Under the pieces are notes generated by a model. It had not been told where the DNA came from. It did no database searches and worked only from the letters and a program-made list of their open reading frames with translations. The translations under genes and the position numbers were made by a program. Shown here in pieces: positions 1 to 45,828 of a DNA stretch of 45,828 nt. This stretch comes from Armatimonadota bacterium (GTDB lineage: Bacteria; Armatimonadota; Zipacnadia; UBA1398; JAKPQA01): contig JAKPQA010000307.1 in assembly GCA_029547025.1 (NCBI GenBank), forward strand, positions 1 through 45,828. Reading direction: 5' to 3'. The first letter of the stretch is position 1, and each line of letters starts with the position of its first letter.

Positions 1-218
1 TGGGGCGGGTGGTCGGCGCGGAGCGCGGTGGGGGTCTCGAACAGACCGGGCTCGGGGAGGGCGATGATGACTTCGGCCTCAGTGGCGATGATGCCCTCCC
101 AGACCTGGCGGAGGGTCACCTCGCCGGGCGGCACGGGCACCGTGATCTCGTGCGGCGGCGAAGTCGCGGCGGCACTCCCTGCGAGGAGTACGATCGCGGC
201 AAGCATGGCTTGGGTCAT
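1..218 (-). CDS. Secreted protein, truncated by left window edge
   Basis: The ATG at 218 overlaps the TGA of the upstream cytochrome gene (ATGA, 4-base overlap) and is preceded by GAGGAGG about 7 bases away, so the two are almost certainly translationally coupled. The frame stays open to the window edge (72 codons visible). The N-terminus (MTQAMLAAIVLLAGSAAATS) is a short Sec signal peptide with a likely cut in the AAATS region. The mature part begins with HEITVPVPPGEVTLRQVWEG and continues as a compact acidic segment containing TEAEVIIALPEPG. I do not recognise a family. Its position immediately downstream of a multiheme cytochrome suggests a periplasmic partner in the same redox process, which is inference from coupling only. 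Confidence 0.75.
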   Translation of the reverse strand, partial: MTQAMLAAIVLLAGSAAATSPPHEITVPVPPGEVTLRQVWEGIIATEAEVIIALPEPGLFETPTALRADHPP

Positions 219-994
219 GGTTCAACCTCCTCGACGGCCGACTCGGCACAGGTCAGTCTGGACCGGTACTCGTCGGAGAACCTGGGGCTCTCCTCTGCCG
301 TATGGCACCGGGCGCACCGGTTCGCCGGCACCGGCGCGACCACGTCCTTGGGGAGTCGCGTGGCCAGGTGACGCCGGCCATCGCCGTGGCACGAGGCGCA
401 CTCGACGCCACCGGGAGCATCGGGCGGCGCCTCGAGCTCGCCGGCAAAGGCGAACAGCGTGGAGTGACACCGCAGGCACTCGGGGAGCTCGCGCTTCGCC
501 TCGTCGAGCGCTTGGACGGCGCGAGCATGCGCCGTGTTCCGCCATCTCTCGAGCTGTGCCGGGTGGCACAGGCCACAGCCCAGCGCCGGGACATAGGCGG
601 TACCCTCGCTGACGCGCAGCACCAGCGGCAGGTCCGTGGCGCCGCCCGGCCCCTCGGCTCCGAGCGGAGCCAAGGTAGGCAACACGGTCTGCTGACGCTT
701 CTGGTAGTAGTCTGTGGCGAGCGCGCGCAGCTCCTCGTCCGGGGCCAAGTCCGCCGACACGACCTCGTCGGATACGGCCACACGCAACCCCGTGTCTCCC
801 GGCCCGCGCCAGTAGCGCATCGCAATGAGCCGCCGCCCACGTGCTACGAGAGACGGGAGCAGGCATCGCTCCCGCGCAGTGACCGGCGCCGGGCCGGCCG
901 CACCTGCGGCCGGGAGCAGAACGCTGTCGACGGGCAGCGTGCCCAGGACCCGCGCAAGCTCCTCGAGCCGGGCTCGCGACGCCCGGTCAGCCAC
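215..994 (-). CDS. Tetraheme cytochrome c, C-terminal part of a frameshifted gene
   Basis: This frame encodes the 3' part of a periplasmic metallophosphatase-like/multiheme cytochrome. Four CXXCH haem-binding motifs are visible: CGLCH, CLRCH, CASCH and CARCH. The stretch after the first motif (HPAQLERWRNTAHA) matches the cytochrome c554/c-prime style of multiheme proteins. The first ~100 residues look like the end of a 5'-nucleotidase-type metallophosphoesterase fold (LDLLLVV-type strand, DSVLLPA). A GTG at 994 is the first possible start in this frame, but the homologous reading continues upstream to about 1052, where it meets the other half in a different frame at a run of nine G (nine C on the coding strand). 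Electron transfer is the likely role of the haem region. I treat this and the 1030-1527 entry as one gene. Confidence 0.85.
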   Translation of the reverse strand: MADRASRARLEELARVLGTLPVDSVLLPAAGAAGPAPVTARERCLLPSLVARGRRLIAMRYWRGPGDTGLRVAVSDEVVSADLAPDEELRALATDYYQKRQQTVLPTLAPLGAEGPGGATDLPLVLRVSEGTAYVPALGCGLCHPAQLERWRNTAHARAVQALDEAKRELPECLRCHSTLFAFAGELEAPPDAPGGVECASCHGDGRRHLATRLPKDVVAPVPANRCARCHTAEESPRFSDEYRSRLTCAESAVEEVEP

Positions 995-1029
995 GACCAG
1001 CAGGAGATCGCAGCCGGCCTCCGGCAGCC

Positions 1030-1527
1030 CTATAGCAGGCCACGGCTGTTCGGGGGGGGGAGCGACACACCGGCGATGGCCACGCGCAGCCCCGCGACTT
1101 CCACCACTTCGGGCGCAACAGCGGAGGACGGGGCGGCCCGTCGGAGCGCTCTGATCCCCAGGCTGGCGGCCTCGTCAAGGACAGCCGGACAGATCTCCAG
1201 ATCGGCCGCGCTGGGGATCAGGTAGTCGTACCGCATCGTTGCCAGGGCGTTGACCATGGCGGAGACAGCCTCGGGGATGCCCCCGAGTCCGCCGCCGGAG
1301 ATGGCCAGAACCGGGCCTTGCGCGCGGAGCTGCTTCAGGAGTGTGGCCTGGCGGGCGATCCCGCCCTCATTGATGCCGCCGCAGCCGCACGGCTCGAGGT
1401 AGCCATCGATGTCGGCTGAGTAGACGATGGTGAAGAGTGGGGCGTCCGTAGCGGGCGTGGGCTCCTGAACGCCGCCCATGGCGGAGCTCAACCCGAGTAC
1501 CGAAGCGGCCACAGCCCAGTAGCGCAT
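1030..1527 (-). CDS. Metallophosphatase-like N-terminal part of the same frameshifted cytochrome gene
   Basis: The ATG at 1527 (MRYWAVAASVLGLSSAMGG) begins a signal peptide and follows a GGGGG stretch. An upstream in-frame start at 1593 would only prefix the signal peptide and is less likely. The sequence YSADIDGYLEPCGCGG is the hallmark of UshA/5'-nucleotidase-like proteins fused to multihaem domains. The usual GNHE metal motif is not present: the matching place reads YDYLIPSAADLEI, so phosphatase activity is doubtful. The frame ends in SLPPPNSRGLL-stop just after the C9 run at 1052-1060 (coding strand). Reading ten C instead of nine would continue as PEQPWPAIGLPEAG and join the 215-994 frame without a stop. 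The split is either an assembly error, a phase-variable tract or a true mutation. Confidence 0.85.
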   Translation of the reverse strand: MRYWAVAASVLGLSSAMGGVQEPTPATDAPLFTIVYSADIDGYLEPCGCGGINEGGIARQATLLKQLRAQGPVLAISGGGLGGIPEAVSAMVNALATMRYDYLIPSAADLEICPAVLDEAASLGIRALRRAAPSSAVAPEVVEVAGLRVAIAGVSLPPPNSRGLL

Positions 1528-1988
1528 CGCAAGCCCCCCGGACGAGACTACCGGCTCATCGCCAAGCGATGGGACGGTTCCGGCCCCAGGCACTCCTCAA
1601 CACGCCACGCCCTGGCACCCACTTCGGTCAACTCAGCATCCCCAACCCGGGAGGGGCGCGGTTGCGTGAGTTGAGCATACGTAATCTACTGGCTGCCTCG
1701 CATGCCTGTCAAGACCGATGAGGATTCTTAGGTACACGTTGCCAACGACCAGCCTGCGAGCCTCAGGGCGGGCACGGCTCCAGCGCGCAGCCCCGGCGGC
1801 CGTTGGTGGATACCTCGTGCCGAGTAGGTGAACGCTCCGGTGGCTCCGAACCGCCTCGCAAGGTACGGGGAGCGAGACAGAGTCGGCTCGAACTGGGGCT
1901 ACTACGATGGTAATGCCCAGTTCGGCTCTGTCGGTGCGGCCCGTTGTCGTTGCACTCGCGCCGCGCTGAAGGTCCACGGGAGGCCACG
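1528..1988. other. Divergent intergenic region with two inverted repeats
   Basis: This 461-base gap separates the minus-strand cytochrome gene from the plus-strand subtilase-like gene. It holds no convincing gene. An 8-base inverted repeat (TCAACTCA at 1628-1635, TGAGTTGA at 1667-1674) could be an operator. A larger hairpin at 1876-1932 is listed separately. No clear sigma-70 promoter pair was recognised. Confidence 0.4.
1876..1932 (+). promoter_or_regulatory. Leader hairpin upstream of the subtilase-like gene
   Basis: The arms GACAGAG (1876-1882) and CGAACTGGG (1889-1897) pair with CCCAGTTCG (1916-1924) and CTCTGTC (1926-1932). This gives two perfect stem segments of 9 and 7 base pairs separated by an asymmetric bulge, with an 18-base loop. 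It ends 56 bases before the ATG at 1989, so it would lie in the 5' leader if transcription starts upstream. The function is unknown; an attenuator, a protein-binding site or a mobile palindrome are all possible. Confidence 0.45.
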
Positions 1989-3014
1989 ATGAGGTACTCG
2001 CGCCACCTGCGCACGATGACGCTCTGCGCCGTCGCGCTACTGCTCCTGGGCGGCCTCTCCCGGGCCCAGGCGCCGGGCTTGACCGGAGCCGAATGGGAGT
2101 TGCGCGCACTCGGGGTCACCACGCCCGAGCGGCTGGAAGCCCTCCGTGCCGACGCGAACAAGCGCCCGGTTACCCTCGCCATTGTCGGGCAGGGCGGGGT
2201 CAGCAAGTCGCTGCTCGAGGCGAAGCTCATCGAGGGCAACACGCTCGAGTACCGGCAGTGGCCGGAAGGGCAAGACCCCGACCCGCGCGCCAGCACGCAC
2301 GACACGCAGGCCGCGCACGTCATCCTCGACCTGACCCTCAAGCTCGGGCTCAAGGTGCGGGTCCTCGTCTACCAGCCCGGCGAGTCGACCCAGAGCGTGG
2401 CGCAGGCCTTCGCCGCGGCCGGGGCCGAGGCCGACATCGTGGCCCTCTACCAGTCGTTCTGGGGTGATGTGCTGCCCATGGCCGAGGCCATCGGCCAGGC
2501 GGAGCGGGCGCTGTTCATCTCGCCCTATGTCGAAGTGGGCGAGCCAGCGACGAACACGTGTCTCCAGTCCTACGCAGCCAAGCCCTGGGCGGACGGGTAC
2601 GACCACTTCGTCACGGTGATCCCCCTGGCGCGGAGCCAGCCGGATGCCCTGATCTCGCCGCTCAACCGGCCCGAGTTGGATACCGAAGTGGTGAACTTCA
2701 TCGCGCCATCTTTCTACGCCAGCTCTGCGGGCGGGACATGCCCCTCGGCCGAGGTCGCCGCGGCCGTGGCGGCGTGGGTTGTGGCCGCAAGTCCGGAGAA
2801 GCCCTCGCCCGAGGCCATCGTGGAGCTCATGCGCCAGGGATCGGTGGTCGACCGCGAGTCGCTGACCTCCCTGCCCGAGTTCACCGAGGAAGCCGTCACG
2901 GCCGTCGAGCGGCACATCAGCGCCCTCTCGAACCCACCCGCGGGCGAGCGCCGCCGGCTCGATGCCGCGGGCGTGCTCAACCTGTGGGCGGTGCGGGAGG
3001 CGCTGGGGCGGTAG
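1989..3014 (+). CDS. Secreted subtilase-like protein with altered catalytic residues
   Basis: The ATG at 1989 follows GGGAGG with good spacing and begins a signal peptide (MRYSRHLRTMTLCAVALLLL, cut near AQA). The 341-residue product resembles an S8/subtilisin fold. LAIVGQGG at 63-70 sits where VAVIDTG normally lies, THDTQAAHVI at 103-112 corresponds to the HGTHVAGI block, and GGTCPSAEVAAAVAAW at 248-263 corresponds to GTSMAAPHVAG. Thus His104 is kept, the Asp is replaced within VGQGG, and the catalytic Ser is Cys251. It is therefore probably not a normal serine protease; it may be a non-catalytic binding protein or have a Cys nucleophile. No prodomain is obvious. The family call is my own alignment by eye. 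The gene stands alone and converges with the gene ending at 3236. Confidence 0.7.
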   Translation: MRYSRHLRTMTLCAVALLLLGGLSRAQAPGLTGAEWELRALGVTTPERLEALRADANKRPVTLAIVGQGGVSKSLLEAKLIEGNTLEYRQWPEGQDPDPRASTHDTQAAHVILDLTLKLGLKVRVLVYQPGESTQSVAQAFAAAGAEADIVALYQSFWGDVLPMAEAIGQAERALFISPYVEVGEPATNTCLQSYAAKPWADGYDHFVTVIPLARSQPDALISPLNRPELDTEVVNFIAPSFYASSAGGTCPSAEVAAAVAAWVVAASPEKPSPEAIVELMRQGSVVDRESLTSLPEFTEEAVTAVERHISALSNPPAGERRRLDAAGVLNLWAVREALGR

Positions 3015-3127
3015 GGCGCAGGGCGGGGGGTGGCAAGGACCGACCCCGGGCCAAGATCATTCGCTGCGCTCAGAACGACTCCGACAGCGGGCCGGATGGC
3101 GCCCTTCCCGCTACGCGGGCCCCTTCC

Positions 3128-3206
3128 ATTCGGCCCCTCCTCTGCCAGCGCGAGGTGTTCGGAGGGGCCGAATAGGGGGAACCATCCGGAGGATGGTGGG
3201 ACCCTA
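3128..3206. terminator. Double hairpin between convergent genes (bidirectional terminator or REP-like)
   Basis: ATTCGGCCCCTCC (3128-3140) is the exact reverse complement of GGAGGGGCCGAAT (3161-3173), a 13-bp perfect stem with a 20-base loop. Directly after it, ACCATCC-GGA-GGATGGT (3181-3197) forms a second hairpin, with TAGGG/CCCTA able to extend it to 3206. Neither has a T tract. Its place between two convergent stops (3014 and 3236) fits a bidirectional terminator, but the nested repeats also resemble a REP-type element. Confidence 0.55.
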
Positions 3207-3235
3207 TCCGGCCCGAATGGCTGTCTCCCCCGCCG

Positions 3236-4891
3236 CTACCGCGCCGCCTCGAACCGCAGCACCGTGAAGCTTAGCGGCGGGCACTGAAAGTCGGCGAGGG
3301 TGTGGAAGCCGCCCGCCTCTGCGCACGGGACCGTGTCGACCGGCTCCAGGCAACGGGCACTCAGAGAGTCGTCGGTGGGCGCGCCCTCGAACAGGCCGTC
3401 AGCCTCCTCGCCAGGCTTCCGGCCGAGGAAGCGCGCGACACGTGTCTCGTCGAACACATACCGCGTGGCCTGCCAGTTGCCTGCGGCCAAGCCGGACACC
3501 GACAGACGGATGCTCTGTGGTGTGAAGACCTTGTTGATGACGATCGCCCGTAGGTCGCCCGGCCCGCCGGTTGCGAAGGCCTCTGTCTGCGCCGTCGCCT
3601 CACACGAGACCTGTAGCATCTGGCGGCCGGAGGTGAGCCCGCCCTGCTCCCGCAGCAGACGAAGCGCGAACCAGACCGGGTAGCGATAGGCCCGGTCGTC
3701 CGGGGCCATCTCGGCCAGCCCGTAGTAGTAGCGTGCGGTGAACTTGGCTGCATCCGCCGCCACGCCGGCCGACGCGATGTGGCACAGGACCGACGCCCAC
3801 CACACGCCGCCGAAGCTGTTCGTGTTGAGCCAGCAGTCGGCCTCGGCGCGGTACTCGGGCCACGCGTCGTTGACCGGGTTCCGCATGTAGTAGCTGGTCG
3901 CGTCCACATCGACCTCGGTGAAGATGATGCCGATGGCCTTCGCCTGGGGGTTGAGCTGCGGGGCCGTGAGCAGCGCGTGCAGCGACCGCGTCCAGTCGCC
4001 GAAAAGCTTAGTTCGCTCGAGCAGGGCCGCCAGGCAGTCGCGGCGCGCCATGGTGGGAACCCAGTCCTCGGGCTCGCCCTCCCACAACTTCCGGACCTCG
4101 TGGTCGTTTGAGCCGTACCAGTGGACGCTCACCCGGTCGAGCAGATCGGGGCCGTACTTCGCGAGGTATGGCTTCACGAAGCGTTCCTCGACCGTCCAGC
4201 CCGGCCAGGTTGCGGGTCCGGCAATGACGCAGGTGGGGTCGGCCTCGCGCAGGCCCTCGGCCACGGCATGGTGGACCTCGACCAGGGGCATGTCGTGCCC
4301 CATTTCGTAGATGGTCTCCCAGTGCAGGCCGGTGAGCCCGAGGCCGGCGAGATGGGCAGCCACATCGCGGGCGATGCCCGTGGCCGCGCCGAGCTGGTCG
4401 CCCCAGCCCTCGGTCGCGGGTGATCCATCACGGTTGTACCGGGCCCACACGCGCTGGTTCGCGTCGTGGTGCTCGCCGTGGAACCACCGTGGGAGCAGCG
4501 CGGCGCCGCTGTGGTAGGAGAAGGCCAGCAGCGGCGTCCAGCCGTTGGCGATGACCTTGCGCACCTGGTCGGTGAAGCCGAGGCCCACATCGCGCGGCCT
4601 GGCGTAGTCCCAGTGGTAGTCGCCCGGCGCGTCGCCACACAACTCCGACAGATCGATCACCAGGCGGCAGTACTTTACGCCCAGGTCGCAGAACGCGGCG
4701 ACCATGCCCGTGTTCGTGATATCGCCCCAGCCGTCGTAGCCCACGTTGTAGAGCTCGCCGATGGGACCGACGGGCCGCGAGGCATCGATGGCGACCGAGG
4801 CAGCCGGCTGGGCTCCGGCGGCGCTGGCCAGCGGGGCGAGGAGTGCCAGGCTGGCAAGGAGTCGGGCGACGGTCTCTGGCTGGTACCGCAT
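3236..4891 (-). CDS. Secreted clan GH-A glycoside hydrolase (GH39-like)
   Basis: The ATG at 4891 follows AGGGGG and begins a signal peptide (MRYQPETVARLLASLALLAP, cut near AGA-QPA). A longer frame to 5008 has no recognisable ribosome site. The 551-residue protein reads as a TIM-barrel hydrolase followed by a beta-rich C-terminal domain, as in beta-xylosidases of family GH39. The likely acid/base is Glu196 in WETIYEMGHD and the nucleophile Glu326 in IIFTEVDVD; strand-end motifs SVHWYGSND and FGGVWWASV fit active-site loops. The usual Asn before the acid/base is Tyr here, so the family is uncertain. It probably cleaves xylosides or related glycans outside the cytoplasm. It is divergent from the DUF4185-like gene at 5080 with 188 bases between, room for two promoters. 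Confidence 0.75.
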   Translation of the reverse strand: MRYQPETVARLLASLALLAPLASAAGAQPAASVAIDASRPVGPIGELYNVGYDGWGDITNTGMVAAFCDLGVKYCRLVIDLSELCGDAPGDYHWDYARPRDVGLGFTDQVRKVIANGWTPLLAFSYHSGAALLPRWFHGEHHDANQRVWARYNRDGSPATEGWGDQLGAATGIARDVAAHLAGLGLTGLHWETIYEMGHDMPLVEVHHAVAEGLREADPTCVIAGPATWPGWTVEERFVKPYLAKYGPDLLDRVSVHWYGSNDHEVRKLWEGEPEDWVPTMARRDCLAALLERTKLFGDWTRSLHALLTAPQLNPQAKAIGIIFTEVDVDATSYYMRNPVNDAWPEYRAEADCWLNTNSFGGVWWASVLCHIASAGVAADAAKFTARYYYGLAEMAPDDRAYRYPVWFALRLLREQGGLTSGRQMLQVSCEATAQTEAFATGGPGDLRAIVINKVFTPQSIRLSVSGLAAGNWQATRYVFDETRVARFLGRKPGEEADGLFEGAPTDDSLSARCLEPVDTVPCAEAGGFHTLADFQCPPLSFTVLRFEAAR

Positions 4892-5079
4892 GGGGCCCCC
4901 TTGCTCGTCCGCGTCGGCCAGCATGCCCATTGTACGGGAACCCGAAGCCACCGGAAAGCGAGGCCGAGGGCGCGGCACCGCGCCCCGGCCCGGGGCTCCT
5001 GACCCCACCGCGATGCTCGTCGTATGATGGACACAGGCACAGGCACGAGTCTCATAGGGCCGAGGATCGGGGGAAGCTC

Positions 5080-6171
5080 ATGTTCGTGGTCCTGCTACGC
5101 CTGCTCACCGGGCCTCTGGCCCTCGCGCCGACAGACGCGCCCTATCCGCCGAGCCCGGTCATCGCGGGTGTGTCGTTTGATTGGGCGACCCACCAGCGGG
5201 CCGCCCCGGGCAGCGACAATTGGCCGCTGACCTGGGCCGATGACGGCCATCAGTACACGGCCTGGGGCGATGGCGGCGGGTTTGGTGGGACCAACTCTGA
5301 GGGCCGCGTGAGTCTGGGGGTTGCCCGCATCGAGGGCGACTTTGAGGGGCACCGCGGCATCAACCTCTGGGGCGGCCGCGGGAACGAGGAGCGCAACTCG
5401 CCCACATTCCCGGGCAAGAGCTACGGGATCCTCTGTGTTGGGGGTGTCCTCACCATGTGGGTGGGCATGTTCGAGCCCGACGCCGATCCCTGGCGTGATG
5501 TCCGCCTGGCCGTCTCGCGTGACCACGGCGCTTCATGGCAACTCGTGGAGTGGGCCTTCACCCGCGAGGACGGTGTCATGCTGCCCACGATGTGCCAGTT
5601 CGGGCCGGACTACGCGGGTGCTCGTGACGAGTACGTCTACCACTACTGGCCCCGCTATCGGTCGGCCCACGGCCCCGACGGCTATTCGGACAAGGTCCCG
5701 TGGATCGTGGTGCAGCGGCCTGGGGCGATCGACCTGGCACGCGTGCATCGCGACCGCATCCTCGACCGGGGGGCCTATGAGTTCTTCGCGGGCGTCGATG
5801 ACCACGGCGCCCCGCACTGGACCCGCGACCTCTCGGCCCGAGAGCCGGTCTTCGAGGACCCCAATGGCGTCGGTTGGTGCGTGAGTGTCAGCCACAACGC
5901 GGGGCTCCAGCGGTACCTGTTGTGCACCGAGCATACAGAAACGCACCGTGGTAAGCTGGGCATCTTCGATGCGCCGGAGCCGTGGGGTCCGTGGACCACG
6001 GTGGCGTATGAGGACGCTTGGGGCGAGGGTCACGTGCCGGTCAACACTTTCTACTGGAACTTCGCCAACCGGTGGCTGAGCGATGACGGCAGGCGGTTCG
6101 TGATGACCTTCACCGGGCGCCAGGAGAACGACTCGTGGAACGCGCTGCGCGGGGCGTTTTTGCTGCGTTAG
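5080..6171 (+). CDS. DUF4185-like beta-propeller protein
   Basis: The ATG at 5080 (MFVVLLRLLTGPLALAPT) follows GGGGGAAG and gives a short hydrophobic leader; the frame is open much further upstream but without a supporting ribosome site. The 363-residue product has the propeller-type signature DNWPLTWADDGHQYTAWGDG, followed by GGTNSEGRVSLGVARIEG, which I recognise as DUF4185. Further blade-like motifs include AVSRDHGASW and GIFDAPEPWGPW. The family is thought to bind or act on glycans in a five-bladed propeller; no catalytic residue can be assigned. Its stop overlaps the convergent FmdE-like stop by four bases, leaving no space for a terminator. Confidence 0.8.
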   Translation: MFVVLLRLLTGPLALAPTDAPYPPSPVIAGVSFDWATHQRAAPGSDNWPLTWADDGHQYTAWGDGGGFGGTNSEGRVSLGVARIEGDFEGHRGINLWGGRGNEERNSPTFPGKSYGILCVGGVLTMWVGMFEPDADPWRDVRLAVSRDHGASWQLVEWAFTREDGVMLPTMCQFGPDYAGARDEYVYHYWPRYRSAHGPDGYSDKVPWIVVQRPGAIDLARVHRDRILDRGAYEFFAGVDDHGAPHWTRDLSAREPVFEDPNGVGWCVSVSHNAGLQRYLLCTEHTETHRGKLGIFDAPEPWGPWTTVAYEDAWGEGHVPVNTFYWNFANRWLSDDGRRFVMTFTGRQENDSWNALRGAFLLR

Positions 6172-6773
6172 CCCCCCGCCGGGACGCAGGCTCGGCAGAT
6201 CCGCCGGCCTCCGTGCTCCACGAGGCGAGAAGCCATGGTGGGCTCCCCGCAGGCCTCGCATGGCTCCGAGGACTCGATCTGCGCCATGGCCGGCGGGTCG
6301 AATGGCACCGAGCTGACCGTGAGGACCGCGTCGCGCGGCCCATTCAGGATGGCACGTATGTGTGCCTCGGTGCGGGTGGCGAGTGCCTCCCGGGTCTCCG
6401 GGGATTCATCGCCAGCGGCAGCCCGCTCGCGGAGGGCCGCCCACTCAGGGTCATCAGCGAAGCCGTTGTAGTGCTCGCTCACGCGGACGCCGGTCTCGCG
6501 GTGGCGGGAGTAGAAGGTGTAGACCCGCCTGCCCCAATCGCGGAACACCAGATTGCCCTTGCCGAAGGTGCAGCCGAGCACGACCTGAATGGCATCGACG
6601 GCGCACGAGTCGTTCTCGACAACAGCCACGAGCTCCTCATCCTCGGACCGAGCGACTCCCAGTTCGGCCAGCCCCTCGATGGCCACCCGGTAGCCCAGCG
6701 CCAGCCCCAGGCACATGTGCCCATGGAACTTCTGAACGTCATCGACGCTGGGCACGGTGGACGCCGCGGTCAT
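6168..6773 (-). CDS. FmdE-family protein with C-terminal zinc ribbon
   Basis: The 201-residue product starts at 6773 after a GGGGGG stretch. Residues 16-29 (FHGHMCLGLALGYR) and 57-74 (CAVDAIQVVLGCTFGKGN) are the conserved blocks of the formylmethanofuran dehydrogenase subunit E (FmdE/FwdE) family: His17, His19, Cys21, Cys57 and Cys68. The C-terminus carries two CXXC pairs, Cys172/Cys175 and Cys193/Cys196, in a zinc-ribbon arrangement (CEACGEPTM and CRACV). In bacteria without the other Fmd/Fwd subunits such stand-alone proteins are common and their reaction is unknown; metal or molybdopterin-related roles are suggested for the family. No other methanofuran genes are visible. No signal peptide, so cytoplasmic. 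It is divergent from the BNR gene at 7022. Confidence 0.88.
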   Translation of the reverse strand: MTAASTVPSVDDVQKFHGHMCLGLALGYRVAIEGLAELGVARSEDEELVAVVENDSCAVDAIQVVLGCTFGKGNLVFRDWGRRVYTFYSRHRETGVRVSEHYNGFADDPEWAALRERAAAGDESPETREALATRTEAHIRAILNGPRDAVLTVSSVPFDPPAMAQIESSEPCEACGEPTMASRLVEHGGRRICRACVPAGG

Positions 6774-7021
6774 GACGGTACCCCCCTACGCCTGATGCGG
6801 AGTTGGAACCGTAGCACGAGTCCAGGGATCGTGGCAAGATGCGGGTGCCCCTGCACCTTGGGTTTGGTGAGTCCCGGCAGGTATGATCGCTGTCTGCAAT
6901 CGGCGAGATGCCACCCATTCCGATCGGAGACGGTGTCGCCCCGATTGGACACTGGAGGCACCGGCAGTGAGGGGAGACACACGGTGGTTTGGGGCGCTGG
7001 GGTGTTGACGGAGGTAGAGGG

Positions 7022-8395
7022 ATGATCTGGTTCGCGGCGATGTCGGTGCCGCTGCTCGGTCTCGCGGCCGGCGAGCCCGACGGGGCCGCAGTGGTGCGCG
7101 CCGAGGGCTTCCGGGGCATCTGGTTCACGCTCGGTCAGCTCGAGGGCCCCTATGGCGACAAGTATAGCGGCGGTCTGGGCACCTACACGGCCGACCATGT
7201 GCCCATCGCGATCCACGTACCATGGGTCGGGAAGACTTTCTTCGTGTTCGGCGGCACCCCGGGGCCAGCGGAGCGGCACCTGCTGGCGATGATCTCCTAC
7301 TACGACCACGTCCGCTGGGTTGTGGCGCGGCCCGTGGTGGTGCACGACAAGGGCGGCGTGAACGACCCGCACGACAACCCCAGCCTGGCGATCGACGGCC
7401 GGGGCCATCTGTGGGTCTTCGTCAGCGGGCGGGCCGAGAAGAGGCCCGGCTTCATCTACCGGAGCCTGTCACCCTACTCCATCGACGGTTTCGAGCGCGT
7501 GGCCGAGTTCCAGTTCGCCTACCCGCAGCCATGGTGGATGGGGGACTCCGGCTTCTTGTTCTGCCTGACGCGCTACACCCAGGGTCGCGAGCTCTACTGG
7601 CAGACGAGCCCCGATGGCCGAACGTGGGCGCCCCAACGGAAGCTGGCCGGTTTCGGGGGGCACTACCAGGTGACCGCGACTCGCGGTACCCAGCTGGTTA
7701 CGGCGTTCAACTGGCATCCCGGCGGCGATGTCGACAGGCGGACGAACCTGTACTTCCTCCAGACGGATGACGGCGGGCAGAGTTGGCGTACGGTAACCGG
7801 CGATCCTGTTGCCACGCCACTGGCCGATGTCGCCAACCCGGCGCTGGTCCGCGACTACGCAGCCGAAGGGCGGCTGGTCTACATCAACGACGTGAACCTC
7901 GACGCCGAGGGGCGGCCCGTCGTCTCCTACATCACGTCAGGCAGTTTCCGGCCCGGCCCGGAGGGCGAACCGCGCGAGTGGACCATCGCCCACTGGACGG
8001 GGGGCGAATGGTCGTACAGCATGGTGTGCACCACGGACCACAACTACGACATGGGGTCTCTACGGATCGAGCCCGATGCGTGGCGAATCATCGGCCCGAC
8101 CGATCCCGGCCCGCAGCCGTGGTGCACCGGCGGCGAGATGGTTCTGTGGGAGAGCCGCGACCAGGGAGCGACGTGGCGGCGGGCGTGCCAGGTGACGCAC
8201 GACAGCCCACGCAACCACTCGTATGCTCGATGCCCGGTCAACGCCCATCCGGAGTTCTGGGCCCTCTGGGCCGATGGCGACGGGCTGCGGTTCTCGGAGT
8301 CGCATCTGTACTTCACGAACCAGGCGGGCGACAGGGTCTGGCGACTGCCTTACACGATGGCCGAGGACTTTGCCGAGCCGGAGAGGGTGCGGTGA
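7022..8395 (+). CDS. BNR-4 repeat secreted propeller protein
   Basis: The ATG at 7022 lies behind GGAGGTAGAGGG and begins MIWFAAMSVPLLGLAAG, a short signal peptide. The 457-residue protein matches the BNR_4 (BNR repeat-containing) family closely: FRGIWFTLGQ at the N-terminus, DKYSGGLGTYTADHVP, VNDPHDNPSLAIDGRGHLWV, and later GGHYQVTAT and DHNYDMGSLR. Related seven-bladed folds include ulvan and other polysaccharide lyases, so a glycan-binding or lyase role is plausible, but I cannot point to catalytic residues. It converges with the gene at 8417, with a 21-base gap and no hairpin. Confidence 0.85.
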   Translation: MIWFAAMSVPLLGLAAGEPDGAAVVRAEGFRGIWFTLGQLEGPYGDKYSGGLGTYTADHVPIAIHVPWVGKTFFVFGGTPGPAERHLLAMISYYDHVRWVVARPVVVHDKGGVNDPHDNPSLAIDGRGHLWVFVSGRAEKRPGFIYRSLSPYSIDGFERVAEFQFAYPQPWWMGDSGFLFCLTRYTQGRELYWQTSPDGRTWAPQRKLAGFGGHYQVTATRGTQLVTAFNWHPGGDVDRRTNLYFLQTDDGGQSWRTVTGDPVATPLADVANPALVRDYAAEGRLVYINDVNLDAEGRPVVSYITSGSFRPGPEGEPREWTIAHWTGGEWSYSMVCTTDHNYDMGSLRIEPDAWRIIGPTDPGPQPWCTGGEMVLWESRDQGATWRRACQVTHDSPRNHSYARCPVNAHPEFWALWADGDGLRFSESHLYFTNQAGDRVWRLPYTMAEDFAEPERVR

Positions 8396-8416
8396 GAGCG
8401 ATCCCGGGAAAGCCTG

Positions 8417-9733
8417 CTACGGCTTGGGGACGAAGCGCTCCGGGCAGCGGCCTTCCCTCCAGTAGGGCGCCAGTTCCCTCGTCAGCGTCATGTAGTACTC
8501 GGGCGTGTCGCCCCAGCGGTCGATCAGGTCGCCGGCTTCGGTGCGGAAGTCTTTGGGTTCGCTGTAGGCGATGGCACAGCCCTCATCCGAGTTATTCCAG
8601 CTCTCGACGAGGAGGAGCTTCCGGCCGAAGCTGTCCGGGTTCGAGAGTACCTGGCGCCAGCAGTGCTCGTAGCGCGAGCTGTCGGGGGCGTACTCGGCGC
8701 TCCAATGCAGCGTGACCGGCTTGTCGCCGGTCTGACGCGGGCACCAGTGCCCCGGGCCCAGGACGATGGCGTTCGGGTAGATCTGCGGTCCGGCCATTCC
8801 GCCCCACCAGGCGACGTCGTAGTCGACCACGCCCGCGGCCGATGAGATGTCGAGCGTTCCGCCGCCAGGCTGCTTCCCGTTCCATCCGCCGACGAACTCG
8901 CGGCCGTGTACGTGCTGGTTCACGCCGATGAAGGGCTCCACCCCGAAGGCCTCCCGGCAGAGCCGGCGCAGCTCGGCGAAGGTCCACTCGTTCCATTTGG
9001 TGATTCCCGTATCGACCCACGTGGGGAACCAGAACTGGAGGATGGGCCGGGCCTCCCCGTTCACGTTCACCCGTGCCAGGGCGCGCAGAGGGAGACGAGG
9101 CTCGTAGCCCTCCTCACCGTAGAACTGCCTGAGGAAGCCACGGGTGGGCTCCCAGAGCTCGATGATGCCATCAGCGGATGCCTCGGTGCAGTCGCCATCC
9201 TTGGTCCCGTGCCATGCGAAGGGCGTCTCGAGGAACATGGCCATAGGCAGTGGCTCCTCGCCGAGCTTCTCAAGCTCCGCCCACGCCTTCGCCAGTGCCT
9301 CGAAGGGTGGTCCGGCCTTCGCCTCCTGGTCGAAGCACAGCGAGTACCAGGTGTCGACGAGGACGAAGTCGAAGCCGCTCCACTTCATGCCGCGCCACTC
9401 GGCCATGAGCCACAGGGGGTACTGGTCCGCCTCGTGGTAGGTCACTGGCCAGGCCGAGGCGTCGGGCAGCGCGTTACCGGGCCATCGCTCGGGCTTGTCG
9501 AGGCCGTGGATCGTGGCGGCAGGATCATCTGGCTTCGGGAAGGCGAGCTTCCACGTGCCCGACATGCCCAGCTCCCCGCCTGAGGTGACGACCTGGTCAT
9601 CCCACGGACCACGGTAGAAGAAGTAGGTGCTGAGCAGGCGGCGGCCCGCATCGAACCCGCCCGATGCGTCGAGCTGGGCGGGCGCCGCCGCTGGGAGCAG
9701 TAGGGTCGGCAGCATTGCGAGGGTTGCACGCAA
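8417..9733 (-). CDS. Secreted DUF5010/GH99-like barrel protein
   Basis: Two starts are possible. GTG at 9751 overlaps the upstream TGA (GTGA). TTG at 9733 sits 7 bases after GGAGG and begins the better signal peptide (MRATLAMLPTLLLPAAAPAQ), so I chose it. The 438-residue product has motifs WPVTYHEADQYPLWLMAEW, SGFDFVLVDTWYSLC and LLLVESWNNSDEGCAIAYSE, which resemble DUF5010 and distantly GH99/GH71 barrel proteins. The N-terminal FYRGPWDDQVV and repeated Trp/Tyr clusters suggest a carbohydrate-binding groove. Catalytic residues are not assigned. It is the last gene of an operon after the aldolase and MNT-HEPN genes. Confidence 0.72.
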   Translation of the reverse strand: MRATLAMLPTLLLPAAAPAQLDASGGFDAGRRLLSTYFFYRGPWDDQVVTSGGELGMSGTWKLAFPKPDDPAATIHGLDKPERWPGNALPDASAWPVTYHEADQYPLWLMAEWRGMKWSGFDFVLVDTWYSLCFDQEAKAGPPFEALAKAWAELEKLGEEPLPMAMFLETPFAWHGTKDGDCTEASADGIIELWEPTRGFLRQFYGEEGYEPRLPLRALARVNVNGEARPILQFWFPTWVDTGITKWNEWTFAELRRLCREAFGVEPFIGVNQHVHGREFVGGWNGKQPGGGTLDISSAAGVVDYDVAWWGGMAGPQIYPNAIVLGPGHWCPRQTGDKPVTLHWSAEYAPDSSRYEHCWRQVLSNPDSFGRKLLLVESWNNSDEGCAIAYSEPKDFRTEAGDLIDRWGDTPEYYMTLTRELAPYWREGRCPERFVPKP

Positions 9734-9747
9734 CTGAGTGCCTCCGA

Positions 9748-10530
9748 TCACTCCAGGGGCAGTCCGAGCGCCTGCCGGACAATGGCTCGCACGCGCTCCG
9801 CGAGGTTGAGGGCCCAGGCCGCTTCATCGTCCGTTGTGTCCCTCCCGATGTAGCGTGTCACCACCGCGAACGGCGTGAGGGCCTCGAGTTCGCTGCTCAA
9901 CACCACGAGCCCCGGGTGGGGGGGCTCAACCATGCCTAGCAGCTCCAGCAGATCGTGAGTGCGGGGAGGTGGCGTGCCCCGCTCCTGCAGTAGTGCCTTC
10001 AGGTACTTCTCTGTCTGCTGCTGGGCGTGGAATGCCACGGGGTCGTTTGCCTGCAGACCTACTACGTCGGCCAAGGCCCGGGCACTCACGCGATCCGTCT
10101 CAGCCTTGCGTACCCACTCCTCGGTCATCGGGTTCAAGCCGAGGTCTCCCTTGTCGACCAGGTGCGCGGGCGGCTGCCTCAGGTAGTCCAGGCCTTGCCC
10201 AGTGCGGTCGTAGAGCACCCGGCCGGCGCGGGCAGCGTCACGGAGTACTGGGTCGCCGAGAGCAAGCCGACTCCGTGCGTCCTCGGCGGCTCGCGCCAGG
10301 ATACTCACATAGGGGGACCCGGCGGGCCTCGCCGCATCAACCGCGGTCTGGACTGCGCGCCCCGAAGCCTCGGTGATCACCAGAAGATCGATGTCGCTGT
10401 CCTCCCGCGGAGTGCCATAGGCCCGGGAGCCGTAGAGGATGATCAGATGCGGCTGGCAGGCTTCGATGATGCGCGGCAGCGCGCGCTCGATGGCCTCATC
10501 GACTGGTGTGCGCGCGGTGGCCTTGGCCAC
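9748..10530 (-). CDS. Fused MNT nucleotidyltransferase-HEPN protein
   Basis: A GTG at 10530 follows AGGGAGG. The 260-residue protein joins two domains usually encoded by adjacent genes. Residues 10-115 are a minimal nucleotidyltransferase with Gly34-Ser35, ten residues, then Asp46-x-Asp48 (GSRAYGTPREDSDIDLLV), the GSX10DXD signature. Residues about 134-258 are a HEPN domain: EWVRKAETDRVSARALAD, the amphipathic block FHAQQQTEKYLKALL and the KTHDL-like RTHDLLELL at 190-198. The RX4-6H RNase motif of HepT toxins is not clearly present; the nearest Arg (184) is eight positions before His192. In type VII toxin-antitoxin pairs the MNT AMPylates and silences the HEPN toxin. Here it lies 18 bases after the aldolase gene and overlaps the next one, so it is co-transcribed with metabolic genes. 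Confidence 0.88.
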   Translation of the reverse strand: MAKATARTPVDEAIERALPRIIEACQPHLIILYGSRAYGTPREDSDIDLLVITEASGRAVQTAVDAARPAGSPYVSILARAAEDARSRLALGDPVLRDAARAGRVLYDRTGQGLDYLRQPPAHLVDKGDLGLNPMTEEWVRKAETDRVSARALADVVGLQANDPVAFHAQQQTEKYLKALLQERGTPPPRTHDLLELLGMVEPPHPGLVVLSSELEALTPFAVVTRYIGRDTTDDEAAWALNLAERVRAIVRQALGLPLE

Positions 10531-10548
10531 ACTGCTCGCCTCCCTGCA

Positions 10549-11331
10549 TTAGCCATTGGCCTTGAGCCGGTGGATTCCCTCTTGGAGCCCGTCCTGCACG
10601 AAGCCGATGTCGCTCGAGTAGGTGATGAACCGGGCGCCGCGTTCCGCCCACTGGCGGAGCAGGGCCGCATCCCCCAGGTGGAGCCCGCAGGCAACGCCGT
10701 GTCGGGTGCAGGCGGCCAGGATGCTGCCCATGGCCTCGCGCATTCGCGGGGCGTCGACCTGTCCGACCATACCCAACGACAGCGACAGATCCATGGGCCC
10801 GATCATCACCGCATCTAGCCCGGGTGTTGACACGATGTCATCGACCCGGTCGATGGCGAGCTGGCTCTCGATCTGGATGACGAGCATGGTGTTGGCATTC
10901 GCATGAGCGACCACTTGGGCGGCCTCGCAGGGCTGATAGTCGCAGTGGCCGATTCCGGTGGCGAGGCCCCGCTCGCCTTCGGGCGGGTACTTCATGCGGC
11001 GCAGCGCGGCCTCGACCACGGCGCGGCTCTCGACTCGGGGGATCATGATGCCCTCGGCGCCGAGGTCGAGCATTTGGCTGATCCAGTGGGGCACCATGTC
11101 CGGGATTCGGACGATGGGCGTGATGTCGCGCGCTCGGCAGGTGCGCACGATCTCGCGAAGGGTCTGGATGTCCCACGCGTTGTGCTCGCGGTCGATCATC
11201 AGGTAGTCATATCCGGCCAGGGCGGCCATCTGCGCGTAGGCGGGGGTGCCGTATTCGGCGATGGCCGTGCCATAGGCGCACTGGCCGGTGCTCAGTAGGT
11301 GCTTGGTTCTGTTTGGTTTCAGTGCAAACAT
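10549..11331 (-). CDS. HpcH/HpaI-family aldolase
   Basis: The ATG at 11331 is 5 bases after AGGAG; the frame extends to 11376 but that start has no ribosome site. The 260-residue product has the full HpcH/HpaI (2-oxo acid class II aldolase) pattern: YDYLMIDREHNAWD with the catalytic His50, Arg75 in PIVRIPD, the metal ligand Glu155 in VIQIES and Asp181 in DAVMIGPMDLSLSLG. Family members cleave 2-keto-3-deoxy sugar acids such as 2-keto-3-deoxy-L-rhamnonate, or 4-hydroxy-2-oxoheptanedioate, to pyruvate and an aldehyde; the substrate cannot be chosen here, although the glycan-degrading context favours a sugar acid. Cytoplasmic. First gene of a three-gene minus-strand operon; divergent from the MgtC-like gene with about 100 bases between. 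Confidence 0.9.
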   Translation of the reverse strand: MFALKPNRTKHLLSTGQCAYGTAIAEYGTPAYAQMAALAGYDYLMIDREHNAWDIQTLREIVRTCRARDITPIVRIPDMVPHWISQMLDLGAEGIMIPRVESRAVVEAALRRMKYPPEGERGLATGIGHCDYQPCEAAQVVAHANANTMLVIQIESQLAIDRVDDIVSTPGLDAVMIGPMDLSLSLGMVGQVDAPRMREAMGSILAACTRHGVACGLHLGDAALLRQWAERGARFITYSSDIGFVQDGLQEGIHRLKANG

Positions 11332-11432
11332 GGCGCTCCTCGTCACGTATTCTGCCGCGCTTGGGCGACCGCGCAAAGGCCCGGCCGTGGTCGGTGCCGA
11401 ACCTTTGTGTGTCTGACCTGGAGGGATCGGTA

Positions 11433-12101
11433 GTGCCCTCGTTTCCCAGTCTGGACGAAGCCACCACGGCCCTGCGGCTGGCGGCGGCGATCGGCCTGTG
11501 CGGCGTCATCGGGCTCGAACGGCAACTGCATCGCCAGTCCGCGGGTTTCCGCACCCATATTCTGGTCGGTGTGGGCGCGTGCCTGGTGATGATGCTCTCG
11601 ATCATCGTGGGCGGTGCTGATCACGACCCGGGACGCATTGCCGCCCAGGTGGTCACCGGTGTGGGTTTTCTGGGCGCCGGCACCATCATCCGCCAGCGCG
11701 ATAGCATCCGTGGTCTGACGACAGCGGCGAGCGTATGGTGCGCGTCGGCGGTGGGTCTGGCGGCTGGAGCGGGCTGGTTCCAGGGCGCGGCAATGGCGAC
11801 GGCGGGGGTTCTCATTTCGCTCTGGCTTTTCAAGTTCATCGAGCTCCACCTGCCGGCGGATGATGCCCGCATTGTGGTTGTCGGCGAGGCCTGCGATGAG
11901 ACGGAGGCCGCCATTCGAAGCGTGGTTGAGCGCCGCCGGGCCCGGGTCGTCTCGAGCCGGCGGCACCATGGCCCCGATGGGCGCGATTGGGCCCGAGTCG
12001 TGATCGCACCCCGGCGCGCGTCTGATGTCGACGCGCTTCACGATGCCCTCGAGTCGCTGGACCGCGTCGACCGGGTGCGGGTGACGTCAAGCCGGCAGTG
12101 A
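11433..12101 (+). CDS. MgtC/SapB-family membrane protein
   Basis: A GTG at 11433 follows TGGAGGG at about 8 bases. The 222-residue product has the MgtC core: LRLAAAIGLCGVIGLERQ, then SAGFRTHILVGVGACLVMM, VVTGVGFLGAGTIIRQ and IRGLTTAASVWCASAVGLA, giving four to five membrane helices. A soluble C-terminal ACT-like part of about 75 residues follows (ARIVVVGEACDETEAAIRSV to the end). MgtC proteins are linked to magnesium homeostasis and inhibition of the F-type ATPase in some pathogens; in environmental bacteria the role is less clear. Single gene; the next start is 24 bases after its stop. Confidence 0.92.
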   Translation: MPSFPSLDEATTALRLAAAIGLCGVIGLERQLHRQSAGFRTHILVGVGACLVMMLSIIVGGADHDPGRIAAQVVTGVGFLGAGTIIRQRDSIRGLTTAASVWCASAVGLAAGAGWFQGAAMATAGVLISLWLFKFIELHLPADDARIVVVGEACDETEAAIRSVVERRRARVVSSRRHHGPDGRDWARVVIAPRRASDVDALHDALESLDRVDRVRVTSSRQ

Positions 12102-12125
12102 CCCCTTTGGTTCCGCGAGAGAGTG

Positions 12126-13346
12126 ATGTGCATGGGCGGTTTGCGCGTTGCGGTTGCCGCGGGAGCGGCGGTCTGGATGCTGGCCCCGGCGCCGGCAAGT
12201 GAGAAGGGCACCATGCCGCGGCCTGAGGATTTCGCCATCCTTCCGTGGAGCTGGGTCCCGAATGATCCGGTGCAGCTCCAGTGGATCCGCGAGTGCGGGT
12301 TCAACCTGGCGGGTTTCGCGAGTCCCGATGCGCTCGATGCGGTCCGCGCTGCTGGTCTCAAGGCCTTTGTCTCCGATGGCACCACCCACGTTGGCGATGC
12401 TGAGGCGGCCCTGGATGACGCCGAGATCGCGCGGCGCGTGAAGGCGCTGGTTCACAAGGTTCGCCACCACCCGGCCGTCTTCGGCTACTACTTGCGGGAC
12501 GAACCCAACGCCGCGGTGTTCCCCGGCTTGGCGCGTTGGGCTGCAGCCTACGCCAAAGCTGACCCCAAGGCGTTGCCCTACATCAATCTGCTTCCGAACT
12601 ACGGCTCGTCGGCGCAGTTGGGGACGGCCACGTACGAGGAGTACCTGGATCAGTACGTCCGGACCGTACACCCGCGGTTCATCAGCTACGACCACTATGC
12701 CCTGATGGATGACGGTTCGCTGCGCGGGGGCTACTTCCAGAACCTGGAGGCGGTGCGGAAGGCGGCCCTCTCGGCCGGCATACCGTTCTGGAACATCGTC
12801 TTGGCGAACGCGCACTTCCGCTATGCCGAGCCCACGCCGGCGGGGCTGCGGTTCCAGATGTACACCACGCTCGCCTATGGTGGCCGCGGGATCTCCTACT
12901 TCACCTACTTGACGCCCGATGTGGGCAACTACCGCCTGGCACCCATCGACCAGTTTGGGAACAAGACGCCCACGTGGGACATGCTCCGGAATGTGAACCT
13001 GCAGATCCATGCGCTGGCGCCGACCTACCTCACGCTGACCAGCGTGAACGTGTTCCACCACGGCGAGGTCCCCGAGGGATGCCTCGATGACACCCGCAGT
13101 GTTCATTTGGCCAGGGTGGACGGCGCCAACCTGGTGGTGGGGGAGTTCACGGATCCCGATGGGCAACCGGCGGTGCTGATCGTGAACAAGGACCTGCACC
13201 GGTCGACGGCTTTCGGCCTCGAGTTCAAGCAGCCGGGCAGGGTCATGCTGGTGAGCCCTTACAACGGGAGCAAACAGCCCTTCGGTGGGGAGCACTGCTG
13301 GCTGGCGGCCGGCCAAGGGGCGCTGCTGCTGCTGGAGAAGCCGTGA
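12126..13346 (+). CDS. Secreted TIM-barrel glycoside-hydrolase-like protein
   Basis: Adjacent GTG (12123) and ATG (12126, 12132) starts are possible behind a weak purine-rich site; I use 12126. A signal peptide (MGGLRVAVAAGAAVWMLAPAPAS) is clear. The 406-residue product starts as a barrel: PWSWVPNDPVQLQWIRECGFNLAG, then PAVFGYYLRDEPN with Glu126 as a probable acid/base, and FISYDHYALMDDG. GGRGISYFTYLTPDVGNYRLAP fits later strands. A short C-terminal beta domain follows (VLIVNKDLHRS). It resembles GH42-like or agarase-like barrels but I cannot name the family. Its TGA overlaps the next gene's GTG by four bases, so the two are translationally coupled. Confidence 0.7.
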   Translation: MCMGGLRVAVAAGAAVWMLAPAPASEKGTMPRPEDFAILPWSWVPNDPVQLQWIRECGFNLAGFASPDALDAVRAAGLKAFVSDGTTHVGDAEAALDDAEIARRVKALVHKVRHHPAVFGYYLRDEPNAAVFPGLARWAAAYAKADPKALPYINLLPNYGSSAQLGTATYEEYLDQYVRTVHPRFISYDHYALMDDGSLRGGYFQNLEAVRKAALSAGIPFWNIVLANAHFRYAEPTPAGLRFQMYTTLAYGGRGISYFTYLTPDVGNYRLAPIDQFGNKTPTWDMLRNVNLQIHALAPTYLTLTSVNVFHHGEVPEGCLDDTRSVHLARVDGANLVVGEFTDPDGQPAVLIVNKDLHRSTAFGLEFKQPGRVMLVSPYNGSKQPFGGEHCWLAAGQGALLLLEKP

Positions 13347-16105
13347 GGACGGCCCGTACCGCTGTTGGTGTGGCCCTTCTGGGGCTGCTGGTGCTGCCGC
13401 TGCGGGCCGACGAGCCCCTCGAGGCGGCGCGCAGCCTGTTCCTCAATCTGGCGAGCCGGCTGTTCGTCGATGAGCTCGACGTCGCCGGCCCGCCAGCCGG
13501 GGTCGAGGCGCCGTGGGCGGCCAAGATCGCTTGGCGTCAGGCTGGGGGGCGGCCCGAGTGGGGGAACGTAACCCTCGGCTTCCGCGCCGACGCTGCCACC
13601 GGGTATTCGTTCGACCTGCTCGTCGAGAGCGCCACGCCCGGCAGCGGCCTGAACGTCTACCTGACCGAGGCCGATGCCGATCGCTGGGTCGAGGCCTTCC
13701 CGCTCGCCGACCGCGTCGGCCAGGGCTGGGCGCACATCGACCTTCAGGGCGATGCCCTCCGGCTGTGGCAGTTCGGCAACGGCGTGCGGGAGCCCGCGAC
13801 TGTCGGAGGCCTTACGCTTGAGCCCTACGGCAAGGACGGGGCCCTGGTGGTCTGGGTCGCCAACCTCGCCATCCACACGCCGGCGGGGCTCCGCGATGCG
13901 CTCTCGCTGATGGCAGACAGCGACTGCCCGCCGCCGACGGCCGTCGGCCCGGTGACGCGGTTGGCCGAGGTGCCTCGGTGCTACATGGGTATGTCGCTCT
14001 CGTTCCTCGCGAAGCCCGAGGGCCAGGAGCTCGTGGCAGAGGTCCGCAAGCTCGTGCCGAGCCTGGGCGTGGCGGCCGCCGGAGCGCAGTGGCGACCCGA
14101 GTGGGCCGAAGCCATCGCGCGCGTCCGAGCCGATGGCGTCGATGTGCGCGTGCAGAACGGCGGCATCGCTGGTATGGCGGGCCTCATCACCCGCGCCCGA
14201 GCGTGGGGCGTCGATCCCCAGGGCCGCTCGCGCAACACGACGCCGGGCTATGGCGACGGCATGCACAGCGTGAGCTACTGCCATCCGGCTGCCCGTGAGG
14301 CCGTCCGGCGGATGATGGCAGCCATGCGAGGCATGGGCATCCTCGACTACGAGCAGATCGACTACGTATGGCCCTGGCAGGGCGGTCCCTGGGGCTATGG
14401 CGAGTGGGACCGCGAAGCCTTCCGCACCGACCTGCTAGGGCAAGATGAGGGCCTGCGGCTGGCTTCCGGCGAGACGGTGCACTTCTCCGACTACCTCGCC
14501 GCCTATGGAGTGGACCGGATCGGTCCTGGCGACCTCGGGATCGCCACCTGGGACTTGTTCGAGCCGAAGGCAGCCGAGGGCCTGCCGGAGGACGCTCGCC
14601 GTCGCCACTCCTTCGTGTTCACCGCGCTCACGCACTACGAGTGGCTGAAGTTCGCGCAAGCAATGGGGGCCGAGGCCCGCTCCTGGGGCGGCGAGTTCCT
14701 GGCGACGCTGAACCCCGAGGACGTGTCGAATGGCGGCGACTACGTGTTCTGGAGCCGCCTCCGGGATACCGGGGCGGAGTACCTCGAGCGCTTCGGCAAT
14801 CCGGGCGAGACCGAGTTCTGGCGGCACTACCTGCCCTATCTCCGTCAGGAGGCCACACGCTCGGGCAAGCGCTTGGGCGTCATCTACGAGGTAGGCGTGG
14901 GCGGCCATGGCCAGCCCTACCTCGACCCCGAGGTCGCCTACTGCCTCTCGTACGACTGCACGGCCAGCGGTGGGTTCGACGACATGCAGAACGAGTGGAT
15001 GGATGAGGCCGGCTGGGCCGCCTCGCAGGAGGGGAGGCATCACGACCGACTCCAGCAATGGCTCGCCACGGCCCATGCATTCAACCAGGCCAAGGCCGAT
15101 GGAGCGGCGCTCCCCGCGCGGCGGGCCCTGGCCATCGGGCAGCGCTGCGTGGTGCACGCGATCGGGTTCAGCCCGTCGTATCTCCTGACGCGGGGCGCGC
15201 TCAACGACCTGGGCATCGACTGCGACTATTCCGACCTCACCATGGACCCGGCCGACTGGGAGGCCTACGACGTGCTCGTGTACACGCCGTGGGAGTCCTC
15301 CCACCGGCACCTTGAGGCCCTGCCTCGGTGGCTGGACGCGAAGCCCGGCCGGATGGTTATCACGCATGGCGCCGTGCCGACGCGGATCGCCAGTGGGCTC
15401 GGGTACGCGCCGAGCGCGGCGGTAGGCGACCCGGGGTTGGGCGGGCTGCTCGGACTTGGCGAGATCACGGTCGGCGGGGCAGCCGAGGGCGTTGTGAGCC
15501 AGGTGAGTCCTGGTCTGGCGGCTGCATTGGCGCCCGGGCAGGCGCCGTCACTACCTGGCGGCCTGTACCAGACTGCCCAAGGCGAGGCCGTTGCCCGCAT
15601 CGGCGACGCCGCGCTCGTCACCCGGGCCGCCCGGCCTAACGGAAGCGTCGTCTACTACCTCAACTACGCGGCCGGCCAGCCTGAGACGCGGCAGCTCGAT
15701 GGGGCCATCGTCGGCCGGCTGCTCGAACAGGCGGTCTGCGCCAGGCGGGCGAGCGATGCCGACCGCGTCTACTGCCATACCTTCGAGGTCGCCGGGGGCC
15801 ATGCTGCCGTGATCTGGAGCCGCGATGCGTGTGACCGATTCCGTTTCGAGTACCGGGATGACATCGAACAGCGCATGCCCTACCGCGACGGCACGGTGGA
15901 CGTGCTGCTGCGCCTGGCCGTGGCCGGCGGGACCTACCGCGTCTACGACTTCCTCGCCGATACGGAGAGCGTCGGGCAGGCAGGAGCCGACGGCCTGCCA
16001 GTCCGCCTGAGTGGCCGGACGTGCGCGTTGCTCTACTACGGCGCCGATACGCCCGAATGGCAGCAGGCCGTTGCCCGGCTGAAGGGTAGCTGGCGGCCGG
16101 GATAG
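13343..16105 (+). CDS. Large secreted barrel protein with amidotransferase-like domain
   Basis: The GTG at 13343 overlaps the previous stop (GTGA) and begins a signal peptide (MRTARTAVGVALLGLLVLPL, cut near RADE). The 920-residue product seems to have three parts. Residues about 25-190 are beta-rich (LRLWQFGNGV, LVVWVANLAIHT), a jelly-roll candidate. Residues about 210-580 look like a barrel (YEQIDYVWPWQGGPWGYGEWD, GVIYEVGVGGHGQPY). Residues about 600-700 (LLTRGALNDLGIDCDYSDL, YDVLVYTPWESSHRHLEAL) resemble the flavodoxin/amidotransferase-like domain that follows the barrel in GH42 beta-galactosidases. A small beta domain ends the protein. The substrate is unknown. The coupled upstream barrel gene suggests action on the same glycan. 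Confidence 0.68.
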   Translation: MRTARTAVGVALLGLLVLPLRADEPLEAARSLFLNLASRLFVDELDVAGPPAGVEAPWAAKIAWRQAGGRPEWGNVTLGFRADAATGYSFDLLVESATPGSGLNVYLTEADADRWVEAFPLADRVGQGWAHIDLQGDALRLWQFGNGVREPATVGGLTLEPYGKDGALVVWVANLAIHTPAGLRDALSLMADSDCPPPTAVGPVTRLAEVPRCYMGMSLSFLAKPEGQELVAEVRKLVPSLGVAAAGAQWRPEWAEAIARVRADGVDVRVQNGGIAGMAGLITRARAWGVDPQGRSRNTTPGYGDGMHSVSYCHPAAREAVRRMMAAMRGMGILDYEQIDYVWPWQGGPWGYGEWDREAFRTDLLGQDEGLRLASGETVHFSDYLAAYGVDRIGPGDLGIATWDLFEPKAAEGLPEDARRRHSFVFTALTHYEWLKFAQAMGAEARSWGGEFLATLNPEDVSNGGDYVFWSRLRDTGAEYLERFGNPGETEFWRHYLPYLRQEATRSGKRLGVIYEVGVGGHGQPYLDPEVAYCLSYDCTASGGFDDMQNEWMDEAGWAASQEGRHHDRLQQWLATAHAFNQAKADGAALPARRALAIGQRCVVHAIGFSPSYLLTRGALNDLGIDCDYSDLTMDPADWEAYDVLVYTPWESSHRHLEALPRWLDAKPGRMVITHGAVPTRIASGLGYAPSAAVGDPGLGGLLGLGEITVGGAAEGVVSQVSPGLAAALAPGQAPSLPGGLYQTAQGEAVARIGDAALVTRAARPNGSVVYYLNYAAGQPETRQLDGAIVGRLLEQAVCARRASDADRVYCHTFEVAGGHAAVIWSRDACDRFRFEYRDDIEQRMPYRDGTVDVLLRLAVAGGTYRVYDFLADTESVGQAGADGLPVRLSGRTCALLYYGADTPEWQQAVARLKGSWRPG

Positions 16106-16114
16106 GGGACTACG

Positions 16115-16270
16115 ATGACCGATCGGGAACAGGACGCGGCGCGGCGCGCGGCTTACGCCCTTTCCGCTCGCCTCTGGGAGCCTGAGGACGCTGTCTTCGG
16201 TACTTGGGAGCCTGAGGAGATGTGCCGGTGCCTCCGGACTGGACGCCCCCCTCAGTCCCAGAAGCTGTAG
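16115..16270 (+). CDS. Possible 51-residue microprotein with WEPE repeats
   Basis: An ATG at 16115 lies 9 bases after the previous stop, behind AGGGG, and opens 51 codons ending at TAG 16268-16270, overlapping the 3' end of the convergent DUF6785 gene by 19 bases. The peptide has two copies of WEPE[D/E], ten residues apart (LWEPEDAVFGTWEPEEMC), from a 14-base direct repeat (TGGGAGCCTGAGGA at 16175 and 16205). The start of the peptide is charged and helical-looking (MTDREQDAARRAAYALSARL). I know no family. It may be a real small protein coupled to the upstream gene, or a degraded gene end. No signal peptide. Confidence 0.35.
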   Translation: MTDREQDAARRAAYALSARLWEPEDAVFGTWEPEEMCRCLRTGRPPQSQKL

Positions 16271-18231
16271 ACCTTCACGTCCTTGATGATGCCGTAGATG
16301 TTCCAGAAGCTCCCCATGGCGAAGTCGCCCAGGATCAGGCCGAAGGCGTAGGGTACGGCGCGTAGGAATGCCCGGTTTCCGCCGTAGCGGATGACTAAGG
16401 ACTTGATGGACCACGCGATGAACAGCGGGCACCACAGGCGCTCCATGGCCCATGAGGCCGACACGGCGTAGCCCGCGGGGTGGATCGGCCACCACAGTAC
16501 CCGCGTCGAGAGCAGCATGCCGCAGAAGGTGAAGGCAGCGCCGAGCGCCGTTGCCGCACCCGAGTGCCAGTTCGGGGGCGTCGGGCTCATCATGCGCGCC
16601 GCGAGCTCGCGCCACGTCTCGCCGCCGATCCAGAGGGGCACTTGCCCGCCCCGCAAGCCTGCGGCGGCGCCCAGGTCATAGTAGAAGTGCAGCTGGGTCG
16701 CGCACGAGAGCACCGAGCCCACGAGGATCGATGCCACCATCGCCGGCCACAACCCGGTCGCTCGGCGCCCGATGGCTTCGTAGAGTTTGAAGGCCTCCGC
16801 CGCGTGGGGCATGGGATGTGAGCGGTAGGCCCGGTTGAACCAGTAGTAGATGGACCCGACCGTCTCGTTCCCCGGGCCGAGAAGGCGGCTGCCGAGGATC
16901 CGATCGAGTGTTTGATGGGGACCGGCGAAGTGCAGGTCGTGGACGGGTAGGCCCATCTCGGCGCGGATCCGGGTCACTGCAAGCGAGACCAGGAAGTAGA
17001 GCACGAAGAAGGCCACCGCATAGCCGGCGGACATCCCCGCGCGCTGGGAGAAGGCCACCAGAAACACGCCGCCCGCGGCGATGAGGCCGTAGGCCAGCCG
17101 GTAGCCCCAACCGCCGGTCTCGTCGCCGGGCGCGGCCTCGCCTCGGATGGCGGCTGCCACCGTTCGTCCCAGGTACCTTCGGCCGATCCACATGGCGAAC
17201 AGCGCCAGGCCCACATAGCCCCCGAAGCTCTGCTCGAGGATGAATGGCGCCCCGGGTAGCGTCACGCCACGCCACGCGCTGAAGACTCGCTCGGCCTTGT
17301 AGAACCAGAAGAAGAACCAGCACGAGAACGACAGCTCCGTCGGCAGCAGCAGGCCCATGCCGATCACGAACGGATAGAAGGATACGGGTGCGAACCCGAT
17401 GGCATTCCATGGAGCGTCGACGAGCTGGCGCCCCAGGTTGAACTGCGGGATGGCGAGCACCACGGTGGGGATGGCGGGAATGGCCGGCTTCAGCGAGTGG
17501 AGGCCGTTCATCAGCTCGACGAAGGCGGCGGCCCCAAAGGCGAGCCACATGGGTCGGCTGTGGAAGATGGGGGTTCCGGGGTCGGTCATCTCGAGCGGGA
17601 GCTGGATGATGGGGAAGCTCAGACGCTCCGAGGCGACCCATCGGTGCCGGAACACCAGGTTCATGCCCAGGAACACGGCGAACAGAGCCACGAGGAATCC
17701 GGTCCACCAGGCGAGCGGCTCGAACCATGGACCCCACAGCGAGGGGTCGTAGGCCTTGTGGCCCCCTTCCCACATGGCTTGCGCCGTTCCCTTATCCACC
17801 ACCATCCAGCTGGGGATGTACTGGTGGAACAGATCGGCCCAGCCGTTCTCGGGCGTCGCATAGTAGTACGGGAAGGCGATGACCGGGATGAGCACTTGGA
17901 CCATGTCGAGGCTTCCGGCAGCACTGGAGAGCGACAGGAGCACGTAGATGGTCAGCAGCTCGGAGTGGGTGAGGGCCCACCGGGGCACCAGGCGCCGCAC
18001 CGGCCAGTTCAGGCCGAGCAGGAGGAGCAGCCAGAACACGACGTTGTAGAACAGGGAGACCGTGGTGGGATAGCCGGCCCAGCGGACCTCCTCGATCTGG
18101 ACCATCCAGTACATGTTCAGGGGCATCAGCGCGAACCCGATGAGCAGCGAGCGGAGAGTGATTCCCCTGGGCGGGGTCTTCGCCAACTCGCGATCGGTTC
18201 GCGGCGCCACGTTCGAGTCTGGATCCTGCAA
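16252..18231 (-). CDS. DUF6785/DUF6784 polytopic membrane protein
   Basis: The start is uncertain. The reading frame is open to 18396, but the region before about 18231 is not conserved-looking. TTG at 18231 follows AGGAGG at 12 bases; GTG at 18210 is an alternative. The ~659-residue product has about 12-14 hydrophobic helices, for example LRSLLIGFALMPLNMYW, SLFYNVVFWLLLLLGLN and ELLTIYVLLSLSSAAGS. Motifs SERLSFPIIQLPLEM, LPTELSFSCWFFFW and NWHSGAATALGAAFTF match the DUF6785/DUF6784 pair found in Armatimonadota and Planctomycetota, which has a distant OPT-transporter look. It could be an oligopeptide or saccharide transporter; no function is established. It stands alone, convergent with the barrel operon and divergent from the gene at 18442. 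Confidence 0.85.
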   Translation of the reverse strand: MQDPDSNVAPRTDRELAKTPPRGITLRSLLIGFALMPLNMYWMVQIEEVRWAGYPTTVSLFYNVVFWLLLLLGLNWPVRRLVPRWALTHSELLTIYVLLSLSSAAGSLDMVQVLIPVIAFPYYYATPENGWADLFHQYIPSWMVVDKGTAQAMWEGGHKAYDPSLWGPWFEPLAWWTGFLVALFAVFLGMNLVFRHRWVASERLSFPIIQLPLEMTDPGTPIFHSRPMWLAFGAAAFVELMNGLHSLKPAIPAIPTVVLAIPQFNLGRQLVDAPWNAIGFAPVSFYPFVIGMGLLLPTELSFSCWFFFWFYKAERVFSAWRGVTLPGAPFILEQSFGGYVGLALFAMWIGRRYLGRTVAAAIRGEAAPGDETGGWGYRLAYGLIAAGGVFLVAFSQRAGMSAGYAVAFFVLYFLVSLAVTRIRAEMGLPVHDLHFAGPHQTLDRILGSRLLGPGNETVGSIYYWFNRAYRSHPMPHAAEAFKLYEAIGRRATGLWPAMVASILVGSVLSCATQLHFYYDLGAAAGLRGGQVPLWIGGETWRELAARMMSPTPPNWHSGAATALGAAFTFCGMLLSTRVLWWPIHPAGYAVSASWAMERLWCPLFIAWSIKSLVIRYGGNRAFLRAVPYAFGLILGDFAMGSFWNIYGIIKDVKVYSFWD

Positions 18232-18441
18232 GGTTGCGCTGATCCTCCTGGAGCGCCGTTCGACAGCTCGTGCTTGGTCGCCTGGGTGTTCCCACCCAAG
18301 TCGCTGCGGGCCTGCTGAGCCGTCCGGGCGGAACCCGCAGGCGGCGTGCTTCGTCATGGAGAAAGACGGATAATGGATTCGGGGTCGTCTGCCCATGGTT
18401 CTTCATTGATGCTCGTGGCTTGGCGAGAGGAGGTCGGACGT

Positions 18442-19905
18442 ATGCGGACGCGATTGATGGTGCTGGGGCTACTCCTCCTCGGGGTTGGGTGGGTGTCCTC
18501 GCCCTCATGGGCGCAGGAGCGGGTCACCGGGCGGGTGTACCTGCCGGTGAATGATGACGCGGAGCTAGGCGAGATCCTCCTCTTCGATATCATCGCTCAG
18601 GCCAACTCCATGCCTCTGATTGACGTGCTCGATCTGCACAATGAGTTCGACCTCTATCCCGAAGAGGTCATGATGGTTCTGTTCCTGGCTCACGAAGGCC
18701 GGGAAGACGCCGACCATGTGGCCGAGATGCGGGCTGACAAGCGCTACGCGTGGAAGCAGATCGCGCAGAGGGAGAAGATCAAGCCCGAGGTGCTGGGCCA
18801 GCCCGACAAGTGGTATAGCCGCGGCGACAAGGACGAGTGGTGGCGTGAAGACCCCGAGGTCGAGCGAGTGGTCATGCTGGACATGCTCGCGGCGGCCTTC
18901 GGTGTGGACATCCGCGCCGTGGAGCAGTGGAGCAACGATGGGCTCGGCTACTCCGACATCGCGTTGGCGCTCGAGCTGGAGCGGCGTTCGGGCAAGTCGG
19001 CCGATGAGTTGCTCTACGCCAAGACGAACCAGGAGGTGCCCTGGAGCCGCCTCGCCGATGACCTTGGGGTGGACCTCGAGGATCTGTACATCAAACGCAG
19101 CTTGCACTACCACGATGCGAGCTTCCAGCCCATCATCCCTGGAGATCGGCGCATCTACCATGGGCGACGGCTGGACCGCGACCACTGGTCACGCCGCGAG
19201 TACCACTACTATGGCGTGGTCTTTGTGGACCCGTTTGACTACGCGTGGGACTACGACCGCTACTTCCCGTATGGCCGGCCAGGACGCTTCGTGCGGTGGC
19301 CGGATGATCGCTGGCACTACCGCCCTCCACTGTTGGAGTGGGCGGGTCCATACGGACATGGGGTCTACCATCCGCCGTACCGACCGAGGCCCGGTTTCGA
19401 CTGGCCCGGCGGGCACCGCCCGGGCGGCTACTACGGGCGCCCCGATGACGGTCGTGACGGCAGGCCGCCGGCTGTGCCCCCGACCCAGAGGGATACACGT
19501 CGTTACTCCGAGAAACTCAACGACCGCGGCACGAGCTCGGTGGTCGTCCCGGGCGGACGCCAGGTGAGGGGTAACGATCCGGGTCCGGCCAGGCAGCCGT
19601 CCTCTGGATCATCCCAGAGCTCGGAGCGGCAGCGGCTGAGGGATCGGCAGCGCGAGGCTGAACAGGCCGAGCGGGCGCGCCGGGTGGCCCCGAGCCCGCC
19701 GCCGAGCAGCCGGGATTCGCAGCCCAAGCAGCAGGTGCAGCCGCGGCCCGAGTCGCGACCCAAGGAGCAGGCGCGTCCCAGCGCGCCGCCGAGCCGGCCG
19801 CAACCCTCGGCGCCCAGCGGGCGATCCGGCGGCAGCAACGGCAGCAACGGCGGCAACGGCGGCAGCGGTGGCGGTGGTGGCGGCGCGAGGGGTGGCCGCC
19901 GGTAG
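18442..19905 (+). CDS. Secreted helical-repeat protein with low-complexity tail
   Basis: The ATG at 18442 follows GAGAGGAGGT with ideal spacing and begins a signal peptide (MRTRLMVLGLLLLGVGWVSS, cut near SWA-QER). The 487-residue product has two related helical units of about 80 residues: residues about 40-120 (LFDIIAQANSMPLIDVLDLH) and about 130-220 (LDMLAAAFGVDIRAVEQW, GYSDIALALELERRSGKS, PWSRLADDLGVDLEDLY). Each unit combines a helix-turn-helix-like turn with a basic PWSRLADDLGV-type end. An aromatic Tyr/Trp/His-rich part follows (YHYYGVVFVDPFDYAWDYDRY), then a Pro/Arg/Gln/Ser-rich tail and a Gly/Asn/Ser end (SNGSNGGNGGSGG). I know this repeat type only as an uncharacterised Armatimonadota feature. 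A role in the envelope or extracellular matrix is a guess. Confidence 0.75.
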   Translation: MRTRLMVLGLLLLGVGWVSSPSWAQERVTGRVYLPVNDDAELGEILLFDIIAQANSMPLIDVLDLHNEFDLYPEEVMMVLFLAHEGREDADHVAEMRADKRYAWKQIAQREKIKPEVLGQPDKWYSRGDKDEWWREDPEVERVVMLDMLAAAFGVDIRAVEQWSNDGLGYSDIALALELERRSGKSADELLYAKTNQEVPWSRLADDLGVDLEDLYIKRSLHYHDASFQPIIPGDRRIYHGRRLDRDHWSRREYHYYGVVFVDPFDYAWDYDRYFPYGRPGRFVRWPDDRWHYRPPLLEWAGPYGHGVYHPPYRPRPGFDWPGGHRPGGYYGRPDDGRDGRPPAVPPTQRDTRRYSEKLNDRGTSSVVVPGGRQVRGNDPGPARQPSSGSSQSSERQRLRDRQREAEQAERARRVAPSPPPSSRDSQPKQQVQPRPESRPKEQARPSAPPSRPQPSAPSGRSGGSNGSNGGNGGSGGGGGGARGGRR

Positions 19906-19938
19906 AGCATCGTTTGCCCTGACGTGGGCGCAGATTCG

Positions 19939-19971
19939 AGCGGGGCTTCCTGGGAGCCAGGGAGCCCCGCT
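19939..19971 (+). terminator. Strong hairpin after the low-complexity gene
   Basis: AGCGGGGCT (19939-19947) pairs with AGCCCCGCT (19963-19971), and the inner CCTGG/CCAGG pairs continue the stem to a GAG loop. It lies 34 bases after the stop at 19905 and before the GH51 gene. There is no T tract, so it may act as a factor-aided terminator or protect the 3' end of the message. Confidence 0.55.
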
Positions 19972-20051
19972 ATCGCGTGGCACCCCCTTTCGCAGGAGCG
20001 GCCCGGGCACCTGAGGAACACCCGGCCATTCCCTTGCCGAGGTGCCGCCAC

Positions 20052-21527
20052 ATGACAACCGGCTCTGCCACGGTCACGCTGCGAACCGACGCTCGGATCG
20101 GGCGTATCCACCCGAATCTCTACGGCCACTTCGCTGAGCACCTGGGCCGCTGCATCTATGAGGGCCTGTGGGTGGGCGAGGACTCGGCGATCCCCCACCT
20201 TCGTGGGATCCGCCAGGACACCGTGTGCCTGCTCCGCGAGCTTGGCGCCCCTGTGATCCGCTGGCCGGGAGGGTGCTTCGCCGACGACTATCACTGGGAA
20301 GACGGCGTTGGGCCGCGCGACCAACGCCCGCGGCGTCTCAACCTCTGGTGGCCCGCCGAGGAGAGCAATCACTTCGGCACCCATGAGTTCATCGATGTCT
20401 GCCGACAGGTCGGTGCGGAGCCCTACATCTGCCTCAACGTCGGTTCAGGCTCCCCTCGTGAGGCACGTGATTGGATCGAATACTGCAACGCCGAGGGCAA
20501 CACCACGCTGGCGAACCGGCGCCGGGCCCACGGTCATTCGCAGCCCTTCCGGGTCCGCTACTTCGGTGTCGGCAACGAGAACTGGGGCTGCGGCGGCCAG
20601 TTCGACCCGGTGGACTATGCCAAGGAGTACCGGCGCTACGCCTGCTTTCTCCGCGCCGTGGGCCAGGATGTCCAGCTCATCGCCTGTGGCCATACGACCG
20701 CGGACTGGAACCTCCGCTTCCTCGAGGCCGCCGAGGGTGCCAGCATCGACCATCTGTCCATCCATCGCTACTACGGGTCGGGGCCCTCTACGGGCTTCAG
20801 CGAGGCCGATCACTACCAGCTCATCGCCCGGGCGCACCAGGTTGAGTCGGATATCGACCAGACCGCCGCGGCCCTGCGGCTGCTCCGGCCGGGCAGCCGG
20901 GTCGGCATCATCCTCGACGAGTGGGGCGTCTGGCACCCCGAGGCCCGGGCCGACTCGGGGCTTGAGCAGGCCAACACCATGCGGGATGCGGTTTCGGCCG
21001 CCACCGTGCTGAACATCCTCAACCAGCGCGCCGATGTGGTGACCATGGCCAACATCGCACAGACGGTGAACGTGCTCCAGTGCGTGGTGCAGACCGATGG
21101 CGCGGCCTGCTGGCCAACACCCACTTACCACGTGTTCCGCATGTTCCGGCCGCACATGGGGGCCAACGCGTTCGTGGCCGATGTCGACGGCCCCACTGTC
21201 GAGTACGCCGCAGCCGACGGTGCCCGCCCCTCTATGCCGGCGGTCCACGCGTCGGCCTCGGCCCGCGCCGACGACGGGGCGATGTGCGTCACCCTGGCGA
21301 ACCGGCACCTCACGGATGATGTCGAGTGCCGCATCGCGCTCCCGGGAGGCACCATAGGTGAGGCGAACGCTATTCAGCTGGCGGGCGCCACGGCCGACGC
21401 GCACAACACGGCCGATGCGCCCGAGGCAGTCGCACCCACCGAGGCGCACGTCGAGCGCAGCGGCAACGAGGTGCGCGTCATTCTGGCCAAGTGCTCGGTG
21501 GCAGCAATCCGATTGCGGGTGGGCTGA
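20052..21527 (+). CDS. abfA: Alpha-L-arabinofuranosidase, GH51
   Basis: The ATG at 20052 follows GAGGTG; there is no signal peptide, as usual for cytoplasmic GH51 enzymes. The 491-residue length is typical. Conserved features: IHPNLYGHFAEHLGRCIYEG at 19-38, VIRWPGGCFADDYHWEDGVG at 68-87, the acid/base Glu176 in FGVGNENWGCGG and the nucleophile Glu290 in IILDEWGVWH. The C-terminal beta-sandwich ends in the usual SVAAIRL motif. It releases terminal L-arabinofuranose from arabino-oligosaccharides (arabinan, arabinoxylan) after import. A GH172 gene at 32.4-33.5 kb may act on related furanosides. It is preceded by a strong hairpin and converges with the giant gene ending at 21560. Confidence 0.93.
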   Translation: MTTGSATVTLRTDARIGRIHPNLYGHFAEHLGRCIYEGLWVGEDSAIPHLRGIRQDTVCLLRELGAPVIRWPGGCFADDYHWEDGVGPRDQRPRRLNLWWPAEESNHFGTHEFIDVCRQVGAEPYICLNVGSGSPREARDWIEYCNAEGNTTLANRRRAHGHSQPFRVRYFGVGNENWGCGGQFDPVDYAKEYRRYACFLRAVGQDVQLIACGHTTADWNLRFLEAAEGASIDHLSIHRYYGSGPSTGFSEADHYQLIARAHQVESDIDQTAAALRLLRPGSRVGIILDEWGVWHPEARADSGLEQANTMRDAVSAATVLNILNQRADVVTMANIAQTVNVLQCVVQTDGAACWPTPTYHVFRMFRPHMGANAFVADVDGPTVEYAAADGARPSMPAVHASASARADDGAMCVTLANRHLTDDVECRIALPGGTIGEANAIQLAGATADAHNTADAPEAVAPTEAHVERSGNEVRVILAKCSVAAIRLRVG

Positions 21528-21559
21528 GTAGCGCCACCTCGCGGCGCCTGGCCCCAGAC

Positions 21560-24500
21560 CTACCGCTGCACCACGGTGTAGTGCGCCGTGGGGCTCCAGC
21601 GACCCGATCCGTCGAGGGCGCGGATGTGGAAGAAGTGCACTCCCGCCTTCGGCGGATCGAGGCGCAGCGATGTATCGGTGCCCTCGAGTGTGTCATCAGG
21701 AATGGTTCCGGGGTTGTCGTCGAACACGTAGCTGAAGCCCTGGATGCCCGTGGGATCCGACGCCTTCCAGCTCAGCCTCGGCGCCGTGCTCCCCTCCCGG
21801 TATACGACGAAGTTGTCGATCCAGAACGACGATCCCAGCGGCGTCTCGGGTTGGCCGGCGTCGATGAATGCCACACAGGTGCAGACGAGCCCCTCGGCGT
21901 TGCCCGCCACCTGCCGGGCGGCGGCCTTCAGGTCGAAGTTCCGGACGCTATGCCACTTGCCGTCGGCGATGACGCCCGGGACGCGTGACCGGGCGAGCCG
22001 CTCGTTATCGGTGAAGTTCACCAGCACCTGCTGGCCACCCTCAAGCAGGAACAACAGATCGACTTGGACTCCGGGTGGCACGCAGTAGTCGAAGCCGACC
22101 TTCGGGTTCCTCTCGACGTCAAAGGGCGTATGGCGCATCTCGGCCCGGAACACTTTGCCCTCGGCAAAGGTGATCTTGAGGCTGCTGTCGCCGCTGGCCT
22201 TGGTGGTGGTGTCGATCGCGATCTGCGTCCCGGCGCTGCCGCGACACTCGCCCAGGGCGCCCTGCTCCGGTGTGCCCTCGAAGGGTTCGAAGAAGGCGGT
22301 GGGATGGGTGACCGACGACACCCTCGGGGCTGGCGGCGCCTCCGTGTCGAGTGAGAAGTCCATGGTCCACTGGTATTCGAGGGGCTGGTCGGGCCCGTTC
22401 CCGGCGAAGTCGCGCGCATCCGCCAGCTTCACCGTGACCGTCGACTTGTCCGGGAGCGCCACGGGCTGCGGTGTGGCGTTCTGCCCGCGCCAGATCAGCT
22501 CGCCGGGAGTCGGGAGATACTCGAGTGCGCCGTTCTCGACGGTGAACTCCTGTCCGGCCACTACGAGCTTCAGCGAGGCCGGATCGACGCCCGAGGTGCC
22601 CTGATCGGTCAGCGGGATGCGGATCTCGGACGTGCATGCCACCGCCCCGGGCGCTGGTGTGGGCTCCCCGATGGTCAGTCCGTCGTTGTCGATGATGCAC
22701 GCGTGGTGGATGGGCTTCCCCCAGTTCCCGGCCCCGTCCACCAGCCGCAGGTGGAAGTACGCGGTGCCGTCGGGGACGCCCGGGCACACGGCGCTCGTCT
22801 CCTGCGTCACCACCGTCTCGGGAGGGACGGTGTCCGGATGGTCATCGACGACGTAGCTGGCTCCGGCGATGCCGGACGCGTCCTCGGCCTGCCAGACCAT
22901 GGACAACCCCTGCCGGGCGCTGGTGACCCCGAACACGGAGAAGTTGTCGATGTGGAGGCTGGACCCGCGCGGGTTACCCGGCCAGCCGGTGCCCCCAATC
23001 CGTACCGATCGGATGATAAAGCCCGAGGGCTTGCGGATCCGCTTGGCCAGCATGGCGTGTAGGTTGATCTCAGCGTGGTGCCATTGGCCATCGGCGGTCT
23101 TGGGGTCGATGGCGCGGCCCAGCGATGGGTACTCGCCGTCATTGTCGGTCATCTTGAGTAGGCGATAGACCCCGTCGCCTGTCTGGATGATCAGATCGAT
23201 GCGCATCCATGGATCGATGCGGTAGTCGAAGCTGATGACGCGGTACTTGCCCGCGTCGAATGGCTCGCGTCGGATGTAGGTCTGGAAGGCGCCGCGCGAG
23301 TCGGTGCAGTACACGCGCAGGCTGCGGCGCCCCGACGCCGCGGTGGTGTCATCGAGCGCGATCTCGGCCCCGCTCCCGCGGATCGCCTGCCACTGCCCCA
23401 TGTCGCGTGGCGAAGCACTCTCGAAGGTGTCCGTCGTCAGACAGCTGCCGCCCGAGATAATCCTTGGGGTGTCCGGCGGGTCCTTGTCGGCGGAGAATGT
23501 CAGCTTCACCTCGGCCGGCCGCGGCTGCGCTGCCGAGTGGCCGATGCGGTCCTCCACATGTGTCAGAGCCACCTCGACGACTTGGCCATTGGCGATGGAC
23601 TTGAGGGCTGAGGCGAGGTCGACCTGCACGGAGGCGCTGTCCGGGCCGATGCGGACGGCGGGGTCGGCGGCCGTGAACTCCTGGCCGCTGACCGCGACAC
23701 GGATCGATTCGGGGCGGATGCCTGACCCCTCGTCGGCGACCGGGATGGTGATCAGGCCCGCGGCCCTCGGCTGGTCGATCCCCGCGGGCATGGAAACCAC
23801 GGGGGCTTCCCCGTCCACGCGGAATGGGTGGTGCAGCGCGGGTTGCCACGTGCCATCCGCGCCACATGCGGCGACGTGGGCATACCAGGTGCCTGGCTGA
23901 AGGCCCTCGGCGGTGAACTCGCCCTTGGCACCGGTGATCCGCGTCTCCTTGGGGGGGTCGGTCAGGGGACTCTGGTCGACCACGTAGCTGAACCCGGTCG
24001 CCTGCCGGCGTCTGTCGGCGACCTGGAAGGTGGCCGTCGGGCCGCCGCCGCTGTAGACGCTCAAGTTGTCCACCCAGTACGTTGCGCCGGCCGGATTTCC
24101 CGTCAGACCCAGTGACAGACCACGATCGTGGGTGAAGTTGCCGAACTGCACCTCGCTGATTCGTGCGTTCTTGGCGTCGCCACCGACCCCGGCCAGCGCG
24201 GCACCGAGGTCGAACACGGCGTGGTGCCACTGGCCGTCGGGGACGACGCCACCGATGGCGCCGAGCAACACGTGGCCTGGCGTTACCTGGCGTCCGCCGG
24301 TGAACGCGACGACGTAGTCGCTGGCGGAGCCCTTGAGCAGTAGGTTCACCTTGACCTCGGGGGTCACGCGGTAGTCGAAGGCCAAGACATTCGTTTCGCC
24401 AATGCGGAAGTCAGTGCCGAAGGCACGGAAGGCAAAGCTCCCTCCCGCCCCCTCGTTCGTCACACGCAGGCATCCCTTGCCCGATGCCGGGTTGGCCGTG

Positions 24501-27385
24501 TCGAGACAGATACTGGCAGCCAGATTGTCATCGATGCGCGCCGCATCGCCCAGTCCGCGCTCGAAGTCCGAGATGATTGCCGGGTGGGTCTCCGAGGTGA
24601 GCGTCAGATTCCCGGGCCGCTCCGAGGCGTCGCGAGCGCCCAGTCTGGCTGTCTCGGTCACCTGAGGCGCGAGCGTCTTCCCCGACTCCGCCCCATAGAT
24701 CTTGGCCCGGGCGACCATGATGCCGCCCTCCCAGGTCCACAGGCCGACATGCCCACCCGTCAGCACTTCGGGATCCTCGACCTCGAGTGCCAGGCGGTTC
24801 TCGAGGAACAGCCGCAGCTTCGTGCCCTGCTTTTGCGCCCGAATCTGCCACCAGTGCCGATGGAACTGATTCATGTCGTCCGGCATGCCGTCGTTGAGCT
24901 TGGGCAGCAGGCAGTTCGGGTCTCCAGTCTCAGCAAGGACGCGGCCGTTCTTGAGAATCTGGGTCTTCGAGTCCATGTAGCCGCCAATGACAAAGGAGTA
25001 GCCCGAGCCCAGGCTGGCCCCGTCGCCGCACATCTGGATGTTGATATCGTGGGGATGCTCGTACCCGTGGCCGCGCTCGCCCGCATCGCCGAGCATCTTC
25101 AGCGAGGCGTAGAGCTCGACCGTGGTGTCGCCCGTGAAGCCACGCTTACACCAGATGGCGGCCGGACCGTCACGGCTCACGCCCGAGAACCAGGTCCACT
25201 CGGGTTGGCAGGTCCAGCGGCTGGTGATGTCCCACGTGCCCGCGCGCACGAACCAGTCTGTGGGCGACGACGAGAACGTGTAGTCCCTCTGGTCGCTTGA
25301 GATGGCGACCATCGAGTTCATCGAGACCGGCAGGCCCCCTTGCTTTACGCCCACGCGCGACCCCGACAGCGGTTGCGGATCGCGGAACTCGAGCACCGTC
25401 CGGTCGCCCACGGCCGCCGAGACGATACTCCCGCGCTTGGCAAAGGAGACATGGGCCGGGAATGCCTGACCCTCGACTGTCACCGCGTCCGTGGCGATGG
25501 CCCCGCCGCGATTGAGCTGAAGGTTGAGCCCCCGGTCGCCCGCACCCCGAATGGTCAGCTGGTATCCCGCATCGGCCGACGAGCCGTCGGAGCATAGGAT
25601 GAGCCCGGCCCAGTGATCCCCTTCCCTGGCCGCGGAGATCTCGCCGGTCAGAGAGACGTCGCCGTAGAAGTCGCCTTTGTTCCACCAGATGCCGAAGTCC
25701 GCGGCGGCATCGCGCGGGGTGAGCCAGGCGCCGGCCACCTGGGCCCACTCTCGCATGGTGTCCTCCCGGGTGAACTGCCGGGTGATCTCCTCGGCCTCGT
25801 TGGGCTCGCGATAGTAGGCGGCGAACTTATCGAACCGAGTCCCCGCCCCCGCCTGAAGGCCGAATCGGCCGCCCGTGGCCGCATCGTCGATCCCCTCGAG
25901 TACGATGGTGCCACCCGAGCGCACCCGCAGGAAGTTGCCGTCAATGGACACATCGAGTGTTGTCCACCCATCGGGGCCGGCCACGAGCTGGCCGGAGGCC
26001 AACACACGATCCTGACCGTTCCGGCGAGCGATGAGTTCCGCTGCGCCTCCCGTCTGCCAGCGCACGGCGTCATGCGCGTCGGAGCCCTCGTAATTGAGCA
26101 AGAGAGCCCCGGCGCCAGACTTGGTGTCCACATCGGCACGCACCGAGTAGTCCGACCACGTCTCGTCGCCGGCAAGTGCCGTGCCCGTTTCGGCGCTCTT
26201 CCGCACAAGCACGTGGCCCCGGCTGTCGCCAACCTTGGCCACTTGCCAGCCGTCGGCCGGCGCATCCCATTGGGCTGTCACTCCGCTGGCATAGTCATCC
26301 ACGAAGACCCGGTAGCTTCTCACGGACACGTCGTCGAACTTGGCGCCCCCGGGCCCGTCCGCACACAGACCAATCTTGCCCCGGCTCAGGGCCGTTAGGC
26401 CATCGACGGCCAGCACGTTCACGCCGTCCACGTCGGCCCGGACCGCGCCATCGTGCAGCCGAAGGCGGAGCTTGTACCACTGGTTGGTCACGAGGCCGCC
26501 AGGAGCCTCGGCCAGGATCGATGGTTGCCCGTCACGGACCAGGACCAGCTGATACCGGCCGGCGTCATCCTGGCCCGACGTCTGCGACGTCGCTCGGAAT
26601 ACCAGGTAGTCGTTCGGCCCGGTGTAGTAAGCGACGAGTCCCACGGTGGCCCCGGTGAGGCTCTTGGCACCCGTCTGCACCTCGTAGTTGGTCCAGTGTG
26701 GGTAGCCGGTGACGCTCAGGGCCATGGGTTCGCCGTGGCCGACATAGGCGAACAGGTTGGTGCTCGTCTGCGCCTGCTGCCGCCGAATCGCCTCCGGGTT
26801 CGTCCAGTCGCCCGCCTTGGCCGTGGTCCACGAGCCGAGGGTCCTCTCCCAGGCCTCCGCCGCCTGGCTGCGGTTCTCCCAGGTGAAGTCCTCTGAGAAG
26901 GTGATGTCGCCCAGCGGCTGTACCATGGCGGCACCTTCGGGAAGCCCGGGGAGGTCGTATTGGACGACGCACTGGCTGACCGCTCGCGAGTAGGCCTCGC
27001 ACACCGTTGCCGGGCCCGCCACCACCCGGATCAGTGCGTCATCGCGGTGGACGACGACGGAGGCGGGCGCCTCGGTGGCGGGAAGCGCTCCGGAGGCGAG
27101 ATCCCTGGGCGGCCCGCCCTTGGTCTCGCCGATCGTCGCCCTGCCACCCGCGAAGGCGACCTCCAAAGCATTCACTCCACCGGCGAGTACGACGCGACCC
27201 TCCAGAGCGGCGGGGTTGGGCACGGCGATCACGACATCGAAGCTCGTGGCGCCGGGATCGCCCAGTTCGGCCACGCCGGGCTGACCCCAGGCCGCTCCGG
27301 CCCATGCGAGCGCTACCACGGCCATCGGTAGTGGGCGGAAGGCGCGCCAGCGCCTCAGCGGGGAGCGCGCACTCAGTCGCGACAT
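21560..27385 (-). CDS. Giant secreted modular jelly-roll/Ig-like protein (1941 aa)
   Basis: The ATG at 27385 follows GAGGAGG at 8 bases and begins a signal peptide (RPLPMAVVALAWAGAAWGQ). Residues about 140-890 hold four concanavalin/LamG- or DUF1080-like jelly rolls, each with a FxEDF-type entry and a GxxGL-type ending (RGKIGLCADG, GGRFGLQAG, GSRVGVKQGG, GGHVGLWTWEGG). From about 930 to the end there are three long super-repeats of about 380 residues, starting near 928, 1308 and 1690. Each begins with a THP or SGG strand and an FE[RSG] motif, continues with a beta-sandwich ending in [YWI][VI]DN[LF]S-V[YF], then a FnIII-like module (SYVVDD), then an Ig/cadherin-like module with VSGQEF or VAGQEF. 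The last copy lacks the third module. No sorting signal or membrane anchor is seen at the C-terminus (WSPTAHYTVVQR). It probably binds glycans or builds a surface layer. Confidence 0.85.
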   Translation of the reverse strand: MSRLSARSPLRRWRAFRPLPMAVVALAWAGAAWGQPGVAELGDPGATSFDVVIAVPNPAALEGRVVLAGGVNALEVAFAGGRATIGETKGGPPRDLASGALPATEAPASVVVHRDDALIRVVAGPATVCEAYSRAVSQCVVQYDLPGLPEGAAMVQPLGDITFSEDFTWENRSQAAEAWERTLGSWTTAKAGDWTNPEAIRRQQAQTSTNLFAYVGHGEPMALSVTGYPHWTNYEVQTGAKSLTGATVGLVAYYTGPNDYLVFRATSQTSGQDDAGRYQLVLVRDGQPSILAEAPGGLVTNQWYKLRLRLHDGAVRADVDGVNVLAVDGLTALSRGKIGLCADGPGGAKFDDVSVRSYRVFVDDYASGVTAQWDAPADGWQVAKVGDSRGHVLVRKSAETGTALAGDETWSDYSVRADVDTKSGAGALLLNYEGSDAHDAVRWQTGGAAELIARRNGQDRVLASGQLVAGPDGWTTLDVSIDGNFLRVRSGGTIVLEGIDDAATGGRFGLQAGAGTRFDKFAAYYREPNEAEEITRQFTREDTMREWAQVAGAWLTPRDAAADFGIWWNKGDFYGDVSLTGEISAAREGDHWAGLILCSDGSSADAGYQLTIRGAGDRGLNLQLNRGGAIATDAVTVEGQAFPAHVSFAKRGSIVSAAVGDRTVLEFRDPQPLSGSRVGVKQGGLPVSMNSMVAISSDQRDYTFSSSPTDWFVRAGTWDITSRWTCQPEWTWFSGVSRDGPAAIWCKRGFTGDTTVELYASLKMLGDAGERGHGYEHPHDINIQMCGDGASLGSGYSFVIGGYMDSKTQILKNGRVLAETGDPNCLLPKLNDGMPDDMNQFHRHWWQIRAQKQGTKLRLFLENRLALEVEDPEVLTGGHVGLWTWEGGIMVARAKIYGAESGKTLAPQVTETARLGARDASERPGNLTLTSETHPAIISDFERGLGDAARIDDNLAASICLDTANPASGKGCLRVTNEGAGGSFAFRAFGTDFRIGETNVLAFDYRVTPEVKVNLLLKGSASDYVVAFTGGRQVTPGHVLLGAIGGVVPDGQWHHAVFDLGAALAGVGGDAKNARISEVQFGNFTHDRGLSLGLTGNPAGATYWVDNLSVYSGGGPTATFQVADRRRQATGFSYVVDQSPLTDPPKETRITGAKGEFTAEGLQPGTWYAHVAACGADGTWQPALHHPFRVDGEAPVVSMPAGIDQPRAAGLITIPVADEGSGIRPESIRVAVSGQEFTAADPAVRIGPDSASVQVDLASALKSIANGQVVEVALTHVEDRIGHSAAQPRPAEVKLTFSADKDPPDTPRIISGGSCLTTDTFESASPRDMGQWQAIRGSGAEIALDDTTAASGRRSLRVYCTDSRGAFQTYIRREPFDAGKYRVISFDYRIDPWMRIDLIIQTGDGVYRLLKMTDNDGEYPSLGRAIDPKTADGQWHHAEINLHAMLAKRIRKPSGFIIRSVRIGGTGWPGNPRGSSLHIDNFSVFGVTSARQGLSMVWQAEDASGIAGASYVVDDHPDTVPPETVVTQETSAVCPGVPDGTAYFHLRLVDGAGNWGKPIHHACIIDNDGLTIGEPTPAPGAVACTSEIRIPLTDQGTSGVDPASLKLVVAGQEFTVENGALEYLPTPGELIWRGQNATPQPVALPDKSTVTVKLADARDFAGNGPDQPLEYQWTMDFSLDTEAPPAPRVSSVTHPTAFFEPFEGTPEQGALGECRGSAGTQIAIDTTTKASGDSSLKITFAEGKVFRAEMRHTPFDVERNPKVGFDYCVPPGVQVDLLFLLEGGQQVLVNFTDNERLARSRVPGVIADGKWHSVRNFDLKAAARQVAGNAEGLVCTCVAFIDAGQPETPLGSSFWIDNFVVYREGSTAPRLSWKASDPTGIQGFSYVFDDNPGTIPDDTLEGTDTSLRLDPPKAGVHFFHIRALDGSGRWSPTAHYTVVQR

Positions 27386-27654
27386 CCGAAGTGCCTCCTC
27401 GGAACGGCGGAGTCGGCCCGAACGGGCCTACGTATTGCCGCGGGTGATCCATCACGGCACGGGTCGTCGAACGGCAGGACGGCAGGGATTGAGACGCCCA
27501 CCCCGACCCGAGGTTCACGTGCGGGTCACCAGCACGGCCGCGAAGCCCCAACCGTGGTCCTTTGGACCCCGGCCGGGGCTTCCGAGTTCCTACTCCGTCT
27601 GATGCCCTACCGCAAGGACGTGTTGGATCCCTGCGGGTTGCGGTGATCTCTGCG
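27386..27654. other. Intergenic region with nested hairpin
   Basis: Between the CBM-like and giant genes. AAGCCCC (27543-27549) pairs with GGGGCTT (27575-27581), enclosing a small GGTCC-TTT-GGACC hairpin (27556-27568). It could end transcription from the upstream CBM-like gene or lie in the leader of the giant gene. No further gene is visible. Confidence 0.4.
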
Positions 27655-28254
27655 CTACTTGGTCGGCGCCATCTTGCCCTGGGGCACGGGTCCGCCGGCC
27701 GTGAGGTAGAACTGGTCTGCCAGCGCGCCGTCCTCGGTGTTCTTGATCACCAGGGTGTGCGCTCCGCCATCGAGCTCGATGGGCCGGTTGAGCTTCACCC
27801 AGTGCCAGCTCTTGTAGGTGGTGTCCTGCCCGATCTCGAGCTCCGGGAGGGCATCAAACTTGAGCTTGAACGAGTTCGCACACGAGTCGAGCCACCATGC
27901 GCGCAGATAGACCGTGTACTTCGCCTTGGCCGGGGCCGTGAACTGGATGGTGCACGAGCCCGCGATGGGTGTCTTCTCCGCATTGCCATCCTCGGGCACA
28001 CCGATGTAGTTCCTGCCGGAGGCCTGTTCCTTGATATCCTTCTGCATCTTCGCCGTCACGCCGCCGCCACTGACGGTGAAGCCCGCCTTCATCTGCCCGC
28101 TGAGTGTGCCCTTCTCTGCCTCAAAGCACACCGAGCTGCCCGCGCCGGTCGCGACCAGCGGAGCGAGGACCAGGGCCGCCACACCGATGAGCACCGCCAG
28201 GCGCAGCCATGGCCGCCCCTGGCACGTTCGGCCGAACCTACGCACCGAGATCAT
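27655..28254 (-). CDS. Secreted CBM35/CBM6-like protein
   Basis: The start is uncertain. ATG at 28254 has AAGGGG almost touching it; GTG at 28281 is the only upstream alternative. The 199-residue product has a signal segment (WLRLAVLIGVAALVLAPLVA) and one beta-sandwich of about 155 residues. It begins VCFEAEKGTLSGQM and contains ASGRNYIGVPEDG, YTVYLRAWWLDSC and ELDGGAHTLVIKNTEDGALADQFYL, the layout of CBM6/CBM35 domains where a loop Trp and Asp/Asn bind sugar. Two cysteines (GSSVCF and LDSC) might form a disulfide. It probably binds extracellular polysaccharide without catalysis. In the minus-strand run between the O-antigen-ligase-like gene and the giant gene. Confidence 0.75.
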   Translation of the reverse strand: MISVRRFGRTCQGRPWLRLAVLIGVAALVLAPLVATGAGSSVCFEAEKGTLSGQMKAGFTVSGGGVTAKMQKDIKEQASGRNYIGVPEDGNAEKTPIAGSCTIQFTAPAKAKYTVYLRAWWLDSCANSFKLKFDALPELEIGQDTTYKSWHWVKLNRPIELDGGAHTLVIKNTEDGALADQFYLTAGGPVPQGKMAPTK

Positions 28255-28359
28255 CCCCTTCAGCTTGCGCTGGCCTGCCACCCGGCCATGCGCACGTACC
28301 TCTAGACACTGAATGCGCCAGAAGGTTCCGTTGAACGGGTGTCCAGGTGGCTCAGCTGG

Positions 28360-29760
28360 TCATTCGCCGTCGGGCCCGGGAGGAGTCGGTGGCTCGGCCG
28401 GGCGAGGTCCCAGCGTCATGGCCATCACCAGGACGAGCATGACGACCAGTCCGAGTCCGCGTACCAGGGCCGTCAAGTACAGACAGGCCACGGCGAGGCT
28501 GGCCAGTGAGCCCACCAGGCCCGCCGAGACCACTCGGGCAAGGGGCGGGTTCGTTTCGTCTTCGCGGCCGCGCACGCCCGAGCGAACACCCTCTCCCAGA
28601 AGAATCGCGAAAGCAAACACCCCGGTCAGGCCGAGCGTTGGGGCGATGACCAGGTACTGGTTCTGTGAGTCCGCCTCGATCTTGTTGACGGGGAGGAACT
28701 CGCCATAGGTCGATATCTTGTCCTGATAGCGGCCGGGCCCGAGTCCCACCACCGCGTTGCCGCCGGCGTAGAGGGGGTAGCCGGGTTCCTGGGTCACCGT
28801 CCCGCCGACCTCGTTCGCCATGGTCATCGCGTGGGCGGCCTGCCACTCGGCATACCGATCGGCAATGGCTTTCTCGCCGTCCTCGTTAGTCACCTGGAGC
28901 GCCACACTGGGCGTGCGGAACTCCGACCGGTGGGGCGCGAGGGCCCATGGGACCACGATGAGCACCAGGGCAGCCGCCGTGCGGCCCCAACGCGCTCCGG
29001 CGCTGCCCGGCAGGGCTGAGGAGACCACCACCAGGCCCAAAGCGGCGGCCCAGAACGGCCCGAAGGCCGGCATCGAGTACAGGCCCACGAATACCATGGC
29101 GCACAGGCCCACACTGATCAGCGTCATGCGCATGGCGCCGCCGGGGGCCGAGAGGCCAAGCGCAAGCGCCCAGACCAAGGGGAGTGCCACGGCCAGGAAC
29201 CCGCCATAGGCCAAGCGGCTGCCGAAAGTGGCCCTCACCGCCTCGGCGCTGCCATGGCTGCCGGCCTGGGCGCCGCCCCACAGCACCACGAGGCATGTGA
29301 CGCCCACCAGCAGGCAGGCTGCCACTGCAGTCATGCGTCGAGTGCGCAGGCCGTTCACCAGGACCAGGGGCGCGATGAAGAACAGCTCGACCGTCTGCAG
29401 GATCTCCTTGGCCACCAGTATCCTGAGGGGGGCCTGGTACTGGCTTCCGGCGTCCTGAAGGATGTGCTCCAGGTCCGACGGGAGCCGCAGGCATGACAAC
29501 CCGGCCACGAAGAGGTAGATCCAGAAGGGCACCGGCGGCCATAGAAGACTCGGGCGATTGGGGCGTCGGAGCAGGAAGCGCCACACGGCGGACCCTACGA
29601 GCCAGACGAAGGCGAGGCCCAGGACCAGGTCCGCCGGCGTCACGTTGGCCTTGATGGACCGCTGAGTCGGCATGAGAACGACCAGCAACAGCACCAGACC
29701 CGTGAGGATGGGGTCGTCCGTGCGGGTCTCTCGAGGTGAAGATGTCATCTCACGCGCCAT
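28360..29760 (-). CDS. O-antigen ligase/polymerase-like membrane protein
   Basis: The ATG at 29760 overlaps the end of the upstream gene, whose TGA is at 29750-29752; ATG at 29748 just after that stop is an equally good start. The ~466-residue product has about 10-12 membrane helices and a large soluble loop (DRYAEWQAAHAMTMANEVGG to YGEFLPVNKIEADSQNQYL). Within the loop the GGNAVVGLGPGRYQ and SQNQYLVIAPTLGLTG motifs match the Wzy_C/O-antigen ligase family, which transfers or polymerises lipid-linked glycans at the outer face of the inner membrane. The Asn-Gln stretch is where family members usually have His. The tail is Pro-rich. Paired with the small membrane gene upstream. Confidence 0.8.
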   Translation of the reverse strand: MAREMTSSPRETRTDDPILTGLVLLLVVLMPTQRSIKANVTPADLVLGLAFVWLVGSAVWRFLLRRPNRPSLLWPPVPFWIYLFVAGLSCLRLPSDLEHILQDAGSQYQAPLRILVAKEILQTVELFFIAPLVLVNGLRTRRMTAVAACLLVGVTCLVVLWGGAQAGSHGSAEAVRATFGSRLAYGGFLAVALPLVWALALGLSAPGGAMRMTLISVGLCAMVFVGLYSMPAFGPFWAAALGLVVVSSALPGSAGARWGRTAAALVLIVVPWALAPHRSEFRTPSVALQVTNEDGEKAIADRYAEWQAAHAMTMANEVGGTVTQEPGYPLYAGGNAVVGLGPGRYQDKISTYGEFLPVNKIEADSQNQYLVIAPTLGLTGVFAFAILLGEGVRSGVRGREDETNPPLARVVSAGLVGSLASLAVACLYLTALVRGLGLVVMLVLVMAMTLGPRPAEPPTPPGPDGE

Positions 29761-30433
29761 GGCTGGCCCACACCACCTTAGCCACCAGGCCAAGCACCGC
29801 AATGAGCGCCAGCCGGCGGGCCATTCCGAGGCGCGTCAGTGTGGAGCAGAGCCATAGCAGCGCGGCGAACTCGAGGGTGTGCAGGGCGAACGCCAGTGGC
29901 ACATCCATGGGCAGTGTGGCCTCCGCGCGCCGGACGGAGGTTGCCAACACGAGCTCGACGGCCACCAGACAGACGGCCGCGACCAAGACCGAGGGCGCGT
30001 AGGGGCTCTGGCGCAGGTCCTGACCGCGCCGGAGCAGGCTGCGCGCGACCACGACGAAGACGAACGCCAGCCCCACCGGCTCAGCCCACGGGACGGGAAC
30101 GCCGCCGAAGCCTTCGATCGGGAACAGCTCGACCTCACCGATCCGCCGGGAGCCCTTGGCACAGGTCAGCAGGACCGCCAGGCCCAGAGCGGTCACCATC
30201 CCCACGTCGGGCCTCAGCAGCCCGGCCGAGCGTCTGGCAACCAGAAGCACGACCAGAAGACCCGCGAGGATCAGCATGGGCAGGGCGTAGCCATCGGGAA
30301 GTGGCACACGGTCGACCACGGCCATGGCCGCGAGGATGAGCACAAGCCCCTCGGCCAGCGTCTCGGCCGCGCGTGTGCCGAGACCCGGGGATTCGGCGGG
30401 CGAGGACTCCGGAACTGTTTGTGCGTTCGTCAT
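29750..30433 (-). CDS. Small polytopic membrane protein
   Basis: The ATG at 30433 follows GAGG at 8 bases. The 227-residue product begins with a Ser/Glu/Thr-rich soluble stretch (NAQTVPESSPAESPGLGTR) and has about six hydrophobic helices, among them LAEGLVLILAAMAVV, ALPMLILAGLLVVLLVA and VGLAFVFVVVARSLL. I do not recognise a family. Its end overlaps the start of the O-antigen-ligase-like gene, so the two are co-transcribed and may act together in surface glycan assembly. Confidence 0.7.
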   Translation of the reverse strand: MTNAQTVPESSPAESPGLGTRAAETLAEGLVLILAAMAVVDRVPLPDGYALPMLILAGLLVVLLVARRSAGLLRPDVGMVTALGLAVLLTCAKGSRRIGEVELFPIEGFGGVPVPWAEPVGLAFVFVVVARSLLRRGQDLRQSPYAPSVLVAAVCLVAVELVLATSVRRAEATLPMDVPLAFALHTLEFAALLWLCSTLTRLGMARRLALIAVLGLVAKVVWASHGA

Positions 30434-30527
30434 CGGCACCGCCTCGGGTCACCGGTCGTTACCGGCACTTCAGTCAGGTTCACGGTGGGCACACCTCAGA
30501 TGATAGGCAACTTGGCGCCGCCGGCCG

Positions 30528-31883
30528 TCACCGGTTCACGGGCATTGCCGCTAGCGTCCACGACTTCCCCGCACGGTCCACGATGACCACGCGGGCGCCA
30601 GCAGCGGCGCCCGATCGGTCCGCCATTCGCACGTCGACGCACCGCCGGGCGCCGGGAACCGCAACGGCCAGCTCGCGTTCCGCCACGACCTGACCTTGGC
30701 CGTCGACCAACACAGCATGCAGCCGACCCCCGATGAATGGTGTGAGCGCCATGCGTACCCGGACCGCCCCTGCATCGGCATTCGCCTCGGCCGGCCCGCA
30801 CACCAAAGCTTCGGAAGTGGCCGAGATTGGCTCGCCTTGAGCAGACCCCAGACCCCAGGTCATCGCGGCCTCGGCCTCTTCCCCCGGAGCCAGTGTCACC
30901 AGTGGGCTGAGCACCTCGGCTTCGAGGTAGGGAGGCGTCATCCGCGGGTCCGCGGGTACGGACACATGACTGCCCAAAAAGTTGAAACTCCCGGCGCCAT
31001 TGATCCAGAACTCCACCGAGGAGCCCTGGTCCGGGTATGCGGTACCAGGTTCGTGCGGGAAGACTTGGGTGAATGTCCGTCCCGCTCGCCCGTCGATGAC
31101 GCTCAGCCAGCCCGCGTCCGAATCCACGCCGATCTTGCCGATCTGGTAGCTGAAATCGACCCGGATCGGACTCCGCGGAGTGGGTCGCTGCCAGGCGGGG
31201 TTCCGCCACAGGCCGTACATCACATAGAAGCCTCGCGGGTGGCGGCTGACCGGCGAGGCAGGGACGTAGGCGCTCAGCGCGTCGTTGTAGCCGGGCCCGG
31301 CCGCGCCCGCGGCATCGATCTGCGCGACTTCCCAGATGGACCACCGCACGGGCCGGTCGATGACGTTCCGCATGCCGGATACAATGTGCACCCGGGACTC
31401 CCCCGCGTGAAGAGTGATCTCGCGAGAGAACCGGACACCCGTGTAGGCGGTATCGGGTGGGCTGACGAGTCGTACCGCGGCCGTGTCCCCCCCGGGGCGC
31501 AGGATCTGGGACTCGAACCGCCCGCCGTCGAGCACCGGATCGCCCGGGCCGGGCCAGTGCCGGCCGTCCGCCGGCCCCTGCGGGGCCGGCCAGAGCTTGT
31601 CGCCGCCGTAGTTGGGCCACGGCAGCTTCTCGCCCGCTGCGTCGACCTGGGGCACGACACGTCCCGCCAGGTCCGGGTTCACGTAGAAGTACTCATGCCC
31701 GTCACACTGCACCTGGATGATCCGGCCACCGATGTCGGGCACCACCCACAGGTCGACGATGCCATTCCCGAGGTGGATGGCGTCCCATCCCCGGTAGGCG
31801 ACCGCCTCTGCCACACACTGGGCGCGCGCGGGGCCCATGGTGGCCAGGCAACCGAGCAGGGCGGCGGCGCATGTCCGTGACAA
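30528..31883 (-). CDS. DUF4380 secreted protein (galactose-mutarotase-like fold)
   Basis: The start codon is TTG at 31883, 9 bases after GGGAGG; the signal peptide (MSRTCAAALLGCLATMGPARA) begins there. The 451-residue protein matches DUF4380 well: IVDLWVVPDIGGRIIQVQCD, HEYFYVNPDLAGR, WPNYGGDKLWPAPQG and SGMRNVIDRPVRWSIWEVAQ. DUF4380 has a galactose-mutarotase-like (GH97/GalM-type) beta-sandwich fold. It might bind or epimerise sugars in the periplasm; catalytic residues are unknown. The C-terminal 100 residues form an extra beta domain (MALTPFIGGRLHAVLVDGQG). Confidence 0.85.
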   Translation of the reverse strand: MSRTCAAALLGCLATMGPARAQCVAEAVAYRGWDAIHLGNGIVDLWVVPDIGGRIIQVQCDGHEYFYVNPDLAGRVVPQVDAAGEKLPWPNYGGDKLWPAPQGPADGRHWPGPGDPVLDGGRFESQILRPGGDTAAVRLVSPPDTAYTGVRFSREITLHAGESRVHIVSGMRNVIDRPVRWSIWEVAQIDAAGAAGPGYNDALSAYVPASPVSRHPRGFYVMYGLWRNPAWQRPTPRSPIRVDFSYQIGKIGVDSDAGWLSVIDGRAGRTFTQVFPHEPGTAYPDQGSSVEFWINGAGSFNFLGSHVSVPADPRMTPPYLEAEVLSPLVTLAPGEEAEAAMTWGLGSAQGEPISATSEALVCGPAEANADAGAVRVRMALTPFIGGRLHAVLVDGQGQVVAERELAVAVPGARRCVDVRMADRSGAAAGARVVIVDRAGKSWTLAAMPVNR

Positions 31884-31931
31884 CAGGGCACCCCTCCCGA
31901 GATGGGTCCTGACTCCGTTCTTGCTTGGCGC

Positions 31932-32405
31932 TTACGTTGCCAGATGCTCCGGCGTCACCAGCCATCGAAGCTCGGCCGCGCAGGGCTCGATCCGCTGCAG
32001 CGACAGCCGGGCGAGTCCGCCCTTCTTCATCGCGATGCGGCTTCCGCCGGAGAGCTGTCCCACCAGCAGGCCGAAGTCGGGCTCGTGGCCGACCACCATC
32101 ACCGAGGACCGCCCCATGTGCGGCGCCAAGGCCTGCTGGAGCTCTCCGAGCCGGCACCCGCAGGCCAGGAGTTCGGTTTCGATCGGCGGACCCGTGCCGA
32201 GCACCTCGGCCACGATGTCCGCGGTCTGCCGCGCGCGGACCAGCGGACTGGTGAGGATCACCTCGGGCCGGACGCCCAGGCGAGCCATCCCTTCGGCCTC
32301 GGCTCGAGTGGTTTTCTGGCCCTTGCGTGTGAGCGCGCGTTCGGCGTCCGTCATACCCGCTTCGGCGGGCTCCGCGTCGCCGTGCCGCAGGAAGTAGAGG
32401 TCCAT
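31932..32405 (-). CDS. sixA: SixA-type phosphohistidine phosphatase
   Basis: The ATG at 32405 follows GGAGGG. The 157-residue product has the RHG phosphatase core: LRHGDAEPAE with Arg7-His8-Gly9, ALTRKGQKTT, LTSPLVRARQTADIVAE with the conserved Arg, and VMVVGHEPDFG with His107. SixA-type enzymes dephosphorylate phosphohistidine on HPt domains or NPr proteins. No two-component genes are nearby, so the target is unknown. Cytoplasmic. Lies between the DUF4380 and GH172 genes with short gaps (48 and 33 bases), so probably co-transcribed. Confidence 0.9.
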   Translation of the reverse strand: MDLYFLRHGDAEPAEAGMTDAERALTRKGQKTTRAEAEGMARLGVRPEVILTSPLVRARQTADIVAEVLGTGPPIETELLACGCRLGELQQALAPHMGRSSVMVVGHEPDFGLLVGQLSGGSRIAMKKGGLARLSLQRIEPCAAELRWLVTPEHLAT

Positions 32406-32438
32406 GTGAGTCCCTCCACCTGTCCGCGCTTCGGCCTG

Positions 32439-33509
32439 CTATCGGCTGAACCGCTCCTGGACGCTGGGCAGCGCCGGGAACGGCGCGTGTGGTGGCATCT
32501 GGTACCAGTAGGCCACCGACGCGATATCGTCGGCCAGTGGCTGATACTTCCCGTTGGGCCACCAGCCGAGGGCCTGGATGGTGACCCTGAGATCCTCATC
32601 GAACCGGATTGGGTCCATGATGTGCCAGCGGTACAGGCCGTGTTTCGGGACGGCGCCCGGCTCCCGCTCGTACATCGGATACCCGAGGAAGGGCGCCGTG
32701 TACGTCTGCCCATCGAAGCACCACGCGCCTCCGACGTAATCCTCGGTGCCCGTGCCGCAGATCGTCGGGAACTCACGATCGCCATCGATGAAGAACTTCA
32801 CCTCGCCCTCGCCCCACCACCCGTCGGCAAGCTGTGTCCACGCGAGATACGTGCCCACGTACTGCCCCTTGCCGCGAACGCCGTCCAGGATCACGTGGTC
32901 GGGGGCCTCCCGCGGCGTGACCGAACGTCGCCATTGGGCATGGAAGTACGCGGCACATTCCGGAATCTCGGTCAGGCAGTAGTTCACCTGGTAGAAGAAC
33001 CCTCCGATGGGCTCCCATCGCTGGTTCTCGATGGTGATCTTGGCCGACTTCCGAAACGGCATGGGCCAGTAGGAGTTGAAGCCGCCGCTTGGGTTCACAT
33101 TGATGGGGAGGGACACGATGTTCGTTCGCCGAGCGTGACCGTTGCAGAAGAAGTCCCCCAGCGGCACCTCGACGCTCGGCGTGTCCTCGCCATCCCAGTA
33201 CATCCGCAAGACGCACTCGCGGTAGGACTTGGGGGTGGCCGTGATCCAGATGTGCTGGATCACGCCCGGACCATCGATGGCCGCGAGGGTCGTCGTCGAG
33301 CCCGCCGGCAGGTCGATGCATGGGCGAACCTTCCATCCGGCGCCCAGATCGCCCGCGGCTCCCACGCCGCGTTCGGGCACCTCGCGGGCTCCGCCTCCCT
33401 TGGCGCCGTTGGGGTTCTCCGCACAGATGGAGCGCGTCTTGCCGTCGATCAGGAAGGGCGTCCGCGAGAGCCCAAAGGCCAGGCCGCTCGCCCAGTCGTC
33501 GTGGGGCAT
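32439..33509 (-). CDS. GH172 (DUF2961) furanosidase
   Basis: The ATG at 33509 follows GAGGCGG; the frame is open to 33662 but that part is Arg-rich and lacks a ribosome site. The 356-residue product matches DUF2961, now GH172, whose members cleave or form alpha-D-fructofuranosides and D-arabinofuranosides. Two conserved acidic blocks lie about 21 residues apart, as in known members: Glu234/Glu236 in WWGEGEVKFFIDGD and Glu256 in ICGTGTEDYVGG. Other typical motifs are GPGVIQHIWIT, LRMYWDGEDTPSVEVPLGDFF and LYRWHIMDPIRFDEDL. There is no signal peptide, so it acts on imported sugars or with a missed leader. It lies in the minus-strand run with sixA downstream. Confidence 0.88.
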   Translation of the reverse strand: MPHDDWASGLAFGLSRTPFLIDGKTRSICAENPNGAKGGGAREVPERGVGAAGDLGAGWKVRPCIDLPAGSTTTLAAIDGPGVIQHIWITATPKSYRECVLRMYWDGEDTPSVEVPLGDFFCNGHARRTNIVSLPINVNPSGGFNSYWPMPFRKSAKITIENQRWEPIGGFFYQVNYCLTEIPECAAYFHAQWRRSVTPREAPDHVILDGVRGKGQYVGTYLAWTQLADGWWGEGEVKFFIDGDREFPTICGTGTEDYVGGAWCFDGQTYTAPFLGYPMYEREPGAVPKHGLYRWHIMDPIRFDEDLRVTIQALGWWPNGKYQPLADDIASVAYWYQMPPHAPFPALPSVQERFSR

Positions 33510-33613
33510 GGTGACATCGCCGCCTCGTCCGCAGTGTGGCCGTGCGTGGAACGCATTCAGGCTTCGCTGGAACCGGCGGACCCTCCTGCGCCGGGCGGCC
33601 GGGCGGCGGCCCG

Positions 33614-35179
33614 CTAGCTCGAACCGATCCGCTCCTCCCAGCGCTGGCGCAGGAAGGGCCATGGCGAGAGCGACAGGATCCGGTTCACGGCCTCGTCTTC
33701 GCCATGGTCAGCGGCGAGGCGGAGGGCGTCGAAGTAGACGTTCAGCACTGCGGGCTTCACATCGCGTGGTTCCGCCAAGCCGATGGATGACAGCGGCCAC
33801 CAGATGCCCTCGATCACCGCGATAGCCTGGCGGTAGTTCTCGCTGGCGTCGTGGTGCTGGCCCTTGGACTGGGCGATACGTGCCAGCACATGGTAGCCCT
33901 GCCAAAGGGTATGCCGAGCCTGGAGGCGACCTGCGATCTCGATGGCGTCGTGGGCGGTCTTGGAGGCGTTCCGGCGATCGGTCTGCGCGAGCTGTACCGA
34001 GGCCAGGTGGAGCTTCGCCTCGGCGGTCAGGCTTTGGGCCTCGGCCTCGTCGGCTTCGGTCATTACCTGGCTGAGCAGCGCGATGGCGGCCCGATGGTCG
34101 CCCGCGGCGGCCGCCAGACGGCCCTTCAGCAGCTCGGCGCGGACGTGGCCCTCGAAGTCCTTGGATCCCTCCGCCAGCTCGCTCGCCCGAGCGATGGGGC
34201 CCTCTGCGTTGTCCAGGTCTTCAGCGGCGAGGAAGGCCTCGGCCAGCGCGAGTTCCGCCTCCAGCTCAGCCGAATGGCTGGCGCAAGCGCGGGCACCTCG
34301 CTGGGCGGCGTAGGCATGGGTCAGCGCCGGCTCGCAGAGACCGGCCAGGGCGAACCACTCCGAGAGCGCCACATTGACCCGGGCGGTGCGCTCCGCATCT
34401 CCGGCCAGCTCCGCCACCTGGAGTGCCTGGTCGAGAGGCTGCCAGCCCTCCGCCATCTCACCCCGGCGCGTGTGCGCCGTCCCCATCAGAATCAGCGCAT
34501 CCAGCCGCAGGGGCGCCGACGCGGCGCTGGCGCCGGCGTCGGCCATCGCTTGCGCTGACGCCAGCGCGGCCTTCGTGTCGCCCCGCGAGAGGTGCAGGGA
34601 TGCCTCGAGCTGATGCACATGGGCGCGGAAGGTCGCTTCGGCCCGCGATACGGTGCGCTGGGCCTCCTCCAGACCCGCGAGGGCCAGACCAAACTGCCCC
34701 AGGCGCTGGCGCACATGGCTCTGCGTCAGCAGACCCAGGCACCGGTGTACCCAGTCGGGCGCGTCAGCCAGTTGGCTGGCCTGGTTCAGCGCCGCGTGAG
34801 GGTCGCCGAGATCGAGGAGCACGCCGGCCAAGGCCTGACGCGTCTGAAGCTCGCGGTCTACGGCACCGATGCCCTGCCACAAGCCGGCGGCCTGCTCATA
34901 GGCCTCCCGGGCTCCATCGAGCTCGCCGAGCTGCAGATATGCCTGGCCAAGCATCTGGAACGCGTTGGCCTTGGCAGCCGGGTCGCCGAGGGCGTCGGCG
35001 AGCTCGATCACATCGCGGCAAGCGTCGGCGAGCCCCCGCGGGTCCGCGGGCCCCGCCATGGCCCGCGCCAGCGAGAGCGAGTCGTCGAGCCGCTCACGTA
35101 GGCGCTGCCGCTCGGTACCGGATACGCCCCGAGGCGTCTCGTCCTTGGGACCTTCCGGGCGCACATCCCAACCCAGCAC
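33614..35179 (-). CDS. TPR-repeat protein
   Basis: The frame opens at 35254 but the GTG near 35179 (VLGWDVRPEGPKDE) sits behind GGGGAGG and is the better start; about 521 residues. The protein is almost wholly helical with many 34-40-residue TPR-type pairs: AFQMLGQAYLQLGELDGAREA, RQALAGVLLDLGDPHAALNQA, LILMGTAHTRRGEMAEGWQPL, YHVLARIAQSKGQHHDASENY. It resembles the TPR sensor parts of guanylate-cyclase or kinase proteins, but no output domain is present. No signal peptide. A scaffold or regulatory role is likely. It is the first gene of the long minus-strand run and is divergent from the pseudopilin at 35508. Confidence 0.85.
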   Translation of the reverse strand: MLGWDVRPEGPKDETPRGVSGTERQRLRERLDDSLSLARAMAGPADPRGLADACRDVIELADALGDPAAKANAFQMLGQAYLQLGELDGAREAYEQAAGLWQGIGAVDRELQTRQALAGVLLDLGDPHAALNQASQLADAPDWVHRCLGLLTQSHVRQRLGQFGLALAGLEEAQRTVSRAEATFRAHVHQLEASLHLSRGDTKAALASAQAMADAGASAASAPLRLDALILMGTAHTRRGEMAEGWQPLDQALQVAELAGDAERTARVNVALSEWFALAGLCEPALTHAYAAQRGARACASHSAELEAELALAEAFLAAEDLDNAEGPIARASELAEGSKDFEGHVRAELLKGRLAAAAGDHRAAIALLSQVMTEADEAEAQSLTAEAKLHLASVQLAQTDRRNASKTAHDAIEIAGRLQARHTLWQGYHVLARIAQSKGQHHDASENYRQAIAVIEGIWWPLSSIGLAEPRDVKPAVLNVYFDALRLAADHGEDEAVNRILSLSPWPFLRQRWEERIGSS

Positions 35180-35507
35180 TGAAGCCGGCCCTCCCCAGAC
35201 TCCCACCCCACCGCTCGGGCCACCATGGCCCGAGCCCGCCAACCCCGTCGCCACCCCTGACCCGATCCGCGCCTCTCACGATTGCGGAGCGACGCTTGAC
35301 ATTCACGTGTTGGGCGTGATACCAGGATTTTACGTTGGAAACCGCCCGCCGTCAACCGCGTTCCCACGCCCCGCAGCTCCTTTCTTTGCGGGTTCCATGT
35401 CTGGGTCCTTCTGAACGACACCGCGTGAGAAAACGTCTGCAGGGGTATGCTGAGCATTAGGTCTCTTTTCGGTCTTCCCACGGGCCGACGCCCAAGGAGG
35501 TCCCTTT
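35180..35507. promoter_or_regulatory. Divergent region between TPR and pseudopilin genes
   Basis: No gene is visible. On the plus strand a perfect -35-like TTGACA lies at 35296-35301; 18 bases later only a weak -10 (TACCAG, 35320-35325) follows, so a promoter is possible but unproven. AAGGAGG at 35494-35500 is the ribosome site of the pseudopilin. Confidence 0.35.
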
Positions 35508-36209
35508 ATGGCCACGCGCACCGGGTGGACGGGTCCGCGCCCCGGTTCGGCCCGGGGCTTCACTCTTATCGAGCTTCTCGTTGTGATCGCGATCATTGCC
35601 ATCCTGGCTTCCATCGTGATGCCCGTGTACTCGAAGGCACGCGAGAAGGCCGTCTCGGTCAGTTGCCTCTCCAACATCAAGCAGATCGGTACCGCGGCGA
35701 CCATGTACGCCCACGACTGGGACCTCAAGTTCCCGAGCGGCCTGTACCTGACAGGGGTCGGCGAGTCCTGGTGGCGTTGGCCCGACATGCTCCAGCCCTA
35801 TGTCCAGAACTACCAGCTGTTCTTCTGCCCTGACTCCGTCGAGATCCAGGACACCATCATCTGGGGCCAGTACGCCTACAACGCGGAGTGGGTCCTGGTC
35901 CAGCACACCCAGGCCCGGGTCCCCATGCACCTCAAGATCACCAACACCAAGCGGCCGTCGGAGCAGATCCTCTTCACCGAGACCATTGAGCTGCCCACCG
36001 TGGATGGCTACCCCGCCGGCGCGCCGTACCTTGAGCCCGGATCGACCACCAACCAGGAGATCTTCGACATGCTCACCGACCGGCACATGGGCGGCTGCAA
36101 CAACGTGTTCGTCGACAGCCACGCCAAGTGGATCAGCAAGCAGCAGCTCATGAGCAATCCCACCATGCTCCACCAGGACTGGTTCCAGATCGCCGACGTG
36201 TGGGACTGA
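35508..36209 (+). CDS. DUF1559-type pseudopilin
   Basis: The ATG at 35508 follows AAGGAGG with 7-base spacing. The 233-residue protein has a 17-residue leader ending in RG, then [20 protein letters not shown], the class III (prepilin peptidase) signal with Glu at +5. [22 protein letters not shown] block follows, and near the C-terminus [16 protein letters not shown], the HX9DG-like motif of DUF1559 proteins in which the usual GDGH reads VDSH. The globular part includes [18 protein letters not shown]. It is likely a minor pilin or type II secretion pseudopilin exported and cleaved at the inner membrane. It differs clearly from the three paralogues near 41-44 kb. Confidence 0.92.
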
Positions 36210-36601
36210 AGCGCAGGGGTCATGGAGCAGGCGTTGGGTTAAGCTCCGGCCCATCGCCCAGTGGGTGGTGCTTCACAGGCTCTCTGAGGCGCGGCCGCCC
36301 CGGCGGAGCGAGGGACCCGGCCGTTGACCGCCGCGCGAACGGTGCTCGCAGCGTGGTGGACCGCCCGCGGCTCGCGGACCATGGCGATGCTGCGATCCCG
36401 TGCGGGACCTGATCACTGCGCGGCCCGACGCCCTCGAGGCCAGCACGGCCATATGGGCCTCCTCGTGACTCCCCACCCCCTGACGCGCTTCACCCACACC
36501 CGCTCTGAGCTCTCGCCCTCCTCCGGCATGGAAGGGATCGGACGCGTCCGCGTCGCAATGCGGGGCCGTCTACCAGTGGAAGGACGGAGGGAATCCGGCC
36601 C
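36210..36601. other. Intergenic region, nothing convincing
   Basis: This 392-base gap separates the pseudopilin from the GH38-like gene. I see only a short CGGACGCGTCCG palindrome near 36540 and the GGAGGG ribosome site before 36602. No gene or clear promoter was recognised. Confidence 0.4.
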
Positions 36602-39600
36602 ATGGCGCGACCATGCGATCCACCCGCGGAGCGCCTGTGCAGGCTCGCGATGCTTGCACTGCTTCCGCTCTTCCTCGTCTCGAGTGCCCGAGGCGAGGTC
36701 ACCGCTGAGTACGGGGAGATCCGTGACGGCCGATGGGTGTTCCCGGACATCGCCGGCCCATCGAGGTCCGATCTGGCTCAGCATGCCACCATACGGGTGG
36801 TCGCCGGCGCTCTCGAGCCGGCGGGCCGAGGCGTCGATGGCCTGAACGACGGCACCGTGCCCTGCGTGGGCGGAATCCAGGAGGCCGGGGTGTCGCTCAC
36901 GAGCGCCAACGTCGATGGCGGGAAGCTGCTCATGGACCTGGGCTCGCCTCAGGCGATCCATCAGGTCAACTCCTACTCGTTCCACCGCTACGAGCCCGAC
37001 CAGGGCGCGCGTGGGCCGCAGGTGTACAGCCTCTACGGGAGCGCCGCGCCCGAGGAGCCGGACGCGAACGATCCCGCTCACTCCGCTGCCTGGACGAAGG
37101 TTGCCGACGTCGATAGCCGCCCCAACGCCGCCGGCGAGGGCTGGGGCGGGCGCGTCCATGGCGTGCAGATCGCCGCGCCCAACGGCGATCTCGGCACCTT
37201 CCGCTGGCTGCTCTGGGATATCCGGCCCACACGGTCACCGCTGGCTTACGCCCCCTCGTACACCCACACCATGTACGCCGAGTTCGACGTCCACTCGACA
37301 GAGAGCCTCGCCCGCTCGCAGCCGGCCGATCGGTGGACACCGTTCCCCGACGTGAAGCGCGTCGTTCTCGCCTTCAAGACCCACTTCGATATCGGCTACA
37401 CCGATCTCGCGCGAGAGGTGCTCGAGCGCTACCGCACGACGATGATCGACGACGCACTCAAGGTCAGCGACGAGCTTGGTGACCTCCCTGGAGGACAGCG
37501 CTTCGTCTGGACGGTGCCCGGCTGGCCCATGGAGTACATCCTCGCCCATCAGCCGCCGGGCGGCGCGCCGCGGCGTGCCCGGATCGAGACCGCCCTGCGC
37601 GCGGGAACCTTCGCCGTCCATGCCCTGCCATTCACGCTTCATACCGAGTCGTTGGACCTGGAGGACCTCTGTCGCGGGCTCACGCACAGCTCGGACTTGT
37701 GCCGCGCCATGGGGCTGCCGCTCCCGCGCGATGCCAAGATGACCGACGTCCCCTGCCACACGTGGGTGGTGCCCACGCTGCTGGCCCATGCGGGGGTCGA
37801 GTTCCTGCACATAGGGTGCAACCCGGCGTCCCAGTCTCCCGAAGTGCCCCCGCTGTTCTGGTGGGAGGGCCCCGACGGCTCGCGGGTACTGACCCAGTAC
37901 TCGACGCAGTATTCCGACGGCCTGATGCCGCCGGAGGGGTGGCCGCACGCCGCCTGGCTGGCCATCATCCACACCGGCGACAACCAAGGGCCGCCTCCCG
38001 CTTTCGAAGTGAGACAGTGGGTCGAAGAAGCACCCCAGCTTTTCCCCGGCGCCGAGGTGACCATCGGGCGTCTGTCGGACTTCGCCGACGCCATGCGCGA
38101 GCTTGGCGGCGAGATCCCGATTGTTCGGGGCGACATGCCCGACACCTGGATCTACGGCCCCATGTCCGACCCTGACGGCGTGGCCTCGGTGCGGAACGCA
38201 CGCCGCTGCCTGGCAGTTGCGGAGGCCCTGCACACCCAACTCCGGACCTGGGGAGCGACGCGGCGCGACATCAAGGCCAGGGTCTGGTCGGCATACGAGC
38301 AGAGCCTGCTGTACGGCGAGCACACCTGGGGCGGTGCGCTGTGGTGGATCGACAGGCTCCCCTATGGTGAGGACTTCACGCGCCGGCGCGCCGCCGGCGA
38401 CTTCGCGCGGCTGGAGGAGTCGTGGAAGGAGCACTCGGGCTATGCCCAGGCCGCCGTCCGCCAGGCCTGGCCCGCCTTCCTCGGCGGTCTGGAGACGCTG
38501 GCCGGTGCCGCCGGAGTCGCGGGGCGACGCATTGTGGTGCACAACCCGCTACCGTGGGACCGAGGCGGGTCGGTGGGTGTTCCGTGGCCCTGGCCGGTAC
38601 CCAGCAGCGTCCGCACGCCCGGGGGGCCGCGCACCCCGGTCGAGTACCGCGGAGGGGGCCTGTTCTTCGAGGCCCCGCGAGTTCCCGCCATGGGCTACGT
38701 CACCTATGTGCCCGACCCGGTGCCCGCGGAGCCCGAGACCCTGTCGCGCACCGATGCTGAGACCGGGGTCATCGAGAGTCCTTACTTCCGGGCCACGCTC
38801 GACCGGCGCCGTGGCGCCGTGGCCTCGCTCATCGACAAGCGCACCGGCCGCGAGTTGGCGGACCAGGCGGCACCCTTCGGGCTCGGGCAGCTTCTGCACG
38901 AGCGGTTCTGCCGAAGTCAGACCGAGGGGTTCCGCGAAGCCTACACCCGCGGCGGCTTCAGCTGGACCGACGAGTTCGGCAAGCCGGCGATGCCCGTGGA
39001 TGAGGCGGCACCCTACGAGGCGCTGTCGCCCACCGACTGCACCCTGGAGTTCGCACAGCACATCGGCTCGGTCGAGGCGACGCTCCGGTCGGAGTCCGGC
39101 CATGGCCTGCCGTACGTGGTGAGGCTGCGCGTGTCCTTGCCCCTGCACCGCCCATCGGTTGAGCTGCTCCTCACGCTGGAAGGCAAGCCGGCCGACTCTT
39201 GGCCCGAGGCGGGATGGATGTGCCTCCCGCTCAACGTCGACCGGCCCCAGTTCCGCCTCGGGCGCGTCGGGTCCATCGTCGACCCGGCGCGTGATCTGGT
39301 GCCTGGATCGAACCACCACCTGTTCTGGCTCCAAACGGGCCTGACCGTGACAGATCCGTCGGGCAGGGGTGTGGGACTGTGTCCCATCGACCATCCACTG
39401 GTGGCACTGGGCGAGCCCGGGTGCTATCGGTACGACCGCGAGTACACTCCAGCCAGGCCGTACGTCTTCGTGAACCTGTTCAACAACCAGTGGAGCACCA
39501 ACTTCCGCCTGTGGAACGAGGGAACGTGGCGGTCCGGCATCACGCTCTGGGCCGTCGATGGCCACGACCCCGATTCGCTGGTGACCCCTGCACTTGAGGC

Positions 39601-39940
39601 GTTGCTCTCCCTGGCGGCGGCGTCGGCAGAGGGCCCGCCAGGCCCGCTGCCGCCCGAGAGGCGTGGCCTCGAGCTATCGCTGCCAGGCGTCCGGGTTGCC
39701 GCCTTCGGCCCCAACCCCGATGGTGAGGGCACCCTGCTCCGCCTGTGGGAGCTGGCGGGGCGCGGAGGCCCATGCCGGGTCCGCCTACCCGAGGGGAGCC
39801 GGACGCGTGTCGTCCAGCCGGTCGATCTGCGTGGGCGGCCGCAAGGGGAGCCCATACGCGCGCGGGGGGGCCAGTTCTCGGTCCAGATCCGGCCGTTCGC
39901 GCCCGTGAGCCTGCTGCTCGACGGCCAAACTCAGCACTGA
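36602..39940 (+). CDS. Secreted GH38-like alpha-mannosidase (DUF5054)
   Basis: The ATG at 36602 follows GGAGGG; a shorter start at 36650 is possible. The leader (LCRLAMLALLPLFLVSSARG) is a signal peptide. The 1112-residue product begins with a discoidin-like (F5/8-type) domain at about 65-230 (GVDGLNDGTVPC, LLMDLGSPQAIHQVNSYSF). The GH38-type catalytic part follows: AFKTHFDIGYTDLA with His261 and Asp263 as zinc ligands, and a later DVPCHTWVVP block where the nucleophile region is expected. YGEHTWGGALWW and IVVHNPLPWDR are typical of the family's later parts, which end in a beta-sandwich domain. I recognise this as the DUF5054 branch of GH38. It probably hydrolyses alpha-mannosides or a related sugar outside the cytoplasm. 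First gene of a likely operon with yjbQ and a GNAT. Confidence 0.85.
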   Translation: MARPCDPPAERLCRLAMLALLPLFLVSSARGEVTAEYGEIRDGRWVFPDIAGPSRSDLAQHATIRVVAGALEPAGRGVDGLNDGTVPCVGGIQEAGVSLTSANVDGGKLLMDLGSPQAIHQVNSYSFHRYEPDQGARGPQVYSLYGSAAPEEPDANDPAHSAAWTKVADVDSRPNAAGEGWGGRVHGVQIAAPNGDLGTFRWLLWDIRPTRSPLAYAPSYTHTMYAEFDVHSTESLARSQPADRWTPFPDVKRVVLAFKTHFDIGYTDLAREVLERYRTTMIDDALKVSDELGDLPGGQRFVWTVPGWPMEYILAHQPPGGAPRRARIETALRAGTFAVHALPFTLHTESLDLEDLCRGLTHSSDLCRAMGLPLPRDAKMTDVPCHTWVVPTLLAHAGVEFLHIGCNPASQSPEVPPLFWWEGPDGSRVLTQYSTQYSDGLMPPEGWPHAAWLAIIHTGDNQGPPPAFEVRQWVEEAPQLFPGAEVTIGRLSDFADAMRELGGEIPIVRGDMPDTWIYGPMSDPDGVASVRNARRCLAVAEALHTQLRTWGATRRDIKARVWSAYEQSLLYGEHTWGGALWWIDRLPYGEDFTRRRAAGDFARLEESWKEHSGYAQAAVRQAWPAFLGGLETLAGAAGVAGRRIVVHNPLPWDRGGSVGVPWPWPVPSSVRTPGGPRTPVEYRGGGLFFEAPRVPAMGYVTYVPDPVPAEPETLSRTDAETGVIESPYFRATLDRRRGAVASLIDKRTGRELADQAAPFGLGQLLHERFCRSQTEGFREAYTRGGFSWTDEFGKPAMPVDEAAPYEALSPTDCTLEFAQHIGSVEATLRSESGHGLPYVVRLRVSLPLHRPSVELLLTLEGKPADSWPEAGWMCLPLNVDRPQFRLGRVGSIVDPARDLVPGSNHHLFWLQTGLTVTDPSGRGVGLCPIDHPLVALGEPGCYRYDREYTPARPYVFVNLFNNQWSTNFRLWNEGTWRSGITLWAVDGHDPDSLVTPALEALLSLAAASAEGPPGPLPPERRGLELSLPGVRVAAFGPNPDGEGTLLRLWELAGRGGPCRVRLPEGSRTRVVQPVDLRGRPQGEPIRARGGQFSVQIRPFAPVSLLLDGQTQH

Positions 39941-39955
39941 CGGGAGGAGTGACCC

Positions 39956-40369
39956 GTGAAGTCAGCTACCGAGTACCTGTGGTTCGAGACCCGCAGGCAA
40001 CGCGAGTACCTGAACATCACGCCCCAGGTCGAGGAGGTGGTGCGGAAGAGCGGCATCCAGGAGGGCATGGTTCTGGTCTCGGCCATGCACATCACGGCGG
40101 GGGTCTACGTCAACGACGCGGAGAGCGGACTCATCGAGGACATTGACGCGTGGCTCGAGGGTCTGGCCCCATACCGCGAGGGCTACCGGCACCACCGCAC
40201 GGGCGAGACCAATGGCGACGCCCACCTCAAGAGCCTGCTGATCCACCACGAGGTGATCGTTCCCATCACGGGGGGCAGGCTCGACCTCGGGCCCTGGCAG
40301 CAGGTCTATTACGCCGAGTTCGACGGCCGCCGCCGAAAGCGCGTCGTCATCAAGGCCATGGGCGAGTAG
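39956..40369 (+). CDS. yjbQ: YjbQ/UPF0047 family protein
   Basis: The GTG at 39956 follows GGGAGGAG and lies 15 bases after the previous stop. The 137-residue length is standard for the family. Typical blocks: [58 protein letters not shown] and [23 protein letters not shown]. Members have a metal-binding site with His and Cys/Asp residues and a weak thiamine-phosphate synthase activity, but their true role is unclear. Probably co-transcribed with the mannosidase-like and acetyltransferase genes, a grouping that looks coincidental functionally. Confidence 0.93.
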
Positions 40370-40384
40370 GGAGGCAGTGTACCG

Positions 40385-40852
40385 ATGCAGATCCGCACGT
40401 ACCGTAAGGGTGACCTGCCTGTGCTTCGCGACCTGACCATCGCCACCTTCGGAGGCGCGTCGATCGACCGCAACATCGAGGAACGCTTCGGGCTGCTCAA
40501 CGGCACTGACTGGCAGTGGCGCAAGGCCAGACATATCGATGCCGACGTGGCCGCCAATCCGGCGGGCGTCTTCGTGATGGAGGACGAGGGGGCCATCATC
40601 GGCTTTATCACCACCCGGGTGGACCCCACGACCAAGCTCGGTTGGATCCCCAACATGGCAGTCGCGCCAGGGCACCAGGGCAAGGGCATCGGGCGGAAGC
40701 TCCTGGCGCACGCCATCGCGTACTTCCGCGACCAGGGCATGACCCATGCCAAGATCGAGACCCTCGCGCAGAATGCGGTCGGCTGCCACCTCTACCCATC
40801 GGTGGGGTTTGAGGAAGTCGCCCGGCAGGTTCACTTCGTCATGGCTCTATAA
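40385..40852 (+). CDS. GNAT-family N-acetyltransferase
   Basis: The ATG at 40385 follows GGGAGG. The 155-residue product has the GNAT fold: [17 protein letters not shown] at the N-terminus, [20 protein letters not shown], the acetyl-CoA loop [20 protein letters not shown] (Q/RXXGXG/A) and the [19 protein letters not shown] end. Such enzymes acetylate small molecules or protein N-termini; the substrate is unknown. It is the last gene of the three-gene set that starts with the GH38-like gene. Confidence 0.92.
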
Positions 40853-40856
40853 GAAT

Positions 40857-40996
40857 CCATAGCAGTCTACAGAGGTATCCTCTCGAACCGGGTGGAATAG
40901 AGCCCCGAGGGGGTATTGCCCGGGGTGGGGCTGTGTCCCCAAAAAATCATAGTAACCATAGCTGGTCACAGAGGAATAGCCCTCGATCCGGCGAAT
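40857..40996 (+). repeat. Two diverged direct repeats flanking a hairpin
   Basis: A segment of about 42 bases appears at 40857-40899 and again at 40956-40996, with shared CCATAGC, ACAGAGG, CTCGA-CCGG and GAAT blocks, roughly three quarters identical by eye. Between them AGCCCC (40901-40906) can pair with GGGGCT (40927-40932), a possible terminator for the acetyltransferase operon. An AT-rich AAAAAATCATAGTAACCATA stretch follows. Confidence 0.45.
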
Positions 40997-41014
40997 GGGC
41001 AGTCGATCACGGGG

Positions 41015-41032
41015 CGGGCTGTGCCCAGCCCG
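41015..41032 (+). promoter_or_regulatory. Leader hairpin before the first TTG-start pilin
   Basis: CGGGCTG-TGCC-CAGCCCG forms a 7-bp stem with a four-base loop, 66 bases before the TTG start. A related CTGTGC...GGCGAAA segment lies at similar distance before the third pilin gene (43592-43606), so the leader may be shared. Confidence 0.4.
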
Positions 41033-41097
41033 TGGGCCGAAACGGGAGTGCTTGGTGCGCGCCGCACCCCCGAGTGTCGAGAGGAGAGTGGGTTGCA

Positions 41098-41859
41098 TTG
41101 CGGTCGAGGTGTAGAGGCTTCACCCTGATCGAGCTGCTTGTGGTTATTGCGATCATTGCCATCCTAGCAGCCATCCTGTTCCCGGTCTTTGCGAAGGCGC
41201 GAGAGAAGGCGCGCCAGGCCTCCTGTCAGAGCAACCTCAAGCAGATCGGCTTGGCTCTGATGCAGTATGCGGGTGATTATGACGACTGCTACCCAGTCGG
41301 TCGCACCTGGTGCAACTACGCCAATGCAGCGCAGAACCTGCAGTACTTCGTCCAGCTTCAGCCCTACTGCAAGAACTGGCAAGTGTTCGCGTGCCCCAGC
41401 TGCCGGGCCAACAACTGCTCGAATGGCTCCATTCCGCACCATGCCGTCAATGCCATGATCAGTGCCGGCTACGCGCCGAGTACCTTCAGTCTCAGCTACG
41501 GGTACAGCGAGGCCATGTGGAACGCTTGGCGTCCCAACGGCGACTACGGCATCAACTGCGGTGGTTTCCCGACGAATCGGCACAAGATGGCGAACATCCC
41601 CACACCCGCGACTGCGCCGATCATCGCCGACTGCTACGGGCTCCTCAACAACGGCGCCCGCATCGGCTGGGCCAATGTCTGCGCCGCCGCGTGCAACGCG
41701 GACCGGCAAGTCGATGGCAACACGCGTCACAACGGTGGGTCCAATGTGTGCTTTGGTGATGGGCACGTCAAGTTCTTCAATGCCCGTGCCTGCGTGACGA
41801 ACTGGGACACGGGCCAGTGGCAGGCAGGATGCAAGTGGTGGGGTAACGGGCGCGACTAG
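41098..41859 (+). CDS. DUF1559-type pseudopilin, paralogue 1 (TTG start)
   Basis: The conserved reading starts at TTG 41098, behind GAGAGGAGAG, giving the leader MRSRCRG followed by [20 protein letters not shown], with Glu at +5 for prepilin-peptidase processing; an upstream frame to 40933 is not supported. The 253-residue protein continues [19 protein letters not shown] and [15 protein letters not shown]. The Cys-rich middle includes [17 protein letters not shown], and [16 protein letters not shown] is the HX9DG-type motif near the C-terminus. It ends [13 protein letters not shown]. The many paired cysteines suggest disulfides outside the membrane. Likely a pilin or pseudopilin subunit. Nearly colinear with two downstream paralogues. 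Confidence 0.92.
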
Positions 41860-42171
41860 AAGCGGCTGAGGCGCACAGCACCGGGGGTGGCGGCTCGAAC
41901 CGGCGTCCACCCCTGGTGCTGAGATTCGATGTGGGGGGACGGACCGACCCGCAGAGGTGCGGGGATCTGAGCGGAGCGGGAGTCCCGGCAGCGGCTCGGC
42001 TGTCGGGAATGGCTTCGCTTTGGAAAAAAGGCGAAGGAATCCGGTAGGGATGCCGGGAATTAGCCGAGGTACTCCAGTGGGTGCGCTGGGGGACCCGGCT
42101 GCGCTTATGCGCCACAGGCCGCACACCCCCAGCCGCGATCCACCCGGAGATCGAAGGGAGAGTGGGTTGTA
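41860..42171. other. Intergenic region between pilin paralogues 1 and 2
   Basis: A 312-base gap. It holds a terminator-like hairpin at 41876-41921 (listed), a small CTTCGC-type hairpin near 42009-42026, and at about 42069-42113 a segment resembling the sequence before paralogue 3. No further gene is seen. Confidence 0.45.
41876..41921 (+). terminator. Hairpin after pilin paralogue 1
   Basis: A 15-base arm at 41876-41890 (CAGCACCGGGGGTGG) pairs with 41907-41921 (CCACCCCTGGTGCTG) with one G-T pair and a 16-base loop. It begins 17 bases after the stop. No T tract follows. Confidence 0.6.
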
Positions 42172-42924
42172 TTGCGGTCGAGGCGTAGAGGCTTCACCCT
42201 GATCGAGCTGCTTGTGGTCATCGCGATCATTGCCATCCTAGCAGCCATCTTGTTCCCGGTCTTCGCGAAGGCACGTGAGAAGGCCCGTCAGGCTTCCTGC
42301 CAGAGCAATCTCAAACAGATCGGCCTCGCTCTGATGCAGTACGCCGGCGATTACGACGACTGCTACCCCGTCGGCTACACCTGGTGCAACAACGCCAACC
42401 CTCAGACCAACATCCAGTTTTTCGTCCAGCTCCAGCCCTACTGCAAGAACTGGCAGCTCTTCGCGTGCCCGAGCTGCCGGGCCAACAACTGCTACAACAG
42501 CTCCATCCCGCACCATGCGGTCAACGCTATGATCGACAGCGGCTATGCGCCATCCACGTTCAGCCTGAGCTACGGCTACAGCGAGCACATGTGGAACAGC
42601 TGGCGCACCGACACGGGCTGCAGCCGGTTCCCGACCAATCGCTACAAGATGGCCAACGTTCCCCAGCCGGCCGCCACGCCGGTCATCGCCGACTGCTATG
42701 GCCTGCTCAACAACGGCGCCCGCATTGGCTGGTCCAATGTCTGCGCCGCCGCGTGCAACGCAGACCGCCAGATCGACGGCAACACGCGCCACAACGGCGG
42801 CAGTAACGTCTGCTTCGGCGACGGGCACGTGAAGTTCTTCAACGCCCGCGCGTGCGTCTCCAACTGGGACCAGCGTCAGTGGACCGCGGGCTGCGGCAAC
42901 TGGGGTAACGGCACCGACGGCTAA
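42172..42924 (+). CDS. DUF1559-type pseudopilin, paralogue 2 (TTG start)
   Basis: TTG at 42172 follows AAGGGAGAG. Leader MRSRRRG, then [20 protein letters not shown]. The 250-residue product repeats the paralogue 1 layout, with [44 protein letters not shown] and [20 protein letters not shown], ending [10 protein letters not shown]. From the ribosome site through the first 60 coding bases the DNA is almost identical to paralogue 1, including synonymous positions and a rare CTA leucine codon in ATCCTAGCAGCC. This points to fairly recent duplication or strong constraint. The role should match paralogue 1. Confidence 0.93.
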
Positions 42925-42954
42925 GCCCTGTTCCCGAATCGGGTCGTTGCACGG

Positions 42955-42983
42955 TGGGGCCGCACTCCAGGGGTGTGGCCCCA
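42955..42983 (+). terminator. Hairpin after pilin paralogue 2
   Basis: TGGGGCC (42955-42961) pairs with GGCCCCA (42977-42983), and the inner GCAC/GTGT bases extend the stem to about 11 pairs with one G-T. It starts 31 bases after the stop; no T tract. Confidence 0.55.
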
Positions 42984-43034
42984 TCTGCGTCCGCCACCGA
43001 AACGGCCGGTGGAGGCTACGCGAGAGCCACGAGA

Positions 43035-43264
43035 ACCGGTGACAGTCACGAATGGCACGCACTTAGGGCTCGGCACCCACGCACACCCAACCGTAGGCGA
43101 GGCTTCAGCCTCGCGCGAAGTGGCTCTACAGGCCATTGTGAGCCGAGGCTAAAGCCCCGGCTACAGAGGTGATGCGACATACGCCTCTGGCATTGGGCTT
43201 AAATGCGGACCATTCGTGACAGTCACCTATTTCTTGAATTCTAGAAATAGTGAGTGTCACCGGT
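43035..43264. repeat. Nested inverted-repeat element (MITE/REP-like)
   Basis: The ends are a 15-base inverted repeat with one mismatch: ACCGGTGACAGTCAC (43035-43049) and GTGAGTGTCACCGGT (43250-43264). An inner inverted copy GGTGACAGTCACGAATGG (43038-43055) pairs with CCATTCGTGACAGTCACC (43210-43227), with weaker similarity further in. Next to it CTATTTCT-TGAATTCT-AGAAATAG (43227-43250) is a palindrome. In the centre two related motifs of type GTAG-CG-GGCTT-AGCCTCG lie in opposite orientation (43093-43115 and 43141-43164). No coding capacity and no clear target-site duplication. The structure fits a non-autonomous palindromic element such as a REP/REPIN or MITE. Confidence 0.65.
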
Positions 43265-43403
43265 TTTCGGCCATGTGCTGACCCAGGCCTGCGGGCGACG
43301 CCCGTTGACGCACTCAGACCGAGGCTGTCCATTCACGCCTCAGCCAGCCTGCGCCAGGGCTCCGCGAAGCTCTGCAAAGAATCATGAGCGAGCGAAGAGG
43401 GTA

Positions 43404-43432
43404 TTGAAGGAATCTGCGCCGTAGCCTAGAAT
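43404..43432 (+). promoter_or_regulatory. Candidate sigma-70 promoter for pilin paralogue 3
   Basis: TTGAAG (43404-43409), 17 bases, then TAGAAT (43427-43432): four to five of six matches in each box with ideal spacing. It lies in a locally AT-richer stretch, about 235 bases before the TTG start at 43667, so a long leader would result. Confidence 0.45.
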
Positions 43433-43666
43433 AGCATCAATGTTAGAGCACCTTTGTCCGGTATAGAACCTCGGAGGTGAGGCGGCGGCTAGCCCCAAGT
43501 TGGCCGCTTCGTTCTTGTAGCCAGAGCGTGGGCCGGTCGTGGACCTGCGTGGATTGATCGGGTGCTCCAGGAGGATCCCTGGAGGACCTGGCTGTGCTTT
43601 GGCGAAATAGGGAGCCGGCTCTCTTGCGCTTCGCGCTCGAGATCCAGGAGAGGAGAGTCGGTCCAG

Positions 43667-44422
43667 TTGCGGTCGAAACGCGCAGGCTTCACCCTGATCG
43701 AGCTGCTTGTGGTCATCGCGATCATAGCCATCCTAGCAGCCATCCTGTTCCCGGTCTTCGCCAAGGCTCGTGAGAAGGCCCGTCAGGCCTCGTGTCAGAG
43801 CAACCTCAAACAGATCGGCCTGGCTCTGATGCAGTACGCCGGCGACTACGACGACTGCTATCCCGTCGGCTACACCTGGTGCAACAACGCCAACCCTCAG
43901 ACCAACATCCAGTACTTTGTTCAGCTCCAGCCGTACTGCAAGAACTGGCAGCTCTTCGCGTGCCCGAGCTGCCGGGCCAACAACTGTGCGAATGGCTCCA
44001 TTCCGCACCATGCGGTGAACGACATGATCAACGCCGGGTACGCACCCAGCACCTTCAGCCTGAGCTATGGCTACAGCGAGCACATGTGGAACTCGTGGCG
44101 ATCAGCCGCCGACCTCGGTTGCGATCGGTTCCCGACCAACCGGTACAAGATGGCGAACCTGCCCACGCCCGCGAGTGTTCCCGTGGTCGCCGACTGCTAC
44201 GGCCTGCTGAACAATGGCCACCGCATCGGCTGGTCTAATGTCTGCGCCGCCGCGTGCAACGCCGACCGCCAGGTCGACGGCAACACGCGCCACAATGGTG
44301 GCAGCAACGTCTGCTTTGGTGACGGGCATGTGAAGTTCTTCAACGCCCGTGCGTGTGTCACCAACTGGGAGCAACACATGTGGACTGCCGGGTGTGGCAA
44401 CTGGGGTAACGGCATCGACTAG
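43667..44422 (+). CDS. DUF1559-type pseudopilin, paralogue 3 (TTG start)
   Basis: TTG at 43667 follows AGGAGAGGAGAG. Leader MRSKRAG, then [20 protein letters not shown] with Glu at +5. The 251-residue product has the same cysteine and motif layout as paralogues 1 and 2 ([48 protein letters not shown]) and ends CGNWGNGID. It is closer to paralogue 2 by eye (shared [14 protein letters not shown]). A strong hairpin follows at 44473. Expected at the inner membrane as a pilin/pseudopilin after leader cleavage. Confidence 0.93.
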
Positions 44423-44472
44423 CCGCGAGCCGGCTCTGCGGCCCGCGGCTCGGAGCAGCCGGGCACAAGAGA

Positions 44473-44502
44473 GGAGGCGGGATCCTCGAGGGTCCCGCCT
44501 CC
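44473..44502. terminator. Bidirectional hairpin between pilin 3 and lipoprotein gene
   Basis: GGAGGCGGGA (44473-44482) pairs with TCCCGCCTCC (44493-44502), and TCC/GGG extends the stem to a TCGA tetraloop. It lies between convergent stops at 44422 and 44529, so it can serve both genes. Confidence 0.7.
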
Positions 44503-44528
44503 AAGCATTCTGCCCGATTCGCGCGGGG

Positions 44529-44741
44529 CTACTCGGTCTTCTCAGTGGGCTCCTCAGCCGCAGGCGCGCCACCCTTGCCCGCCGGCGTCTGCAGGTTCTT
44601 GCACCCGCCCTGCTGCATCATGGCCTTGACGTCCTCAGGCCCCTTCTGCTCGTCGCCCGTGCTGCTGCCGGACTTCTTGCAGCCCATGCACAGCACGCCG
44701 ACCACCAGGGCCAGCACCACCAGTATCGCCACAAAACGCAT
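44529..44741 (-). CDS. Small putative lipoprotein
   Basis: The ATG at 44741 follows GGAGG at 9 bases. The 70-residue product has a hydrophobic start (MRFVAILVVLALVVGVL) followed by CMGCKKSGSS; Cys21 after Gly fits a lipobox loosely, since Cys rather than Leu is at -3. The rest is charged and low-complexity (GDEQKGPEDVKAMMQQGGCKN, APAAEEPTEKTE). I know no family. It may be lipid-anchored in the envelope. Its place next to the pilin array may be coincidental. Confidence 0.7.
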   Translation of the reverse strand: MRFVAILVVLALVVGVLCMGCKKSGSSTGDEQKGPEDVKAMMQQGGCKNLQTPAGKGGAPAAEEPTEKTE

Positions 44742-45008
44742 GAGTCATCGCCTCCGACCAATTCGACCCCGGCCGCGGCGACCGCGGCCTTGTCCAAAGG
44801 AGTCCGCCCCCTGTCTTCCGGAGCGGAGTAGCACCGTCCTTCCTTTGCCGAGCAGCCGCCCAACAGGACATCATCTACCACGTCAGCTCCAGGACTGCGT
44901 CGGACGCCGAGTCACTGACCCGAAGGAATCCCTGTGCCCGGCGACGCACCCTCGTCGCATCTGCGTCAGGTCACCCATGCTGCGCGCTCCCTATGGAGGC
45001 AACCGACA
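44742..45008. other. Divergent intergenic region with a GC hairpin
   Basis: GGCCGCGG-CGA-CCGCGGCC (44771-44789) is a perfect 8-bp stem with a 3-base loop near the lipoprotein start. Otherwise I see no gene and no convincing promoter pair. Confidence 0.35.
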
Positions 45009-45828
45009 ATGATCCCGACCATCATCGCCCTGAGCATGGGCCTGCCCGCGGCCGCGGACGGCGCGGGTCCCCGCACATTACCGGCTGTGAACGAGGTCCG
45101 GGAGGACGTCCCACCCGGCGAACCCCCTTACGAGATGGTCTGGGCGGGCCGCACGGAGGAGCGGGCGCCGCTCGAGCCCTTCGAGGACCTGACCGGCTGG
45201 ACCGTCGAGCTCTACGGCGGCGCCGAAGCGACCTTCGAGCGCTCTCACGAGCAACGTGTGTGGGGTCGCTACTCGGGCAAACTCACCTATCGCGGGCAGG
45301 GAGGCGACGGTGACCGCATTGTCGTGCGGCCACCGAGGCCGATCCCCATCGCCGGGCACTTCACCGCCGCGAACCTCTGGTGCTACGGCAACAACTGGGG
45401 CTGGGTGCCGGACCCCGGGACCCCGCAGGTGGAGCTGATCCTGCGTCTCATCGACGCGGACGGCGCTCTCCACCGGATCCAGACCGGTCGCGTGCGCTGG
45501 GAGGAGTGGTGGCTCGTACACAATCGGGTCATCAATGCCCTCGGCGAAAACCCAAGGTTCCCATTCGCGTTTGAGGGTATCGAGATCATCGGCGGGAACC
45601 AGCGGGAGGACCGCGTGATCTACTTCGACTCCCTCTACTTCTATGAGGAGACCTGGCCGGAGCTAACCTTCCAGCCCCGTCCCGAGCGCAACATCGACCT
45701 CTACCCGGGCCAGAGGCCTGGCCTGAACGCCGGGCCCGGCCGTCTGCCATTCCCCACGCGCCCCGAGACCATCCTGCCCACCAACTTCGCCAGCGGCTAC
45801 CGCAACAGCGTTCGCACCCACGGGGACA
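45009..45828 (+). CDS. Secreted beta-sandwich protein, truncated by right window edge
   Basis: An ATG at 45009 follows TGGAGGC and the frame stays open to the window end (273 residues visible). The start MIPTIIALSMGLPAAADGAG is a short, weak signal peptide. The visible part contains a jelly-roll-like domain: LEPFEDLTGWTVELYGGAEA, RYSGKLTYRGQGGDGDRIVV, HFTAANLWCYGNNWGW, VELILRLIDADGALHRI and RVIYFDSLYFYEETW. This layout matches the carbohydrate-binding-type domains found in the giant protein at 21.6-27.4 kb and in large glycoside hydrolases of this phylum. A catalytic domain may follow outside the window (FPTRPETILPTNFASGY). Confidence 0.8.
   Translation, partial: MIPTIIALSMGLPAAADGAGPRTLPAVNEVREDVPPGEPPYEMVWAGRTEERAPLEPFEDLTGWTVELYGGAEATFERSHEQRVWGRYSGKLTYRGQGGDGDRIVVRPPRPIPIAGHFTAANLWCYGNNWGWVPDPGTPQVELILRLIDADGALHRIQTGRVRWEEWWLVHNRVINALGENPRFPFAFEGIEIIGGNQREDRVIYFDSLYFYEETWPELTFQPRPERNIDLYPGQRPGLNAGPGRLPFPTRPETILPTNFASGYRNSVRTHGD

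Follow-up and report, generated by a model that had tools for sequence, protein, structure and literature searches.

Between the second and third of three pilin-like genes of an Armatimonadota bacterium lies a short stretch of inverted repeats nested one within another, which raises the question of what this stretch is and how it came to be there. The window (the whole 45,828-nt stretch of DNA that we analysed) contains three tandem DUF1559 pilin-like genes at 41100-44422. Each carries an N-terminal methylation motif along with DUF1559, the genes are co-oriented around the spacer, and the repeat copy begins about 109 bases past gene 2.

Nested inverted repeats in the pilin spacer

Every repeat listed by the sequence-only reading that first singled out this locus was present in its place, and its statement that the repeats cover no gene agrees with a rough GC3-based ORF call, which gave nothing gene-like over the window copy. 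An outer inverted pair of 15 nt with one mismatch (43035-43049 / 43250-43264) sits within a 20-nt pair of 90% identity (43030-43049 / 43250-43269). The inner pair around GTGACAGTCAC is exact over 18 nt (43038-43055 / 43210-43227) and extendable to 28 nt at 86% (43038-43065 / 43200-43227), and its two copies of GTGACAGTCAC, at 43039-43049 and 43216-43226, are identical as direct repeats as well. A CTATTTCT..AGAAATAG palindrome occupies 43227-43250 (92%), and an opposed GGCTT/AGCCTCG pair lies inside 43093-43113 / 43144-43164 (86%). These repeats exceed those of shuffled sequence: the best inverted-repeat score was 16, where the highest of 200 dinucleotide shuffles scored 12, and the DNA fold reached -66.3 kcal/mol, compared with -35.8 on average for shuffled sequences (sd 3.4; z = -8.87), 0 of 200 of which folded as well. 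Covariation lent the fold no support, as 0 of 40 pairs were changed on both sides and 93.8% of cells were paired, vs a shuffled mean of 93.9%.

Judging from the sequence comparisons described below, the locus is probably a nested mobile-element composite, in which a short element (X) carrying a REPIN and flanked by an 11-bp duplication sits inside an older palindrome. The nesting would then be explained by X having landed in that palindrome. The parts of the locus, in window coordinates, are read as follows:

43002-43038, no strand: repeat remnant, a flank in common with another copy's flank (43002-43049 against C61:30391-30438, 90% over 48 bp)
43030-43038, no strand: outer left arm of the putative target palindrome (CGAGAACCG), pairing with 43261-43269
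43039-43049, no strand: T1, GTGACAGTCAC, read as the first copy of an 11-bp target-site duplication (direct 11-mer comparison)
43050-43215, plus strand: X, a 166-bp gene-less MITE-like element (direct 11-mers and fixed alignment junctions)
43050-43066, plus strand: left terminal inverted repeat of X (13/17 positions match the other end)
43093-43164, no strand: GTAG-type REPIN, 72 bp, two inverted REPs (the same REPs flank the RAYT gene of contig C157)
43093-43113, plus strand: left REP, GTAG head and hairpin (0 mismatches to the REP pattern)
43144-43164, minus strand: right REP, GTAG head and hairpin (1 mismatch to the REP pattern)
43199-43215, minus strand: right terminal inverted repeat of X (comparison with the left end)
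43216-43226, no strand: T2, GTGACAGTCAC, read as the second copy of the target-site duplication (direct 11-mer comparison)
43227-43249, no strand: Y, centre of the putative target palindrome (CTATTTCTTGAATTCTAGAAATA; inverted-repeat analysis)
43250-43260, no strand: T3, GTGAGTGTCAC, other arm of the putative target palindrome (T search and palindrome analysis)
43261-43269, no strand: outer right arm of the putative target palindrome (CGGTTTTCG), pairing with 43030-43038
43264-43317, minus strand: repeat remnant, a flank in common with other copies' flanks (83% over 54 bp against the C61a flank)

Copies elsewhere in the genome

The genome that holds the window (G000) is a 6.3-Mb draft of 369 contigs, 96% complete with 4.8% contamination. 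Searching it gave at least 79 partial matches (the best 40 of 46 candidates were scored), which merged into at least 29 places with copies of X, two of them diverged (C202b, 84% identical; C97, about 74%). Ten of the 29 places lie at contig ends, so that a single locus may in some cases be represented by two of them. By ORF call, 24 of the 29, several of which have only short flanks, overlapped no gene-like ORF, four overlapped one on its start side and one (C77) on its stop side. Beyond this genome, 60 relatives that share at most the order with it gave a single match at E <= 0.001, 29 bp long (best 12 or fewer candidates per genome). The exact end pattern had 0 matches in a genome-contig collection, a looser palindrome pattern had seven single matches in unrelated taxa, and the plasmids and phages searched held no match.

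An element with its own ends

To compare the copies we aligned 13 of the 16 that have both ends, omitting C296, C302 and C284 for their longer interiors. The 13 share the same junctions throughout at a mean column identity of 95%. Pairwise difference was about 3% in the interior, 5% in the inner left arm and 12% in the inner right arm; we count the higher variation of the right arm against the composite model. In the flanking T columns the difference rose to 17-21%, a diversity which, set against that of the interior, would be expected of target sequence and pointed to T lying outside X. The window copy of X is 166 bp long and ten others are 165 bp; further lengths are 153 (C49), 175 (C97), 204 (C296), 264 (C302) and 312 bp (C284). 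Its terminal inverted repeats (GAATGGCACGCACTTAG) are imperfect: the arms of the C49 copy are complementary, and the ends of the window copy match at only 13 of 17 positions, which also counts against the model. A Mantel test of arms against cargo was negative (r = -0.31; 4385 of 5000 permutations reach this).

Some interiors are in tandem, as seen from a REP spacing of 135 bp in C84, C172, C203 and C354. Tandem multiplication within X was also seen in C284 (REP spacing 147) and C302 (50), and several of the arrays end their contig.

X resembles MITEs in being short and without coding capacity, in its many dispersed copies, its terminal inverted repeats and its apparent target-site duplication. 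It differs from them in carrying a REPIN and in that its copies sit in palindromes, with no autonomous partner in the stretches scanned. Specifically, a scan of 14 stretches with X-like ends for paired ends gave no transposase with matching ends, and nine ORFs neighbouring five such stretches (taken from six loci, L087, L090, L152, L153, L155 and L158, at one or two ORFs each) matched no Pfam transposase family, which counts against the composite model. Elements with X-like ends and other cargo were observed at L086 (G000:C187), 200-470, and L152, 2878-3146 (G000:C108:53377-53645); such elements hold a TCAT(A/C)CTGAG..CTCAGGATGA inverted repeat, not the GTAG REPIN. The 11-mers beside them read GTGACCGTCAC/GTGACGGTCAC for the L086 element and GGGTCTGGGGA/GGGTCAGGAGC for the L152 element. 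The inverted identity of the GTGACCGTCAC/GTGACGGTCAC pair is perfect, so a direct duplication is not favoured by it.

Direct repeats beside X

Of the 29 copies, 17 have both ends and 12 are truncated or at contig ends. In the 17 we compared the 11-mers on the two sides of X. Read directly, the two 11-mers agreed at a mean of 9.71 of 11 positions, vs 8.53 (sd 0.22) when flanks were re-paired between copies, and 0 of 10000 permutations reached the observed value. Inverted identity was not raised (8.06 vs 8.47 re-paired). The direct reading fitted better in 13 copies, the inverted in two (C91, C202a), and two were tied (C61b, C77), such that four of 17 show no preference for the direct reading, which we count against it. 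In addition, variants private to one copy recur on both sides of X, for example ATGACAGTCAC in C27 and GTGGCTGTCGC in C49. We therefore read the flanking 11-mers as an 11-bp target-site duplication rather than as REPs; as the target would itself be palindromic, such a duplication also looks like nested inverted repeats.

Two other models were tried. In one, T (GTGACAGTCAC) was either a terminal repeat belonging to the element or a REP of a second type; the direct-repeat test together with the diversity of the T columns overturned it. A 135-bp cargo set in an otherwise perfect palindrome GAATGG..ACTTAAGT..CCATTC was dropped, its empty form being absent at up to 3 mismatches. Beyond the outer ends there were no direct repeats (15 copies; 4418 of 5000 permutations reach), while inverted symmetry of the outer flanks was matched by only 15 of 4002 and 28 of 5000 permutations, as the palindromic nature of the targets would explain.

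A probable palindromic target

When X was taken out together with one 11-mer, the palindromy of the remaining sequence scored 7-33 in 16 copies. It was at least 11 in 15 of the 16, vs two of 400 random 120-mers of the window; the exception, C77, scored 7, like background (reached by 80 of 400), and counts against a palindromic target. So does the mean score of flanks re-paired between copies, which at 16.4 is nearly as high as the 18.4 of flanks kept with their own copy (reached by 170 of 10000 permutations) because the targets are themselves a repeat family. Two sorts of target could be distinguished. In C80, C91, C49 and others the palindrome has T at its centre; in the window copy and others it is a longer T-Y-T palindrome, one arm of which was hit. 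The C80, C108 and C49 copies have convergent gene-like ORFs on their two sides, so shared terminators may be among the targets. Among all 49 matches of the palindrome pattern in G000 (up to 2 mismatches), none was an unoccupied T-Y-T, so part of the spread may have been of the whole composite, with some copies moving as this larger unit.

Two published situations are comparable. REP dimers of A. variabilis, T. roseum and H. neapolitanus also have a longer palindrome around the dimer (PMC3733652), whereas here a definable carrier and an 11-bp direct duplication lie between REPIN and palindrome. Insertion sequences reported to have REP targets likewise place mobile DNA in repeated palindromes (PMC1525189); X differs in being gene-less and in itself carrying another type of REPIN.

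Resemblance of the target to TIRYT-type repeats

TIRYT elements are described (PMC3733652, PMC6006769) as having RAYT-like genes with long terminal inverted repeats that share a GGGGWSAS motif. In the relatives G004 and G043, palindromes holding the T-Y motif GACAGTCACCTATTTC stand on either side of RAYT-like genes, and these genes resemble the TIRYT class. When 25 of 30 RAYT-like loci were checked for inverted matches (the three longest of each), arms spanned the gene in 13 and none did in 12. The G004 TIRYT-like protein scored 70.8, below the NCBIfam RAYT cut-off of 80. As separate observations, a GGTGACNGTCACCNATTT pattern (up to 2 mismatches) had 89+89 matches in G007 and 26+29 in G045 (controls 0+0 and 2+0), and the G045 matches listed are arranged as inverted pairs at a distance of about 60 bp, which is like TIRYT-type REPINs.

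The target palindrome is akin to TIRYT elements in its likeness to the repeats around TIRYT-like genes in G004 and G043. It differs in that the motif of the window copy, GGTGACAG, is one base off GGGGWSAS (the right flank of C284, GGGGACAG, fits it), and in that a search of G000 with the G004 protein (E <= 1e-10) returned no TIRYT-like gene, only the GTAG RAYT at 28% identity. Because both motif and same-genome gene fail for the window copy, we say that the palindrome resembles the TIRYT type, not that it is one.

This resemblance bears on an alternative in which the mobile unit ends in the GTGACAGTCAC palindromes, and T-X-T or T-X-T-Y-T was moved whole by a RAYT-like (TIRYT-type) enzyme recognising T. 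Consistent with it are the GGGACAGTCACCTATTTC palindromes that flank RAYT-like genes on both sides in G004 and G043, the many copies of the palindrome pattern in relatives (G004 14+15, G007 89+89, G027 26+19, G045 26+29; controls 1+1, 0+0, 3+1 and 2+0, respectively), the lack of an unoccupied T-Y-T in G000 and the lack of direct repeats at the outer ends, as expected of such enzymes. However, the T sequences beside X match directly, not inverted, and share copy-private variants, and the only G000 match to the TIRYT-like protein is the distant GTAG RAYT noted above. We hence consider this alternative unlikely.

The REPIN core and its RAYT

The core of X, at 43093-43164, consists of GTAG-headed hairpins arranged as an inverted doublet. 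REPs of the same sequence flank, on either side, an intact RAYT gene located on a different contig of the genome (C157; L043:4426-4974, 182 aa), whose protein scored 133 bits against the NCBIfam model of REP-associated tyrosine transposases (NF047646, REP_Tyr_transpos; cut-off 80). Its best solved relative is 4er8, a TnpA-REP (E = 3.9e-13), and the two have in common an HxH motif and a tyrosine, which we take to be the catalytic residues. On these sequence matches the core is a GTAG-type REPIN with its RAYT gene elsewhere in the genome. A second PF01797 match was observed on C246 (L044 = G000:C246:3500-8500, about 2305-2780), a RAYT-like stretch with a stop in frame, and no GTAG REP of the C157 type was found near it. 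Across the 60 relatives, the GTAG REP pattern had three single matches.

This system is like other GTAG REPIN/RAYT systems in its GTAG head, its hairpin, its inverted doublet and a RAYT gene flanked by the same REPs. It differs in the placement of its copies: of 76 REP sites (up to 1 mismatch), 67 are inside X, a larger element with its own ends, seven are beside the RAYT gene and two are elsewhere (C1:105865, C161:20011). Stand-alone dispersal of its own, which is usual for REPINs and not defining, was thus not seen for this one, and from the 67 of 76 it seems that X, as a MITE-like element, spread the REPIN as a passenger. The same count argues against an ordinary REPIN cluster, in which the RAYT would have put GTAG REPINs repeatedly into existing palindromes with no carrier, as does the non-REPIN part of X, 94 bp common to all 13 aligned copies with the same junctions; such a cluster is distinctly improbable.

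The sequence-only reading had likened the locus to REPs and proposed looking for dispersed copies, target-site duplications and a RAYT or IS with matching ends. Its REP kinship and dispersal were borne out, by the 29 places, by the 11-bp duplications of the direct-repeat test in 17 copies and by the RAYT with matching REPs, which lies in the same genome (C157) and not in the window. The motif it took for the REP, however, was the wrong one: GTGACAGTCAC reads as the 11-bp target duplication, and the RAYT-linked REP is the GGCTT-AGCCTCG pair. Its suggestion that the element helped in duplicating the pilin genes found no support, as the own-genome search gave one copy in the window contig, with T palindromes only in that copy, and hence no two copies bracketing a pilin gene between which recombination could occur. 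The pilin spacers are mutually unalignable and so provide no paralogous empty site.

That the locus is instead a regulatory RNA structure or terminator of the pilin gene cluster, as its strong fold and position between co-oriented pilin-like genes might suggest, is hardly credible and is refuted as the main explanation by the dispersal of copies at unrelated places; moreover, the region has no Rfam match (E <= 1; 42900-43560), the element is absent from the two other pilin spacers compared, and the sole terminator-like and sole promoter-like sites of 42900-43700 fall outside it. An effect of the insertion on transcription is possible.

How the composite may have formed

Under the nested-composite reading, an older T-Y-T palindrome of about 63 bp, with T = GTGACNGTCAC, would have served as target. 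The gene-less 166-bp X would have inserted at one T arm, duplicating 11 bp; most likely, a transposase acting in trans, presumably a cut-and-paste (DDE-type) enzyme, would have made cuts in the palindrome staggered by 11 bases and joined X into the gap. An ancestor of X would at one time have received the REPIN through the RAYT, after which X would have spread to the 29 places with the REPIN carried along.

The literature already describes REPIN clusters arising by insertion into or beside REPINs (PMC3116915), REP dimers in palindromes and RAYTs flanked by terminal inverted repeats (PMC3733652), the recognition of REPs by TnpA-REP (PMC8266576) and insertion sequences with REP targets (PMC1525189). 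A limited search of the open-access literature gave no report of a REPIN population residing mainly in a MITE-like carrier within another palindrome family. We tentatively propose that a REPIN need not depend on its own RAYT to spread but can ride as a passenger in a palindrome-preferring MITE family that swaps palindromic cargo, the GTAG REPIN in X and the TCAT(A/C)CTGAG..CTCAGGATGA repeat in the C187 and C108 elements being two such loads; we consider this proposal somewhat doubtful. Published REP dimers inside palindromes may be such carriers, overlooked. A transposon inserting in palindromes would duplicate part of its target on either side of its load, which offers a testable reason why some REP dimers lie within palindromes. 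REPIN populations are usually credited to their RAYT, yet in this genome about nine in ten REPs sit in a carrier that has its own ends and an apparent target duplication, and the number of REPs is therefore not necessarily a measure of how active the RAYT is.
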